Below, one piece after another: positions 1 through 64,000 of a stretch of DNA of 64,000 nt. How positions within the stretch are numbered: the stretch's first letter is position 1; each line of letters begins with the position of its first letter. The DNA comes from an uncultured Prevotellaceae bacterium. Lineage in GTDB: Bacteria; Bacteroidota; Bacteroidia; Bacteroidales; Muribaculaceae. The stretch lies in assembly GCA_947169265.1 (NCBI GenBank), contig CAMVPC010000005.1, positions 1 through 64,000 of the forward strand. The letters run 5' to 3'. The translations under genes were made by a program, and so were the position numbers. The notes below the pieces were generated by a model. It was not told the DNA's origin. It did no database searches and saw nothing but the letters and a program-made list of their open reading frames with translations.

Positions 1-61
1 ATAGGCAATTACAAATTAACACTTTTCTTTCTTGAAAAAAGTGACGAAGTCAGGAGTATAT

Positions 62-99
62 AAGTGCTGTGCGCGTAAAGGTTTGCACGGCACTTTTTT
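62..99 (+). terminator. Rho-independent terminator of a gene left of the window
   Basis: An 11-bp stem (62-72 with 85-95, one G-U pair) closes a 12-nt loop and is followed by a T run ending at 99. It lies upstream of the glycogen synthase promoter, so it should end a transcript that enters the window from the left. Confidence 0.75.
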
Positions 100-118
100 G
101 CTCATTATGGCGAGGTTA

Positions 119-151
119 TTGCGCGCAAGTGCAATATTTTTAGTAACTTTG
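119..151 (+). promoter_or_regulatory. Putative promoter of the glycogen synthase-phosphorylase operon
   Basis: TAACTTTG at 144-151 matches the Bacteroidetes -7 box TAnnTTTG. A TTG at 119-121 lies 22 bp upstream as a weak -33 element. The predicted start leaves a leader of about 70 nt before the ATG at 226. Confidence 0.5.
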
Positions 152-225
152 CGGCTTAATAACGTTATTTACACAATTTTCTTGATTCCCTTTGGTTTTT
201 TGAGCCAAAGAAACAAAGCGCTTTT

Positions 226-1860
226 ATGCCACAATATTTGTTCGAAATAAGCTGGGAAGTATGCAACCGTGTGGGAGGAATATATGCTGTTCTCTCAACG
301 AAGGCAAAAACCCTGCAAAAGACTTACGGCGACCGACTCGTGTTCATAGGCCCCGACTTGTGGAACAATGAGACCCCGTCGCCTTTCTTTGTTGAAGCCG
401 AGACTCCACTCGACACCATGCTCGACACCAAGAAGTTACCGGCAGGAATGAGCGTGCGCACCGGACGCTGGGACGTGCCCGGCAACCCGCTTGTGGTGCT
501 GGTCAACTACAAGTCGCTTTACCGGTATAAGAATGAACTTTACGGTGACATGTGGCGGCGATATGGTGTTGATTCGCTTCATGGATATGGCGACTATGAT
601 GAGTCGTGCGTTTTCGCTTATGGGGCCGCGCTTGTCATCGAAACCTTAATGAAACAAGCTGGCGGCGATGCCCGCGCCATAGCACACTTTGATGAGTGGA
701 CCACGGGCATGGGACTACTCTACATCAAGTCGCGGTTGCCGCAAGTGGGCACCGTGTTCACCACCCACGCCACAAGCATAGGGCGTAGCATTTGCGGTAA
801 CGGCAAGCCTCTTTATGACTACATGAGCGGTTACCATGGCGACCAGATGGCCGGCGAACTCAACATGGTGTCGAAACACAGCCTCGAAAAAGCCGCGGCC
901 CATGAGGCCGACGCGTTCACTACCGTGAGCGATGTTACAGCACGGGAATGCGAACAATTGCTTGAGCGACGTCCCATTGTTACGCCCAACGCTTTTGAGC
1001 AAAACTTTGTGCAAAAGGGAGCTAAGGCTCTCAAAATACGCGCGGCGGCCCGCAAGCGTCTTCTGCAGGTAGTTCGCGCCTTGAGTGGCGACGAAAGCAT
1101 CAACGACACGGCGTTGCTTGTGGGAACATCGGGACGTGCCGAGTTCCGCAACAAAGGTCTCGACTTGTTCCTTGACACACTCAATGTGTTGCGCGGACGA
1201 GCATGCTTGGCAGGACGCCGTGTGGTGGCTTTCGTGCTTGTGCCCGGTTGGGTCGATACCGCTCGCCACGACCTCAAGGACGCGATTGCGCGCGACAAGG
1301 CCGTGGGGCTGTTCAATCCCATCATCACCCACACAATACATAACCGTGAGACCGACGCAATCTACAACAAGATTCTCAATATGGGGCTTTACAATTACCC
1401 CAACGACCCGCTTAAGGTGGTTTACGTGCCCAGCTACCTTAATGGTGACGATGGCATCTTCAACATGCCCTACTACGACGTGCTTAGCGGCCTTGATATG
1501 ACCGTGTTCCCATCCTATTACGAGCCGTGGGGCTACACGCCGCTCGAAAGCGCCGCCTTCGGGGTGCCCACCATCACCACCGACCTGGCGGGATTTGGCC
1601 AGTGGGTGTTGTCGACGCAGGGCACCAATTACAAGAACACCGGCGTGATGGTCGTTCATCGCGGCGACTCGAACTACGACGAGGCGCTCGGGCAAATCGT
1701 CGACGGGTTGTGTGACGTCGTCGAAATGGACCCCGACCTGATGGCAATCGTCAGGCAACATGCCCAAAAGACCGCTCGTGCGGCTTCCTGGGCCAACTTT
1801 ATAAAATATTATAAGCAGGCTTACACCGTGGCGCTCAAAGCCGCTCAAGCCCGCTCTTGA
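226..1860 (+). CDS. Glycogen synthase, eukaryote-like GT3 type
   Basis: A 544-residue cytoplasmic glycosyltransferase expected to add glucose from a nucleotide sugar to growing glycogen chains. The N-terminus has the EISWEVCNRVGGIY signature, in which the lysine/glycine-rich donor loop lies. Near residues 425-450 the motif PSYYEPWGYTPLES is followed by a GVPTITTDLAGFG stretch. Both are typical of the GT3 family known from fungal and animal glycogen synthases and found in Bacteroidetes, not of the bacterial GT5 GlgA. The start at 226 places the conserved block right at the N-terminus. It lies 41 bp before the phosphorylase gene on the same strand, so synthesis and breakdown of glycogen are probably co-transcribed. 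I leave the gene symbol empty because glgA normally names the GT5 enzyme. Confidence 0.93.
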   Translation: MPQYLFEISWEVCNRVGGIYAVLSTKAKTLQKTYGDRLVFIGPDLWNNETPSPFFVEAETPLDTMLDTKKLPAGMSVRTGRWDVPGNPLVVLVNYKSLYRYKNELYGDMWRRYGVDSLHGYGDYDESCVFAYGAALVIETLMKQAGGDARAIAHFDEWTTGMGLLYIKSRLPQVGTVFTTHATSIGRSICGNGKPLYDYMSGYHGDQMAGELNMVSKHSLEKAAAHEADAFTTVSDVTARECEQLLERRPIVTPNAFEQNFVQKGAKALKIRAAARKRLLQVVRALSGDESINDTALLVGTSGRAEFRNKGLDLFLDTLNVLRGRACLAGRRVVAFVLVPGWVDTARHDLKDAIARDKAVGLFNPIITHTIHNRETDAIYNKILNMGLYNYPNDPLKVVYVPSYLNGDDGIFNMPYYDVLSGLDMTVFPSYYEPWGYTPLESAAFGVPTITTDLAGFGQWVLSTQGTNYKNTGVMVVHRGDSNYDEALGQIVDGLCDVVEMDPDLMAIVRQHAQKTARAASWANFIKYYKQAYTVALKAAQARS

Positions 1861-1901
1861 CCATATTTCAGTGAAAATCAATATACAGTTAATTAAAAAA
1901 T

Positions 1902-4457
1902 ATGAAAATCAAAGTTAGTAACTCCAATGCTCCCGTGTGGAGAAACATTACGGTAAAAAGTGAACTTCCCGGCAAGTTGAAGAAACTTAACGAGATGTCG
2001 AAAAACCTGTGGTGGGTGTGGAACAGCGAAGGTAAGCGTCTCTTCCACGACCTCGACCGCGACTTGTGGCGAGCTACCGGCGAAAACCCGGTGATGATGC
2101 TGCAACGCATGAAAGCGAAACGTTTTGAGGAAATAAGCAAGGACGATGTGATGATGGAACGCATCAGCACCGTTTATCAGCATTTCAAGGATTACATGAA
2201 AGAGCCCATGCGCAACGATGTGCCATCGGTGGCTTACTTCAGCATGGAATATGGCTTGTGCAACGCGCTCAGGATTTACTCAGGCGGCCTGGGTATCCTT
2301 GCCGGCGACTACATCAAAGAGGCCAGCGACCGCCGCATCAACATGACGGCTGTGGGTTTCCTCTATCGATACGGATATTTTACCCAGTCGCTGAGCGTCG
2401 ATGGCCAGCAAATCGAGAGGTATGAGCCCCAGAACTTCAACCAGCTTCCCCTCGAGCCGGTCATGGAGAAAGACGGCAAGCAAATGGTGGTAGAAGTCCC
2501 CTACCCCGGCCGCATGGTATACGCCAACGTGTGGCGCGTGAATGTGGGCCGCATGAACCTGTATCTGCTCGACACTGATATCGACATGAATAGCGACTAC
2601 GACCGCTCTATCACCCACAAGCTCTATGGCGGCGACTGGGAAAACCGCATCAAGCAGGAATACCTGCTGGGCATTGGCGGCGTTCTCACGCTCAAGAAGT
2701 TGGGGGTCAAGGCGCAAATTTATCATTGCAACGAAGGTCACGCCGCATTGCTCAACCTGCAGCGTCTCGTCGACTATGTGCAGGACGAGGGCCTGAGTTT
2801 TAACGAAGCCCTCGAGGTAGTGCGCGCCTCGTCGCTCTACACCGTTCACACGCCCGTTCCCGCCGGACATGACTACTTCGACGAGGACCTCTTTGGGCGC
2901 TACATGGGCGAGTACCCCGCTAAGCTGGGTATCTCGTGGAGTGACCTGATGAACATGGGCCGTGAGCACCCCGACACCAACGAGCGCTTCTCGATGAGCG
3001 TCTTCGCCCTCAACACCACGCAGGAGAGTAACGGCGTGAGCTGGCTCCACGGCGAGGTGTCGAAAAAGATGTTCCAGGGCGTGTGGCAAGGCTATGCTCC
3101 CGAAGAGTCTCACGTGGGATATGTCACCAATGGCGTGCACATGCCCACCTGGGCCGCCAGCGAATGGAAAGAATTCTATGCCAAGATTTTCGGCCCCGAA
3201 TACCTTGAGCATCAAGAAGACCCCAACGTGTGGGCTGCCATCCAGCGTGTTCCCGACGAGGAGATTTGGAACCTGCGCATGACGATGAAAACGAAATTCA
3301 TCAACTTTGTGCGCCGCGACTTCCGCGAGTCATGGCTCAAGAACCAGGGCGATCCCACCCGAATCATGTCGATTATCGACAAGATCAACCCTAACGCTCT
3401 GCTCATCGGTTTTGCCCGCCGCTTCGCCACCTATAAGCGTGCCCATCTACTTTTCACCGACCTGGATCGTCTCAAGCGCATCGTCAACAACGAGAACTTC
3501 CCCGTCCAGTTCATTTTCGCCGGTAAGGCTCATCCTGCCGATGGAGCCGGAAAGGACCTCATTCGCCGCATCGTGGAAATCTCGAAGATGCCCGAATTCC
3601 TCGGTAAGATCATCTTCCTTGAGAACTACGACATGACCGTGTCAAAGCGCCTCATCACCGGTGTCGACATTTGGCTCAACACCCCCACTCGTCCCCTCGA
3701 GGCCTCGGGAACCAGCGGCGAGAAGGCCGAGATGAACGGCTTGCTCAACTTCTCGGTGCTCGACGGATGGTGGTACGAAGGTTACCGCCAGGGAGCCGGA
3801 TGGGCTCTTACCGCCAAGCGTTCCTACGGTGACCAGAGCCAGCAGGACAAGCTCGATGCGGCCACCATCTACTCGATGCTCGAGAACGAGATTATCCCCC
3901 TCTATTTTGCCAAGAACAGCAAGGGATACAGCCCCGAGTGGATACAGTATATCAAGAACAGTCTCACGCAAATCGCGCCCCACTACACGATGAGTCGCAT
4001 GATGCGTGACTACATCGACCGTTTCTACAGCAAGGAAGCCGCACGCGCCAAGAAACTGCGCGCCAACAACTACGCCCTCGCCCGCGAAATTGTCGCGTGG
4101 AAAGAGAACGTGGTGAGCAAGTGGGACGATATCAAGGTGGTAGACGTGCAACTCAGCGACACTTTCCACGGCGCTACCGACAGCACCAACTCCCTTGAAG
4201 CCACCGTCAAAATCGATACCGCCGGCTTGGGCAAGAGTCTGGGCGTGGAACTCGTTACCTATCGTGAAATCGATGGTGAGCAAAAATTCCATGCGGCTCA
4301 TCCGCTCAAGGTCGTTGAGGAAGATGGTAATATCCTCACCTTCTATTTCAAGGACCGCATTAAGGAGAACGGCATCTTCAAGTTCTCGTTCCGCATCTTC
4401 CCGTGGAACAACAACTTGCCTAATCGCCAAGATTTCGCTTACCTCAAGTGGTTCTAA
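1902..4457 (+). CDS. glgP: Alpha-glucan phosphorylase (GT35, short type)
   Basis: An 851-residue cytoplasmic enzyme that should release glucose-1-phosphate from glycogen or maltodextrin by phosphorolysis. The N-terminus (NLWWVWN near residues 34-40) is the DUF3417-type start of the archaeal/Thermus class of phosphorylases. The pyridoxal-phosphate site reads [14 protein letters not shown], with the likely Schiff-base lysine at about residue 608. It follows glycogen synthase by 41 bp and is closed by a strong terminator at 4479-4520, so the two genes form a compact glycogen operon. The family is certain; the chain-length preference cannot be read from sequence. Confidence 0.95.
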
Positions 4458-4478
4458 CTGATAAGCGGTAACAGATAT

Positions 4479-4520
4479 GGGTTAAGCGCTAAGCTAACGG
4501 CATGCGCTTAACCCTTTCTC
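4479..4520 (+). terminator. Terminator after glgP
   Basis: A perfect 11-bp inverted repeat, GGGTTAAGCGC at 4479-4489 and its complement at 4504-4514, with a 14-nt loop and a pyrimidine-rich TTTCTCTTTT tail. It separates the glycogen operon from the GNAT gene. Confidence 0.8.
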
Positions 4521-4556
4521 TTTTCCTTTATCCCTTATTTGAATTTAACGAGGATT

Positions 4557-5060
4557 ATGAAATACGATTTTCGAGAAGCGCGCCTCAACGACCTTGACGC
4601 CATCATGCCCGTCGTCGACGCGGCAAAGTGCATCATGCGCGATAGTGGCAATACCTGCCAGTGGGTTGACGGCTATCCCTCGCGTGAGGTCATTGCAGCT
4701 GACATCGCGCGAAGAGGCGGTTTCGTGGCGACACTCGGCGACGACATAGTCGCCTATTTCGCCTTTTTGCCCTCGCCCGAGCCCACCTATTCCTCCATCG
4801 ATGGCGCGTGGCTCGATGACGTGGCCCCATACCACGTTATCCACCGCCTGGCATCGCCTCCTCATGTGCACGGCATCTTCGCCGCCGTGATTGAATACTG
4901 CGCCGGGGTTGACCCCAACCTGCGCATCGACACCCATGCCGACAACGCCATCATGCGCCACCTCATTCTTGCCCACGGCTTCACTTACTGCGGTATCATC
5001 ACCCTCGCCAACGGCGCCCCACGTCTTGCTTTTCAGCGCATCAGCGCCACAAAAAGCTGA
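4557..5060 (+). CDS. GNAT-family N-acetyltransferase
   Basis: A 167-residue protein with the layout of a Gcn5-related acetyltransferase: an N-terminal FREARLNDLDAIMPVVDAAK segment, a central beta strand DDIVAYFAF, and a C-terminal RIDTHADNAIMRHLILAHGF stretch (about residues 122-141) that is typical of the acetyl-CoA binding helix and the following strand. I chose the ATG at 4557; an in-frame TTG at 4539 would add six residues and looks like leader. It stands alone after the glgP terminator. The substrate is unknown; a small molecule or protein amine is possible. Confidence 0.85.
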   Translation: MKYDFREARLNDLDAIMPVVDAAKCIMRDSGNTCQWVDGYPSREVIAADIARRGGFVATLGDDIVAYFAFLPSPEPTYSSIDGAWLDDVAPYHVIHRLASPPHVHGIFAAVIEYCAGVDPNLRIDTHADNAIMRHLILAHGFTYCGIITLANGAPRLAFQRISATKS

Positions 5061-5177
5061 AATGAAAACTTATCTATAGGGGATAACGATGAAACTCATT
5101 GCGGGGCTTTTCGATGGAATATGACGAGAAGGACAGGTTAATGGGTGAAAAAGTGTTTTTATTTGAAAAATTTTATT

Positions 5178-5185
5178 TATCTTTG
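5178..5185 (+). promoter_or_regulatory. -7 box upstream of the LysE-type gene
   Basis: TATCTTTG fits TAnnTTTG and lies 17 bp before the ATG at 5203. No good TTTG stands at the usual -33 distance, so the call is moderate. The leader would be very short. Confidence 0.45.
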
Positions 5186-5202
5186 CAGGGTTTTTGTGAA
5201 CT

Positions 5203-5922
5203 ATGGCTGAACTCATAGCATTGATAATAGGTTGTGCCACCATCGGCATCATGCTCTCGGCCCCCATGGGCCCCATCGGGATATTGTGCGTGCAGCGCAC
5301 GATTAACAATGGGCGCAAGTCGGGGTTCTATACGGGTGTGGGCGCAGCCATCAGTGATTTGTTCTACTGCCTGCTGGCGGGATTCGGTCTGGCGTTTGTC
5401 ACCACCTACATCACCGCTTACCAAACAGAGTTGCAAATCATCGGTAGCCTCATCCTCATCGCCTACGCCATTTACATGATGATTCACAACCCCACGGGCA
5501 ACAAGCCCATTGAGGAGGTCAACAAGAAAAAAGGCAAGAAAAGCAAGAAGAGCAGAATAGAGGAAAAGGCCGAGGAACTGAAACGCAACAAAGACCAGAT
5601 CACGCAAGACATCATCACCGGGTTCCTGTTCACGCTCTCTAATCCGCTCATCGTGTTGCTTATCCTGCCGCTCTTTGCCGCAAAGGGTTTCCCCGCCGAG
5701 TGCACGCATTTCTACGACTTCATCCTCGGCTATGTGTTTATTGTGGTGGGCGCCTTACTGTGGTGGTGGGGAATCACTTACATTGTCGATAAGGTGCGCT
5801 CTCGCATCAACATGGGCAGTATGATGCTCATCAACCGCATCATGGGTGCCCTAATCCTGGCCATCGCCATCTACGGCTTGATTAATGGTCTGGAGACAAA
5901 ATTCAACTTTTCTCTTTTCTGA
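5203..5922 (+). CDS. LysE/RhtB-type membrane transporter
   Basis: A 239-residue inner-membrane protein with about six hydrophobic segments. The first has the LysE signature [20 protein letters not shown] at about residues 20-39, followed by a [12 protein letters not shown] helix. A lysine- and glutamate-rich cytoplasmic loop (about residues 106-132) divides the two halves, as in the family. LysE relatives export amino acids or other small metabolites; the substrate here cannot be told. The last 20 bp overlap the 3' end of umuC on the other strand. Confidence 0.85.
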
Positions 5923-7186
5923 TGGGCGACATGCCCGTGTGAATGTGCAAGGTGGCACTCACGCGCGCCTCGTGGTTTTGCGACGGCTTCCAGTCGCCAT
6001 GCCCCAGCTGTTGCGGCACGAGTGTCACCGCCTTCTTGCCCAGCGAACGGTTGATATGGTCGACGGCGCTCATGAGCTGGCGCGTCTTTGAGGCTTGCGG
6101 CTCGGCAAACACATCGAGTTGCACGAGGCTGGCGGCGACTATATCGCTCACCATCACGCCTGCTTTGCGGTAATAGAACCCCTCACGAAAAATGCTGTGG
6201 AACGCCCGCAACGCGGCCGACACGATTTCGGGTGTTCCCGACGTGGGCGCCTCAAGGCGCACCTGGCACGAGTTGGAATAGAACGGCAGGTCCTCGCGAA
6301 AGTGGTCACCTCGCACATACACTGTGACCGTGCGCGCCAACGAACGCTCGTCGCGCAACTGCTTGGCGCAATGAGCCGCAAAGTTGAGCACGGCGTCGGC
6401 GATCTCGCGCCGCGAGTTGATCACGTGGCCAAAGGTACGCGAGTTCATTATCGACTTGTGGGCCATGTCGACAGGATTGATGTTCACGCTATCCACGCCT
6501 CGCAGCTCAGCCTGCGTGCGCACCATAGTGATGGAGAACAAAGAGCGCAGCAGCGATGTGGGGAAATGCACCAGTTGCCATGCGTTGAACACGCCACGCT
6601 GGCGTAGCGCCACGGTGAGTTTGCGCCCCACACCCCACACGTCGTCGATTGAAGTATTACTTAAAACTTTCTCTATATCGACCTGTTTCATAAGCCCCTG
6701 CACGCGCTCATGGTTGACCGGATCTTTCTTCGCTTTGTGTGACGCGATTTTGGCCAAGGTGCGCGTGGGCGCGAACCCGATGCTCACCGGGATTCCCACA
6801 TAACGATAGATTTTGTCGACCACACGCGCCAGGCGCGCGCGCAACACGTCTTCCTCGTCGTCGGGCAATCGGAAGAATGCCTCATCGACCGAATAGACCT
6901 CTATTTTGTCAAACTCGCCGCCTAAAATCATCATCACCCGTTGCGACATGTCGCTGTACACGATGTGGCGCGCCGACAACTGTATCACGCCGCGAGGGTC
7001 GGTGTGACGCTTGATTTGGAACGCCGGGCACCCCATGGGAATACCCAGCGCCTTAGCCTCGTTACTGCGCGCGATCACACAGCCGTCGTTGCCCGAAAGA
7101 ACCACCACGGCGCGTCCGTTGAGCGACGGGTCAAACACCCGCTCGCACGACACAAAGAAGTTATTACAATCAGCCAAAGCGTACAT
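5903..7186 (-). CDS. umuC: Y-family DNA polymerase UmuC
   Basis: A 427-residue translesion polymerase, the catalytic subunit of a Pol V-like enzyme. It starts with [18 protein letters not shown], where Asp6 is the first metal ligand, and has the SVDEAF motif with Asp101-Glu102 as the other catalytic acids. The little-finger region and the UmuC C-terminal part ([18 protein letters not shown] is near the end) are complete. I chose the ATG at 7186; upstream in-frame codons add a segment unlike any UmuC. There is no umuD next to it; the only UmuD in the window lies 18 kb away behind uvrB. The gene overlaps the transporter gene tail to tail by 20 bp. It is probably damage-inducible, but I see no convincing LexA box. 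Confidence 0.93.
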
Positions 7187-7204
7187 ACCAGCAATTTCTT
7201 GTGA

Positions 7205-7212
7205 CAAAGATA
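7205..7212 (-). promoter_or_regulatory. -7 box upstream of umuC
   Basis: On the minus strand 7212-7205 reads TATCTTTG, 18 bp before the umuC ATG. The nearest TTG (7237-7239) is 24 bp upstream, a loose fit to the -33 element. Confidence 0.45.
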
Positions 7213-7489
7213 ATACTAATAAACGACACCTCCTCACAAGCAGCACCACTTTTTTCGACTCGGCTACGCTGTTCCAATGAACAGTCGTTTTTTAGCGGGC
7301 AATTATTAATCCGCGACCATCTGTTCCTTTCGTGGAGTTACACGTCTTTTCTTAATGTGCGATTACACGTTATTTTGTGCAAATAATACAAAATTTCAGT
7401 ACATTAAAAGCAAATTTCAATAAAAAAAGAACATTTCGTAAAATCACTTCTTAACGGAATTTGAATTCGCAGGAAAATTGCCACCTTTT
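7213..7489. other. AT-rich divergent intergenic region
   Basis: Between umuC (-) and the BspA-like gene (+). Apart from the two promoters annotated at its ends I see no gene, strong hairpin or repeat. Short open frames here lack any recognisable protein signal. Confidence 0.5.
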
Positions 7490-7520
7490 TTTGATTGGTG
7501 AGAAATTTTTGCTAAATTTG
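7490..7520 (+). promoter_or_regulatory. Consensus Bacteroidetes promoter of the first BspA-like gene
   Basis: TTTG at 7490-7493, 19 bp spacer, TAAATTTG at 7513-7520. Both boxes and the spacing match the Bacteroidetes consensus. The leader to the ATG at 7595 would be about 70 nt. Confidence 0.8.
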
Positions 7521-7594
7521 CAGCAATCTTAAAACACTGCGGCTGCAACCGCTGTCTGCACCTAAAAAAACGACTATTAATTGATTCTAAATAT

Positions 7595-8728
7595 ATGAAA
7601 ACCAAACTTTTCAACTCAGTATTGATGGTGGTGGTATTGCTGACTTATCTCCCCACAAGCGCCTACGACTTCATGGACAACGGTTTGTGCTACAAAATCA
7701 ACCAAAATGGCGTCTCGGTTTCGGTCACCTATGAGACCTACAATTCATCCTCTCCGTCCTATTCCAACCTTAGTGGAAACATATCTATCCCTGACAAAGT
7801 GACCCACAATGGCATCACCTATCCGGTCACCGAGATTGGCTACTACGCATTTCGTGGTTGCAGCGATGTGACGGGGGTTTCTATTCCCGGTACAATTACG
7901 GCCATACGTGGATATGCGTTTATGAGCACTGGCCTGACCGATGTGGCTATCCCGAACAGCGTTACTTTCATAGGCGATAATCTGTTCTCGGGGTGTACCA
8001 ACTTGAAGAGTGCTATTCTGCCGAATTCAATCACTTGCATCAATTCTAATTCCTTTTTTGGTTGTAATAGTCTAATGGACATTGAAATTCCCCATTCGGT
8101 GACTATGATTGAAGAGTTGGCTTTCGCCCACTGCACCAGTTTGACAAGCATGACCATACCGAGTTCTGTAACATCAATCGGCAACAATGCATTCTTTTTT
8201 TGCAACAGCTTGACGAGTGTCACTACCCCCGACCTTGCCAAGTGGAGCGAAATTTATTTCAGAGACCAGACGGCTAACCCTCTTTTTTATGCCCACCACC
8301 TTTATTGTAATGGCGCCGAAGTCCAAGACTTGGACATACCCGAAGGGACCACACGCATTAACGCTTTTGCGTTTGCAGGTGGCACCAACCTGACGACTTT
8401 GACCATCCCCACTTCGGTGACCGCTGTTGGCCAACAATCGTTCCTTGGCTGTAAGAGCCTGAACAAAATTTATTGCAAACGCCCCAGACCTGTCAGCGCA
8501 AGCGACGACGCTTTTGAGGGTGTTGACACAGGAACATGCATTCTCTATGTTCCCAAAGAGAGCGAGCAAATGTGGTGGGTGGCTAATGTGTGGAAAGATT
8601 TTGTTTATATTGAAGCCTGGGATAATGGAAACGACCCAAATCCCACTTTGCGCGGTGATGTGAACGGCGACGGCATCGTCAATGGCGCCGACGTGACCGC
8701 ACTATACGAAATCTTGCTCGAGCAGTAA
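7595..8728 (+). CDS. Secreted BspA-type leucine-rich repeat protein with a single dockerin-like tail
   Basis: A 377-residue exported protein. A signal peptide (about residues 1-23, MKTKLFNSVLMVVVLLTY then SAYDF) is followed by repeated LRR_5 units of about 23 residues, such as SIPGTITAIRGYAFMSTGL, through about residue 300. The C-terminus carries one calcium-loop motif, GDVNGDGIVNGADVTALY, ending at ILLEQ. BspA-type repeats are known from surface adhesins of oral and gut Bacteroidetes; ligand and role here are unknown. The N-terminus closely resembles that of the larger paralogue at 58080, so the two are related by duplication. The gene stands alone, with its own strong promoter and a terminator hairpin. 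Confidence 0.88.
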   Translation: MKTKLFNSVLMVVVLLTYLPTSAYDFMDNGLCYKINQNGVSVSVTYETYNSSSPSYSNLSGNISIPDKVTHNGITYPVTEIGYYAFRGCSDVTGVSIPGTITAIRGYAFMSTGLTDVAIPNSVTFIGDNLFSGCTNLKSAILPNSITCINSNSFFGCNSLMDIEIPHSVTMIEELAFAHCTSLTSMTIPSSVTSIGNNAFFFCNSLTSVTTPDLAKWSEIYFRDQTANPLFYAHHLYCNGAEVQDLDIPEGTTRINAFAFAGGTNLTTLTIPTSVTAVGQQSFLGCKSLNKIYCKRPRPVSASDDAFEGVDTGTCILYVPKESEQMWWVANVWKDFVYIEAWDNGNDPNPTLRGDVNGDGIVNGADVTALYEILLEQ

Positions 8729-8757
8729 AACTGCGAAGTTCCAAAAACTCAGCATGA

Positions 8758-8777
8758 AGGCGGCCTTAGGGTCGCCT
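8758..8777 (+). terminator. Hairpin after the first BspA-like gene
   Basis: An 8-bp stem with one G-U pair (8758-8765 with 8770-8777) and a TTAG loop, followed by a T-containing stretch. It is probably the terminator of the gene ending at 8728. Confidence 0.55.
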
Positions 8778-8784
8778 CGATTGC

Positions 8785-8835
8785 TTGTTTACTCGTTAAC
8801 TCGTTAACTTGTTTACTTGTCAATTTGTTTACTCC
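8785..8835. repeat. Short direct repeats upstream of lon
   Basis: Three copies of TTGTTTACTYS at 8785-8795, 8809-8819 and 8825-8835, with two CGTTAACT units between the first two. The last copy overlaps the -33 element of the lon promoter. The role is unknown; they may be regulator sites or simple repeat expansion. Confidence 0.6.
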
Positions 8836-8855
8836 ACATTAATTCACTACCTTTG
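8824..8855 (+). promoter_or_regulatory. Promoter of lon
   Basis: TTTG at 8824-8827, 20 bp spacer, TACCTTTG at 8848-8855, 27 bp before the ATG at 8883. This is a good match to the Bacteroidetes consensus. Confidence 0.75.
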
Positions 8856-8882
8856 CAGGCCCAAACACATAGATGACACGAA

Positions 8883-11321
8883 ATGATTAAGTTTTTCAAC
8901 GATATAGAGAACGAGGCCGAGGGTAGCACGCAGGTGGTACCCATCTTCGCCGAAATTCATACCGAAACTCCCGACCAGTCGCAACTGCAGACTCAAAACC
9001 TTGACGGGATGCCCGTGATGGCCCTGCGCGACATGGTCATGTTCCCGGGGTCGACGTTGCCCATCGCGGTGACACGCGCGCAGTCGCTGGCGCTCATCAA
9101 AGATGTGCAGCGCAACAACCGTCCCATCGCCGTGGTGTGCCAGCGCGACAGCAGTGTGGAAGAGCCTAAGTTCAACGACTTGTATTCGGTGGGCGTGGTG
9201 GCGAACCTTATCAAGGTGCTTCAGCTGCCCGACAAGTCGACCAATGTGATTCTGCAAGGCCGCTCGCTGGTGCGACTGGAAGAGCTCACCCAAACCGAGC
9301 CTTTCCTCAAGGGACGTTGTACGCTCGTCGAGGAGACGCAACCCGAGAAAGGCGACCGCGAATTTGACGCTGTTATCAGTTCGATGCGCGAGGTGACGAT
9401 GAAGATGTTGCAAAGCATGGGACAAGGGGCACGCGAGCTGATGTTCGCCATCAAAAACATCGACGACCCGGTGTACCTCATCCACTTCCTGGCTACCAAC
9501 ATTCCGCTCACCTCGCAGCAAAAGCAGTCGTTGCTCGAGCAGACCGATGTGAAACGCCGCGCCTTCATGCTCCACCACATGCTCAAGCAAGAAGCCCAGT
9601 TTGTCGAGCTTAAAGCCGACATCAACGAGCGCACGCGCGAGGAGATGACACAGCAGCAGCGCGAGCACTTCCTGCAACAACAGCTCAAGACCATCCAAGA
9701 GGAACTGGGAGCCGACGACGACATCCCCATGCTCGAGGAACGTGCCGCAGCCATGAAATGGAGCGAGGCCGCCGCGGCCCACTTCGAGAAAGAGTTGCGC
9801 AAACTCGAGCGTCTGCACCCGCAGTCGCCCGACTACTCAACGCAGTACAGTTACCTCGACACGCTGCTCAACCTGCCGTGGAACAAGCACTCGCGCGACA
9901 GCTTCAACCTCAAGAAAGTAGAAGCCAAACTCAACCGCGACCACTACGGACTCGACGATGTGAAGGACCGTATTCTCGAGCATCTGTCGGTGCTCAAGTT
10001 GCGCGGCGACCTCAAGGCGCCCATTCTATGCCTCTACGGGCCTCCGGGTGTGGGAAAGACATCGCTGGGGCGCTCGGTGGCCGAGGCTTTGAACCGCAAA
10101 TATGAGCGCATTTCGCTGGGTGGCCTGCACGATGAAGCCGAAATACGCGGACACCGCCGCACTTATATCGGTGCCTTGCCGGGCCGCATCATGCAAGCGA
10201 TGGCCAAGTGTGGCACGTCGAATCCCGTCATCGTCCTCGACGAAATCGACAAGGTGGGCCAGGATTTCAAAGGCGACCCCGCGAGCGCATTGCTCGAAGT
10301 GCTCGACCCGGAGCAAAACAGCCATTTCCACGACAACTATATCGATGTGGACTACGACCTGTCGAAGGTGCTCTTTATCGCTACGGCCAACTCGTTGGCC
10401 ACTATCTCCAAACCCCTGCTTGACCGCATGGAGGTGATAGAAATCAATAGCTATATCGCCGAGGAAAAAATCGAGATAGCACGGCGGCACCTTGTGCCCA
10501 AGCAGCTGGCCGAGAATGGATTTGAGCCGCGCGAGGTGAAGTTCACCAAGGAGGCTATCGAAACCATCGTCAGCAACTTCACGCGCGAGAGCGGTGTGCG
10601 CGAACTTGAAAAGAAAATCGCCAAAGTGTTGCGCAAAATCGCGCGTAAGAAAGCGAGCGGCGACCCTTTCCCCACTACTGTCGAAGCCGCGGCACTCAAA
10701 GACTACCTGGGTGTGGAATATCCCAAAGAGCAATACGAGGGTAACGACCTTGCGGGCGTGGTCACCGGCTTGGCGTGGACCGAAGTGGGTGGCGAAATCT
10801 TGTTCATCGAGTCGGTACTCTCTCGCGGCAAGGGCGAGAAGCTTTCGCTCACCGGCAACTTAGGCGACATCATGAAAGAGAGCGCCATCATCGCGCTGCA
10901 ATATCTCAAGTCGCATAGCCAGCTGTTCGGCATTAACCCCGAGCTCTTCGATAAATATAATGTGCACATCCACGTGCCCGACGGCGCCATTCCCAAGGAC
11001 GGCCCTTCGGCGGGCGTGACCATGGTCACCTCGCTCGTGTCGTCGTTCACCCAGCGCCGCGTGCGCGACCACTTGGCCATGACGGGCGAAATCACGTTAC
11101 GCGGCAAGGTGACGCCTGTGGGCGGCATCAAGGAGAAGATTTTGGCGGCCAAACGCGCCGGTATCACCGACATCGTGTTGTGCGAACAAAACAGGAAAGA
11201 CGTGGAGCAAATCAAGGACATCTACCTCAAGGGGCTCACGTTCCACTATGTGAATACCATCAAGGAGGTGGTTGACTTCGCGTTGCTCGATGAATGTGTA
11301 CCCGACGCGTTAACGCTGTAA
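8883..11321 (+). CDS. lon: ATP-dependent Lon protease
   Basis: An 812-residue cytoplasmic AAA+ protease that degrades misfolded and regulatory proteins. In order it has the N-terminal substrate domain (about 40-240, [11 protein letters not shown]), a coiled-coil linker, the ATPase domain with Walker [10 protein letters not shown] at about residue 386 and Walker B VIVLDEID, and the C-terminal peptidase domain. The catalytic serine lies in PKDGPSAG (about residue 709) and the lysine in GGIKEK (about residue 752), the usual Ser-Lys dyad spacing. The length fits LonA. An upstream -33/-7 promoter overlaps a set of short repeats. It converges on the U32 gene, with a hairpin between them. Confidence 0.98.
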
Positions 11322-11345
11322 AAAAACAAATGCGGATAATACTTT

Positions 11346-11382
11346 GAATCGGCCATCGGTCCTTGTGGCAGATGGCCGATTC
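11346..11382. terminator. Bidirectional terminator between lon and the U32 gene
   Basis: A perfect 12-bp inverted repeat (11346-11357 with 11371-11382) and a 13-nt loop in the 64-bp gap between convergent genes. The T tracts on both sides are weak, but the location suits a shared terminator. Confidence 0.65.
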
Positions 11383-11385
11383 GGT

Positions 11386-13227
11386 TTATCGAGCCGTGAG
11401 CAACCGCATCTCGCATCGCGCGCAGTCACACACCACGCGCAGCTTCACGTTGCCGCTACGCAGCCACAAGGTGGCCGGCAAGCGGCGCACGCCGTCCTTT
11501 TGCAGGCAGGCGCCCAACTGCCGACGCAGGCAATATCGCGTGCGCATCACCGTAGTGCCTTCGGCTACCGGACCTGACTGACATTCGAGCGCAGGCGTGA
11601 TGGAAGTGACACCGTGTTCGGCATACACCTGACGGGCGAGTTTGTTGGCCACATTGTCGGCCGCGCTGAGCGACGTGGACGGGTAACGGGCGTCCCTATC
11701 TTCGCTACGCCGCAAGTCCACTTTGCGGATGGCGGCATGGGTCCGTTCAAGCAGAGCCAGCGTCTCGCGGCGCAGTCGCGTGAGCAATGAGGCTGGCACA
11801 AAAACGGTGTCGAGCACAACGGCCTCCCGCAGGGTATAAACGGTATCGCCCAGTTTTGCCAGCACCTCACGTTGCTTGGCGCCTTGCGGAGTGCGTGCCT
11901 CGCCCACTCCTTGCGCCTTCACGCTATGTTCCACACGGCAACCACGCTCATCGCTCACGGCAAGCACCAGGCTGTCGCCAGCCAGCCGCAACTCGCAATC
12001 AATACCCATCGTGCGCCGCGCCACCGCACTGGTTAGCACGTCGTTGAAAGCTTTGTCGCGCGTGCGATATACCATTGTCCCTGAAGCGATTTTCACTTTC
12101 TCAAGCGTGGTGACGGTGGAGCCATTAACCTTATTGGCACGAAAACCGGCAAAGGTGCCATCAGGCCCCATGAAACTAAATCCGTCGCCATTGGCCAAAG
12201 CAAGACGTGTCGACAAGGTTATGTCGCGCCCCTTCACAGCGGTTACGTAACCCACAGGTTCACCCATCGATTTGGGCGTGTCGAGGCAAGCCATGTCATC
12301 TTCGCGCGGTGTGCGGTGTCCATCCACGAAATAAGTGGTAAACGAACGGTTAAAACTCTTATACGGCGCAGGCTCGAAACCGGGCACACTTCGTCCTGTC
12401 GACGCGCGCGCGAGTTCGCTGTGAGTGGCGATAATCTCGTCAAGGCATCGGCGGTAATGCGCCACAATATTTTTTACATAATATTCGTCCTTGAGACGGC
12501 CTTCAATCTTGAATGACGACACACCGGCGTCAATCATTGCGGCAAGCACCGATGTGGCGTTGAAGTCACGCAAAGACAACAGATGTTTGCCGCTCATCAG
12601 CACATGGCCGTCGCCGTCAACAAGGTCATAAGGCAATCGGCACAACTGGGCACACTCGCCACGGTTGGCGCTGCGACCACAAAAGGCGTGACTCGCTTGA
12701 CAACGACCACTATAGCTCACACACAAGGCGCCGTGGACGAAAGCCTCAAGAGGCACATCCACCTCACGCGAAACGGCACGAATCTCGTCAAGCGACAATT
12801 CGCGCGCGAGCACCAACTGGGAGAAGCCCAGCGAGGCAAGGAATCGCGCCTTCTCAGGCGTACGGATATCGCACTGTGTACTTGCGTGAAGCGCGATGGG
12901 CGGTATATCAAGGCGCAAGAGCGCCATGTCCTGCACGATAAGCGCGTCAACGCCCGCGGCATAAAGTTCTTTAACGAGGAGCTCGGCCTCCTTGAGTTCA
13001 TGGTCGAAAAGAATGGTGTTCACTGTCGCATAGACACGCGCGTCGTAGCGATGGGCATGGTCGCACAGCCGCCCGATGTCGGCCGTCGAATTACCGGCTT
13101 GAGCGCGCGCCCCGAAACGTGAAGCGCCAATATATACCGCATCGGCGCCACAATCAATAGCGGCAATGCCCACGACCACATTGCGTGCCGGCGCAAGCAA
13201 CTCAATTTTCGTCAGTCCTCGTTTCAT
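11386..13227 (-). CDS. U32 peptidase-family protein, RlhA/TrhP-like RNA hydroxylation factor
   Basis: A 613-residue protein. The N-terminal TIM-barrel part begins with IELLAPARN and carries the family core around residues 165-200: EAFVHGALCVSYSGRC, then a RSANRGECAQLCR segment. The cysteines there are the iron-sulfur ligands described for the family. The remaining part resembles the long C-terminal region of RlhA, and a further cluster of cysteines (about residues 570-605) closes the protein. Known members act in prephenate-dependent hydroxylation of 23S rRNA (RlhA) or tRNA (TrhP), not as proteases; which substrate applies here is uncertain. It is divergent from ruvX. Confidence 0.85.
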   Translation of the reverse strand: MKRGLTKIELLAPARNVVVGIAAIDCGADAVYIGASRFGARAQAGNSTADIGRLCDHAHRYDARVYATVNTILFDHELKEAELLVKELYAAGVDALIVQDMALLRLDIPPIALHASTQCDIRTPEKARFLASLGFSQLVLARELSLDEIRAVSREVDVPLEAFVHGALCVSYSGRCQASHAFCGRSANRGECAQLCRLPYDLVDGDGHVLMSGKHLLSLRDFNATSVLAAMIDAGVSSFKIEGRLKDEYYVKNIVAHYRRCLDEIIATHSELARASTGRSVPGFEPAPYKSFNRSFTTYFVDGHRTPREDDMACLDTPKSMGEPVGYVTAVKGRDITLSTRLALANGDGFSFMGPDGTFAGFRANKVNGSTVTTLEKVKIASGTMVYRTRDKAFNDVLTSAVARRTMGIDCELRLAGDSLVLAVSDERGCRVEHSVKAQGVGEARTPQGAKQREVLAKLGDTVYTLREAVVLDTVFVPASLLTRLRRETLALLERTHAAIRKVDLRRSEDRDARYPSTSLSAADNVANKLARQVYAEHGVTSITPALECQSGPVAEGTTVMRTRYCLRRQLGACLQKDGVRRLPATLWLRSGNVKLRVVCDCARCEMRLLTAR

Positions 13228-13231
13228 GCCA

Positions 13232-13239
13232 CAAAATTA
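13232..13239 (-). promoter_or_regulatory. -7 box directly at the U32 start codon
   Basis: On the minus strand TAATTTTG ends 5 bp before the ATG at 13227. No good -33 box is at the normal distance. If used, the mRNA would be leaderless or nearly so. Confidence 0.35.
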
Positions 13240-13268
13240 GTGATTTTCGGCAAAAAACTGTCGGTGTT

Positions 13269-13300
13269 CTTGCTGAATTAACACAAATCAAGTAATTTTG
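13269..13300 (+). promoter_or_regulatory. Putative ruvX-def promoter
   Basis: CTTG at 13269-13272, 20 bp spacer, TAATTTTG at 13293-13300. The predicted transcription start falls at about 13304-13307, next to the ATG at 13308. This supports starting ruvX at 13308 and suggests a very short or absent leader. Confidence 0.5.
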
Positions 13301-13307
13301 CATGACA

Positions 13308-13727
13308 ATGGGACGAATCATGGCGATAGACTACGGAAGAAAACGATGCGGCGTGGCCGTCACCGACACTTTGCGCATCGCTGCCAATGGCCTGGCCACT
13401 GTACCTTCGGGCACCTTAGTCGACTTCATCAAGGATTATGTAACGCGCGAGCAGGTTGACCTGCTTGTCGTGGGCTGTCCCACGCAACTTAACGGCCAAC
13501 CCAGCGAAAGCATGCGCTACATCACGCCGTTCCTTAATCGTCTGGCAAAAGTGCTGCCCGACCTCAAAGTGGTCACTTACGACGAGCGCTTCACCTCAAC
13601 CCTCGCCCACCGCGCCATGATAGAGGGGGGCATGAAAAAAAGCGACCGTCGCGACAAGTCGCGGGTCGACAGCATCGCTGCCACAATTATCCTTACTGAT
13701 TATTTACAAAGCATTTATAACAACTGA
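13308..13727 (+). CDS. ruvX: YqgF/RuvX-family putative Holliday junction resolvase / pre-16S rRNA nuclease
   Basis: A 139-residue RNase H-fold protein. MGRIMAIDYGRKRCGVAVTD contains the first catalytic acid, Asp8; a YDERFTST strand follows near residue 86 and a DRRDKSRVDSIAA segment near the end holds the last acidic residue. E. coli YqgF trims the 5' end of 16S rRNA, and other homologues cut Holliday junctions. An in-frame ATG at 13302 would add two residues, but the -7 box and family alignment favour 13308. It is followed by def after 6 bp, so the two are co-transcribed. Confidence 0.92.
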   Translation: MGRIMAIDYGRKRCGVAVTDTLRIAANGLATVPSGTLVDFIKDYVTREQVDLLVVGCPTQLNGQPSESMRYITPFLNRLAKVLPDLKVVTYDERFTSTLAHRAMIEGGMKKSDRRDKSRVDSIAATIILTDYLQSIYNN

Positions 13728-13733
13728 CACTTC

Positions 13734-14309
13734 ATGATACTGCCTATTTACCTCTACGGACAACCCGTCATCAGGGCTATCGCCCAACCTGTCGCCCAAG
13801 ACCACGAGGGCCTCAAAGAACTTATAGAGAACATGAAAGAAACTATGTATGCCAGCGATGGCATCGGCATTGCCGCACCTCAGGTGGGGCAAAGTCTGCG
13901 TCTCATTTACATCGATGTGGATGTCCTTGCCGACAAATTCCCCGAGCTTAAGGATAAGCGACTGGTGCTCATAAACCCCGAAATTGACGTGGACACCGAA
14001 AGCCAAGCGTTCACCCGTGAGGAGGGATGTCTAAGCCTGCCGGGAATTCACGAGAACGTGACGCGCCACAGCCGCCTCACCATCGACTACCTCGATGAAG
14101 ACTGGCAACCGCACCATGAGGTGATTGAAGGCTATTTGGCACGAGTGATACAACACGAATTTGACCACCTCGACGGCCATGTGTTCATTGACCACATATC
14201 ACCCATTCGCAAACAATTAATACGCAAAAAACTCAACCAAATCGTTGAGGGCAAAGTGAGCTGCGACTACCGTTTCAAAGCCTACGGCTCACACAAAAAG
14301 AAAAAATAA
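13734..14309 (+). CDS. def: Peptide deformylase
   Basis: A 191-residue metalloenzyme that removes the formyl group from the N-terminal methionine of new proteins. All three family motifs are present: GIGIAAPQVG (residues 43-52), EEGCLS with the metal-binding Cys99, and HEFDH (141-145) with two histidine ligands and the catalytic glutamate. A basic tail (SHKKKK) ends the protein. It lies 6 bp after ruvX. Confidence 0.97.
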   Translation: MILPIYLYGQPVIRAIAQPVAQDHEGLKELIENMKETMYASDGIGIAAPQVGQSLRLIYIDVDVLADKFPELKDKRLVLINPEIDVDTESQAFTREEGCLSLPGIHENVTRHSRLTIDYLDEDWQPHHEVIEGYLARVIQHEFDHLDGHVFIDHISPIRKQLIRKKLNQIVEGKVSCDYRFKAYGSHKKKK

Positions 14310-14401
14310 CGGAAATTCAACCTGCAAAAAAGAAAGTGAAGAATGTCTCACGACAGCCTTCACCATTACTTTAAATCTAATACCATGAAAAACACACGGT
14401 G

Positions 14402-14432
14402 CAAAGGTAAGAAACTTCTTTATTCTTGCAAA
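14402..14432 (-). promoter_or_regulatory. Orphan consensus promoter antisense to def
   Basis: On the minus strand, TTTG (14432-14429), a 19 bp spacer and TACCTTTG (14409-14402) form a full consensus promoter pointing left into the 3' end of def. No recognisable gene follows; short frames of up to 25 codons occur. It may drive an antisense or small RNA, or be fortuitous. Confidence 0.5.
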
Positions 14433-14561
14433 TTTTTTTCAGCAAACACCCCGTTTTCTTCGGCAAACACCCAATTTTTGTCAAAAACGGTGGAACTATA
14501 AGCTATACACATCATTATTAATGAGGTTGTTCTTTGAATGGTTTTACCACGCTGATTATCG

Positions 14562-15659
14562 CTACGAGTCGTTTCCTTTACGATTGACGATTTTCACTTG
14601 CTGGTTGACCGATTCCTCATGTATGGCGACCATAATCGCCCGTACAAAATCTTCACCGAGGCCCAATGCGGCCGCCCTTTTTACGCGAGAATTGAGCACG
14701 AGGCCGTAACGGTCATTCTGCACCACCTGCATACCATGTTCCTGCTTGTAACGGCCTATGTCGCGACACACCGCCATACGTCGCGCGAGCACATCAAGCA
14801 ACTCATTGTCGCAGCTATCGATTTGCTGACGCAGTTGCGCAAGGCTTTCGGTGGAACAGTGTTTGTCACGTACCACAAGGGAACGTAAAATAGCCTCAAG
14901 TGTTGTCGGCGACACCTGCTGCGAGCTGTCGCTCATTGCCGCATCGGGGTCGCAGTGCGATTCTACCATAAGGCCGTCAAAACCCATATCGAGCGCTTGC
15001 TGGGACAGTTCGGCTATGAATTCGCGACGTCCACCCATGTGCGACGGGTCGCATAGAATAGGCAGCGACGGCACGAGGCGGTGCAGCTCCAGCGGTATGT
15101 GCCATTGAGGTTGGTTACGGTACACGTGTTCGCCATAAGCGCTGAAACCGCGATGAATTGCACCCAGCCGTCGCACACCAGCATTATAGACGCGCTGCAA
15201 CGCCCCAATCCACAATTCCAGGTCGGGGTTCACCGGATTCTTGACAAAGACAGTAGCTTCATCGTGCCCCTCGAGCGCGTCAGCCACATCCTGTATGGCA
15301 AAAGGATTGGCAGTGGTACGCGCCCCTATCCAAAGGATGTCGACACCAGCCTCAAGTGCCGCCACTACATGCTCACTCGTGGCCACTTCAGTAGCTACAA
15401 GCATGCCCGTTTCCTCTTTAACCTTTTTGAGCCAAGCGAGAGCACGCCGCCCCACCCCCTCAAAACCTCCGGGCATGGTACGCGGCTTCCACACTCCCGC
15501 ACGAAATATCCTCACGCCGGCGCGAGCCAACTCACGCGCGGTCGCAAGCACCTGCCGCTCTGTCTCGGCGCTGCACGGGCCGGCGACAACCACGGGTCGT
15601 CTAACCGCCACACCATCAATAGAGAAAGGGACAATACCACTCAAAATATTGTTTTGCAT
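14562..15659 (-). CDS. Bifunctional DAHP synthase / chorismate mutase type II
   Basis: A 365-residue cytoplasmic fusion. Residues 1-260 are a class I-beta 3-deoxy-7-phosphoheptulonate synthase, the first step of the shikimate pathway (VVVAGPCSAE near 23-32, RAGVWKPRT, and LCDPSHMGG near 212-220). Residues 275-355 are an AroQ-type chorismate mutase (LRQQIDSCDNELLDVLARRM, with the IGRYK segment). The fusion is known in Bacteroidetes and in Bacillus in the reverse order; the mutase part is usually an allosteric prephenate/chorismate sensor as well as an enzyme. It stands alone; a TAACTTTG box at 15725-15718 may be its promoter. Confidence 0.95.
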   Translation of the reverse strand: MQNNILSGIVPFSIDGVAVRRPVVVAGPCSAETERQVLATARELARAGVRIFRAGVWKPRTMPGGFEGVGRRALAWLKKVKEETGMLVATEVATSEHVVAALEAGVDILWIGARTTANPFAIQDVADALEGHDEATVFVKNPVNPDLELWIGALQRVYNAGVRRLGAIHRGFSAYGEHVYRNQPQWHIPLELHRLVPSLPILCDPSHMGGRREFIAELSQQALDMGFDGLMVESHCDPDAAMSDSSQQVSPTTLEAILRSLVVRDKHCSTESLAQLRQQIDSCDNELLDVLARRMAVCRDIGRYKQEHGMQVVQNDRYGLVLNSRVKRAAALGLGEDFVRAIMVAIHEESVNQQVKIVNRKGNDS

Positions 15660-15717
15660 AAATTATAAAAATAAACACGCCAATAAGTGAACATCTCTTC
15701 GTCTTACATTCACTTGA

Positions 15718-15725
15718 CAAAGTTA
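15718..15725 (-). promoter_or_regulatory. Possible -7 box of the DAHP synthase gene
   Basis: TAACTTTG on the minus strand, 58 bp before the ATG at 15659. I see no TTTG at the expected -33 position in this AT-rich stretch. Confidence 0.35.
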
Positions 15726-15922
15726 AACAAATTATTTAATAATTGGGACTTTTAGCATATTAAAATAATCAAGCGGCGCTCAGCAAATGACGCACTTAGC
15801 CAGCGGTCGCGCCGCTGATTTGACTGCTCGCTATAAGCACACACACGATCGACAGCGTGCTTCACCATGCTATAGTCAAACCGCTGCTGCCGGCTCTTCT
15901 CGCGGCGCCACTTCAACATCAC

Positions 15923-15956
15923 CAAAAAAGGCAGGAAACTACATCAGTTTCCCGCC
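15923..15956 (-). terminator. Terminator of tRNA-Arg
   Basis: On the minus strand an 11-bp stem (15956-15946 with 15940-15930, one G-U pair) with a 5-nt loop is followed by a run of six or more T at 15929-15923. It lies 6 bp downstream of the tRNA and is a textbook rho-independent terminator. Confidence 0.85.
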
Positions 15957-15962
15957 ACCTCG

Positions 15963-16036
15963 TGATCCGGCTGGGATTCGAACCCAGGGCCCACAGCTTA
16001 GAAGGCTGTTGCTCTATCCAGCTGAGCTACCGGACC
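15963..16036 (-). tRNA. tRNA-Arg (anticodon UCU)
   Basis: The minus strand folds into a full cloverleaf of 74 nt. The acceptor stem GGTCCGG pairs with CCGGATC (one G-U), the D arm has AGCTCAGCTGG, the anticodon stem ACAGC/GCTGT encloses the loop CTTCTAA with anticodon TCT, and the T arm has GGTTCGAATCC. The discriminator base is A and CCA is not encoded. It reads AGA codons. It has its own promoter and terminator. Confidence 0.97.
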
Positions 16037-16060
16037 GATTATCGTTTTTCAAACGATTTG

Positions 16061-16091
16061 CAAAGGTAGTGCAAAGCGCTCGCACTACAAA
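16061..16091 (-). promoter_or_regulatory. Promoter of tRNA-Arg
   Basis: TTTG (16091-16088), a 19 bp spacer and TACCTTTG (16068-16061) on the minus strand, 25 bp before the mature 5' end. Both boxes and the spacing match the Bacteroidetes consensus. Confidence 0.8.
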
Positions 16092-16191
16092 ATAAATGAC
16101 CATTTTTTTCAAAGAAACAGCCAATTTTGAGGGATTTTTTAAGGGATTCATAGAGGTTTTTCCAAGTTAATGCGAGTGTCGCGGGTGTAGT

Positions 16192-16230
16192 GAAAAACCA
16201 CCTCATTCCCGGTAATTGGGAATGAGGTGG
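16192..16230 (-). terminator. Terminator of the PI-PLC/outer-membrane protein operon
   Basis: A perfect 13-bp inverted repeat (16218-16230 with 16198-16210), 7-nt loop, followed on the minus strand by TTTTT at 16197-16193. It lies 35 bp after the stop of the outer-membrane protein gene. Confidence 0.88.
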
Positions 16231-16265
16231 GATAACGTTAGTTTTCGTTGTGCAAGTGTGATGCG

Positions 16266-17129
16266 TCAGAAAATCTTGTAGGCGAGTCGTATTTGAATCA
16301 TGGGGTAAGCGCTGAACCATGACACAAAGTGAGTGATGCCCGATGATTTTGAAGACGATTTGATTGTTTTGCCGTTGTTAAGCACAAATTTAGGAGTGCC
16401 CCAAAACAGGAGACCGGCATCGACGGCGACACTCAGGCGGTGGTGGCGCGCCATGCTCTGTCCGAAGCCTATGCCCAGATAGGGTTTCACTGCCCATGTT
16501 TTCATCTTCACATCAATGTTATAGTTTTCGTCGGCGGTGAACACGTAGTCGCCAAACTTAAGGCCTACAGGTGGATAATTAGTGTGGAAAAGGTTGTTGT
16601 AGTCTTGCACCTTTTGATTAGCGTCGTAGAGCGATTGCAATGCTCCTTCGTTCGTGTTGCGGAAGTGCAGGAAGGTGCGGTTGCCGGCAAAGATACCGGC
16701 GGCGAAATAGAAGGGTGTGGGGAAGGGATGAACCTCGGCCATAATGAACGCGTTCCAAAAGCGCGGTTTGAGGGCAAGTTGCACCTTGTCGACCATTTTT
16801 GCCTGCTTGACGGCGTCGTCTTCGACGAGTTGCATCTGCGTAATATCGGTTGCGGTGTTGACGGCCTTGAACTTGATGTCGCCAAAGGCGTTTCCCACGA
16901 TACCGGCGCGGACGGTGACGATGCGGTGCAGAGGTACAGCGACATCGATACCTGTGCCGCCTAATCCAGTTTGAAGTCCCACGGCGAGGTGGTTCAACAT
17001 GCCGTTTTCGCTGTGAAGTTTTATCTTTGTGCTATCCTGAGCGCCCACGGCAGGTGTCAGGAGTGCGATTGCCACAGTCACCGTTGCCGCACGGCAAACT
17101 TGTGATATAAAATGTTTAAACTGTTTCAT
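16266..17129 (-). CDS. Predicted outer-membrane beta-barrel protein
   Basis: A 287-residue exported protein with a signal peptide (about 1-30, ending TPAVGA then QDST). The rest alternates amphipathic strands rich in Gly, Phe and Tyr, such as KPYLGIGFGQSM and RLSVAVDAGLLFWG, and ends in a phenylalanine (LAYKIF) as outer-membrane barrels do. No specific family is recognised. It follows the PI-PLC-like lipoprotein by 21 bp, so the two are likely co-transcribed and may work together at the surface. Confidence 0.75.
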   Translation of the reverse strand: MKQFKHFISQVCRAATVTVAIALLTPAVGAQDSTKIKLHSENGMLNHLAVGLQTGLGGTGIDVAVPLHRIVTVRAGIVGNAFGDIKFKAVNTATDITQMQLVEDDAVKQAKMVDKVQLALKPRFWNAFIMAEVHPFPTPFYFAAGIFAGNRTFLHFRNTNEGALQSLYDANQKVQDYNNLFHTNYPPVGLKFGDYVFTADENYNIDVKMKTWAVKPYLGIGFGQSMARHHRLSVAVDAGLLFWGTPKFVLNNGKTIKSSSKSSGITHFVSWFSAYPMIQIRLAYKIF

Positions 17130-17150
17130 GACGATACTATTGCATGTTGA

Positions 17151-18401
17151 TTATTTAAAGAATTTCTTATTTGACATAACGAGCAAGTTGGTCAGCGACT
17201 GGCTGCGCGGATAGAAACCATAGAGGTAGTCGCTCGTGTAGGGCGTGCCGCCGTTGATGATGCAGTGGACGTAGTCGTGGCAAGCCATATCCATGGGCAT
17301 GATGCCCACAGTTCCCTCGTTGGCAAGGAGTTCCTCGATTACCTTGGGGTGAAGATTTGAGGCGTTAGTGATATAGCCACGTGCCGAGACCTCGGTGTAA
17401 GCCGAACAGTGGTTCACAATCCAGATATTCTCGTCGCTTGCGGTAGCCTCACGCGCGCTCTTCATCATATCGAGCACGGTAGCGATCTTGGTCGCCATGC
17501 GTTTCTCGCTTGTGGTCTTATAGTAGTCTTGCTTGTAGAGTGTGGCTTTAATGCTCGGGTCGTCCATATTATAGATGGCGCAACTGCGTTGTTTCTCGGG
17601 ATGAACCTGCTCGTCCACATCGGGATCTTCATCGGGCCAGTCACAGTAAGCCACAGGATAGTGGAACGCGGGATCGACGGGTCGCAGGTCGTAGCGACTG
17701 AGCCACAAAATTTTGCCACGCATTTCCCCCACAGTGATGTCGGGGCGCCAATTCTCGACAAATAGCCCGTTGTACTTGGGCAACGAGAGCACCTTGTTGA
17801 GCAGGATAGACCAGTTTTGCTGGCTCTCCATGCCGTTGTCGGCCTGTATTTTGACAATAAAGAATTCGGTGGGATGCGCCCTGAGGTACTGTTGCATCCA
17901 GTCAATAGATTCCTCAAAGGTCACATTCACCTCGGTAAAGCCGTGCGCAAGGCGCAGGATTTGTCGGTCTTCGGGCCTCTGAGCCAGCGTATCAATGGCC
18001 ACCACAGGGCGGAAGTCGAAGAAACGAATACCGCTCGACATCTGTTCGCTGAATGTCGACACCTGACTGATAGCCATGATGTTAGAGAAATACTTAATAA
18101 CCGGCGTGTAGAAGCCCATACCGGTCATACTGTCGTGGGTTCCGGGGATACTGAGCTTACAAACTTTCGCGTCGTCACGCACAAGTGACAGCCAGTCGGT
18201 GAGCGGCGTAGCGAGTTCGTAGGGATGCTGAATTTCGTCCTTATACCCTTTTGAAAAAAGGAAAGGCACATCAAGCGACTTGTCGTCGTAGTAAGGCGCT
18301 CCCTTATCTTCACTACAACTTCCCAGCAAAACGGCGCCGAGTGTTGCAATAGTCAAGAAAACGGAGAGCCTCCATTTTTTTTGATTAAGATTGATTTTCA
18401 T
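17151..18401 (-). CDS. PI-PLC-like phosphodiesterase lipoprotein
   Basis: A 416-residue lipoprotein: the lipobox LLGSC puts lipidation at Cys29. The catalytic X domain of bacterial phosphatidylinositol-specific phospholipase C follows, with the first catalytic histidine in SIPGTHDSM (His89), the FSEQMSSGIRFFDFRP strand, and the second histidine in LRLAHGF (His153). In characterised members the two histidines cleave the inositol phosphodiester by general acid/base catalysis without calcium. Substrates might be host phosphoinositides, GPI anchors or bacterial inositol lipids; the last are made by several gut Bacteroidetes. It is the first gene of a two-gene operon with the outer-membrane protein. 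Confidence 0.87.
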   Translation of the reverse strand: MKINLNQKKWRLSVFLTIATLGAVLLGSCSEDKGAPYYDDKSLDVPFLFSKGYKDEIQHPYELATPLTDWLSLVRDDAKVCKLSIPGTHDSMTGMGFYTPVIKYFSNIMAISQVSTFSEQMSSGIRFFDFRPVVAIDTLAQRPEDRQILRLAHGFTEVNVTFEESIDWMQQYLRAHPTEFFIVKIQADNGMESQQNWSILLNKVLSLPKYNGLFVENWRPDITVGEMRGKILWLSRYDLRPVDPAFHYPVAYCDWPDEDPDVDEQVHPEKQRSCAIYNMDDPSIKATLYKQDYYKTTSEKRMATKIATVLDMMKSAREATASDENIWIVNHCSAYTEVSARGYITNASNLHPKVIEELLANEGTVGIMPMDMACHDYVHCIINGGTPYTSDYLYGFYPRSQSLTNLLVMSNKKFFK

Positions 18402-18886
18402 TTACTTTAAAAATTTAATTTTATCATTATTGGGAGTGTAATACACATGATTATTAATACAATAGAGCGCGATTATTACGTTTCATAAGCCAAATGATTC
18501 ACAAAGATACAACATTTTTTCACAATATCAGCCATTTTGCCCTATTTTTTTTAACAGTACTAAACTTTACCACCTCATTTAAGCAATCCAGCCCCGAGCA
18601 AGTTCAATTGCTTGAGACAGCTAAATTCGCTCAACGGTCAGAATAATTTCGATAGAAATAAATAGCAACCGTTCACATACAAGATAATTTATTGATTTCG
18701 AGATTTTGATTGCGAAAACGGCTTGAATAATAAACATATACATTTAGATATCAAGCAATTAAGCCGCAACAGGGATGATTGTTAATAACTTTTATATAGA
18801 AAATGAGTGGCAGTTTGATTTTTTGGTGTAATTTTACACTCCAATTTCGATCAGTTTTATTTAGCATTTAAACGATACGTTCAATA
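18402..18886. other. Divergent AT-rich intergenic region with two related palindromes
   Basis: Between the PI-PLC operon (-) and dnaE (+). GTGTAATACAC at 18436-18446 and GTGTAATTTTACAC at 18826-18839 share the half-site GTGTA(A). A minus-strand -7 box TATCTTTG is at 18509-18502, about 100 bp before the PI-PLC start. I see no small gene or strong terminator-type hairpin here. Confidence 0.4.
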
Positions 18887-21800
18887 ATGATTCCTTTTGT
18901 ACACCTTCACGTTCACTCACAGTACTCCATCCTCGACGGGCAAGCCTCGATTAAAAGCCTCGTCGACAAGGCGATAGCCGATGGTATGCGTGGTTTTGCG
19001 CTCACCGATCATGGCAACATGTTCGGCATTAAGGAGCTACACGACTATGCCCACAAGATTAACGGCGACACGCTCAAGGAAATCAAGTCGCTGAAAAAGA
19101 AAATCGACGAAGGCGCCGATCCCTCGACCATTGAGCAAGACAAGGAACAGTTGACCCAGCTCGAAGCCAAGCTGTTCAAGCCGATTTTCGGCTGCGAAGT
19201 ATACGTGGCTAACGGCGACATGCATGAACACACCGACAAGAACGACCGCGGCCGCCACCTCATCGTGCTGGCCAAAAACCTAAAAGGCTATCATAATCTC
19301 GTCAAAATAGTGTCGAAAGCCTGGACCGAAGGATTCTATTCCCACCCACGCACTGACAAGCGTGAACTCGAGGCGCACCACGAAGGGCTCATCGTGTGTT
19401 CGGCGTGTTTGGGCGGTGAAATTCCGCGCCTCATCATGAACGGCCAGCTCAAAGAGGCCCGCGAGGCGATATTGTGGTATAAGAACATTTGGGGTGATGA
19501 CTATTACCTGGAATTACAGCGCCACAAAGCCACCGTGCCTCGCGCCAATCATGAGACCTATCCCCATCAGCAAGAAGTGAACGCCAAGTTGATAGAATTC
19601 GCGCATGAGTTGGGCATAAAGCTCGTTTGCACCAACGACGTACACTTCACCAACGAGGACGATGCCGAAGCTCACGAGCGGCTCATCTGCGTGGCGACAG
19701 GCAAGAAGATGGACGATCCCAACCTCATGCTGTATTCCAAGCAGGAATGGTTTAAAACCACGGCCGAAATGAACGAGGTGTTTGCCGATGTACCAGAAGC
19801 GCTGCAAAACACAAACGAAGTACTTGACAAATGTGAAATCTATTCTATCGACCACAAGCCCATCCTACCCGATTTTCCACTGCCCGACGGCTTTGACGAC
19901 GAGGATGCGTATTTGCGCCATCTCGTTTACGAGGGGGCAAAGAAACGCTGGCCCGAACTTGACGACGAGCACCGCGAGCGTCTCGACTTTGAGTTGGAAA
20001 CTATCAAGAACATGGGTTTCCCCGGTTATTTCCTTATCGTGCAGGACTACATCAAGGCCGCGCCGTCGCTGGGTTGCTCAGTGGGCCCGGGCCGTGGCTC
20101 GGCAGCCGGCTCGGCAGTGGCTTATTGCCTGGGCATCACTAATATCGACCCCATCAAATATGACTTGCTTTTTGAGCGTTTTCTTAATCCCGACCGCATT
20201 TCGTTGCCCGATATTGATGTTGACTTTGACGATGACGGCCGCGCCAAGGTGTTGCAATATGTGACCGAAAAATATGGCGCCGAGAAAGTGGCCCATATCA
20301 TCACTTACGGCACCATGGCCGCGAAGAGCGCCATCAAGGACGTGGCGCGCGTTGAGGGCCTGTCGATTCCCGAGAGCGACCGCTTGGCAAAGATGATACC
20401 CTCTAAGCCCAACGACATGCCCGACGAGAAACCCGGCAAGAAATACAAAATCACCATTAAAAACTGCCTCAAGTGCTTCCCCGAATTTGCCGCCGAGCTG
20501 AACAACCCCGACCCGCTGGTGGCCGACACGGTGCGATTGGCCGCAAAACTTGAGGGAAACGTGCGCAACACCGGCGTACATGCCTGCGGCGTCATCATTG
20601 GTCGCGATGATATTACCGACTGGGTGCCGGTAAGCGTAGCCTACGACAGCGACGGCTCGAAACTGATTGTCACCCAATATGAAGGCAGTGTGATTGAAAC
20701 CACAGGTCTAATCAAAATGGACTTTTTGGGCCTTAAGACTTTGTCGATTATCAAAGAGGCTGTTGAAAACATCAAGGCCACTCGAGGCTTCGACATTGAT
20801 GTGGAAGCCATACCCATCGATGATCCCAAAACCTATCAACTCTATTGCGAAGGACGCACCACCGGCACATTCCAGTTTGAGTCACCGGGCATGCAGAAAT
20901 ACCTTATTGAGTTACATCCAAGCACCTTTGAGGACCTCATCGCCATGAACGCCCTGTATCGTCCGGGTCCCATGGACTACATTCCCCAGTTCATCCGCCG
21001 CAAGAAAGGCGAGGATCCTATCGTATACGATATCCCATGCATGGAGAAGTACCTTAAAGACACTTACGGCATCACCGTGTACCAGGAACAGGTGATGTTG
21101 CTCTCGCGCGAACTCGCGGGCTTCACCCGCGGCCAGAGCGACACCCTGCGCAAAGCTATGGGCAAGAAGCAAATTGACAAGATGAACCACCTCGAGAGCC
21201 TCTTCTACGAAGGTGGTGCCCAGCGTGGTCACGACCGCAAGGTGCTCAACAAAATTTGGGAAGACTGGAAGAAATTCGCCTCCTACGCATTCAACAAGTC
21301 GCACGCTACATGTTACAGCAGGGTCGCCTACCAAACCGCCTATCTCAAGGCAAACTATCCATCGGAATATATGGCAGCTGTGCTGAGCCGCAACCTGAAT
21401 GACGTGACCAAACTTTCCAAATTTATGGACGAGTGCAAGGCCATGGGCATCTCGGTACTTGGCCCCGACGTGAACGAGAGTTTCAAGAGCTTCAGCGCCA
21501 ACAAGAAGGGCGACATCCGTTTTGGCCTCGCGGGAATCAAGGGACTGGGCGGCAACGCGGTCGACACCATCATCGAGGAGCGTGCCAAAGGAGGGCCGTT
21601 CACCAACATCCACAATTTTGTGGAAAGGGTGAACCTTACCGCTTGTAACCGCAAGGCGGTCGAAGCACTTGCCCTGGCAGGCGCCTTCGATTGCTTTGGC
21701 GACATCCAGCGCGAGGCGTTTTTCGAGAAAAACAATCGCGACGAAACGTTCAGCGACACACTCGTGCGCTATGGCCAACAATACCAACTTGACAAAGCAT

Positions 21801-22531
21801 CGCAAAGCAATTCCCTCTTTGGCGACTTGGGCGACATGTACACAGCCAAGCCGGCAATTCCCAAGGCCGAGCGCTGGCCTGACATTGAGCGTCTGTCGCG
21901 AGAGCGCGAGCTTGTGGGCATGTACTTGTCGGCCCATCCTCTTGACAAGTATTACATGGAGATCAAGTTTGGTTGCAACACCAGCTTGCGCGAAATGAAA
22001 GAGATGAAAGAAGGTGGTAATATGGTAATCGACAAGGAGCTGGTTTTCGGTGGTATCGTGGTCGACTATAACGAGCGCCCCTCGAAGAAAGGCGGAAACT
22101 ATGGCATCATCAAGATTGAGGACTATGAAGACACCTTCGAGATCGCGCTTTTCGACAAAAACTACATTGACTTCCGCAACTACGGCATCACGGGCATGGC
22201 CATCGTGGTGAGGGCAAAGTATGTGAGAAGCCGTTATAACCCCGAGAAGACGCATTTCGAAATTCTCTCCATCCAGCAACTCGAGACTCTTCGCGGCAAG
22301 ATGATTGACAACATTCGTGTCGACCTTGACGCCAGCGACCTCGCCCTCAGTTCGTTTATTAAAAGCCAACTGAACGAAGAGGGCGATGAGAAGTGTTCGC
22401 TCATCGTTCGCGTTCATGATAGTGAGAACAGCCGATATGTGGACATGCGCTCACGGCACAAAATGCCCATCACGCGCCACTTCATCGAGAATCTTGACGA
22501 AATGGAGGTAAGATATACAGTAAATGTTTAA
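18887..22531 (+). CDS. dnaE: DNA polymerase III alpha subunit
   Basis: A 1214-residue replicative polymerase. The N-terminal PHP domain begins HLHVHSQYS with His6, His8 and His10 and continues with LTDHGNMFG. The polymerase core has the catalytic aspartates in PDIDVDFDDDGR (Asp442 and Asp444). The finger region, an HhH motif (FGLAGIKGLGG) and a C-terminal OB fold follow. The length is normal for Bacteroidetes DnaE, with no intein or split. It leads a block of DNA-metabolism genes: trxA after 33 bp, then uvrB and umuD under a separate promoter. Confidence 0.98.
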   Translation: MIPFVHLHVHSQYSILDGQASIKSLVDKAIADGMRGFALTDHGNMFGIKELHDYAHKINGDTLKEIKSLKKKIDEGADPSTIEQDKEQLTQLEAKLFKPIFGCEVYVANGDMHEHTDKNDRGRHLIVLAKNLKGYHNLVKIVSKAWTEGFYSHPRTDKRELEAHHEGLIVCSACLGGEIPRLIMNGQLKEAREAILWYKNIWGDDYYLELQRHKATVPRANHETYPHQQEVNAKLIEFAHELGIKLVCTNDVHFTNEDDAEAHERLICVATGKKMDDPNLMLYSKQEWFKTTAEMNEVFADVPEALQNTNEVLDKCEIYSIDHKPILPDFPLPDGFDDEDAYLRHLVYEGAKKRWPELDDEHRERLDFELETIKNMGFPGYFLIVQDYIKAAPSLGCSVGPGRGSAAGSAVAYCLGITNIDPIKYDLLFERFLNPDRISLPDIDVDFDDDGRAKVLQYVTEKYGAEKVAHIITYGTMAAKSAIKDVARVEGLSIPESDRLAKMIPSKPNDMPDEKPGKKYKITIKNCLKCFPEFAAELNNPDPLVADTVRLAAKLEGNVRNTGVHACGVIIGRDDITDWVPVSVAYDSDGSKLIVTQYEGSVIETTGLIKMDFLGLKTLSIIKEAVENIKATRGFDIDVEAIPIDDPKTYQLYCEGRTTGTFQFESPGMQKYLIELHPSTFEDLIAMNALYRPGPMDYIPQFIRRKKGEDPIVYDIPCMEKYLKDTYGITVYQEQVMLLSRELAGFTRGQSDTLRKAMGKKQIDKMNHLESLFYEGGAQRGHDRKVLNKIWEDWKKFASYAFNKSHATCYSRVAYQTAYLKANYPSEYMAAVLSRNLNDVTKLSKFMDECKAMGISVLGPDVNESFKSFSANKKGDIRFGLAGIKGLGGNAVDTIIEERAKGGPFTNIHNFVERVNLTACNRKAVEALALAGAFDCFGDIQREAFFEKNNRDETFSDTLVRYGQQYQLDKASQSNSLFGDLGDMYTAKPAIPKAERWPDIERLSRERELVGMYLSAHPLDKYYMEIKFGCNTSLREMKEMKEGGNMVIDKELVFGGIVVDYNERPSKKGGNYGIIKIEDYEDTFEIALFDKNYIDFRNYGITGMAIVVRAKYVRSRYNPEKTHFEILSIQQLETLRGKMIDNIRVDLDASDLALSSFIKSQLNEEGDEKCSLIVRVHDSENSRYVDMRSRHKMPITRHFIENLDEMEVRYTVNV

Positions 22532-22564
22532 CTTAATATTAATAATTATTTAACTAACAGTAAA

Positions 22565-22882
22565 ATGGCACAAATTTTCAACGATGAAAACTTACCGCAA
22601 TTAATCGCGGGAACAAAACCTGTGATGGTCGATTTTTGGGCTACTTGGTGTGGTCCCTGCCGCATGGTTGCCCCTATCGTGGAGCAACTCGCGCAAGAAT
22701 ATGAGGGCCGCGTCGAAATAGGCAAATATGACGTGGACGAGGCCGGTGGCGACCTGGCCGCCGAATTCGGCATCCGCAGCATCCCCACCATCTTGTTTTT
22801 CAAGGACGGCAAGTTGATTGACCGTCATGTGGGAGCCACCACAATCGACGTTCTCAAAGCGAAACTCGACACACTTCTTTAA
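22565..22882 (+). CDS. trxA: Thioredoxin
   Basis: A 105-residue cytoplasmic thioredoxin with the active site WCGPC at residues 28-32 and the cis-proline segment IRSIPT near residue 77. It has no signal peptide. It lies 33 bp after dnaE and is followed by a terminator at 22911-22942, so it is likely read through from dnaE. Confidence 0.96.
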   Translation: MAQIFNDENLPQLIAGTKPVMVDFWATWCGPCRMVAPIVEQLAQEYEGRVEIGKYDVDEAGGDLAAEFGIRSIPTILFFKDGKLIDRHVGATTIDVLKAKLDTLL

Positions 22883-22910
22883 GAAATAAGACACAAACTC
22901 TTATTTTGTG

Positions 22911-22955
22911 TGTGGACTGCCGAATCCCTCGGACAGTCCACATTACTTTATTAGA
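22911..22955 (+). terminator. Terminator of dnaE-trxA
   Basis: A 9-bp stem TGTGGACTG (22911-22919) with its complement (22934-22942), extended by CCGA/TCGG with one bulge and a 5-nt loop, then TTACTTTATT. It separates trxA from the uvrB promoter. Confidence 0.75.
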
Positions 22956-22962
22956 AATTTGA

Positions 22963-22994
22963 TTTGCTGATAAGGCAGAAAATTGCTAATTTTG
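22963..22994 (+). promoter_or_regulatory. Promoter of uvrB-umuD
   Basis: TTTG at 22963-22966, a 20 bp spacer and TAATTTTG at 22987-22994, 25 bp before the uvrB ATG. I could not pick out a dyad that would clearly be a LexA site. Confidence 0.75.
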
Positions 22995-23019
22995 TGCTCG
23001 CAATTCCTAATCGCAATTT

Positions 23020-25113
23020 ATGGATTTCAAATTACATTCAAAATATGCACCCACCGGCGACCAACCTCAGGCTATCAAAGAGCTTGTCGATGGGGTGAAC
23101 AGCGGAATGCCTTACCAGACGCTGCTTGGCGTAACCGGCTCGGGCAAAACGTTCACGATGGCCAATGTGATAGCGCAAACCAATCGTCCCACACTCATCC
23201 TGTCACACAACAAAACACTGGCCGCTCAGCTTTATGCCGAGTTTAAGGGCTTTTTCCCCGAAAACTCGGTGCAGTACTTCGTTTCCTACTACGACTACTA
23301 TCAGCCCGAGGCTTACATTCCCTCGACCGATAAATACATCGAAAAGGACCTTGCCATCAACAAGGAGATTGATCGACTCAGGCTCGCCACGGTGACCTCA
23401 TTGCTTTCGGGACGACGCGATGTGATTGTGGTATCAAGCGTGTCGTGCCTCTACGGTATGGGTAACCCCGAGAATATCGAAGCCAACACGGTCACCATCC
23501 GTGTGGGCGAGAAAATGGACCGCGACATGTTCTTGCGACGGCTCGTCGACGCGCTTTACTCGCGCAACGAATATGAACTCACGAGCGGAACGTTCCGCGT
23601 CAAGGGTGACACCGTTGATGTTTTCCTTGCCGACGAGGAGATAATCTTGCGGGTCATCTTTTGGGGAAACGAAATTGAGAGCATTCAGTTGCTTGACACA
23701 ATCACGCAAATGCCCACCGAGAATCTAGATGGCTTCAAGATTTTCCCGGCGAACGTCTTTGTCACCGCCAAGCAAGACATGGCGCAAGCCTTAGGGAAAA
23801 TCGATGTAGACCTGGGCGAACAAGTTGAGGCGTTTCGCCGTGAGGGACGTCCGGTTGAGGCCAAGCGTTTGTATGAGCGAGTAACCTACGACCTGGAGAT
23901 GATTCGCGAAGTGGGTTATTGTTCGGGCATCGAAAACTATTCGCGCTATTTTGACGGACGTGAGCCCGGCGCCCGCCCTTACACCCTACTCGACTATCTA
24001 CCCAAAGACTTCCTCACCATTATCGACGAGAGCCATGCCACAATACCGCAAGTGCGCGCCATGTGGGGCGGCGACCGTTCGCGCAAGGACACGCTGGTTA
24101 ATTACGGATTCCGTCTTGAGGCGGCACGTGACAACCGCCCGCTCACGTTCAGCGAATTTGAGGACTTAACCAAGCAAACTATCTACGTAAGCGCCACGCC
24201 GGCCGACTACGAGCTGCAAAAGTGTGAAGGCGTCTTCACTGAGCAAATCATTCGCCCCACGGGCCTGCTCGACCCCAAGATAGAAGTGAGGCCATCTCGC
24301 GGACAAATCGATGATTTGCTTGAAGAAATACGCCTGCGCGTTGATATGCGTGAGCGAGTCCTCGTCACCACGCTCACCAAGCGCATGGCCGAGGAACTCA
24401 CGCAATATCTCGCCCGCCTCGACATCCGTTGCGCCTATATGCACAGCGACGTGGAGACAATGGACCGCATCCAGATTATCGACGACTTGCGGGCCGGCGC
24501 AATCGACGTGCTGGTGGGTGTAAACTTGTTGCGTGAGGGTCTTGATTTGCCCGAAGTGAGTCTGGTGGCTATTCTTGATGCCGACAAAGAAGGCTTCCTG
24601 CGTTCCCACCGGTCGCTCACACAAACGGCGGGTCGCGCGGCCCGCAACCTCAACGGCCTTGTTATCATGTATGCCGACACCATTACCGAGTCGATGCGAC
24701 GAACTATCGATGAAACTGACCGCCGACGCTCCATGCAACTGCGCTATAACGAGCAAAACGGCATCACACCGCAAGCCATTGTCAAGGCTCGCAATGCCAT
24801 CATAGGTGTGGACAAGAACATGACCATGAGCGATGAGTCGATGAAACATGCGCGCAAATATGAAAGCAATGTAGGCAAGCCGCAGCAACCTGTCGAACCG
24901 GCACCGGCCGCTTACAGCGAATTTGACCGCACGGCCGGCATCGCCGCCGACCCGGTGGTGGCTTACATGTCGGCCGGCCAAATAGAGCGCACCATCGAGC
25001 ACCTCAAGCGCCTCATGGTCGAAGCGGCAAAGCGCATGGACTTCCTTGAAGCCGCGCAATATCGCGATGAGATTGTCAAACTTGAGGAGCGGCTGCCGCA
25101 AAAACAACAATAA
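23020..25113 (+). CDS. uvrB: Excinuclease ABC subunit B
   Basis: A 697-residue nucleotide-excision-repair helicase-like protein that loads UvrC on damaged DNA. It has Walker A GVTGSGKT (37-44), the beta-hairpin region YYDYYQPEAYIP (about 88-99) used in damage verification, helicase motifs DESHATIPQ, SATPADYE and TAGRAARN, and the C-terminal UVR domain (about 650-690) for UvrC contact. The length is typical. umuD starts 12 bp after its stop, so repair and translesion synthesis genes are probably induced together. Confidence 0.98.
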   Translation: MDFKLHSKYAPTGDQPQAIKELVDGVNSGMPYQTLLGVTGSGKTFTMANVIAQTNRPTLILSHNKTLAAQLYAEFKGFFPENSVQYFVSYYDYYQPEAYIPSTDKYIEKDLAINKEIDRLRLATVTSLLSGRRDVIVVSSVSCLYGMGNPENIEANTVTIRVGEKMDRDMFLRRLVDALYSRNEYELTSGTFRVKGDTVDVFLADEEIILRVIFWGNEIESIQLLDTITQMPTENLDGFKIFPANVFVTAKQDMAQALGKIDVDLGEQVEAFRREGRPVEAKRLYERVTYDLEMIREVGYCSGIENYSRYFDGREPGARPYTLLDYLPKDFLTIIDESHATIPQVRAMWGGDRSRKDTLVNYGFRLEAARDNRPLTFSEFEDLTKQTIYVSATPADYELQKCEGVFTEQIIRPTGLLDPKIEVRPSRGQIDDLLEEIRLRVDMRERVLVTTLTKRMAEELTQYLARLDIRCAYMHSDVETMDRIQIIDDLRAGAIDVLVGVNLLREGLDLPEVSLVAILDADKEGFLRSHRSLTQTAGRAARNLNGLVIMYADTITESMRRTIDETDRRRSMQLRYNEQNGITPQAIVKARNAIIGVDKNMTMSDESMKHARKYESNVGKPQQPVEPAPAAYSEFDRTAGIAADPVVAYMSAGQIERTIEHLKRLMVEAAKRMDFLEAAQYRDEIVKLEERLPQKQQ

Positions 25114-25125
25114 CCTAATCCCGCT

Positions 25126-25557
25126 ATGGCAGAACTCACTTTTCACGAAATTACCCGGGACACAATACCCGTTGTCCAATATTTCGAGCAGCAAATCCAA
25201 GCCGGCTTTCCCAGCCCCGTGCAAGGCAGCTTTGGCGACACGATCGACTTGAACCAGGAACTCATCGATAATCCGGCGGCCACCTTTTGTGCGCGGGTGA
25301 TAGGAAATTCAATGGTTGAAGATGGTATTAATCCCGGTGACATACTCATCATCGACCGCTCGCTCAAGGCCGGCGACGGCAGTTTGGCAGTGTGTTATAT
25401 CGATGGTGATTTTACGGTCAAGCGTATCAGTGTGCGCGGCAATGCCCTGTTTCTTGTTCCCGCCAACAATAATTTCCCCGAAATTCGCGTGCCCGATGAG
25501 AGTAATTTCGTTGTGTGGGGCGTTGTTTCTCACATTATCAAGCAAGTTTACAAATAG
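25126..25557 (+). CDS. umuD: UmuD-like self-cleaving S24 peptidase
   Basis: A 143-residue homologue of UmuD, the accessory subunit of Pol V. The region around residues 26-30 (AGFPSP) aligns with the E. coli cleavage site CGFPSP; here the scissile bond would be Ala26-Gly27, as in LexA. The catalytic serine is in GNSM (Ser62) and the lysine in TVKR (Lys99). The protein has no DNA-binding domain, so it is not LexA. It sits 12 bp after uvrB rather than beside umuC, which lies at 5903-7186. The product is expected to be processed on RecA filaments and then bind UmuC. Confidence 0.92.
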   Translation: MAELTFHEITRDTIPVVQYFEQQIQAGFPSPVQGSFGDTIDLNQELIDNPAATFCARVIGNSMVEDGINPGDILIIDRSLKAGDGSLAVCYIDGDFTVKRISVRGNALFLVPANNNFPEIRVPDESNFVVWGVVSHIIKQVYK

Positions 25558-25606
25558 TGAATGTGTTTTTTGGGGAGCTAATCGGCAATATTAAAAGAAA
25601 AAATAG

Positions 25607-25614
25607 TAACTTTG
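25607..25614 (+). promoter_or_regulatory. -7 box upstream of galK
   Basis: TAACTTTG, 45 bp before the galK ATG. No clear -33 TTTG is visible. No terminator is seen between umuD and galK. Confidence 0.45.
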
Positions 25615-25659
25615 TGCAGTTTAAACAATTAACATATATCTTAAATAATTTGTATTTTT

Positions 25660-26793
25660 ATGAAGGAGAAACTTAAATCATTGTTTGAGAGCCACTTTAG
25701 CGGCACTCCCTTATTCTACGCTTCCTCAGGACGTATCAACCTCATCGGTGAGCACACCGACTATAACGGAGGTTTTGTTTTCCCCGGAGCTATCGACAAA
25801 TGCATCATGGCCGCAATAAAAGAGAACGGCACCGAGAAGGTGCGTCTCTACTCGGTCGACCTTGACGCTTCGGCCGAATTCGGCCTTAACGAAGAGGACA
25901 AACCTCAAGAGCAGTGGGCAAGCTACATCTTCGGGGTGTGTCGCGAGGTCATCAAGCGCGGAGGTACTGTTCACGGCTTTGACGCGGTGTTCAGCGGCAA
26001 TGTGCCCCTGGGAGCCGGTCTGTCCTCGTCGGCTGCGCTTGAGTCGTGCTTCGCTTTTGCCCTCAACGATATGTTCAACGACAATAAAATCGACAAATTT
26101 GAACTGGCAAAAATCGGTCAATCAACCGAGCACAACTATTGCGGCGTGAACTGCGGCATTATGGACCAGTTTGCCTCGGTATTCGGCAAGAAGGACCACT
26201 TGATGCGCCTCGACTGCCGCTCGCTTGAGTACAAATATTATCCCTTTGCCGCCAAAGGCTATAAGCTCGTGTTGCTCGATTCGAAGGTAAAACATGAGCT
26301 CGTTGATTCGCCTTACAATAAAAGGCGTGCCTCATGTGAGCGCGTGGCCCGGACGCTGGGTGTCGAAACTCTGCGCGACGCCACCATGGAAATGCTCGAT
26401 GCCGCAAAAGACAAAATCAGCGAGGAAGACTACAAGCGCGCCCGCTATGTCATTGGCGAGAAACAACGCGTACTCGACGTGTGCGACGCCTTGGAACGTG
26501 GCGACTTTGAGACCGTGGGCGACCGCATGTACAAAACGCACGAAGGTCTCTCGAAAGACTATGAGGTGAGCTGCGAGGAACTTGATTACCTCAACGACAT
26601 TGCCCGCGAGTGTGGCGTGAGCGGCTCGCGTATTATGGGTGGCGGTTTCGGCGGCTGCACCATCAACCTTGTCAAGGAAGATCTTTACGACCACTTTATC
26701 AAGGTGGCCAAAGAGAAGTTTAACGCCCGCTACGGCCACGAGCCGGTGGTGCATGAGGTCATCATCAGCGACGGAGCCCGCCGCGTGGAATAA
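25660..26793 (+). CDS. galK: Galactokinase
   Basis: A 377-residue GHMP-family sugar kinase of the Leloir pathway, converting galactose and ATP to galactose-1-phosphate. It has the galactokinase signature GRINLIGEHTDYNGG (residues 24-38), the ATP loop PLGAGLSSSAALE (about 112-124) and the C-terminal GGGFGGC motif. The next gene, 23 bp downstream, encodes a sugar-phosphate nucleotidyltransferase, which suggests activation of the sugar-1-phosphate product. Confidence 0.97.
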   Translation: MKEKLKSLFESHFSGTPLFYASSGRINLIGEHTDYNGGFVFPGAIDKCIMAAIKENGTEKVRLYSVDLDASAEFGLNEEDKPQEQWASYIFGVCREVIKRGGTVHGFDAVFSGNVPLGAGLSSSAALESCFAFALNDMFNDNKIDKFELAKIGQSTEHNYCGVNCGIMDQFASVFGKKDHLMRLDCRSLEYKYYPFAAKGYKLVLLDSKVKHELVDSPYNKRRASCERVARTLGVETLRDATMEMLDAAKDKISEEDYKRARYVIGEKQRVLDVCDALERGDFETVGDRMYKTHEGLSKDYEVSCEELDYLNDIARECGVSGSRIMGGGFGGCTINLVKEDLYDHFIKVAKEKFNARYGHEPVVHEVIISDGARRVE

Positions 26794-26816
26794 TCCTATA
26801 AAACAACTTTTTGATT

Positions 26817-27719
26817 ATGAAACCGACATTATTTGTCTTGGCTGCCGGAATGGGTAGCCGTTACGGAGGTTTGAAACAACTCGATGGACTCGGCCCTCAC
26901 GGCGAGACTATCATGGACTACTCTATTTACGATGCCATCAAGAGCGGTTTTGGCAAGGTGGTGTTTGTGATTCGCAAAGATTTCGAGCAGGATTTCCGCG
27001 AAAAAATCCTCTCAAAATATGAGAACGTGATACCTACCGAAGTCGTCTTCCAGGCCACTACCGACCTGCCCGAGGGCTTCACCTGTCCACCCGACCGCAC
27101 TAAGCCGTGGGGCACTAACCACGCCGTGCTCATGGGCAAAGCGGTTATTAACGAACCGTTTGCCGTCATTAATAGCGACGACTTCTATGGCCGCAACTCT
27201 TTTGAGGTGATGGCCGCCGAGCTCTCCTCGCTACCCGAAGGTTCCCACGACCGCTATTCGATGGTGGGTTTCAAAGTGGGCAATACGCTCAGCGAGAGTG
27301 GCACCGTGTCGCGCGGCGTATGTGAGACTCAAGACGACTTGCTCAAGTCGGTTGTGGAGCGCACCAAGATAGGTTACAACAAAAACCACGACATCGTGTT
27401 CTTCGACAATGGCGGTGAAACGCCATTAGCCCAGGACACGCCGGTGTCGATGAACTTCTGGGGATTCACTCCCGACTATTTTGTCCATAGCGAGAAATCG
27501 TTCATCAATTTTCTCAAGCGCGACATCAACACGCCCAAAAGCGAGTTCTTTATTCCCATTGTGGTGAGTGAACTCGTTGAGAGCGGACAATCGACCGTGA
27601 AGGTACTCAAAACCGACAGCAAGTGGTTCGGCGTCACTTATAGCGAAGACCGCCAAGCTGTGGTCGATAAGTTTGCCGAGTTGCACCGCCAGGGCGTGTA
27701 TCCCGAAAAAATGTTTTGA
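26817..27719 (+). CDS. Sugar-phosphate nucleotidyltransferase
   Basis: A 300-residue cytoplasmic protein with the nucleotidyltransferase core at its N-terminus: LAAGMGSRYGGLKQ (residues 7-20), where the Gly-rich loop and lysine bind NTP and sugar phosphate, and INSDDFYG near residue 120, where Asp binds the metal. It resembles GalU/RmlA relatives but cannot be placed in either. Its position after galK suggests that it makes an NDP-sugar from galactose-1-phosphate or a related sugar phosphate; that is inference. The ATG at 26817 is preferred to an in-frame TTG at 26811. Confidence 0.82.
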   Translation: MKPTLFVLAAGMGSRYGGLKQLDGLGPHGETIMDYSIYDAIKSGFGKVVFVIRKDFEQDFREKILSKYENVIPTEVVFQATTDLPEGFTCPPDRTKPWGTNHAVLMGKAVINEPFAVINSDDFYGRNSFEVMAAELSSLPEGSHDRYSMVGFKVGNTLSESGTVSRGVCETQDDLLKSVVERTKIGYNKNHDIVFFDNGGETPLAQDTPVSMNFWGFTPDYFVHSEKSFINFLKRDINTPKSEFFIPIVVSELVESGQSTVKVLKTDSKWFGVTYSEDRQAVVDKFAELHRQGVYPEKMF

Positions 27720-27740
27720 CGGCCGATGATTTCGTGACAC

Positions 27741-28208
27741 ATGGCCCCAATTGAGTTGCATGCCAATCCAAAGCTCGTTGAGAAATTTCATCAATTCCTC
27801 AACGAGCGTAACTGCAGGCACACACCCGAACGTGACATTGTGTTGCGCAAGGCGCTCGAGTGGAACAAGCACTTCTCAATCGACGAGTTGTACCAAGCAC
27901 TAAGTCAAAGCGGCACGATAGTGAGCCGAGCCACTGTCTACAACACGGTAGAATTGTTGTGCGAGGCACAAATCCTGCGACGCATTCATGTGGACTTGCG
28001 GCGAGTGCGCTATGAGCAGCTGGAGAACACGAACTATATCCATCTTGTGTGTAACGAATGTGGTAAGATAAAAGAAGTGCGCGACAATGGTCTCACAGCC
28101 CACATGAACGCCCGCTCGTTTACCGCGTTTCACTCGTCTTATTTCACGATTTGTGTCTATGGTATTTGCAACGCATGTGCGCGAAAAAAGAAGAAACCCC
28201 GTCAATAA
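27741..28208 (+). CDS. Fur-family transcriptional regulator
   Basis: A 155-residue metal-responsive regulator. The winged-helix part includes SRATVYNTVELL (about 62-73), the recognition helix typical of Fur/PerR. The dimerisation domain has two CxxC pairs, Cys104/Cys107 (CNEC) and Cys143/Cys146 (CNAC), which form the structural zinc site. The HHHxH metal-sensing motif of Fur is not present in standard form, so whether it senses iron, zinc or peroxide is open. It lies 21 bp after the nucleotidyltransferase gene; a shared transcript is possible though the functions differ. Confidence 0.9.
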   Translation: MAPIELHANPKLVEKFHQFLNERNCRHTPERDIVLRKALEWNKHFSIDELYQALSQSGTIVSRATVYNTVELLCEAQILRRIHVDLRRVRYEQLENTNYIHLVCNECGKIKEVRDNGLTAHMNARSFTAFHSSYFTICVYGICNACARKKKKPRQ

Positions 28209-28219
28209 TCCGTCAACCC

Positions 28220-28237
28220 TTATTAACTAATTAATAA
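28220..28237. other. AT-rich inverted repeat before the DUF1015 gene
   Basis: TTATTAA (28220-28226) and its complement TTAATAA (28231-28237) around CTAA. It is too AT-rich to be a strong terminator and could be an operator. It sits in the 57-bp gap between the Fur-family gene and DUF1015. Confidence 0.3.
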
Positions 28238-28265
28238 CCACTTAAAAAAACTAACCCTTATCATT

Positions 28266-29507
28266 ATGGCAAAAATCAAACCTTTCAAAGGACTGCGGCC
28301 ACCGCGCGAACTGGTGGAAAAGGTTGCATCGCGCCCTTATGACGTGCTTTCGAGCGAAGAAGCGCGCGAAGAGGCCAAAGGCAACGAAATGTCGCTCTAT
28401 CACATCATCAAGCCCGAAATCGACTTTAACGATGGCACTACCGAGCACGACCCGCAAGTGTATGACCGCGCCGTGGAGAACTTTAACAAGTTCCAGCAAA
28501 ATGGCTGGCTCATCCAGGACAAGAAGGAATGTTACTATCTTTACGCGCAAACCATGGATGGCCGCACGCAATATGGATTTGTCGTGGGTGCCAACGTGGA
28601 CGACTATCTGAATGGACGCATCAAAAAGCATGAGCTCACCCGCCGAGAGAAGGAAGAGGACCGCATGAAGCACATCCGCGTCAACAACGCCAACGTGGAA
28701 CCTGTGTTCCTTTCGTTCCCCGACAACGACACGCTGCAGCAAATTATCGACCGCGTGGCGGCCACCGAGCCCGAATATAACTTTGTAGCCGATGACGGCA
28801 TTGGCCACACCCTTTGGGTTATCGATGATGATGCCACCATCGCATGCATTACCAAGGAGTTTGCCGCTATACCTTATTTATATATCGCCGACGGACACCA
28901 CCGCACTGCCGCCGCCGCTCATGTGGGCGAGGAAAAAGCCAAGGCCAATCCCAACAATACGGGCGAAGAGGAATATAATTTCTTCCTGGCAGTGTGCTTC
29001 CCCGAGTCGCACCTCAAGGTGATGGACTACAACCGTGTTGTCACCGATCTTAACGGCCTTGACGATGAGACTTTTTTGAGCCGTCTCGCCGAGTGCTTTG
29101 AGGTTGAAAAGATGGGTCCCGAACCCTACAAGCCCACACGCCTGCATGAGTTCTCGCTCTATCTCTCGGGAGCGTGGTACCGCCTCGTGGCCAAGCCCGA
29201 AATTTGCAACGACGACGACCCAATTGGCGTGCTCGATGTGAAGATTTCGAGCGACCACATTTTGCGTGATATCCTCGGCATCACCGACCTGCGCACTGAC
29301 AAGCGTATTGACTTCGTGGGTGGAATACGCGGACTTGGCGAACTTCAGCGCCGTGTCGACAGCGGTGAAATGCGTGTGGCATTGGCTTTGTATCCGGTCA
29401 CCATGCGTCAAATCATGGATATCGCCAACACCGGCAACATTATGCCTCCCAAGGCCACGTGGTTTGAGCCTAAGCTGCGCTCGGGTCTCATCATCCACAA
29501 GCTGTAA
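28266..29507 (+). CDS. DUF1015 family protein
   Basis: A 413-residue cytoplasmic protein of the DUF1015 family. Characteristic segments are FKGLRPP and ASRPYDVLSSEE at the N-terminus, KKHELTRREKEEDRMKH (about 120-136) and ADGHHRTAAAA (208-218). In other Bacteroidetes it is often found by serA and serC, which suggests a link to serine metabolism; those genes are not here. The DGHHR motif resembles the nucleotide-binding motif of the ParB/sulfiredoxin fold used by free serine kinases, which is inference only. A strong terminator follows. Confidence 0.85.
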   Translation: MAKIKPFKGLRPPRELVEKVASRPYDVLSSEEAREEAKGNEMSLYHIIKPEIDFNDGTTEHDPQVYDRAVENFNKFQQNGWLIQDKKECYYLYAQTMDGRTQYGFVVGANVDDYLNGRIKKHELTRREKEEDRMKHIRVNNANVEPVFLSFPDNDTLQQIIDRVAATEPEYNFVADDGIGHTLWVIDDDATIACITKEFAAIPYLYIADGHHRTAAAAHVGEEKAKANPNNTGEEEYNFFLAVCFPESHLKVMDYNRVVTDLNGLDDETFLSRLAECFEVEKMGPEPYKPTRLHEFSLYLSGAWYRLVAKPEICNDDDPIGVLDVKISSDHILRDILGITDLRTDKRIDFVGGIRGLGELQRRVDSGEMRVALALYPVTMRQIMDIANTGNIMPPKATWFEPKLRSGLIIHKL

Positions 29508-29533
29508 TAGGCGCTGAGCCGTAAATATACAAA

Positions 29534-29586
29534 GAGCGGTGAGTGAGGTCAATGTTGACAACTCACCGCTCCTCGTTTTATTTTGT
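29534..29586. terminator. Terminator between DUF1015 and lptB
   Basis: A perfect 11-bp inverted repeat GAGCGGTGAGT (29534-29544) with 29561-29571, loop 16 nt, followed on the plus strand by CTCGTTTTATTTTG. It stands between convergent genes and may serve both. Confidence 0.78.
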
Positions 29587-29602
29587 GTGTCGTGCGACTT
29601 GA

Positions 29603-30553
29603 TTATAAATCGAAATGCTTGCGGCGGAAAATAAAGTTACGGCCCAGGTACTTCTCGCGCACAATGGGATTCTCGGCCAGTTCCTCGCTCGTGCCCTGGT
29701 ACAGGATTTTTCCCTCGAAGAGGAGGTAGGCACGGTCGGTGATACTGAGTGTTTCGGGCGCGTTATGGTCGGTGATAAGGATGCCTATATTCTTATGCTT
29801 GAGTCCGTAAACGATGCTCTGGATATCTTCCACGGCAATTGGGTCGACACCGGCAAAGGGTTCATCGAGCATGATGAAACGTGGATTGATGGCCAGGCAC
29901 CGCGCAATCTCGGTACGGCGACGCTCGCCACCACTCAATCGATCGCCCAGGTTCTTGCGCACTTTGCCCAAATGGAGGTCGGCAATGAGTTCCTCAAGTT
30001 TTTCCTTTTGATATTGAGGTGTGGTTCCTGTCATCTCAAGCACGGTTCGAATGTTGTCCTCCACCGTGAGTTTGCGGAACACACTGGGTTCCTGAGGCAA
30101 ATAGCCGATTCCCAGTTTAGCGCGCTTGTAGACGGGTAGTTTAGTAATTTCCACATCGTTGATAAAGACGCGGCCCTCATTGGGTGTAACGAGGCCCGTG
30201 GTCATGTAGAAAGTGGTGGTTTTTCCGGCTCCATTAGGGCCGAGTAATCCCACAATTTCGCCTTGGTGCAGTTCAATTGACACATGGTTAGTAACCACAC
30301 GTTGGTGATAGCGCTTCACCAGATTGTCAGTACTTAACACCAACTCTCCCCGCTCGCCCAAACGGGTAAGGCGTTCCTTGATTTCTTTTTCGTCGACTTT
30401 CTTTTTCTTTGGGGTAGGTCTTGACTGCGCTACCGCTGCCGATTCGTCGGCAAGCGGCTCGCCCATCTCGCCTAAAGTCGTCTCCACAACGTTCTCTTGC
30501 GACGGCACTGCGGGTTCCGTCACTTTCTTTTTCCAGGGAAAAAGACCCATCAT
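29603..30553 (-). CDS. lptB: LPS export ABC ATPase LptB with an N-terminal extension
   Basis: The ATPase of the LptBFGC lipopolysaccharide exporter, 316 residues. From about residue 70 it matches LptB: Walker A GPNGAGKTTT (105-114), the Q loop YLPQEPSVFRKLTV, signature LSGGERRR and Walker B FIMLDEPFAGVDPIA. Residues 1-69 are an extra charged segment with a lysine cluster (PKKKKVDEKE) and no recognised domain; E. coli LptB lacks it. The start overlaps the udk stop in an ATGA arrangement, so the two are translationally coupled; the alternative ATG at 30550 would shorten the protein by one residue. Confidence 0.93.
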   Translation of the reverse strand: MMGLFPWKKKVTEPAVPSQENVVETTLGEMGEPLADESAAVAQSRPTPKKKKVDEKEIKERLTRLGERGELVLSTDNLVKRYHQRVVTNHVSIELHQGEIVGLLGPNGAGKTTTFYMTTGLVTPNEGRVFINDVEITKLPVYKRAKLGIGYLPQEPSVFRKLTVEDNIRTVLEMTGTTPQYQKEKLEELIADLHLGKVRKNLGDRLSGGERRRTEIARCLAINPRFIMLDEPFAGVDPIAVEDIQSIVYGLKHKNIGILITDHNAPETLSITDRAYLLFEGKILYQGTSEELAENPIVREKYLGRNFIFRRKHFDL

Positions 30554-31167
30554 TTCTTGAGATTAAGCCTACTCTTGATATAGTCGGTGAGCAGATTAAT
30601 CGCCACCTCGTTGTGGCCACCCTCGGGGACGATGATATTGGCGTAACGCTTTGTGGGCTCGATGTGTTGCATGTGCATGGGTTTGAGCACACGCTGGTAA
30701 CGCTCGATGACCATCTCGGGAGTGCGTCCGCGTTCCACACAGTCACGCGAGATGACGCGAATGAGGCGGTCGTCGCCATCGGCATCCACAAACACTTTGA
30801 TATCCATCATCTTGCGCACTCGCGGGTCGCTCAACACAAGAATGCCTTCAATAAGCACCACGTCGTGCGGCTCCATGTGCACCGTTTCCTGCTGGCGCGT
30901 GCAGGTGAGGTAACTGTAAGTGGGCACTTCAATGGGTTTGCCGGCCTTGAGGGCTTTGAGGTGATCAATGAGCAACGGCCAGTCGAAAGCGGCCGGCTCA
31001 TCGAAGTTGATTTTTTGACGCTCTTCGGGAGGAATGTGACTCGAATCTTTGTAATAATTATCTTGAGAGATAAAACACACCTCGCCTTCGGGAAGGCGCT
31101 CCATGATCTTACGCACCACGGTTGTTTTGCCCGAGCCGGTGCCCCCGGCGATACCAATAATGAACAT
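30550..31167 (-). CDS. udk: Uridine kinase
   Basis: A 205-residue P-loop kinase of pyrimidine salvage that phosphorylates uridine and cytidine. It begins MFIIGIAGGTGSGKTT with Walker A at residues 8-16, has the QDNYYKD segment (about 34-40), FDWP and the lid-region RDCVERGRT. I chose the ATG at 31167, which puts the first beta strand at the N-terminus as in the family; a longer frame upstream is not conserved-looking and covers the promoter. It is the first gene of a two-gene operon with lptB. Confidence 0.94.
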   Translation of the reverse strand: MFIIGIAGGTGSGKTTVVRKIMERLPEGEVCFISQDNYYKDSSHIPPEERQKINFDEPAAFDWPLLIDHLKALKAGKPIEVPTYSYLTCTRQQETVHMEPHDVVLIEGILVLSDPRVRKMMDIKVFVDADGDDRLIRVISRDCVERGRTPEMVIERYQRVLKPMHMQHIEPTKRYANIIVPEGGHNEVAINLLTDYIKSRLNLKK

Positions 31168-31193
31168 ATCGTTGTCGTTTTTGATTGTTACCG

Positions 31194-31224
31194 CAAAATT
31201 AATACTTCCAATCCACAATTCAAA
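31194..31224 (-). promoter_or_regulatory. Promoter of udk-lptB
   Basis: TTTG (31224-31221), a 19 bp spacer and TAATTTTG (31201-31194) on the minus strand, 26 bp before the udk ATG. This is a consensus match and supports the short start. Confidence 0.78.
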
Positions 31225-31341
31225 ATAAACTGCACAAAAAAGTGAAAAAAGTCTCTTTTGCGAAATTCATGGCAATTCAAGATGGAACTTTTCTTTTTTT
31301 TTCGTAATTTCGCACATTCAAAAGAACCATATCACAACCCC

Positions 31342-32145
31342 ATGACGACTAAAGAGATGTCCCAAAAGTATCACGTTGGCATCGCGTTGAGCGGTGGCGG
31401 GGTGAGGGGATTTGCCCACATTGGCGCCTTGCGTGCCCTTGAGGACATGGGTATCGTGCCACAAGCGTTGGCCGGAGTGAGTGCCGGGAGCGTGGTGGCG
31501 GCGTTCTATGCCGCAGGGCTTAAAGCCGACGAGATTTACCGTACGATGAACGATGCCGACCTTAAGAGTTTTATCCAGGTCGATTTGTCGGGTGCAGGCT
31601 TCTTTAAACTTGACCGATTTTCGAAATTCTTAGAGCAATCGCTACCGGTTACCACTTTCGATGAATTGAAGACTCCCCTGTTCGTAGGCACCACCAACAT
31701 CAGTCGTCAGGAAGCCACTGTATTCACCAAGGGCGAACTTGTGCCTTGCATTAAAGCCTCGTGCAGCATCCCCGTTGTGTTTCGTCCAGTGCTCATCGAT
31801 GGCGACTACTATGCCGATGGTGGCATCATGCACAACTTGCCGGCCGGTTACTTGCGCCCGATGTGCCGATACGTGATTGGCATCAATGTGAGTCCCAGCC
31901 TCATAGGCGAGGTGAAACTTGACCTGCGCTCACTGGCCTATCGTTCTTACAAGATAATGACGCAACGCAATGTACTTGAGGACAAGCAGCTATGCGATGT
32001 GCTCATCGATCTCAAGGCCATTCAGGGTTATGGCACGTTTGCTCTCACTCAACGCGAGCGCATCGCGCGCATGTCCTATTTCGAGACAATGAAAATTCTC
32101 AAAAACCATCCATTGATAAATAACATCATCCATGCCGACAAATGA
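31342..32145 (+). CDS. Patatin-like phospholipase
   Basis: A 267-residue serine lipase-like protein. The oxyanion loop is SGGGVRGF (17-24), the nucleophile elbow GVSAG (Ser47) and the catalytic aspartate is in YADGG (Asp159), so the Ser-Asp dyad is intact. No signal peptide is seen, so it is probably cytoplasmic or membrane-associated, like RssA-type proteins. I chose the ATG at 31342; the upstream in-frame stretch is phenylalanine-rich leader. The amylase gene starts inside its last 14 bp, so the two are co-transcribed. Confidence 0.88.
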   Translation: MTTKEMSQKYHVGIALSGGGVRGFAHIGALRALEDMGIVPQALAGVSAGSVVAAFYAAGLKADEIYRTMNDADLKSFIQVDLSGAGFFKLDRFSKFLEQSLPVTTFDELKTPLFVGTTNISRQEATVFTKGELVPCIKASCSIPVVFRPVLIDGDYYADGGIMHNLPAGYLRPMCRYVIGINVSPSLIGEVKLDLRSLAYRSYKIMTQRNVLEDKQLCDVLIDLKAIQGYGTFALTQRERIARMSYFETMKILKNHPLINNIIHADK

Positions 32146-33865
32146 GAAAATAATCATCTACCAGTTGCTTCCACGCCTTTTTGGGAATCGCACTCAACAT
32201 TGCGTGCATAACGGTACCATCGACCAAAACGGGTGCGGAAAAATGAACGACATCAACGCGAAGGCGCTCAAAAGCCTCAAAGCGTTGGGGGTGACCCACG
32301 TGTGGTATACCGGCATTATCGAGCATGCCAACAAGACCGACTACTCGTCCTATCACATTAAGCCATGTAACCCTCACGTGGTCAAGGGAAACGCCGGTTC
32401 GCCTTATGCTATCATCGACTATTATGACGTTGACCCCGATATCGCCGAGGATGTGGACCGCAGGCAAGACGAGTTTGACCGGTTGGTGGTACGAACCCAC
32501 GAGGCCGGCATGGGCGTGATTATCGATTTCGTCCCCAATCATGTGGCAAGGGAATATCACAGCGACGCCAAGCCCGCCGGCGTGGCCGACCTCGGAAGCG
32601 ACGATGACCCAAACCAGGCGTTTGCCCGCGACAATAATTTCTATTATTTGCCGGGACAGCCGTTCGCGCCTCATGTCGATATGGGTCAGGGCGAAGAACG
32701 GTATGTCGAAAATCCTGCGCGTGCCACCGGCAACGACTGTTTCTACGCCAGCCCTGGCGTGAACGACTGGTACGAAACGGTAAAGCTCAATTATGGCATT
32801 GACTATTGTGGAGGCACCGGTTGCCATTTCAAGCCTATTCCCTCCACATGGCACAAGATGCTCGACATACTCAAGTACTGGACATCGCGGGGCGTCGACG
32901 CCTTCCGCTGCGACATGGCCCACATGGTACCCGTCGAATTCTGGAAATGGGCTATCGCACAAATCAAGGCAATCGCGCCTCACGTGTTTTTCATTGCCGA
33001 ACTCTATGACACGTCACTCTACCATCGTTTTGTCAACGAAGGCGGATTTGACTATTTATATAATAAGGTGACGCTCTACGACACCCTCTTCGCTGTCACG
33101 CGGCATCACGCGCCGGCAAGCGATATCACGCGATGCTGGCAGTCGTTGCCCGGCCTCGACGACCACATGCTCAACTTTCTCGAGAACCACGATGAGGTGA
33201 GGCTCGCCTCGCCGCAGTTTGCCGGCGACGCGTTCAGGGGACTGCCGGCAATGGTGGTGAGCGCCACCATGTCGCGCGCGCCTTTCATGCTCTACATGGG
33301 GCAGGAGCTGGGCGAACCGGCGCTTGACGCCGAAGGCTTCAGCGGTCCCGACGGTCGCACCACCATTTTCGACTACTGGGCCATCGACACCTTGCGGCGC
33401 TGGAACCACAACGGCGCTTTCAACACCTCACTGCTGAGCAACTCCGAGAAGACATTGCGCGACTACTACAAGAAAATATTAACCCTGTGCAACAAAGAGA
33501 CCGCGTTGGCGCAAGGTGACTTTTTCGATTTGATGTATGTCAATGGCGACACCCTTGACACTTGTCGCCAGTACGCTTTCATGCGTCACACGCGCGGAGT
33601 CTTGCTGATTATCGCCGTCAACTTCGACGACAAGCCGGTGAAAACCTCAATCCGCATCCCTCAACATGCCTTTGACCTCTACGACATCCGTCCGGGCGTG
33701 ATGTCGGCCCGCGAACTGACGACGGGCGTGAGTGAAAGCCGCACGCTGTCGCCCGAACGCAGCTTTGACATTGATTTGAAACCATTTGGCGCTTGCGTGT
33801 GGAAGATGAGATTCGTCACCCGCTCGAGTTCCATGAATAAGCGTAAGAAGAAAAGCGAAGACTGA
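32132..33865 (+). CDS. Cytoplasmic GH13 alpha-amylase family glycosidase
   Basis: A 577-residue enzyme of family GH13 acting on alpha-glucans. The four conserved regions are intact: DFVPNH (132-137), GVDAFRCDMAH with nucleophile Asp261, FFIAELYD with acid/base Glu290, and FLENHDE with Asp354. There is no signal peptide, so it should act on internal glycogen or maltodextrin, in line with the glycogen operon at the start of the window. A C-terminal beta-sandwich and a lysine-rich tail (NKRKKKSED) follow. It overlaps the patatin gene by 14 bp. Hydrolase or transferase cannot be told. Confidence 0.92.
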   Translation: MPTNEKIIIYQLLPRLFGNRTQHCVHNGTIDQNGCGKMNDINAKALKSLKALGVTHVWYTGIIEHANKTDYSSYHIKPCNPHVVKGNAGSPYAIIDYYDVDPDIAEDVDRRQDEFDRLVVRTHEAGMGVIIDFVPNHVAREYHSDAKPAGVADLGSDDDPNQAFARDNNFYYLPGQPFAPHVDMGQGEERYVENPARATGNDCFYASPGVNDWYETVKLNYGIDYCGGTGCHFKPIPSTWHKMLDILKYWTSRGVDAFRCDMAHMVPVEFWKWAIAQIKAIAPHVFFIAELYDTSLYHRFVNEGGFDYLYNKVTLYDTLFAVTRHHAPASDITRCWQSLPGLDDHMLNFLENHDEVRLASPQFAGDAFRGLPAMVVSATMSRAPFMLYMGQELGEPALDAEGFSGPDGRTTIFDYWAIDTLRRWNHNGAFNTSLLSNSEKTLRDYYKKILTLCNKETALAQGDFFDLMYVNGDTLDTCRQYAFMRHTRGVLLIIAVNFDDKPVKTSIRIPQHAFDLYDIRPGVMSARELTTGVSESRTLSPERSFDIDLKPFGACVWKMRFVTRSSSMNKRKKKSED

Positions 33866-33911
33866 CCGCTATATTTTTCTCAAGAATGACATTAATCCCA
33901 AATTATTTTAC

Positions 33912-33919
33912 TACATTTG
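33912..33919 (+). promoter_or_regulatory. -7 box upstream of prs
   Basis: TACATTTG, 43 bp before the prs ATG, in the 97-bp gap after the amylase gene. No clear -33 box. Confidence 0.45.
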
Positions 33920-33962
33920 CACAAGCATTCACGCTAACCAATATTTCCATTACATCTCCCTT

Positions 33963-34901
33963 ATGAGCAACTTACCGTTTAAAATCTTCTCAGGAACAAA
34001 ATCACGCTATTTAGCCGAAAAAATCGCCGAGAAACTGGGCGTTGAGCTCGGCAAAATGAATATCCAGCACTTTGCCGATGGCGAGTTTGAAATTTCCTAT
34101 GAGGAAAGTGTGCGCGGCGACGAGGTATACCTCATCCAGTCCACATTCCCTAACTGTGACAACCTCATGGAACTCCTCCTGATGATTGACGCGGCAAAAC
34201 GCGCCAGCGCCAAGAGTGTTAACGCCGTTATCCCCTACTTCGGGTGGGCCCGACAGGACCGCAAGGACAAGCCGCGCGTGTCAATCGCCTCGAAACTTGT
34301 GGCTGATATGCTCACCGCCGCCGGTGTTGATAGCGTTATCACCATGGACCTGCACGCCGACCAAATCCAGGGCTTTTTCAATGTACCGGTCAACCACCTC
34401 TATGCCTCAACGGTATTTATTCCTTACATCGAAAAGTTGAAACTCAAGGACCTTGTCATCGCTTCGCCCGATGTGGGCGGCGCCAAGCGCGCTAACGACT
34501 ATGCCAAGTATTTCAAGGCCCCGCTTGTGTTGTGCCACAAGCAACGCGCACGGGCCAATGTGGTGGAGAAAATCACTATTATCGGCGATGTCAAGGACAA
34601 AAATGTTATCCTCGTTGACGACATGATCGACACCGGAGGCACCATCTGCGCTGCCGCCAATATCATGAAAGAGGCTGGTGCGGCTTCGGTTCGCGCCCTC
34701 GCCTCACATGCCATCATGAGCGATCCCGCCAGCGAGCGCATTAACAAGAGTGCCCTCACCGAGGTTCTCCTCAGCGACTCGTTCCCCTACGACCCCGCCC
34801 GCTGCGACAAGGTCACCATCGTGAGCGTCGCCGGCCTCATCGCCGACACCATCCAGCGTGTCCACTCCCACGAGTCAATCAGCTCGCAATACCTCGTGTA
34901 G
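33963..34901 (+). CDS. prs: Ribose-phosphate pyrophosphokinase
   Basis: A 312-residue class I PRPP synthetase that makes phosphoribosyl pyrophosphate from ribose-5-phosphate and ATP. Visible landmarks are FADGEFEI near the N-terminus, PYFGWARQDRKD (about 91-102), the metal/ATP segment TMDLHADQIQGFF (about 127-139) and the PRPP-binding loop ILVDDMIDTGGT (about 218-229). The length is standard. It is a single gene with its own -7 box and terminator. Confidence 0.97.
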   Translation: MSNLPFKIFSGTKSRYLAEKIAEKLGVELGKMNIQHFADGEFEISYEESVRGDEVYLIQSTFPNCDNLMELLLMIDAAKRASAKSVNAVIPYFGWARQDRKDKPRVSIASKLVADMLTAAGVDSVITMDLHADQIQGFFNVPVNHLYASTVFIPYIEKLKLKDLVIASPDVGGAKRANDYAKYFKAPLVLCHKQRARANVVEKITIIGDVKDKNVILVDDMIDTGGTICAAANIMKEAGAASVRALASHAIMSDPASERINKSALTEVLLSDSFPYDPARCDKVTIVSVAGLIADTIQRVHSHESISSQYLV

Positions 34902-34920
34902 TACCCATCCCCACACACTT

Positions 34921-34970
34921 TCGGCCATTAGATACGCAAATCTTTTGGCCGATTTTATATATTTTATTTT
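34921..34970 (+). terminator. Terminator of prs
   Basis: TCGGCCA (34921-34927) pairs with 34946-34952 and is followed by TTTTATATATTTTATTTT. Confidence 0.7.
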
Positions 34971-35069
34971 GACCTTATTTCAAAAATGACTAAAATTGCA
35001 AGCAAGATTGCATGACAATCATGATTTGAGATTGAGGATGTCGCCGGCACCAGCTTGGGGCTTTTTGTG

Positions 35070-35231
35070 ATGTCGGGTGGCGCACTGTTTTTCGTCACCG
35101 GTTACAACGAAGAAATCACACCGATCATCGTGACAATGTGTATGGACTATATAGCGACAATGACATCGTTTATATTATCTAAAACGGTGATATCCTGCGA
35201 CTTGCGCTGTGATATATACACCTTTTTATAG
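35070..35231 (+). other. Possible small ORF or gene remnant, 53 codons
   Basis: In the 390-bp gap between prs and the flavin reductase, an ATG frame at 35070 runs to TAG at 35231; the frame is open upstream to 35025. The translation begins MSGGALFFVTGYNEE and has two short hydrophobic stretches. I recognise no family, and no promoter with both boxes is seen. It may be a small membrane protein, a decayed gene end or chance. The rest of the gap holds only the hairpins listed separately. Confidence 0.2.
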
Positions 35232-35233
35232 CA

Positions 35234-35272
35234 CTAACGGCCGTCAGGGTACCCTATCCTGGCGGCCGTTAG
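35234..35272. terminator. Long hairpin downstream of the flavin reductase gene
   Basis: CTAACGGCCG (35234-35243) pairs with 35263-35272, extended after one mismatch by CAGG/CCTG. It sits 20 bp after the flavin reductase stop. Neither side carries a proper T tract, so it is either an unusual terminator or an mRNA 3'-end stabiliser. Confidence 0.5.
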
Positions 35273-35291
35273 TATAGGAATGCGAAAAAAA

Positions 35292-35858
35292 TTATTTGAG
35301 GGCTTTGCCGGCGGTGAAGGCGTTGCCCACGTTGGGGCCAAGGACGCGGTAAGTGAGCGCAGCCGAATCAAAAGAAATGGGCTGCAGCTTGTCGAGGTCG
35401 ATGTTCCCTTGCTCGTTGAGGATTTTCTCGTCGGCACTCATGTTGACCACTTCGCCCACGATGCGGATTTCGCCCGTCTCGGTCTCGGTCATTTCAAGCA
35501 GTCGGCACTCGAGCGTGAGCGGATATTCCTCGATGATGGGTGCGTCAACGTGGGTGCCGGGCACCACATGGGCACCGGCTTTTTCAATCTTATCCTCTTT
35601 GAAGCCCGATGCAATGCCAAAGTAGTCGCTCATCACCAGGGTATCGACAGTGGCAAAACTTACGGTGAACGCTTTCTTGAGGGTGATGTTGTCGCGCGTT
35701 TTGCGCACATGGCCTATGTTGATAGCCACACACTTTTCGCTACACTGTCCGCCCCACGCCACATTCATGGCGTCGGCTTTCCCGTTCTCGTCGTAAGTGC
35801 CGATGATGAGCACCGGCAGCGGCGTAATCACTGTTTTGGTTCCGAAATCTTTTCTCAT
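35292..35858 (-). CDS. Flavin reductase family protein
   Basis: A 188-residue FMN-binding split-barrel protein. It begins MRKDFGTKTVITPLPVLIIG and has the AMNVAWGGQCS segment (about 32-42) and the RKTRDNI stretch, in which family members bind the flavin phosphate. Relatives use NAD(P)H to reduce flavin for partner oxygenases or act as ferric or redox proteins; no partner is evident. I chose the ATG at 35858; the longer upstream frame overlaps the DUF5686 gene. It follows that gene by 26 bp and may be co-transcribed with it. Confidence 0.88.
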   Translation of the reverse strand: MRKDFGTKTVITPLPVLIIGTYDENGKADAMNVAWGGQCSEKCVAINIGHVRKTRDNITLKKAFTVSFATVDTLVMSDYFGIASGFKEDKIEKAGAHVVPGTHVDAPIIEEYPLTLECRLLEMTETETGEIRIVGEVVNMSADEKILNEQGNIDLDKLQPISFDSAALTYRVLGPNVGNAFTAGKALK

Positions 35859-35884
35859 TGTCTTTGAATAGTAATTATAATTGG

Positions 35885-38440
35885 TTAGAAGGTGAAATGC
35901 AGCTGGATGCGCACGCCGCTCTTGTTCACGCCGGGCGTGTCGCGGTAAGTGAGGCGCCACACATAGTCGACGCGAAGGAAGGTAAAAATGTTGTCAAGCC
36001 CCACGCCAATCTCCATATAAGGCTTTTTCTCCATGGGCTTGCACAAAGCATTCTCGGGGAACGCGTAGAGGTTGTTGTTGAGCGCCGGGTTGTTCTTGTC
36101 GGTGAGTTTGCCGTATAGACCACGGAACGAGAACACTTCGCGCAACTTGAGGTACTTAACAAGCGGAATGCGATTAAGTAGGGCGCCATTGGCCCAGTAA
36201 GTGATATCCCACGAGAGGTACTGGTCGTTGGCAAACTCCATGGCGTTCATGAGCGTATAGCTCTCGGGCTGGATGGTGTAAGAGAGGTTGGCATTGGGCA
36301 GCAACAGGTCGGGATATGCGACTTGGCTCCATACCTTGCCACCCTTGAGAATGATGTCGGTGTAGCCGAAGGCCGAGAACCAAAAACGTTTTTGGATGCC
36401 AATCTCGGTCTTGTTAACCTCGAAATCGCTGCCCAAGAATCCTTTGGGCATATAAGTGTGCGAAAGGGTGATAATGGGCGCGTCGAGGTTGATGGGGATG
36501 CGGTGAGAGCGCGTCTGGTAAAACTTTTCGCCCGGGGCATAGCGGAAGGTGAAGTTGAAACCGGCCTCGGTATAGCGCTTGAACGCCTCTCCGTTTCCGT
36601 TATGGAACTCAATCAGCCTACTGGCTTCATGCACGTTGTGAGAGAATCCAAGTGAAAAGCTGTAGCCGCGTTTCGTTTCGAGACGGTATTCGAGTTCGGT
36701 CTTTCGCAGATAGGCGATTTTATTGTCGGTCTGCCGTTTCAAAGCGAGAAACACGTTGTCGAAATTAGTATAGAGATATTGCTGACCCAGTTTATCGATA
36801 TCGTACTGGTGGGTGAGACGCAAGGCATTGATGGGAAACTCGTTGTTATGATACTTCTTGTCGACAAACGAGTACTCGAGCGTGGCGTTGTATTTCCACT
36901 TATGGTCTCTTGTGCCGTAGGCCACATAGAACTTGCCGAATAGCCGCCGATTCAAATTGGCGGTGGTCATGCCGCCCAAGCGCAGTCGCAAACCCTCGAG
37001 GTTGTTGCCGCTGAGGGTGGTGTTCATGGGGCCGATGTCAAACTTGCTGTCCTTTGCGGTTTTTATATATCCCGAGACAAGCGTCACAATCACCTTCTCA
37101 CCCCAATAGAAGAGTTTCGACTCCCTGAGGCGCGCAATCATCTTGCGCAAGGTGGTCTCGTCGTTCTTGAGACCCGGTGGTCGGTTGTCGCTCCAAAATT
37201 CCTGAGGCATGTATTGCGCATCGTCTTCGACGATTTGCTCGCCGCTTTTGTTGAAGATGGCAAGGTCCTCGGGCGGGTCGAAGGAGTGGTCGTGGTAAAG
37301 CGTTTGGCGTCGCGCGAACAAGCCCTGCGTGCCAGGCAGGATGCGGAACTCTACTGTGAGGTCGTCGCGTGTCTTGAGACGACTGCCATCGGGCGCCCGG
37401 TCAAAATCCTGCTCGATAAACACATGCTCCACATAGTTGAGGTTAATGGCATGCGGCACGTTCATTTTCACCTTTTTAATAAAATAAGTAGTGTCATTCT
37501 TTGGCACATAGATGTGGCCAAGGAAACCGAACGTTTGAGGAGTGAAGGGCGTGAACGTGAGCTCGACACACTCCACGCCATCGACCATGGCCGTGTCGAG
37601 ATAATACTTGTAAAAATTGGTACCAATACTCGACAACGGACTCACGAAACGGTTTTGCATGAAAGTGACATCGTTGCCATAGATGTCGATTTCGCGAAAG
37701 GCGTCGTCGAGAAAGCGTTTGATACTTTCTTTGTCGAAGTTTTCATCGAGGCCGGCGTGCTTGAGGCCCGAAACCAGTTCCTTGTGGGATGAGGGCGAAC
37801 GTCGAAAAAACTCGCGCGACACCTTTTCCTGCGATGAGATGGGAAGAATGCGCTTACCGGTTATTTCGCTCGTGTCCATATACTCAAAGAGGAACTTAAA
37901 CTTGCGCAAGAGCAGGTTTTTGTTCTCCACCTCCGAGAAATCATTGAAACCAAACGACATTTTCTCATATTTGTCGTAGCTGTAGTAGGCGTGGTTCCTG
38001 GGATTGTACTTGTCGCGTCGCGCCACGAGCTTTTCGGCAAAGGCGACAGCGGGATTTCCTTTCTTGGTGTACTTCTCTTTACCGGGCTTTACGACCACCT
38101 CATTGAGCACTACACTCGCCGGGGCCAGGCGGATGGTGAGATTGTTTTCCATCCCTTTGTTCACATACACCTCGGTGGACTTATAGCCCACCGACGAGAT
38201 GCTCAAGTTGATGAAATTGGTCGATGTGTGAATGGTGAAACGGCCATCGTCGGCAGTGAGTACGCCGGTTTGTGACCCCTTGAGGAACACCGACACAAGC
38301 GGCAAGCCTTCTCCGGTAATCGAATCGACCACGATACCATGTACGGTGGTGGGTGTCACTCGCGACTGCGCAAAGACGTCCCATGAAACGACGAGGAGGA
38401 AACACCACACAAAAATGATGGGGATAACCCTATTTTTCAT
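35885..38440 (-). CDS. DUF5686 outer-membrane protein with carboxypeptidase-like regulatory domain
   Basis: An 851-residue exported protein. A signal peptide (about 1-25, ending VFAQS) is followed by a CarboxypepD_reg-like domain (about 33-110, VHGIVVDSITGEGLPLVSV) as in TonB-dependent transporters, then the DUF5686 region, and from about residue 500 a long beta-barrel rich in aromatic strands that ends in HFTF, a typical outer-membrane C-terminus. There is no TonB plug, so it is not a SusC-type transporter. Homologues are common in Bacteroidetes and uncharacterised. It diverges from the CYTH gene over a palindromic double promoter. Confidence 0.88.
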   Translation of the reverse strand: MKNRVIPIIFVWCFLLVVSWDVFAQSRVTPTTVHGIVVDSITGEGLPLVSVFLKGSQTGVLTADDGRFTIHTSTNFINLSISSVGYKSTEVYVNKGMENNLTIRLAPASVVLNEVVVKPGKEKYTKKGNPAVAFAEKLVARRDKYNPRNHAYYSYDKYEKMSFGFNDFSEVENKNLLLRKFKFLFEYMDTSEITGKRILPISSQEKVSREFFRRSPSSHKELVSGLKHAGLDENFDKESIKRFLDDAFREIDIYGNDVTFMQNRFVSPLSSIGTNFYKYYLDTAMVDGVECVELTFTPFTPQTFGFLGHIYVPKNDTTYFIKKVKMNVPHAINLNYVEHVFIEQDFDRAPDGSRLKTRDDLTVEFRILPGTQGLFARRQTLYHDHSFDPPEDLAIFNKSGEQIVEDDAQYMPQEFWSDNRPPGLKNDETTLRKMIARLRESKLFYWGEKVIVTLVSGYIKTAKDSKFDIGPMNTTLSGNNLEGLRLRLGGMTTANLNRRLFGKFYVAYGTRDHKWKYNATLEYSFVDKKYHNNEFPINALRLTHQYDIDKLGQQYLYTNFDNVFLALKRQTDNKIAYLRKTELEYRLETKRGYSFSLGFSHNVHEASRLIEFHNGNGEAFKRYTEAGFNFTFRYAPGEKFYQTRSHRIPINLDAPIITLSHTYMPKGFLGSDFEVNKTEIGIQKRFWFSAFGYTDIILKGGKVWSQVAYPDLLLPNANLSYTIQPESYTLMNAMEFANDQYLSWDITYWANGALLNRIPLVKYLKLREVFSFRGLYGKLTDKNNPALNNNLYAFPENALCKPMEKKPYMEIGVGLDNIFTFLRVDYVWRLTYRDTPGVNKSGVRIQLHFTF

Positions 38441-38501
38441 TTAACAGATAGAGGTGGCAATAAAATGCACACATTATATCGAAAAATTGAACAATAATTT
38501 T

Positions 38502-38517
38502 TAACTTTGCAAAGTTA
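38502..38517. promoter_or_regulatory. Palindromic pair of divergent -7 boxes
   Basis: TAACTTTGCAAAGTTA is a perfect 16-bp palindrome made of two abutting TAnnTTTG boxes, one for each strand. It lies between the divergent DUF5686 gene (ATG at 38440) and CYTH gene (ATG at 38608). Matching -33 elements are poor on both sides. Confidence 0.55.
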
Positions 38518-38607
38518 GACATTTTTGTGGTATCAATAGTGCAAAATATCTACTAAAAAGTGTTCCAAAATTCATATTTCAAACCATAAACCATCAAATT
38601 TCCCCTT

Positions 38608-39057
38608 ATGGCACTCGAAATAGAAAGAAAATTCCTTGTGATAGACGATAAATATAAAACACTTGCCACCGGCAAGAGAGAAATAAAGCAAGGCTATTTG
38701 TCACGGGCAAAGGAGCGCACCGTGAGGATTAGAATCGCTGACGACGACGCCTTTATCACGATCAAGGGCGTGAACCGCGGCTCGGTGAGACAAGAGTTTG
38801 AGTATGAGATACCTGTGCCCGATGCCATGCAACTGCTCGCGTTGTGCGTGCCACCCATAGTCGAGAAGACACGTCATCTTGTGCCGTGGGAAGGCAGAAC
38901 ATGGGAAGTGGATGAATTTCATGGATCTAATACCGGCCTCGTGTTGGCCGAAATTGAATTGCCCGACAAAGAGGCCATCGTGTCGCTACCGCCCTTTGTG
39001 GGCACAGAAGTGACCGACGACCCTCGTTATTATAACTCAAACCTGACAAAAGAATGA
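38608..39057 (+). CDS. CYTH domain protein (triphosphate tunnel metalloenzyme)
   Basis: A 149-residue protein with the CYTH signature EIERKFLV at residues 4-11, and alternating charged strands (RTVRIRIADD, FITIKG, FEYEIP, VDEFHG, LVLAEIELP) whose Arg, Lys and Glu side chains line the tunnel that binds triphosphate and metal. Bacterial relatives are inorganic triphosphatases, thiamine triphosphatases or class IV adenylate cyclases; the small single-domain form favours a triphosphatase. It overlaps the next gene by ATGA. Confidence 0.92.
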   Translation: MALEIERKFLVIDDKYKTLATGKREIKQGYLSRAKERTVRIRIADDDAFITIKGVNRGSVRQEFEYEIPVPDAMQLLALCVPPIVEKTRHLVPWEGRTWEVDEFHGSNTGLVLAEIELPDKEAIVSLPPFVGTEVTDDPRYYNSNLTKE

Positions 39058-39464
39058 AAACAACCCTACGAATTATCCTCGCGTGTATCTTGATTATGGC
39101 GATGGGCGCGTGCGACAGCAAGCAACAAAACCGCGCGGTGGTAGAACAACTTGTGCTCGAGGCGCAGCAAACCACACCCACGCAAATTGATGCCGCCACC
39201 GTCCTCACATTTGTTAACATTGAAGATGATAATGTGGTTTATCACTACACCGTGGACGAAAGCATCATCAGCATCGAGGAACTTTCGTCGACCGAAGGAC
39301 TGATTCGCAGCACACTCGCCAACAACATCAAGCACGACGCCGCCACCCGTGAGTTTACCAACGCATGCTCATCAGCCGGCATGAGCATTGTAATGGCCTA
39401 TTCGGGCACAACAAGCGACTCGACATTCACTGTCACTTTTTCTCCCGAACAATTGGCCAATTGA
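39054..39464 (+). CDS. Small hypothetical lipoprotein
   Basis: A 136-residue protein with a lipoprotein signal: a hydrophobic stretch IILACILIMAM and the lipobox MGAC, giving Cys20. The mature part is a short alpha/beta domain with no recognised family. Its ATG overlaps the CYTH stop codon (ATGA), so translation is coupled to that gene. A good terminator follows at 39508-39542. Confidence 0.8.
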   Translation: MKTTLRIILACILIMAMGACDSKQQNRAVVEQLVLEAQQTTPTQIDAATVLTFVNIEDDNVVYHYTVDESIISIEELSSTEGLIRSTLANNIKHDAATREFTNACSSAGMSIVMAYSGTTSDSTFTVTFSPEQLAN

Positions 39465-39507
39465 GAACACCGCGGCAAGCGGCGAAAATATCGTCAAACA
39501 AGTCAGT

Positions 39508-39542
39508 CGCCATGCTTTTGAGGCATGGCGGCCCGTTTTTTT
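39508..39542 (+). terminator. Terminator of the CYTH-lipoprotein operon
   Basis: CGCCATGC (39508-39515) pairs with 39523-39530 over a 7-nt loop; a run of seven T follows at 39536-39542. Confidence 0.85.
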
Positions 39543-39572
39543 GCGGTAATTTGGCCGGATAGAGACGGTAGA

Positions 39573-39604
39573 TTTGGCCAATTCGAGAAAAAATAGTAAT
39601 TTTG
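39573..39604 (+). promoter_or_regulatory. Promoter of mutA-mutB
   Basis: TTTG at 39573-39576, a 20 bp spacer, TAATTTTG at 39597-39604; the leader to the ATG at 39671 is about 60 nt. Confidence 0.75.
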
Positions 39605-39670
39605 CGAGATTTAAAACCGATAAGCAAACAAAAGAGAAGTTACTATAAAATTATTACTATTTGTTTAACT

Positions 39671-41482
39671 ATGGAAAAATTTGAGAAATTGTTCGACCAG
39701 TTCTCACCGGTATCTCCCGAGGAGTGGCGCGCAAAAGCCGAGGTTGACCTCAAAGGCGCCGACTTCAACAAGAAGATGGTGTGGCGGACAAACGAAGGTT
39801 TCGATGTGCAACCCCTTTACCGTGGTGTGGACATTGAGAACTTGAAAGCAACCGACTCGCTTCCCGGCGAGTATCCATTTGTACGCGGTACTAAGCTCAA
39901 CAACGACTGGGCCGTGCGTCAGGACATTGACGTTGACAACGAGCAGGGAGCCAACGCCAAGGCCCTCGACGTGCTGAGCAAGGGCGTTACCGACCTGGGC
40001 TTCAAAGTGAACGCCGGCACCGACCTTGAGACTCTGCTCCAAGGCATCGATCTGCGCAAGGTGCAAATCGACTTGATGTGCTGTCCCAAGTGCGCAGTCA
40101 CGCTGGCCAAGAAACTCGTGGCAATTGTAACAAAGGCCGATGCCGCCGACTGGTTTGTCGGTTCGATTTCTTTCGACCCGTTCAAGCACCAGTTCAAACA
40201 CGGTACTCCCTTCCCCATTGACATTAAGGCTACCGCCGTAGAGCTGATGGAGATTGTGAAGCCTGTGCATCACCTGCGCGTGTTCTCAGTCGACTCGTTG
40301 ATGCTCAACAATGCCGGTGCTTACATTTATCAGGAGCTGGGCTATGCCCTGGCTTGGGGTAACGAATGGATGGCCATGCTCACCGAGGCCGGTTACAGCG
40401 CCGATGAGGTTGCCGGACGCATCAAGTTCAACATGGGTATTTCGACCATCTACTTCATGGAGCTTGCCAAGTTCCGTGCCGCTCGTCAGCTGTGGGCGCA
40501 AATCGTGAAGCAGTACAATCCTTCGTGCGATTGCGCCGGCATGATGACCGTGAACGCTCACACGACGAGTTTCACGCAAACGGCATTCGACCCCTATGTG
40601 AACCTGCTTCGCTCGCAGACGCAATCAATGTCGGCCGCACTTGCAGGTGTCGACTCGATTGTGGTTGAGCCGTTCGACGCTTGCTACCACACGCCCGACG
40701 AATTCAGCGAGCGCATCGCGCGCAACCAACAAATCCTCCTCAAGGAAGAGAGCCACCTCGACAAGGTCGTTGACCCCGCCGGCGGTTCTTATTACATCGA
40801 AATGCTCACCGCATCGCTTGCGCAAGAGGCATGGAAACTGTTCCTCGACGTGGAAGACAAGGGTGGTTTCGAGGCCGTGCTTAACGCCGGCGACATCACC
40901 AATGCCGTCAACGCCAGTGCCGCCGCCCGCATGGACAAGGTGGCCAAGCGCCGCGAACAACTTCTGGGTACCAACCAATTCCCCAACTTCACCGAGAAGA
41001 GCGAAGGTCGTGCCGACAACATCGATTACACGGCAGCCGAAGAGGGTACTCTCAACAATCAGCGTCTTGCAAGCCAGTTCGAGCAAATTCGTCTGGCCAC
41101 CGAACACGCCACCCGCGCTCCCAAAGCCTTCATGCTCACCATCGGTAACCTCACCATGCGTCTTGCCCGCGCCCAGTTCAGCAGCAACTTCTTTGCGTGC
41201 GCTGGCTACGAAATCATCGACAACAATGGTTTCAAGACAGTTGAAGAAGGTGTGGATGCCGCACTCGCCAAGGGTGCCGACATCGTGGTGCTGTGCTCAA
41301 GCGACGATGAATATGCCGCGCTTGCTCCCGAAGCCTTCAAGTATCTTAATGGCCGCGCCGAGTTTGTGATCGCCGGTCCCGAGAACGACGAGTTCAAAGC
41401 CCTGGGCATCAAATATTTCATCAACGTGCGCAGCAACGTGCTGGCGACATTGAAAGACTTCAACGCTAAACTGTTAAAATAA
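39671..41482 (+). CDS. mutA: Methylmalonyl-CoA mutase small subunit
   Basis: A 603-residue beta subunit of the B12-dependent mutase that interconverts succinyl-CoA and (R)-methylmalonyl-CoA on the route to propionate. It begins [19 protein letters not shown] and follows the fold of the large subunit but lacks the cobalamin-binding DxHxxG motif in its C-terminal domain, as expected for this non-catalytic chain. The start at 39671 is preferred; an upstream in-frame TTG lies within the promoter. mutB follows after 14 bp. Confidence 0.95.
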
Positions 41483-41496
41483 GGAGGAGCATCACA

Positions 41497-43632
41497 ATGA
41501 GACCAAATTTTAAGAACATAGATATAGCAAATGAGGCTTTCAATGTGCAACACAAGCCTCTCAACTTGGGCGAGCCTTGGAAAAACGCTGAGTTGCTCGA
41601 CATCAAGAAAGTTTATACCAAGCAAGACCTTGAAGGCCTCGAGCATCTCGATTTCGTGGCAGGTATTCCTCCTTTCCTGGGCGGTCCTTATAGCTTGATG
41701 TACCCGTTCCGTCCGTGGACGGTTCGCCAATACGCCGGTTTCTCGACCGCAGCCGAGAGTAACGCATTCTACCGCCGCAACCTCGCCTCGGGCCAAAAGG
41801 GTCTGTCGGTGGCCTTCGATCTTCCCACGCACCGCGGCTACAACGCCGACAACCAACGCGTGGTGGGCGATGTAGGTAAGGCCGGTGTGAGCATTTGCTC
41901 GGTTGAAGACATGAAAGTGCTCTTTGACGGCATCCCTTTGAACACCATGTCGGTGTCGATGACCATGAACGGTGCCGTGCTGCCCGTGATGGCATTCTAC
42001 ATTGTGAGTGGTCTAGAGCAGGGCGCTAAACTTGAGCAAATGGCCGGCACCATCCAGAACGATATTCTCAAGGAGTTCATGGTGCGCAACACTTACATCT
42101 ATCCTCCCAAGTTCTCGATGCAGATTATCGCCAGCATCTTTGAGTACACCTCTAAATATATGCCCAAGTTCAACAGCATCTCCATTTCGGGCTACCACAT
42201 GCAAGAAGCCGGAGCTACCGCCGACATCGAGTTAGCATATACTCTTGCCGATGGTATGGACTACATCCGCACCGGTGTGAACGCGGGTCTCGACGTGGAT
42301 GCCTTCGCTCCCCGCCTGTCGTTCTTCTGGGGCATTTCGATGAACTTTTTCACCGAAATCGCCAAGATGCGTGCCGGCCGCCTGTTGTGGGCAAAGATTG
42401 TGAAAAGCTTTGGCGCCAAGAATCCCAAATCGATGTCGCTGCGCACCCACAGCCAGACTTCGGGTTGGTCGCTCACCGCGCAAGACCCATTCAACAACGT
42501 GGGCCGCACCTGTATCGAGGCCATGGCGGCTGCACAGGGCCACACCCAGTCGTTGCACACCAACGCCCTTGACGAGGCTATCGCACTGCCTACCGACTTT
42601 AGTGCCCGCATTGCTCGTAACACCCAGATTTATATCCAGCAGGAGACTTATATCACCAAAGCCATCGACCCGTGGGCAGGCTCTTACTATGTGGAGCGCC
42701 TCACTCATGAGCTCGTTCACAAGGCTTGGGAACACATCCAGGAGATTGAGAAGTTGGGTGGTATGGCCAAGGCTATCGAGACCGGCGTGCCCAAGATGCG
42801 CATCGAAGAGGCTGCAGCCCGCACTCAAGCGCGCATTGACAGCGGTCGCCAGACTATTGTGGGCATCAACAAATATGCCCTTGAGAAAGAAGACCCCATC
42901 GACATCCTCGAAATCGACAACACCGAGGTGCGCAAGGAGCAAGTGGCTCGCCTCGAAGAGTTGCGTAAGAACCGCGACGAAGCTAAGGTGCAAGCCGACT
43001 TAAAGGCTATTACCGAGTGTGTGCGTACCGGCAAGGGCAACCTGCTTGAGCTGGCCGTCGAAGCCGCCAAAGATCGCGCCTCGTTGGGCGAAATCAGCGA
43101 CGCTTGCGAGGAAGTAGTGGGACGTTATAAAGCAGTTGTTAAAACCATTTCAGGCGTGTATTCAAGCGAAACAAAATCAGACCCCGACCTGCAGCGTGCA
43201 CGCGACCTCACGGCGAAATTCGCACAGAAAGAGGGTCGTCAACCGCGCATCATGATTGCAAAGATGGGACAAGACGGACACGACCGTGGTGCCAAAGTGG
43301 TGGCAACCGGTTATGCCGACTGTGGCTTTGACGTGGATATGGGTCCCCTCTTCCAGACCCCCGAAGAGAGCGCCCGCGAAGCAGTGGAGAACGACGTGAA
43401 CGTCCTTGGCGTATCGTCGCTCGCCGCCGGTCACAAGACGCTCATCCCGCAGGTGATTGAGGAACTCAAAAAGCTGGGACGCGAAGACATCATCGTCATT
43501 GCCGGCGGTGTGATTCCCGTTCAGGACTACGACTTCCTCTACAAGGCCGGCGTTGCCGCCATCTTTGGTCCCGGCACCAACATCATGAAGAGTGCCATCC
43601 AGATTATGGAAATCCTTCTCGACGAAGAATAA
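41497..43632 (+). CDS. mutB: Methylmalonyl-CoA mutase large (catalytic) subunit
   Basis: A 711-residue catalytic subunit. The N-terminal part has the substrate-barrel signature [17 protein letters not shown] (about 75-91) and the C-terminal domain binds adenosylcobalamin through DGHDRG, with His595 as the lower cobalt ligand. Together with mutA it should run the succinate-to-propionate pathway used by many gut Bacteroidetes. Neither the epimerase nor the MeaB chaperone is nearby. A strong terminator follows. Confidence 0.97.
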
Positions 43633-43667
43633 GTCAATCTGGTCATAATTGACCACACAACCTACCG

Positions 43668-43707
43668 ACGACTCGGCAAGAAATACTATCTTGTCGAGTC
43701 GTTTTTT
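43668..43707 (+). terminator. Terminator of mutA-mutB
   Basis: CGACTCG (43669-43675) and CAAGA (43677-43681) pair with 43695-43701 and 43689-43693, with one mismatch between the two stems. Six T follow at 43702-43707. Confidence 0.88.
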
Positions 43708-43817
43708 ATATTAATAATGAAATTTTTAACAACAAAAAGTTGCATATTTCAACACAATAGCATAATTTAGCAACTTTAATTAAGTTACATCGCTTTTTTT
43801 GCTTAATATTTCTTGTT

Positions 43818-46800
43818 ATGATTGATAGGCTGTTATGTAATATCTTGTTTGTTCTATGGACAATCGCATGTGTTGCGACAAGCGCCACAATGGTTCAAGC
43901 GCAAAATGCCGACGAACTACGCGTTTATATCAATCCAGGACACGGCGGATGGGGACCTAATGACCGTCCCATGGCCACAATCCCCCACCCCGCTTTGGCA
44001 TCAACCGGAAGGCCCGATACCTGTGGGTTCTATGAAAGCAACACGAACCTATGGAAGGCCGAGCAAATGCGCAATGCCCTTGTGCGCATGGGGATAAACA
44101 GGGAAAACATCGTACTCTCGCGCGTTAATAACGGGCCATACCCCTACGATGGAGCCGGCAACAACAATGGCCCACAACAACGCAACTTGACCGAAATTTG
44201 CGAAGAAGTGGATGCGGGGAATTTCGATATGTTTTTTTCGATTCATAGCGACGCTGTCACCGAGGGGGGCACTATCAATCGATCGTTATATCTTTATCGA
44301 GGCACCGATGCCGCCAATTCGGTCGCCGGCAGTAAGGCCATGGCCCAGGCATTTTGGCCACGCGCCTCGGTAGCGGCTAATGCAATCGACTACTCATCGA
44401 GTGTCTCAACAACTATTCGCGGCGACATCTCTTTTTACGGAAGCAGTGACACGCGCGCCGGCAGCAACGGCAACAGCTACACCGGATATCTGGGCGTACT
44501 CAAGCATGGCGTGCCGGGGTTCCTGTCCGAAGGATATTGCCACACTTATCAGCCGGCTCGTCACCGCGCACTCAACCGCGACTACTGCGGGCAAGAAGGC
44601 GTGCGCTACGCCCGTGGCGTGTGTGACTACTTTAGCCTAACGCCCGAAAGTACCGGCTACATAATGGGTGCCGTCAAAGACAAGAGCCAAAGCATTTCCA
44701 ACTCACTCTATACCTATCAGAGCGGCACACGAGCCGGCGATGAGTATTTTCCCGTCATGGGCGCAAAAGTATGCCTTTATCGTGGAGAGGAATTAATCGA
44801 TGTCTACACGACCGACAACAACTACAACGGCATTTTCGTCTTCAACAACATTGAGCCAGGCACTTACACACTTAAAACAGTTGCCACCGGATATGCCGAC
44901 CTCACGACAAACGTCACTGTAACGGCAAATGAAACAACTTACCCGCTACTATATGTCACTGCCGGAACTGGCACCAACCCTGCCGATATCACCGATCCAA
45001 AACCCGCTAATGAACCCATCGCCTCGCTCGAGTTGACCAATGACGGAGGTAACACTTATAGCGACATAACTGCCGGCGTCAAGTCGACAGCGCAACATGG
45101 CGACATCACGGTTGTGCTTACCACCGCCAATACGCTCTTTAAGATTGACAACACCTCACATAGTGCCACGCCTGTCAGCACAACAGGTATTGCCACCGAC
45201 AGTTACACGCAGTCGCCGCTAAACGCCATCGCTTTCACGCGCGATGGAACTCTAATAGGAATCAACAAAACCACCTGCAAGTCGCCGGCGAGCGGCACGG
45301 TGCGTGTCTACAAATGGCCATCACTCGACAGTGCCCCCACGCTGTGGCTCACCACACAGAGTTCGGCTGGTTACTCGCAATGTGATGTGGGCCAAACGTT
45401 AACCGTAGCAGGTGACATCAACAACTGCGTTATCACCACGACAGCCACCAACAGCTACCCCACACGCAGTTACAACTCTTATCGCTTCCTGAACCTAAAA
45501 GTAGAGAACGGAAGTTTATCAAAAACCTCCTTTGCCAACAACAACATTACCGGCACCTCATACTTCAACACAGACAACATAGGCACTTCGCTCGACATTC
45601 AGTATTCGACTTGCGGCGACCTTCGCTACTTTATTGACGGCGAAAGCGGAAAGCCTTTTGAATTCCGTATGGTCGACGTTATCGTTACTGGGCAATCAAA
45701 TACAACTTACAACTCAGCCATCGTGAGCCAATGCAATCATAGTGAGGTAATTGACGTGGTCACCCACAATGCTTACTTCAATTACGGCGACCACATTGTC
45801 ATGGCAATGCCCTGCACCACAGCGAGCGGTAGCAACACGGGCATCAAACTGTTCGATATCACACTGGGTCTTGCCAACGCAACACTCATAGCGACCACTT
45901 CCACCTCATTGCCTGCATCAGGCGTCGGCTATACGGCGACCCACCACAGCCTCGAGACCGGCGGCAACCACATCATCTATCTTGTGAAAGACAACCAAGT
46001 AGTCAAATTCATTTTGCCCCAACCTGGCAATGTCAATGAAAACCCACCCGTAGAGGAAATCACCCCGCGGGGTATATTCGCTTATGCGCTTGACCTTGAC
46101 GATAACGGTGACGACACTTATACTTTCCGCTTCACACCCAATGTGGAACCCGTGAGTGGCAACATCGTGCTCTACGACGCCAATCAAGCCGTCGTGGGAC
46201 GTATCACACTCGACAATCTCCATACGGGAGAGAACGAATATACCTTCAACAAAAGCGACTTGCCCGGCGACTTGAGCACCGGCGAGATGACATGGGGCGT
46301 GGAATTGACAGGAACACCGATCACAAGTTTCGCCCAGCTCAATACCGACAATCAATCGGCTTGGGCGTTCAACCGTGCTTGCGCCACAGTCGACAACAGT
46401 CCTGAAAGTGATTATTTCGGCAACATCTATGCCAGCGTGTGGAACGCCGCACCCGCCACCGGAGGCATCAATGCCGGCAATGGTCTCGTTGCTTATAGTC
46501 CCGATTGGACACGTATCAACACAACGGTTTTCAATAATTTTTATAATTATGCGAGCGGTAATTATTCTCAAATAGGTTTGCGCAACAACCGCCAAATCAC
46601 CACCGACTATGTGGGACGTATCTATATGAGCGAATACGGAGATCCCGCGGCCGGTATCTACCTGATTTATCCCGACCGCATCGGTAGCAACAAAAGAGCC
46701 TATCAGTTCTTCACCGGCAGCCAAGCCTCATCGGGCCTGTGGACCGCCAGCGGCGCCAACGTGGGATGCTCCACATCGGCCATCAGCGCCGGTGGCGAGG

Positions 46801-49800
46801 GAAACAATCTCAAACTGTTCTCGCTGCTTGAAGACTTCGAGAAAAACAATGTGGCGGTTTATAATCTTGTGGACGCGACTTCGGGGCAACTGAGTATGAC
46901 ATGGGGAAAAGCGCCGTCGGCAATCCTCAATGTAAAAGGCAGCGGCACCACCAACTGCGGCCAACTTCATGCCGACAGCAAAGGTGGCGTGTGGATCTCG
47001 CATTACAATTCGACCGCCGCGGCCAACTCGCTCATCTATGCGAACAATTCGGGCACAGTGGTCTTCAACAGTAGCACATTGTCGGCGAGCCTTAATGGCA
47101 CGCGTGGCGGCGGTTTCGCCGTGTCGCCCGACAACCGTCGACTGGCTCTCGGTGACCGTGACGGCAACATCCTTCTTTACGATATAACATGGAACGGGTC
47201 AACACCCTCGCTCACGCTGGTTAACAAGTTCACTGATGTGACCGTAAAAGATACCAATTCTCCCACCAACAACACCCAGCGTCAAACCAATGGCCTATAT
47301 CAAATGGCCTTTGACTGGGGTGGCAACCTGGTGATAGGCGGTAATGGGATAGGCATCTATTCGGTACCCACAGCAAACAACACAACCATCACACCCGCCA
47401 AGAAGCGACTCACTGTGAGCCATGCGCCGGCCAGGGTTTACACCGCGGCAAACCTGCGCGTGTGCATTGACCCGGGCCACGGCGGCTACACGAGCAATGA
47501 CCGCAACATGGCCACCATCAACCACGCCCTGGGCGACACGCTGGGTTTCTACGAAAGCAATACGAACCTCGAGAAAGCTTTCGGCGCGCGCACCGCACTC
47601 CTACGCATGGGACTTTCGGCACAAAACGTGGTGCTCACTCGCTACCGCAACAGTTCGGCAAGCGGTGCAAGCGACTTTGACATCCCCATCAGCGATCGCC
47701 GCCAGCTCATCGAGGAGGGCAATTTCGACATGCTGGTTTCGATACACTCCAACGCTTCGGGCGACTTCGATGCCAATGGCAATTTTGAGACACTGGTCGA
47801 AAATGGCGTGTACGGCAACTTCCCGTTATTCCTTTATGCCGGTAAGAGCGGCCGTCCCGCCAATAAGCACAGCGATGAAATGGCCGCGACCATCTGGCGC
47901 CGCCACTGGCTCACCACTGACATCGACCCCGTTTCCCGACCCGAAATCACCATCGACGATCCCTATATCGTGGGCGACGTGGACTATTATGACCCCTGGA
48001 TTAATAATGGCGCCACCAGTGGACCCGAGTGGCGTTACAGCAACACGACCGGAGTGAGCACCTACGGTTACCTGGGCGTCCTTCGCCACAGTGTGCCAGG
48101 CCTGCTCATTGAAGGTTTCTGCCACCAGTACCATCCCGCCACGCAACGCGCGCTCAACCATGACTATTGCCGCATGATGGGCATCAAAATCGCACGCGGC
48201 GTCATGGACTTCTATAACCTTGCGGGAGAAAATACGGGCTATATCATGGGAACCGTAAAGGACCGCAGCCGTTCTCTCGAACACAACCTGTATAAGTATA
48301 GACCCAATACGGTCGATGCCTACTACCCCATTAACGGCGCTACAGTAACACTCTACAAGGAGGGATCGATTATCGCTACTTACACCACCGACAATGAGTA
48401 TAACGGCATATTCGCTTTCAACAATCTCGAGCCCGGAACCTACAAGCTGGTCACAAGTTATGCCGGTTACGACAACGATGAACAAATGGTAGAGGTGACG
48501 GCCAACGAAACCACTTATCCGCTCATATATCTCGATGCTGCCACAGCGCCACAAGGCATCTTCGCTTACAATTTGGCAAGCAATGCTAATAGTGATGGCA
48601 GCTACGACTTCTCATTCACCGCCAACACGACATCGACCGCTGCGAGCCTCATCTTCTACGACAGCATGACGGGAGCACAGGTGGGCGCACCTGTAGCCAT
48701 CAACAATGTAAAAAAAGGCATTCACAACACTATCACCTTATCCCAATCGCAAATTCCGGGCATTACCGGCCAACGCCTTAACTGGTCGGTTAGCCTCACC
48801 GGAAAGCCCATCACAGCAATGGCCTCACTATCAACACTCAACGTCGGCAATGCCGTCCGTCTTGCACCCACCGTCGACAATAGTCCCGAGAGCGACCATT
48901 TCGGTAGAATTTATGCAAGTGGATTCAACGCGTCGGGAAGTAACGACAACGGCATTTTCGCATTTAATCAAGATTTTTCGCAAGTGAATGTTGTCGCTTA
49001 TCGTGGCGACCTCACATTCTCCAATAACTATCGTGTGGCCACCGACGCCAACGGCACGATTTACCTCAGCGACTGGGGCGATGCCACTAGTGGTGTGTAC
49101 GTCGCCAATTCCGATAACCTCACGGGAAGTTTCACGCAATTCCTCACAGGTACCCGCAAGACCGTCAATCCCAATAAGGGTCTCATCACTAACGATGGGA
49201 ATAGCGTGGGCGGCTCAACAGCTACCATCAACATCGCTAATGGAAAGATGTATACTTCAATCGAAGATATTGACGGGCATGAGAATGACGTGGCAGTTTA
49301 CGACATCACCGATGCCAACGGCAACATAGCCACCTCGTGGAGCACTTCACCTTCCTTCATCGAGACAAGCGACAAGGTGACTGTGGTTAATGGTGACTAC
49401 GATATTGCCGGCGACAACAATGGCGGAATTTGGGTGGCGCAGAAATCCACATCAAATACCGCCACGACACCCACACTGCTTTACTACGATTCAAGTGGCA
49501 ATTTACTATACACTTCGGCCGGGAACAGCGACATCAACGGATCGCTCAATGGTGCGATTGCCATCAACGCGCAAAACACGTTGCTCGCCATCCATGACGC
49601 AAGCCAAACAATTAAGGTTTTTGATATCGTGTGGAATAGCGGCTCGCCCACACTCTCGTTACGCGCCTCGCTGTCGAGCGGCATTGCTTCTTCCACGTCG
49701 GGCAACTCGTCTTATTACACCACGGCAGGAGCCGTCTACCAAATGGCCTTCGATTGGGGCGACAATCTTGTGGCCGGCGGCGAGAAGTTAGGTCTTTACG

Positions 49801-50795
49801 CCATTCCACTTGATGATAACACGCATATCACTCCCGCTAAAAAAGCGTTGATTGTGGTTAAGGAAGGTGAGCCGGTCGAAGCCACGCTGGCACAAATTCT
49901 CGGCAGCGAAAATTATCCCGTGGGCGGCACCTACAGCTTTGCTGATGACTATCTCACCTGCGTGTATGTGTCACATGACCGCCTCACGCTTTACCTCAAG
50001 GACCACGGCAACGTGAGTGTGGAAAAACACGAGAATGACGGACAGCGAATCGACTATCTTTACAACGTGGGCCTTGACGCCACCGACCAAAGCAACTGGG
50101 TGGCCGTGCACCTGCCTGAACCAGTCGACTTTGCCGACCAATGGGAAAACCATCGAGTCACCGGCATTACCGGCACGCTGACGGGCAAACTGAATCCCGA
50201 AATCACCGCAATCGCGACACCGGTGGCCGGTGTGAGCGACGTGTACGACAAGAATACCTATATCGTGGCCAATTTCAATCCCGAAAACTGGCTCCACGAA
50301 AGATACTTCTTCGTCAATCCCAAGGCGATGGAAATAGCCGATATCAATTGGGCACAATGGAGCGCGAGCGATAACGCGTTTATTGTGCCTCCAAAAGATG
50401 GCACTATCAATCAAGCCGGAATCGAGGGTGTCGTCGCCGCTTCATCCGCAATGATTTATGTCGATGATGAGCCGGTCAGCTTGACACCCGCGCAAATCTA
50501 CGAGGACGGAAAGATGTACCGCTTTGCGGCGCTCATCAAGAAAAACACTGCTCCTTCGGGCGCCGCGCGTCGCGCGATGGCGTCACCGTCATTCACCCTC
50601 TACCCGCTCGCATACAGCCAAAACAACATCCTTACCGGGGTCGGTGACACGCCGGAAGCGCACCGTGAAGTTACGACCACCCACCTCTTTGACCTGCAAG
50701 GCCGGCAACTGCGACAAGCACCCGAGCACGGTGTTTATATTGAAGTGAACACCTACAACGACGGAACGAGTGAGAGCCGTAAAATCAAGCGATAA
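43818..50795 (+). CDS. Giant secreted protein with two N-acetylmuramoyl-L-alanine amidase domains
   Basis: A 2325-residue exported protein. Signal peptide about 1-28 (ending MVQAQ). Amidase_3 domain 1, about 35-275: zinc ligands His42 (NPGHGG), Glu73 (FYESNTN), His143 (SIHSDA), catalytic Glu238 (FLSEGYCH). Then a CarboxypepD_reg-like domain (about 285-385), a beta-rich propeller-like stretch (about 400-745), and a module of Ig-like (GIFAYALDLD) plus propeller (VDNSPESDYFG near 857 to TPAKK near 1195). Amidase domain 2, about 1210-1470, also keeps all ligands: His1221, Glu1246, His1310, Glu1432. A second regulatory, Ig-like and propeller series runs to about 2000. The end, HLFDLQGRQLRQ then GVYIEV, resembles a type IX secretion C-terminal domain. 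Amidases of this type cut the lactyl bond of peptidoglycan. It is the first gene of a three-gene operon. Confidence 0.85.
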   Translation: MIDRLLCNILFVLWTIACVATSATMVQAQNADELRVYINPGHGGWGPNDRPMATIPHPALASTGRPDTCGFYESNTNLWKAEQMRNALVRMGINRENIVLSRVNNGPYPYDGAGNNNGPQQRNLTEICEEVDAGNFDMFFSIHSDAVTEGGTINRSLYLYRGTDAANSVAGSKAMAQAFWPRASVAANAIDYSSSVSTTIRGDISFYGSSDTRAGSNGNSYTGYLGVLKHGVPGFLSEGYCHTYQPARHRALNRDYCGQEGVRYARGVCDYFSLTPESTGYIMGAVKDKSQSISNSLYTYQSGTRAGDEYFPVMGAKVCLYRGEELIDVYTTDNNYNGIFVFNNIEPGTYTLKTVATGYADLTTNVTVTANETTYPLLYVTAGTGTNPADITDPKPANEPIASLELTNDGGNTYSDITAGVKSTAQHGDITVVLTTANTLFKIDNTSHSATPVSTTGIATDSYTQSPLNAIAFTRDGTLIGINKTTCKSPASGTVRVYKWPSLDSAPTLWLTTQSSAGYSQCDVGQTLTVAGDINNCVITTTATNSYPTRSYNSYRFLNLKVENGSLSKTSFANNNITGTSYFNTDNIGTSLDIQYSTCGDLRYFIDGESGKPFEFRMVDVIVTGQSNTTYNSAIVSQCNHSEVIDVVTHNAYFNYGDHIVMAMPCTTASGSNTGIKLFDITLGLANATLIATTSTSLPASGVGYTATHHSLETGGNHIIYLVKDNQVVKFILPQPGNVNENPPVEEITPRGIFAYALDLDDNGDDTYTFRFTPNVEPVSGNIVLYDANQAVVGRITLDNLHTGENEYTFNKSDLPGDLSTGEMTWGVELTGTPITSFAQLNTDNQSAWAFNRACATVDNSPESDYFGNIYASVWNAAPATGGINAGNGLVAYSPDWTRINTTVFNNFYNYASGNYSQIGLRNNRQITTDYVGRIYMSEYGDPAAGIYLIYPDRIGSNKRAYQFFTGSQASSGLWTASGANVGCSTSAISAGGEGNNLKLFSLLEDFEKNNVAVYNLVDATSGQLSMTWGKAPSAILNVKGSGTTNCGQLHADSKGGVWISHYNSTAAANSLIYANNSGTVVFNSSTLSASLNGTRGGGFAVSPDNRRLALGDRDGNILLYDITWNGSTPSLTLVNKFTDVTVKDTNSPTNNTQRQTNGLYQMAFDWGGNLVIGGNGIGIYSVPTANNTTITPAKKRLTVSHAPARVYTAANLRVCIDPGHGGYTSNDRNMATINHALGDTLGFYESNTNLEKAFGARTALLRMGLSAQNVVLTRYRNSSASGASDFDIPISDRRQLIEEGNFDMLVSIHSNASGDFDANGNFETLVENGVYGNFPLFLYAGKSGRPANKHSDEMAATIWRRHWLTTDIDPVSRPEITIDDPYIVGDVDYYDPWINNGATSGPEWRYSNTTGVSTYGYLGVLRHSVPGLLIEGFCHQYHPATQRALNHDYCRMMGIKIARGVMDFYNLAGENTGYIMGTVKDRSRSLEHNLYKYRPNTVDAYYPINGATVTLYKEGSIIATYTTDNEYNGIFAFNNLEPGTYKLVTSYAGYDNDEQMVEVTANETTYPLIYLDAATAPQGIFAYNLASNANSDGSYDFSFTANTTSTAASLIFYDSMTGAQVGAPVAINNVKKGIHNTITLSQSQIPGITGQRLNWSVSLTGKPITAMASLSTLNVGNAVRLAPTVDNSPESDHFGRIYASGFNASGSNDNGIFAFNQDFSQVNVVAYRGDLTFSNNYRVATDANGTIYLSDWGDATSGVYVANSDNLTGSFTQFLTGTRKTVNPNKGLITNDGNSVGGSTATINIANGKMYTSIEDIDGHENDVAVYDITDANGNIATSWSTSPSFIETSDKVTVVNGDYDIAGDNNGGIWVAQKSTSNTATTPTLLYYDSSGNLLYTSAGNSDINGSLNGAIAINAQNTLLAIHDASQTIKVFDIVWNSGSPTLSLRASLSSGIASSTSGNSSYYTTAGAVYQMAFDWGDNLVAGGEKLGLYAIPLDDNTHITPAKKALIVVKEGEPVEATLAQILGSENYPVGGTYSFADDYLTCVYVSHDRLTLYLKDHGNVSVEKHENDGQRIDYLYNVGLDATDQSNWVAVHLPEPVDFADQWENHRVTGITGTLTGKLNPEITAIATPVAGVSDVYDKNTYIVANFNPENWLHERYFFVNPKAMEIADINWAQWSASDNAFIVPPKDGTINQAGIEGVVAASSAMIYVDDEPVSLTPAQIYEDGKMYRFAALIKKNTAPSGAARRAMASPSFTLYPLAYSQNNILTGVGDTPEAHREVTTTHLFDLQGRQLRQAPEHGVYIEVNTYNDGTSESRKIKR

Positions 50796-50834
50796 AAAAA
50801 CAATAAAAAACAATCACATAAAAACTCAGGTAAA

Positions 50835-51746
50835 ATGAAAAAAATCTTATCGATAGTCATCCTCATGGGATTCGTCCCCATGACAATCGCTCAAGTGGTT
50901 CAAGTCAAGTCAATTGAGCGTCTCGACATCCCCTTAAGCGAAGAAACCGTCGAGGTGGTCGCCATTGCTCCACAAGGCGATTACGTGTTACTCTCGTCGC
51001 CATCGCACCGCGGACTTGTGAAATTTGATCTTACCACCAAGCGGCAGACAGTGCTCACCGACGCCGAAGGGGCTGGATACGGAACACAAATCACTGGCGA
51101 CGGCAAGAACGTGGTTTTCCGCGAGAAAACCATAAACGACGAACGCCTCACCTTCACGGCTGTCAAGCAGATAGACGTGGCCACAAAGCAAACAAGCACC
51201 CTGGTGGCTCCCACCCGCGACTTGCAGGCGGTAGCCGTAGAAGGGTCAACGGCCACGACAATAACCGGTAAGCGCATGAACACGCGCGCCCTACGCGGCA
51301 CAGCATCGGCCGTTCGCCCTATCATTTCGAGTGAGGACCTGCATCTCTATCTCACTATCAATGGCGAAACCACGCTCTTCGCGCCCAACGGAACCGATGT
51401 GAACTACATTTGGGCAAGCCTCTCGCCCGACACCCGGCGCGTGCTATACTATGTGAGCGGGATGGGATGCTTCGTGTGTGGTATCGACGGAACCGGCTTG
51501 ATTGAACTGGGCACGTTACGCGCGCCGCAGTGGCTCACCAACGATGTGGTGGTGGGTATGCGCGATGAGGATAATGGAGTGTATGTTACCTCATCAACCC
51601 TTATCGCCAAAACACTCGCGGGTGTGGAACAAGTACTCACCGGCAGCGACATGATTGCCATGTATCCCCATGTTAACGCCGATGGCGATAAAATCGCGTT
51701 TTCCACGCCTCAGGGCGACAGTTATCTCATTCAGCTGCAAAAATAA
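50835..51746 (+). CDS. Small secreted beta-propeller protein (TolB/PD40-like)
   Basis: A 303-residue exported protein with a signal peptide (about 1-19, ending MTIAQ). The mature part is built of repeated four-strand units such as VEVVAIAPQGDYVLLSS, GTQITGDGKNVVF, WASLSPDTRRVLYYVSG and YPHVNADGDKIAFST, the pattern of TolB/PD40-type propeller blades. There is no catalytic motif or sorting tail. It sits 39 bp after the giant amidase gene and 8 bp before the next one, so it is a member of the same operon and may bind one of the amidases or a cell-wall ligand. Confidence 0.8.
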   Translation: MKKILSIVILMGFVPMTIAQVVQVKSIERLDIPLSEETVEVVAIAPQGDYVLLSSPSHRGLVKFDLTTKRQTVLTDAEGAGYGTQITGDGKNVVFREKTINDERLTFTAVKQIDVATKQTSTLVAPTRDLQAVAVEGSTATTITGKRMNTRALRGTASAVRPIISSEDLHLYLTINGETTLFAPNGTDVNYIWASLSPDTRRVLYYVSGMGCFVCGIDGTGLIELGTLRAPQWLTNDVVVGMRDEDNGVYVTSSTLIAKTLAGVEQVLTGSDMIAMYPHVNADGDKIAFSTPQGDSYLIQLQK

Positions 51747-51754
51747 CAGGTGTC

Positions 51755-54700
51755 ATGAAATGGTCATTCTTCATTTTTTTGTCAATCGCCCTTGCCCTGG
51801 GCAGATTATGTGGCTATGCCGCCGACAAAACGGTGACAACGGCCAAGATTTATCTCAATCCGGGCCACGGAAGCTGGGGACCCAACGACCGTCCTATGGC
51901 GACAATCCCCTACCCCTTTCTCGCTTCGACGGGAAGGCCCGACACTTGCGGTTTCTACGAGAGTAACACCAACCTGTGGAAAGTGCTTCGCATGCGGCAG
52001 GCACTCCTTGACCTTGGCATGAAGTCAAGCAACATCAAGTTGTCGCGCTGGGCCAATGGCCCTTACCCCTATGTGGCCGGCGCGTCAAACGCCTATAAAT
52101 ACAATCGCAACTTGAGTGAGATTTGTGAGGAAGTGGACGCGTGGGGTGCCGACATGTTCTTCTCGGTGCATAGCGATGCCGCCTCCGACGGTTCTACGGC
52201 CAATCGCTCACTATATATTTATCGCGGCACCGATGCCTCGAACTATGTGGCCGGCAGTAAGGCCATGGCGCAAGCGCTGTGGACGCGTGCCTACGTGGGC
52301 ACCAATGGCATCGACTATGCCTCGAGCACATCGACCAACATTCGTGGCGACATCACATTCTACGGCAGCAGTAGCACACGCACAGGCAGCAATGGCAATA
52401 AATACACCGGTTACTTGGGCGTGCTCAAGCATGGCATTCCCGGCTTTCTCGCCGAGGGATATTGCCACACCTATCAGCCCGCGCGCCACCGCGCGCTCAA
52501 CAGCGACTATTGCGGTCAAGAGGGCGTGCGCTATTCGCGCGGCGTTGCCGACTATTTCGGTTGGACACGCGACACCAAGGGGTACATCATGGGATTTGTC
52601 AAGGATAAGAGCAAAAGTGTGAACCACAGCCTCTATACCTACAAGAGCGGCACACGGGCCGGCGATGAGTACTGGCCGGTGATGGGCGCCACGGTGAGCC
52701 TTTACCAAGACGGAACGCTCGTCGATACTTACACCACCGACAACAACTACAACGGCGTCTTTGTGTTTGAACGTCTCGACCCCGGCAACTACACGCTTAT
52801 CGTGAGGGCAAGCGGATATAACGACCACACTGAGAACGTCACTGTAACCGCCAATGAAACCACTTATCCCCGCATCTATGTCACGCCGGGGTCAGGTACT
52901 GACCCCGAACCCCAACCTACCGAGAAAATCAAGGGCATCTTTGCCTATAATCTAAACTTGACAAAAGGCGAAAACAGCTCGTACACATTCTCATTCAACG
53001 CCAATAGCGACGCACTGAGCGGACGCATCATTTTCACCGATTCGATAAGCGGCGAGACAATCGGCTCAATACTTCTCGACGAGGTGAAAGAGGGTCCCAA
53101 CTCCTTTGCGATCACTAATGACAGGCTACCCGACAATGCGGGGCAAGAACAAGTGCTCAACTGGAGTGTGGAGCTAACCGGAAAACCCATCACCGCGATT
53201 ACCCGACTTAATGACACGGGTAGCGCGTTTAATTACACGCGCGCCAGCGTTACCGTCGACAACAGTCCCGAGAGCAACTACTTCGGCAGTGTGTATGTCA
53301 ACGACCTCAAGACGCGCAACGCCAGCTCGTCGAATGCCGGCAACCGCGACAATGGCATTTACCGCTACAACCCGTTGTGGCAACGCGAGAACACGACACC
53401 TTACACCGGCAACATGGCGTGGGACAACAACTTCCGCATCACCACCGACTATCGCGGCACGCTCTACATCCCCGACTTCGGCGACAACCACAGCGGCGTC
53501 TATATCGCACACCCCGACCACTTGGGCGACACTTGGCAGAACCTCTTTGCCGGCAGCCGCACAGTGAGCGGCGATCTCGCCGGCCTTATCACCAACAACG
53601 GCGTGAACACCGGCAGTTCGTCGCCCAGCGCCTATGTGTGTGGCAGTGGCGCCGACAGCAAACTATATGTTGCCCTTGAGGATATGGACAACCGTGTGTA
53701 TTGCTACGACCTGGGCAGCCAGATGGACGCCGACGGCAATCTGCCCACCAAATGGTACACCGAACCAGAGCTTGTCCACACCAAAACCGACCTGAAGTAC
53801 ACCAATAAAAACGTTATCGCGCAAGCCGATGGTGCCGTGTGGATAGCCGAAAATCTCTACATCACATCAGGAAGCCTTGAGAACCTCGCCACGCAACCCG
53901 CGCTGCGTTACATCACCCCGCGTCACGACGACTACTGGAGCTATGCCACCAACTCAAACACACCGGTGACCAATCTCAACGGCTGCGCGGGAGGCGGATT
54001 CGTCATCACGCCCGACAACAAGCAAATCATCATTGTGGATGGCGATGGCGTGCTTCAGTTCTTCAATGTGAACGACAACAACCGCGACAAACCATTGCTC
54101 ACATGGCAACGGTCGTTCACCGCCGATGCCCGCGATAGCGGCTGCACCACTGTGGGCGGCGGACGCGTGCCCAACGGTGTGTACCAAATGGCTTTCGACT
54201 GGGGCGGTAACCTCTATGTTGCCGGCGGCAGCTTGGGCATCTATTCCATTCCCACTACCGACAATCGCCACGTTACGCCCGCCAAGAAAGCGATGACGCT
54301 GACCAAAGGCGAGGTGATTATTCCGGAACCCGAACCCTACGTTGTCAAGAAAGACATCGACACTTATGCCGACAACGACAATCTTAGCCTAACAAGCGAC
54401 TGGGTGCGCTCGGTCAAGGAAGAATATGACAACATCGTCTTTGACGAAAGCGGCATTCGCAACCGCGGCTTCGCTGTGAGCGGCGACAAAGTGTTTGTTG
54501 CGGCACGCAGCGAGAATGCCACCGATGCCGATTTGTTCCTCCTCACCCTTGACCGGTACACGGGCGAGACACTCGGCCGGCTTGACTTGAGTCACGACGC
54601 GAACGTGGAACTATACGGCTGTAACGACGTGCTGATTGACGCGGCAGGAAACATGGTGATTTCCAACCTCACTACCGACCTCGCCACGGCACCGCTTCAA

Positions 54701-56629
54701 TTGTTCAAAGTCGACACTATCACCGGCAACGTGCAGCGAGTGGCACAGCTCTCCACAACCATCAGCGGTATTCGCCTGGACCATTGCAATATCGTGGGCG
54801 ATGTAACGAGCGGCAACTTCACCGTGATGGCGGCACAAGCCAGCGGTAAACGATTGCTGTCATGGGCCGTGACCGACGGACAAGCCGCCGACCCCGTCGT
54901 CGTGGAAGCGCAGACATTCTACCCCGCCACGGCAACCCACTTTGGCATCGCGCCACGCATTTATCCGGTTGATGTCACCCATGCCTACGTAACCGGTTCC
55001 ACAGTTCATCCCACACTCTACAACCTCACCGACGGCTCGATAATCGACAGTTTCGGGAATAACGAAGAAATCAAACCGAACGGACTCAACGCCAACGGTC
55101 TCACCACGTTCTCCATGGGGCAACGCCGGTTCATGGTCTACCCCAGTGAGGACTATCGTAACAGCGAGGGCAACAAGTTCACCTTGGCCGTGAGCGAGAG
55201 CGGTGAAGTGAAGTTTACCCACTTAAAGAAAGTATTCGAGTTCCCCACGCGCGGACTGGGTGCCGTTCATAGTCAAACGTGGGGAGCACCTGTCAGCGCC
55301 GAGGTGAGCGACGATGGGCACAGCGCACAAATCGTCGTGTATGTTCCCGGTGAGGGCCTCGCGTCTTACACACTGGGCGACCTTACCGAACCCGTTGAAG
55401 AATATGTCATTAAGAAGGATATCGACACTTACGCCGACACGTTGGGACTGAGCCTCTCCAGCAACTGGGTGCGATCGGTGAAGAGCGAATATGACAACAT
55501 TTCGTTCAAGGGCGACGGTATCCTCAACCGCGGCTTTGCCATGAGCGGCGATGTGGTCTACGTGAGCGCGCGCGACGCCAACGCCACCGATGCCGACATC
55601 AGTCTGCTGCGCTTCGACCGCGCCACCGGGCGCACACTCACCCCGCTCCCCCTGGCCGACGCCGCGCGTGTGCCCTACTACGCCTGCAACGATGTGCTCA
55701 CCGACGCCGCCGGTAACGTGCTGGTGGCTAACCTCACACTCAACATTGCCATCACACCGCTGCAGTTGCATGTCGTTGACACGATTACGGGAGGTGTGAC
55801 TAAAGTGGCCGAACTCATCAAAACGAACGCCGAGGGCGCGCGCATCGACCATTGCGGCGTGCTGGGCGACGTGACCACCGGCAACTTCACCGTGATGGCG
55901 GCGCAAGCCAGCGGCAGACAGATTATTTCGTGGACCATCGAGGATGGTGTGGTAAAAAAATCGAATGTTGTCGAAGTGGTGGCACTCTATCCTGCGACAG
56001 CCGCCAACTTCGGTATCGCGCCGCGCATCTTCCCAGTAAGCGACTCCACTGCCTACGTGAGCGGCTCCAATACCCACTTGACACTCTACCACGTCAATAC
56101 GGGCCAAATTCTCGACAGCTTCGAGCAAAACGCGGCCATCACGCCTGTAGGAATACAAGCTAACGGTTTCGCGGCCTTCACGCTGGGTGGCAAAAGCTTC
56201 ATGCTCTATCCCGATGAGGATTACCGCGGTGCCGAGGGCAACAAGTTCATGCTGGCCATGAGTGACGACAATTCGCTGCAATTCGCCCACCTCTCGCCCG
56301 TTTACGAGTTCCCGAAGCGCGGCTTGGGCGCAGTTCATAGCCAAACGTGGGGCGCGCTGATTGCCACCGAGTCTCATCAGGCCGACCGCAGTGCCGACAT
56401 CGTGGTTTACGTTCCCGGCGAAGGCCTCGCGTCTTACTCGCTCGCGCTACCCAAAGTCACGCTACGTGGTGACGTAAACGGCGACGGAGTGGTGAGCGGA
56501 GCCGACGTAACAGCGCTCTACGGACTTTTGCTCGACGGCAAAAGCGTGGATGGAGAGCCGGACGTGAGCGGCGACGGCATCGTTAGCGGCGCCGACGTAA
56601 CCGCCCTCTACAACCTCCTCCTCAAATAG
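51755..56629 (+). CDS. Large secreted amidase with duplicated module and dockerin-like tail
   Basis: A 1624-residue exported protein. Signal peptide about 1-23. Amidase_3 domain about 30-275 with His38 (NPGHGS), Glu69, His139 (SVHSDA) and Glu234 (FLAEGYCH); it is far closer to domain 1 of the upstream giant protein than that protein's two domains are to each other. A CarboxypepD_reg-like domain (about 280-385), an Ig-like segment (GIFAYNLNLT) and a propeller (VDNSPESNYFG near 499 to TPAKK near 845) follow. Two tandem copies of a module of about 350 residues (863-1212 and 1218-1565, each starting KKDIDTYAD) come next, possibly DUF4623-like propellers. The last 55 residues are two dockerin-type calcium loops (GDVNGDGVVSGADVTALY), ending YNLLLK. 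It follows the propeller gene by 8 bp. Confidence 0.87.
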   Translation: MKWSFFIFLSIALALGRLCGYAADKTVTTAKIYLNPGHGSWGPNDRPMATIPYPFLASTGRPDTCGFYESNTNLWKVLRMRQALLDLGMKSSNIKLSRWANGPYPYVAGASNAYKYNRNLSEICEEVDAWGADMFFSVHSDAASDGSTANRSLYIYRGTDASNYVAGSKAMAQALWTRAYVGTNGIDYASSTSTNIRGDITFYGSSSTRTGSNGNKYTGYLGVLKHGIPGFLAEGYCHTYQPARHRALNSDYCGQEGVRYSRGVADYFGWTRDTKGYIMGFVKDKSKSVNHSLYTYKSGTRAGDEYWPVMGATVSLYQDGTLVDTYTTDNNYNGVFVFERLDPGNYTLIVRASGYNDHTENVTVTANETTYPRIYVTPGSGTDPEPQPTEKIKGIFAYNLNLTKGENSSYTFSFNANSDALSGRIIFTDSISGETIGSILLDEVKEGPNSFAITNDRLPDNAGQEQVLNWSVELTGKPITAITRLNDTGSAFNYTRASVTVDNSPESNYFGSVYVNDLKTRNASSSNAGNRDNGIYRYNPLWQRENTTPYTGNMAWDNNFRITTDYRGTLYIPDFGDNHSGVYIAHPDHLGDTWQNLFAGSRTVSGDLAGLITNNGVNTGSSSPSAYVCGSGADSKLYVALEDMDNRVYCYDLGSQMDADGNLPTKWYTEPELVHTKTDLKYTNKNVIAQADGAVWIAENLYITSGSLENLATQPALRYITPRHDDYWSYATNSNTPVTNLNGCAGGGFVITPDNKQIIIVDGDGVLQFFNVNDNNRDKPLLTWQRSFTADARDSGCTTVGGGRVPNGVYQMAFDWGGNLYVAGGSLGIYSIPTTDNRHVTPAKKAMTLTKGEVIIPEPEPYVVKKDIDTYADNDNLSLTSDWVRSVKEEYDNIVFDESGIRNRGFAVSGDKVFVAARSENATDADLFLLTLDRYTGETLGRLDLSHDANVELYGCNDVLIDAAGNMVISNLTTDLATAPLQLFKVDTITGNVQRVAQLSTTISGIRLDHCNIVGDVTSGNFTVMAAQASGKRLLSWAVTDGQAADPVVVEAQTFYPATATHFGIAPRIYPVDVTHAYVTGSTVHPTLYNLTDGSIIDSFGNNEEIKPNGLNANGLTTFSMGQRRFMVYPSEDYRNSEGNKFTLAVSESGEVKFTHLKKVFEFPTRGLGAVHSQTWGAPVSAEVSDDGHSAQIVVYVPGEGLASYTLGDLTEPVEEYVIKKDIDTYADTLGLSLSSNWVRSVKSEYDNISFKGDGILNRGFAMSGDVVYVSARDANATDADISLLRFDRATGRTLTPLPLADAARVPYYACNDVLTDAAGNVLVANLTLNIAITPLQLHVVDTITGGVTKVAELIKTNAEGARIDHCGVLGDVTTGNFTVMAAQASGRQIISWTIEDGVVKKSNVVEVVALYPATAANFGIAPRIFPVSDSTAYVSGSNTHLTLYHVNTGQILDSFEQNAAITPVGIQANGFAAFTLGGKSFMLYPDEDYRGAEGNKFMLAMSDDNSLQFAHLSPVYEFPKRGLGAVHSQTWGALIATESHQADRSADIVVYVPGEGLASYSLALPKVTLRGDVNGDGVVSGADVTALYGLLLDGKSVDGEPDVSGDGIVSGADVTALYNLLLK
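54341..56456 (+). repeat. Tandem duplication inside the second amidase gene
   Basis: Two direct copies of about 1.05 kb, beginning near 54341 and 55405, encode modules of about 350 residues. Shared landmarks are KKDIDTYAD, WVRSVK, NRGFA, NFTVMAAQASG, ATHFGIAPR/ANFGIAPR, RGLGAVHSQTWGA and VVYVPGEGLASY. Several short stretches are still identical at DNA level, so the duplication is fairly recent or kept uniform. Confidence 0.85.
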
Positions 56630-56710
56630 ATGTTAGCTAATAACCAACGACTCAAGACTAAAAACGGGTCACCCGCAAAACAAACTAAAGATTAAATTCT
56701 TTTATTACTG

Positions 56711-56748
56711 CCCCGCGACCATTCCAGCTGCGGGGTGTTTTTTGTTTT
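56711..56748 (+). terminator. Terminator of the amidase operon
   Basis: CCCCGC (56711-56716) pairs with GCGGGG (56730-56735) and is followed by TGTTTTTTGTTTT. It lies about 80 bp after the stop codon. Confidence 0.8.
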
Positions 56749-56808
56749 CCGATTTGTTTTCAAAATTATTTAAAAACTCAGAATAATCTGTTAGACCAGT
56801 AATTTTAT

Positions 56809-56840
56809 TTTGGTTTTTTGGTGAATTTTTGCTAATTTTG
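56809..56840 (+). promoter_or_regulatory. Consensus promoter in the 56.6-57.2 kb intergenic region
   Basis: TTTG at 56809-56812, a 20 bp spacer and TAATTTTG at 56833-56840. The predicted transcription start is about 56846, some 320 bp before the DUF2971 ATG. Confidence 0.7.
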
Positions 56841-56845
56841 TGGCA

Positions 56846-57040
56846 ATTTCGGGAATGTGCTGCGGAGGCGGCCGCCCGGAAGGACAAATTGGAAGCGTTT
56901 CGCGTTATCCTCATTCAAGAAATCGCCAATTTCAACAAGTAGAAGGATAAACGGTTAAGGACGCTCATGTGAGTGCCTATACAAGTATCCCCCATAGACA
57001 GGAACAGTATATCGGCATCGCGTGGGGGATACTGTTTATT
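56846..57040 (+). ncRNA. Candidate small RNA or leader with a 31-codon ORF
   Basis: The region runs from the predicted start of the 56809-56840 promoter to an 11-bp perfect hairpin, AGTATCCCCCA (56984-56994) with 57023-57033, followed by GTTTATTTCT. It contains a GGCGGCCGCC palindrome and a 31-codon frame at 56855-56950 starting MCCGGGRPEG. The hairpin could be a terminator, giving an RNA of about 190 nt, or an attenuator in the leader of the DUF2971 gene. I match it to no known RNA family. Confidence 0.35.
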
Positions 57041-57045
57041 TCTAC

Positions 57046-57144
57046 TGAGGCGTTTGGCGATGCCCTTGAATGAATAACCAGGCAAGTCTCCACGCTTTCG
57101 TTGTATTAACCGTTAACACAAAACCGCCTCAATTCGGGAGACTT
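57046..57144 (+). promoter_or_regulatory. Interleaved complementary segments and a dyad upstream of the DUF2971 gene
   Basis: TGAGGCG (57046-57052) can pair with 57125-57131, and AAGTCTCC (57084-57091) with 57137-57144. The two pairings interleave, as in a pseudoknot. Between them TGTATTAACCGTTAACACA (57102-57120) is a near-perfect dyad that could be an operator. The ATG of the DUF2971 gene follows at 57170. Confidence 0.4.
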
Positions 57145-57169
57145 ATAGTAACAACTATACTAAACTAAT

Positions 57170-58067
57170 ATGTCCACAATAATAAATAAGAAAGAAGCCA
57201 TGCGCAAGCAATTATTTGTGCCCTTCAATGGCAGCAATTCTGTCAACGTGTCCAAAAAGATTGTGATTAAAGACGAACATATCACGATTTACGACCGTGA
57301 TACCGATGAAACCAGAAGTGTTTTATTTGACTATTCAAATGCCAAACTACCATTCATGTTACTGAAGTCTATCCAGTTTGACTATTCAAAAAATTGGGCC
57401 GATGGAAGTTACATTACATTTGCATGTCCTAATACGTGGACTGACCCATTTGAGTACTATTACTACGACGAGGACAAACTCGGAGGCAGGCTCTATTGCC
57501 AATCTACCTCCTATACGCGTGGAGAGAATGAGGAGGCTATGTGGAACATTTATGGCAACCCCAGCAAACAAAAGAATATTCTTTGTTTGAAATTCACAGA
57601 ACTGCTTAGCGTACTTGGAAATTGTAAAATCGCAGGTTACAGCAAGAAGCCAAATATCCATTTTTTTTGTGGTGCCTATTGACTATTCCCTATCGAAAAA
57701 GTCGTTTATAACACAAAAAAAAGCTCTCTGCGCCGATCCTGTTCTTGATATCATCAGCCACATGTCATACAAGAGAAAGGCTTTCAAGTATGAAGATGAG
57801 GTGCGTATCTTTGCCTTCGTCTCCGATAAAAAAATAATTGCAGACAACCCCGATTTCCTGCGTGTCAAAATACCACTGCTTACTAATATATTGGGGAAAG
57901 TAATCCTTCAGCCATTGAAGCCTAATCGACGAGGTGCCCTTACCGAGGACGAATACGAGCGACTGCAAAACGAAGCCAACGAAAATATAAGAAACTATTG
58001 GATGCAGAAAGCTCTTGGCAACAACATACGCATTGAACAATCCAGACTCTATCAAACAAACAAATAG
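57170..58067 (+). pseudogene. DUF2971 family gene split by a frameshift at a T8 tract
   Basis: Two overlapping frames make up one DUF2971-like protein. The first (57170-57682, 170 aa) has FACPNTWTDPFE (about 83-94) and EAMWNIYG; it stops 14 bp after a run of eight T (57661-57668). The second frame carries the rest, including MSYKRKAFKYEDEVRIF, to 58067. With seven T the reading would pass from HFF directly into VVPIDYSLS and give about 298 aa. The cause may be phase variation, slippage, a real null mutation or a sequencing error. The gene is clearly more AT-rich than its neighbours, which suggests transfer. The function of DUF2971 is unknown. The next gene starts 12 bp later. Confidence 0.8.
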
Positions 58068-58079
58068 ATTAAGAAGCTT

Positions 58080-60266
58080 ATGAAAACAAAACTACTACAC
58101 TCGATTTTCCTGGCGGTGGCGCTAATGGTGGCGCTGCCCGCCAGCGCCTACGACTTCATGGTCGATGGCATAGCCTATCAAAAAACCGGCAATACGGCAG
58201 TAGAAGTGACGTACGGAGGTAATTACACTGGTGATATCTCGATACCACCCTCGGTTGACTTAGATGGAACTACTTATATCGTTACCTCCATCGACAGTTA
58301 TGCCTTCTATGGTTGCAGCGGGTTGACAAGCGTGACCATCCCCAACTCCGTCACCACCATCGGCGGCAGTGCGTTCCAGAGTTGCAGTGGCTTGACGAGC
58401 GTGACTATCGGCAACTCCGTCACCTCCATCGGCATCAGTGCGTTCAACGGTTGCAGTGGATTGACGAGCGTGACCATCCCCAACTCCGTCACCACCATCG
58501 GCGGCAGTGCGTTCCAGAGTTGCAGTGGCTTGACGAGCATAAAAGTGGAAACGGGAAATACTGTTTATGATTCTCGCGAAGACTGTAATGCTATTATTGA
58601 GACCGCAAGCAAAACACTAATTGCGGGATGTAAGAATACCACCATCCCCAACTCCGTCACCTCCATCGGCAACTATGCGTTCTACTACTGCATCGGCTTG
58701 ACGAGCGTGACCATCCCCAACTCCGTTACCTCCATCGGCAACGGCGCGTTCGGTGGTTGCAGCGGCTTGACGAGCATGACCATCGGCAACTCGGTAACCT
58801 CCATCGGCGATGGGGCGTTCTCTGGTTGCAGCGGGTTGACGAGTGTTACCATCGGCAACTCGGTCACCACCATCGGCGGCAGTGCGTTCAACGGTTGCAC
58901 CGGCTTGACGAGCGTGACCATCCCCAACTCCGTTACCTCCATCGGCAACGGCGCGTTCGGTGGTTGCAGCGGCTTGACGAGCATGACCATCGGCAACTCG
59001 GTAACCTCCATCGGCAACGGCGCGTTCGGTGGTTGCACCGGCTTGACGAGCATAAAAGTGGAAGCGGGAAATACTGTTTATGATTCTCGCGAAGACTGTA
59101 ATGCTATTATTGAGACCGCAAGCAATACACTAATTGCGGGATGTATGAATACCACCATCCCCAACTCCGTCACCTCCATCGGCGGCGGTGCGTTCGGTGG
59201 TTGCACCGGCTTGACGAGCGTTACTATCGGCAACTCGGTAACCTCCATCGGCGATGGGGCGTTCTCTGGTTGCAGCGGGTTGACGAGTGTTACCATCGGC
59301 AACTCGGTCACCACCATCGGCGGCAGTGCGTTCAACGGTTGCACCGGCTTGACGAGCGTGACCATCCCCAACTCGGTTACCACCGTCGGCGGCAGTGCGT
59401 TCCGCGCTTGCAGCGGCTTAGCGAGCGTGACCATCGGCAACTCGGTAACCTCCATCGGCAGCTATGCGTTCTCTGGTTGCAGCGGGTTGACGAGCGTTAT
59501 TATCGGCAACTCGGTCACCTCCATCGGCGGCAGTGCGTTCAACGGTTGCACCGGCTTGACGAGCGTGACCATCCCCAACTCAGTTACCTCCATCGGCAAC
59601 GGCGCGTTCGGTGGTTGCACCGGCTTGACGAGCGTAACCATCCCCAACTCGGTCACCTCCATCGGCAGCAGTGCGTTTTATAACTGCAGCGGCTTGACGA
59701 GCATAAAAGTGGAAGCGGGAAATACTGTTTATGATTCTCGCGATGACTGCAATGCTATTATTGAGACCGCAAGCAATACACTAATTGCGGGATGTATGAA
59801 TACCACCATCCCCAACTCCGTCACCTCCATCGGCGGCAGTGCGTTCCGCGCTTGCAGCGGCTTGACGAGCGTGACCATCGGCAACTCGGTAACCTCCATC
59901 GGCAGCTATGCGTTCAATGGTTGCACCGGCCTGACGAATATCTATAGCCATATTGTCAATCCGAATAATGTATTAGGAATAAATGTGTTCGGGAGTGTAG
60001 ATAAGTCGAATTGCCAATTATATGTCCCAAGAGTTTCTCTTGATTTATACAAAGAGGCTGATCAGTGGAAGGAGTTTGAGCATATTGTGCCATTCGATGA
60101 GCCGGGCGACGTGAACGGCGACGAGGTGGTGAGCGGTGCCGACGTGACGGCGCTCTACAACGTGCTGCTCGACGGGGCCGAGGCCGGCGGTAGCGCCGAC
60201 GTGAACGGCGACGGCGTGGTTAGCGGCGCCGACGTGACCGCCCTCTACAACCTCCTCCTTAATTAG
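58080..60266 (+). CDS. Secreted BspA-type leucine-rich repeat protein with a two-loop dockerin-like tail
   Basis: A 728-residue exported protein. Signal peptide about 1-23 (ending PASAYDF). Residues 75-620 consist of more than 20 near-identical LRR_5 units of about 23 residues, such as LTSVTIPNSVTSIGNGAF. Three insertions of a non-LRR block (IKVEAGNTVYDSREDCNAII) break the array. The C-terminus (about 676-728) has two dockerin-type calcium loops, the first with GDE in place of GDG, ending YNLLLN. The N-terminus matches the smaller paralogue at 7595. Such repeats in Bacteroidetes surface proteins are linked to adhesion; the ligand is unknown. It begins 12 bp after the DUF2971 gene and may share its transcript. 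Confidence 0.9.
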   Translation: MKTKLLHSIFLAVALMVALPASAYDFMVDGIAYQKTGNTAVEVTYGGNYTGDISIPPSVDLDGTTYIVTSIDSYAFYGCSGLTSVTIPNSVTTIGGSAFQSCSGLTSVTIGNSVTSIGISAFNGCSGLTSVTIPNSVTTIGGSAFQSCSGLTSIKVETGNTVYDSREDCNAIIETASKTLIAGCKNTTIPNSVTSIGNYAFYYCIGLTSVTIPNSVTSIGNGAFGGCSGLTSMTIGNSVTSIGDGAFSGCSGLTSVTIGNSVTTIGGSAFNGCTGLTSVTIPNSVTSIGNGAFGGCSGLTSMTIGNSVTSIGNGAFGGCTGLTSIKVEAGNTVYDSREDCNAIIETASNTLIAGCMNTTIPNSVTSIGGGAFGGCTGLTSVTIGNSVTSIGDGAFSGCSGLTSVTIGNSVTTIGGSAFNGCTGLTSVTIPNSVTTVGGSAFRACSGLASVTIGNSVTSIGSYAFSGCSGLTSVIIGNSVTSIGGSAFNGCTGLTSVTIPNSVTSIGNGAFGGCTGLTSVTIPNSVTSIGSSAFYNCSGLTSIKVEAGNTVYDSRDDCNAIIETASNTLIAGCMNTTIPNSVTSIGGSAFRACSGLTSVTIGNSVTSIGSYAFNGCTGLTNIYSHIVNPNNVLGINVFGSVDKSNCQLYVPRVSLDLYKEADQWKEFEHIVPFDEPGDVNGDEVVSGADVTALYNVLLDGAEAGGSADVNGDGVVSGADVTALYNLLLN
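58313..59937 (+). repeat. DNA-level LRR repeat array
   Basis: Tandem units of 69 bp with very low divergence (recurring TTGACGAGCGTGACCATC and ACCTCCATCGGC) and a larger block of about 120 bp (ATAAAAGTGGAA, then ACTGTTTATGATTCTCGCGA) repeated near 58538, 59050 and 59700. Because of the regular composition other frames stay open too. Copy number could change by recombination or slippage in whole units without breaking the frame. Confidence 0.92.
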
Positions 60267-60306
60267 ATGTTAGATTTTAGATTTTAGAAAGGCTGGGGTT
60301 AAAACA

Positions 60307-60345
60307 GCAAGTGACGCATTGTTTTGCGTCACTTGCCGTTTATTA
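60307..60345. terminator. Bidirectional terminator between the two BspA-like genes
   Basis: A perfect 11-bp stem GCAAGTGACGC (60307-60317) with 60326-60336 and an 8-nt loop, followed by CGTTTATTA on the plus strand and TGTTTTAA on the minus strand, between convergent stop codons at 60266 and 60366. Confidence 0.82.
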
Positions 60346-60365
60346 CACACGCTTTCGCGTTTGAT

Positions 60366-63300
60366 TTATTGCAGTAGCAGGTTGTATAGGGCGGTCACGT
60401 CGGCTCCGCTCACGAGGCCGTCGCCACTCACATCGGCATTGCCGTTCACCGGCTTGTCGTCAAGCAAAAGTCCGTAAAGCGCTGTCACGTCGGCGCCGCT
60501 CACCACTCCGTCGCCGTTCACGTCACCCACAACGCCGTCATCTTCGCCAATTATCACTTGGGTTTTCACGATTTCTCCATTAAGGGTGACAGCTTTGAGG
60601 TCGGTGTCGTAGACAGCACCCGCCGGCTTGCTGATGAAGTAACTTTCATTCACGCCGTCCACGCCCTTGATATCGGCAAAACCGATAACGGAGCCGTCAC
60701 GCGGACCGGTGGCCTTGACGACACTCTCGTCACTTACCCCGAGCGAATTAGTGCCAACGGATGACATAATACCCGCATAGTTACCTTTAGCGTCAAGGGT
60801 AAGCGGGCCTGTGATGTTGAATCTCCAGGCCACCTCGATACCGGATTCGCTTGCCGAGATGTTGAGTGAGGCTTTTTCATCGGCACGGAGAGTGAGTCCG
60901 TTGCCATCGTACAGACCTGTATCGAATCCGTTAATTGAGTTCCTTCCTTTGAAAGTGATAATAGCCGGATAAACCACCCCGCTATGGCCATTGAATAATC
61001 CTGTGGAGCCACCACCACTTCCGGGTTTTGCGATGGCCACATTGTCGAAAGTGAGGTGAAAGTACAAATTCATCATGGTTTCCTGGACTATTTTATCGAC
61101 CGTGATTGAGCCACTCACGCCCTCGGCGGTGAATTTCTTGTCCTCGTCGAGCCTGCGGCCGGCGAGGTAGAAAGAGCTTAGTTGGCCTCTACTACTGTAA
61201 AGGACCTCATCGACATACTCATCATCGTCAAACTCGACAGCCGCATACACACCGGAAACTTTTTCCACAGCGGTCTTATTCCACACCGATTCACCATCGG
61301 GAATATAGAAATAGGTACCGGCCTTGCTTACCGGCGGCTCGGTCTTGGCGTTATGCAAGAGGCAAGTGAGGTAAGGATTGCTTATTGCGGGCGCGGTGCC
61401 GTCGGGTTCTTTCATAGTGAGGAAACCGTAAAATCCCGACGTTCCCTTGATTGCAAAGGGCAATCCGGCCGGAACCGTGACCGGATATTGAGTATTATCA
61501 CGGAGACTGCGCAAACTCAGGCTACCATTAATGCCGAAAAGGCCGGAACCGCGCACCCCATGAATCCGTCGCGTGACGGTATAGATATCCAGAGCTTGCG
61601 AGCCGGCGTAAGGCTCAAGTTGCACATCGCTATCGAAAGCGTGAAGCGCGAATTCTGATGTAACCACCGCGCGGAAGATGTCGCCGTCATAGGACGACCA
61701 CCTTGTTTGGATGGAGTCGTACAACTGATAGGGAACATATACCGTGATGTCGTCGCCGGTGGACCAAAATGCGTTGAACACCGTGCCGCGTGGCTTGCTG
61801 TTCATCAGCAAGAAGTTCTTCACACCGCTATCCTTAAAGGCGTTGCTGCCCACATAGGTCACCGTGGCGGGAATGGGGAACACGCCTTGTGGACAACCCG
61901 ACGAACCTTCTTGAGTGAGCATGCGGCAGTTGCGGAACGCGTCTTCGTGGATATAGGTCAACTTCGGGCTCATGGCGTGGTTCTTGAGCGCGTAACAGTT
62001 ATAGAAAGCGCTGCGACCAAAGTAGGTTATTTTATTCATGCCCTTTACTTCCTCGAGGTGTGTACATCCCGAAAAAGCATAGTTCTCGAGACGTGTCACC
62101 TTGGAGTCGGCCATGTTCACGCTCACCAGCGTTGAATCGCTGTAGAAGGCATTGGCACCGATGGCAGTCACTTTCGATGGAAGAGTGATGCTTTCGAGTG
62201 AATAGCACATTTCAAAGGCTTGCTCACCGATTTCGGTGATTTGCGGCGGCAAGGTCACCGAAGTCATGCTCCAATTCATCGACAACTGGCGATAACCAAT
62301 CTTGGTGATACCGGTGAAGTATTGCAGCTCATCGAACGAGGTAATGGCGTAACGGCTCTTGGCGCCACTGGAATAGCCTTCCATGCCGAACATGCCGCCC
62401 AGGTCGGTAACGGCCGCGGCTTCGCTGTAACTAATCTGCTCGTCGCCGCTGGTATCAAAACCACTGCGCACGCACAAGTCGCGCACCGCGTCGCAAGCGA
62501 ATTCAATCACCTCGCTGTCGCGCGCCTTGAGATTCTTGAAATTTTTCCACGCGATGGCGCGGGAATAGTTCTCAAAAGCCTCTGCGGGCACATACACCTT
62601 GGCCTGGTCGTAAATAGTTGAAGTGAAAGCGGCGGTCGCCGTTGTGGGTGGCGTGACGGCCATGCACACGATATAATCGAGAGCAGTGAGGACAAACGCG
62701 TTGGCGCTGATGGTTTTGAGGTTCTCGCCCATTGTGACCCTGGAGAGGAGGGTGCAGTTAGCAAAAGCTCCAGTACCGATACTCGTCACCGTGGATGGAA
62801 GTTGCATTTCACGCAGACCAGCGCCGGCAAATGCACTCACACCGATAGTGAGCAGTCCCTCGGGCAGGTGCACAGCCGAGAGGTTGCCACGGCTGGCGCT
62901 GAAGGCATTGTCCTCGATGGAGGTGACGGCATAGTCGACACCCTCGTGGGTAACTGTGGCCGGTATGGTGACGATACCCGTGTAGATGCCGCCGGGCTTG
63001 CGCGTCACGCCCACGGTTCCATCGCTGTTAATGACGTAAGCGATGCCGTCTTCCTCAAAGTCGAAATTGAGCCCGTCGATATTTTCAAACTTGCTCCACT
63101 CGTTGGCCGAGCCGTAGGTCTCCATCGCTGAGCGCGGCACCTTGAGCGTGGCGTTGCTGTAGGTGTCACCGGAAAACATGTCATAAGATAATGAACCACT
63201 ATTGTAGGTGGGAGGTGTGCTCGCTTTCGATGTGATTGCCATCACGGGAGAGTTATTGAAAGCTCTATCATTAATTTCGGTGAGACCTCTTCCCAAAGTC

Positions 63301-64000
63301 ACATCGGTGAGCAGCGGGCATGAGTTAAAAGCAAAACTTCCTATCCGGGTCACCGCGTCGGGAACAGCGATTTGCCCAATTCCCGATTCAAAGAAAGCAT
63401 AGTCATAGATCTGATTGATATTGTCGGGCATGTAGAGTGCGTTGAGCTCTTTGGCGCGCGCGAATGCCTCGGGGCCGATACCGGTGACAGTGTAGGTGAT
63501 GCCGTCATGGGTCACGGTAGCGGGTACGGTAAGCACTCCGCGGTAGTCATTGACCAGGGGGTCACGGCCAACAACCATCACGCGGTTTTCGCCATTTCTC
63601 ATGTAATAAAAATCACTCTCCTTGAAAGAGAATTGACTGCGAATGGTGCTGTTGTTGTGGTTGAGGATGGTTTGCCAACCATCGGCGTTTTGGTAAGCCT
63701 TCCACGAGTTTGACGGTAAGTGGAGATTAATGCCATATTTAAAGTTGTCGTTGCCCATAATAGGGGGACTCTCTCTCCACACATACACATCGCAAACTCC
63801 CCGACTGCCCGCGGCATCGAATGTGCCGGATTGAATCCGGCAGACGCCCGAGCCCAAGGCCAGAATGCGAATCGGGCAGTTGCCGAAGGCATTTGCGCCG
63901 AGCGAGGTAACACTGTTGGGAATAAACAACTCGCCATCACCATTGGCATAGCCGCAACTAAAAAATGTACTATTCCCAATTTCTATCAAGCCCTCATTAA
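60366..64000 (-). CDS. Large BspA-type LRR protein with dockerin-like tail, 5' end outside the window
   Basis: At least 1211 residues; the frame stays open to the right edge, so the start and signal peptide are missing. The visible part has several LRR_5 blocks (FIPNSVTSLGANAFGNCP, and TLPSKVTAIGANAFYSD) divided by linker domains, each opening with a segment like ITYTVTGIGPEAF. A beta-rich region without LRR (from about 60600 to 61650) includes FKGRNSINGFDTGLYDGNG. The C-terminus carries two dockerin-type loops (GDVNGDGVVSGADVTALY) and ends YNLLLQ. It is presumably a surface adhesin-like protein. Its repeats are much more diverged than those of the convergent neighbour. Confidence 0.87.
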   Translation of the reverse strand, partial: NEGLIEIGNSTFFSCGYANGDGELFIPNSVTSLGANAFGNCPIRILALGSGVCRIQSGTFDAAGSRGVCDVYVWRESPPIMGNDNFKYGINLHLPSNSWKAYQNADGWQTILNHNNSTIRSQFSFKESDFYYMRNGENRVMVVGRDPLVNDYRGVLTVPATVTHDGITYTVTGIGPEAFARAKELNALYMPDNINQIYDYAFFESGIGQIAVPDAVTRIGSFAFNSCPLLTDVTLGRGLTEINDRAFNNSPVMAITSKASTPPTYNSGSLSYDMFSGDTYSNATLKVPRSAMETYGSANEWSKFENIDGLNFDFEEDGIAYVINSDGTVGVTRKPGGIYTGIVTIPATVTHEGVDYAVTSIEDNAFSASRGNLSAVHLPEGLLTIGVSAFAGAGLREMQLPSTVTSIGTGAFANCTLLSRVTMGENLKTISANAFVLTALDYIVCMAVTPPTTATAAFTSTIYDQAKVYVPAEAFENYSRAIAWKNFKNLKARDSEVIEFACDAVRDLCVRSGFDTSGDEQISYSEAAAVTDLGGMFGMEGYSSGAKSRYAITSFDELQYFTGITKIGYRQLSMNWSMTSVTLPPQITEIGEQAFEMCYSLESITLPSKVTAIGANAFYSDSTLVSVNMADSKVTRLENYAFSGCTHLEEVKGMNKITYFGRSAFYNCYALKNHAMSPKLTYIHEDAFRNCRMLTQEGSSGCPQGVFPIPATVTYVGSNAFKDSGVKNFLLMNSKPRGTVFNAFWSTGDDITVYVPYQLYDSIQTRWSSYDGDIFRAVVTSEFALHAFDSDVQLEPYAGSQALDIYTVTRRIHGVRGSGLFGINGSLSLRSLRDNTQYPVTVPAGLPFAIKGTSGFYGFLTMKEPDGTAPAISNPYLTCLLHNAKTEPPVSKAGTYFYIPDGESVWNKTAVEKVSGVYAAVEFDDDEYVDEVLYSSRGQLSSFYLAGRRLDEDKKFTAEGVSGSITVDKIVQETMMNLYFHLTFDNVAIAKPGSGGGSTGLFNGHSGVVYPAIITFKGRNSINGFDTGLYDGNGLTLRADEKASLNISASESGIEVAWRFNITGPLTLDAKGNYAGIMSSVGTNSLGVSDESVVKATGPRDGSVIGFADIKGVDGVNESYFISKPAGAVYDTDLKAVTLNGEIVKTQVIIGEDDGVVGDVNGDGVVSGADVTALYGLLLDDKPVNGNADVSGDGLVSGADVTALYNLLLQ

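Follow-up and report, generated by a model that had tools for sequence, protein, structure and literature searches.

The peptidoglycan amidases AmiA/B/C of Escherichia coli do housekeeping work at the septum, are a few hundred residues long, and are not known to have type IX secretion system (T9SS) sorting. They are described as being activated by partner proteins, EnvC, NlpD, and ActS (PMC12440217). These partners are LytM-domain activators rather than propellers. A second precedent comes from Clostridioides difficile, in which the Amidase_3 enzyme CwlD, a spore enzyme, has a dedicated and unrelated partner in GerS, a lipoprotein and no propeller, which is described as activating CwlD by stabilizing zinc. 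TolB of the Tol-Pal system is a periplasmic propeller protein that has a further domain besides.

We describe here an operon from an uncultured Prevotellaceae bacterium in which the gene for a small propeller protein, B, adjoins genes for large zinc amidases. Comparative genomics supports well the view that B is a dedicated amidase partner. An amidase with a partner is a kind of system already known, and the partner family, its fusion to the amidase, and the type IX link appear to be new; word matching over the open subset of PubMed Central returned no paper describing the B-amidase pair.

The operon and its gene products

The window, the whole stretch of 64,000 nucleotides that we analyzed (GenBank assembly GCA_947169265.1, contig CAMVPC010000005.1), carries three + strand genes, A (43818..50795), B (50835..51746), and C (51755..56629), and these coordinates bear out the gaps of 39 bp (A-B) and 8 bp (B-C) between codirectional genes that an initial annotation of the DNA had read. 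Each N-terminus looks like a signal peptide by eye, as that annotation had also said. Its claim that the operon is closed by one terminator fared worse, because the region holds no more terminator-like sites than its shuffled versions do (14 observed, against a mean of 16.8) and the sole + strand candidate 3' of gene C is a weak 6-pair stem (56720-56737). The best terminator-like stem of the region (43667-43703, + strand) lies upstream of the operon and separates it from the upstream genes, which by eye look like those for methylmalonyl-CoA mutase. An AT-rich leader (43704-43817) precedes gene A and, by eye, appears to match the Bacteroidetes promoter pattern loosely. Downstream of the operon stands a gene for a BspA-type leucine-rich-repeat protein with a C-terminal dockerin (58080-60266).

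All of the features described below lie on the + strand. Gene A encodes 2,325 aa, with a signal peptide and two Amidase_3-type domains, the first (aa 32-284; 43911..44669) with zinc and catalytic residues intact and the second (aa 1212-1478; 47451..48251) missed by the initial annotation. Behind the first amidase domain follow a regulatory domain, an X400 domain (aa 416-731; 45063..46010) that is common to many B-linked amidases and has no Pfam family, and an Ig-like and propeller module (aa 751-1200; 46068..47417), the fold assignment of which derives solely from its homologue in gene C. Behind the second come a regulatory domain, another Ig-like and propeller module (aa 1579-2014; 48552..49859; profile annotation), and a C-terminal region. 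Among the stretches examined, this two-amidase form of A occurs in the window and in locus L039 only. Gene C encodes 1,624 aa, comprising a signal peptide, one Amidase_3-type domain (aa 30-280; 51842..52594), a regulatory domain, an Ig-like and NHL-type propeller module (aa 392-849; 52928..54301; fold listing), two DUF5018-like repeats (aa 862-1209 and 1217-1564; 54338..56446; Pfam match below its cut-off), and a C-terminal type I dockerin (56468..56623; 28.2 bits against a cut-off of 22.9), another feature that the first reading of the DNA had missed. The module order said to be common to A and C was recovered as carboxypeptidase-regulatory and propeller modules in similar order, with "Ig-like" standing for a strand pattern only.

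The initial annotation placed Amidase_3 domains in the two outer genes. The family was detected in both, twice in gene A, which scores 56.1 bits on PF01520 (Amidase_3) against a curated cut-off of 27, whereas gene C by itself stays under that cut-off at 20.5 bits. The subfamily is divergent: the search with PF01520 missed a paralogue in the same genome (contig C4) that matches the subfamily alignment at E 5.8e-111. CwlD is the amidase in the fold listing, where the gene C domain matches it (7rag), and one of the two solved sequences that the amidase profile matches (7rag, E 4e-5), but the CwlD equivalog model TIGR02883 is not reached (21.9 bits against a cut-off of 221.55). The claim that zinc and catalytic residues are complete held throughout, with the zinc ligands His, Glu, and His and the catalytic Glu all present in 146 of 148 domains, including the three of the window (H38, E69, H139, and E234 in gene C). 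Such a zinc amidase would be expected to strip stem peptides from glycan strands, at the MurNAc-L-Ala bond.

Gene B encodes 303 aa, a signal peptide and a single beta-propeller, without a C-terminal sorting domain. The propeller fold is borne out by structural comparison, in which WDR5-type and a few other eukaryotic propellers are among the matches listed; the absence of TolB from the 50 matches listed carries no evidential weight. TolB structures match the B profile, and of 61 B proteins tried against the TolB propeller model TIGR02800, 53 match it with an E value no higher than 0.1. B nevertheless differs from TolB in consisting of the propeller alone and in scoring 12.3 bits (window B) on NF003124, the cut-off of which is 428. 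B is one well-conserved family, with a mean column identity of 51% in our alignment (A3). The idea that gene B is a copy of the X400 domain was tried by profile comparison and dropped, there being no homology (probability 1%).

Conservation of the propeller and amidase pair

We searched 200 related genomes for B and the amidase at thresholds of E 1e-3 and 1e-20, respectively. B matched in 110 genomes, and presence or absence of the two agreed in 197, with 108 genomes holding both and 89 neither. The discordant genomes are two with B only (G130 and G192) and one with the amidase only (G084), and an amidase profile match does lie beside B in G130. Since 101 of the 200 genomes belong to one genus, the numbers outside that genus matter: of those 99 genomes, nine have both, two have B only, and 88 have neither. 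A wider search of the class placed B at E 1e-40 in at least one of 395 genomes, the organism's own, a count that is a lower bound with at most five candidates scored per genome. B had no match in plasmids.

Loci were annotated with custom-built profiles in 80 stretches (L038-L117) hand-picked from the B matches listed for these genomes, in 79 named loci (the best 79 of 339), in the window, and in two more stretches; the hand-picked and named sets are not a random sample and come mostly from one genus or family. Removal of duplicate B cores took 173 genes to 151. For 143 of these an amidase of the subfamily is a direct neighbor or a fusion partner, and it stands just downstream in 116 cases, just upstream in 14, on both sides in 11, and in the same frame in two. 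Five of the remaining B genes lie at contig ends and three have no adjacent amidase. In one of the three (L161) the amidase is one gene further along, behind a GHL10 glycosidase, and in the other two (L048 and L126) a dockerin-bearing propeller gene runs off the contig, which leaves its rear part and puts the amidase out of sight. Apart from the five at contig ends, the B genes (146) thus include no clear orphan, with the amidase lying beyond the contig for two of them. The B stop and the amidase start overlap by one base in 48 of 127 cases.

The initial annotation had staked itself on a neighborhood conserved in related genomes, and the adjacency of B and amidase does recur across several Bacteroidales families, beyond chance. 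What is conserved, however, is B together with an amidase, and not its unit of two amidases around a propeller. The order A-type, B, C-type was found in five stretches (the window, L039, L042, L045, and L213), all in this genus, and L038 holds a cut copy.

The rule runs one way, in that B implies an amidase and not the reverse. When 10 amidase places were fetched from other genomes, one (L213) had a B and nine showed none in the stretch, some of them near contig ends; six of the nine are short proteins of amidase plus regulatory domain (376-421 aa; L206-L211) and three are large. The six short ones have no sorting domain by eye and are perhaps a periplasmic ancestor type.

The organism's own genome has three clear B genes and four amidase genes in three loci, the window, C4 (L052), and C1 (L201); of the five amidase domains counted there four are listed, and we take the C1 domain to be the fifth; a weak fourth B match (C18, E 4.7e-5, inside a 1,081-aa frame) was left uncounted. 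Relatives are labeled Muribaculaceae and "Candidatus Sodaliphilus," and the cultured ones fall in Hoylesella and Barnesiella, with pairs in Hoylesella buccalis ATCC 35310, Hoylesella loescheii DSM 19665, and Barnesiella sp. An22. A pair is also carried by an unannotated record from human feces labeled as bacteriophage (L215; MT836839.1, 145-3474), which is probably bacterial DNA in a virome.

Fusion of B to the amidase

In locus L079 one open frame of 655 aa runs from a lone signal peptide through B, a linker, the amidase, and the regulatory domain to a lysine-rich tail. A dockerin is absent, and no sorting domain is visible by eye. This fusion, of about 650 aa (another example is L217, 1501-3432, - strand), is an uninterrupted frame in 37 of the 101 genomes of the dominant genus and has a stop inside the matched stretch in seven more. 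In all 12 loci inspected, the linker lacks a second signal peptide and a separate B stands behind the fusion, and in 10 of the 12 a further amidase starts behind that B. This architecture implies that B and its amidase are able to function within a single chain that lacks X400 and any additional propeller. In the absence of a dockerin and, by eye, of a sorting domain, the two there probably share the periplasm. B distances follow those of X400 (partial r of 0.49) more closely than those of the amidase domain (0.34; n = 82), a leaning that is not decisive because the fusion shows no X400. A second apparent fusion (L058, 2955-7499), one of the two counted as fused above, retains the amidase signal peptide in the middle and lacks the end of B, and we set it aside as probably a frameshift.

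The fusion bears on the "antagonism" that the initial annotation had proposed. Type VI systems have amidase effector/immunity pairs, and an amidase beside a small secreted protein resembles these. Polymorphic toxins proposed to use the T9SS are described from Bacteroidetes (PMC7073777). If the amidase were secreted to act as a toxin, with B conferring immunity to it, B should resemble the immunity proteins of polymorphic toxins, which the same source describes as diverse. B is instead one conserved family with no clear orphan in the loci annotated, and it is fused to the enzyme in a good third of the genomes of the genus. Antagonism found no positive support; an antibacterial weapon is unlikely, and we see only a very slim chance that B confers immunity.

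Neighboring genes and peptidoglycan breakdown

Three kinds of glycosidase join the B-amidase neighborhood in some loci. GHL10 is adjacent for 12 of the 151 B genes, in loci that carry several family labels (identified by Pfam in L161, at 204 bits, and elsewhere by a profile made from the L161 protein); GH20 hexosaminidase adjoins it in 14 of 151 (Pfam checked on one member); and NAGPA phosphodiester glycosidase was found in four cases by a one-sequence profile, while BLAST clustering placed it in eight loci, of which two are duplicates. GH20-type genes stand beside amidases with two propeller modules in L053, L083, L107, L124, L148, L160, L162, L166, L178, and L187, and their products end, by eye, without a sorting domain. 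None of the three adjoins the window operon. Denuded glycans are the product of amidases, and DigH is a GHL10-type enzyme. DigH is described as a hydrolase specific for denuded glycans that acts in cell separation (PMC12288456). These neighbors fit the role in wall degradation or scavenging that the initial annotation had offered as its other reading.

That GHL10 and GH20 also join the neighborhood might suggest that B and the amidase are merely cotranscribed members of a wall degradation pathway, with no direct contact. The glycosidases, however, occur in few loci and the B-amidase link in practically all, and a mere habit of operon building does not account for the fusion; we give this reading the least credence of all.

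Sorting signals and export

To assess C-termini, we kept those B-linked amidases that exceed 500 aa and have their stop inside the contig, which took 147 to 131. A C-terminal dockerin ends 46 of these. Among the other 85, TIGR04183 (T9SS type A sorting domain) matches 28 at E up to 0.1 (best 1.1e-14) and leaves 57 unmatched, PF18962 matches 25 at the same threshold, and an alignment of all 85 C-termini gives a loose common consensus. The same library and threshold yielded no T9SS model match in any of 61 B proteins. Around B-amidase loci, TIGR04183 also matches 18 of 23 proteins of the GHL10/NAGPA cluster, a point on which these neighbors differ from DigH. The organism's own genome has T9SS parts (SprA_N at E 8.9e-188 and two PorU-type sortases over cut-off) and 11 TIGR04183 places, the best of which is the C4 amidase. 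SprA occurs in 190 of the 200 related genomes, and a comparison of T9SS presence with B presence is therefore uninformative.

The initial annotation held A and C to be dedicated extracellular enzymes, with propellers that would give target binding. The sorting domains on a good part of the relatives make an extracellular or surface role likely for those relatives, but neither A nor C of the window matches a sorting model. The last 100 aa of gene A (50493..50792) resemble the consensus of the other C-termini without, by themselves, matching a T9SS sorting model, and gene C ends in its dockerin. We infer that A and C would be exported. Among B-linked amidases the dockerin occupies the place that the T9SS sorting domain has in others. 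Of 79 dockerin frames from the stretches examined (amidases included), 72 have it ending no more than 12 aa from the C-terminus. The own genome (G000) has 111 dockerin type I places against the 11 for TIGR04183, and a search of this assembly, about 96% complete, returned no cohesin (PF00963). A dockerin may here serve as another kind of tail for sorting or anchoring. Three dockerins lie in the window, at 56468-56623, 60102-60260, and 60372-60527. Dockerins are described as consistently absent from Bacteroidetes genomes (PMC5831590).

We put at about even the chance that the conserved pair forms a two-component peptidoglycan amidase, with the zinc enzyme as one component and B as the other, a dedicated propeller that would bind the amidase part and control the enzyme, probably in the periplasm. 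Adjacency, co-occurrence, the conserved fusion, the active-site residues, and the sorting domains on part of the amidases and on neighboring glycosidases speak for it; the amidases without B, the X400-leaning distances, the fused partners' probable stay in the periplasm, the 57 of 85 C-termini unmatched by TIGR04183, and the lack of a sorting match on window A and C count against it. B has a signal peptide and no sorting domain, and therefore probably remains in the periplasm, where it would hold or mature the amidase and, until export, keep it away from the cell's own wall. Catalysis, the binding of B to the amidase, the direction of regulation, the location of B, and the target wall we infer from genes and profiles.

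A more specific form of the two-component reading, which we regard as possible though clearly less probable, makes B a translationally coupled keeper that would hold the amidase inactive (or zinc-free) until T9SS export and be left behind when the enzyme leaves; fusion in one lineage would have turned the pair into a permanently controlled periplasmic amidase. The fusion itself counts against such a keeper, its partners probably sharing the periplasm with no need of a pure pre-export function.

The fusion fits regulation but fits targeting as well, for it permanently joins B to an amidase and contains nothing other than B, amidase, and regulatory domain. As a targeting subunit, B would be exported with the amidase, or would be a wall-binding propeller in the periplasm that places the enzyme, and would not regulate activity. 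The large amidase proteins carry propellers too, which lends the idea some appeal and at the same time weakens it, in that they already have propellers of their own. Targeting is rather doubtful; our preference for a periplasmic regulator comes from the sorting domain, which is found on part of the enzymes and is missing from B.

Rather unlikely is self-directed wall remodeling in the periplasm, in which B would be an activator as EnvC and NlpD are for AmiA/B/C and the large size of the amidases would serve scaffolding. The fusion and the short amidases that by eye lack a sorting domain are in its favor, as are the parts that DigH (PMC12288456) and the CwlD-GerS pair, itself described as self-directed, play in their own cells. 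Sorting domains oppose it, being present on 28 of the 85 amidases and on 18 of the 23 GHL10/NAGPA proteins. B and the amidase are, moreover, jointly absent from most of the related genera sampled, and a core division function therefore does not fit.

Implications

If the two-component reading with B as keeper is true, B would be, to our knowledge, without precedent both as a propeller-type regulator of an amidase and as a cargo-specific keeper, in the periplasm, of a T9SS enzyme. The finding raises the question of how a peptidoglycan hydrolase is exported by the type IX route without self-digestion. The cultured Hoylesella and Barnesiella pairs make the system testable, and the natural fusions offer a ready single-chain version of it. 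B provides a candidate family of amidase partners in gut and oral Bacteroidales, and the finding hints that rumen and gut bacteria break down peptidoglycan at their surface.
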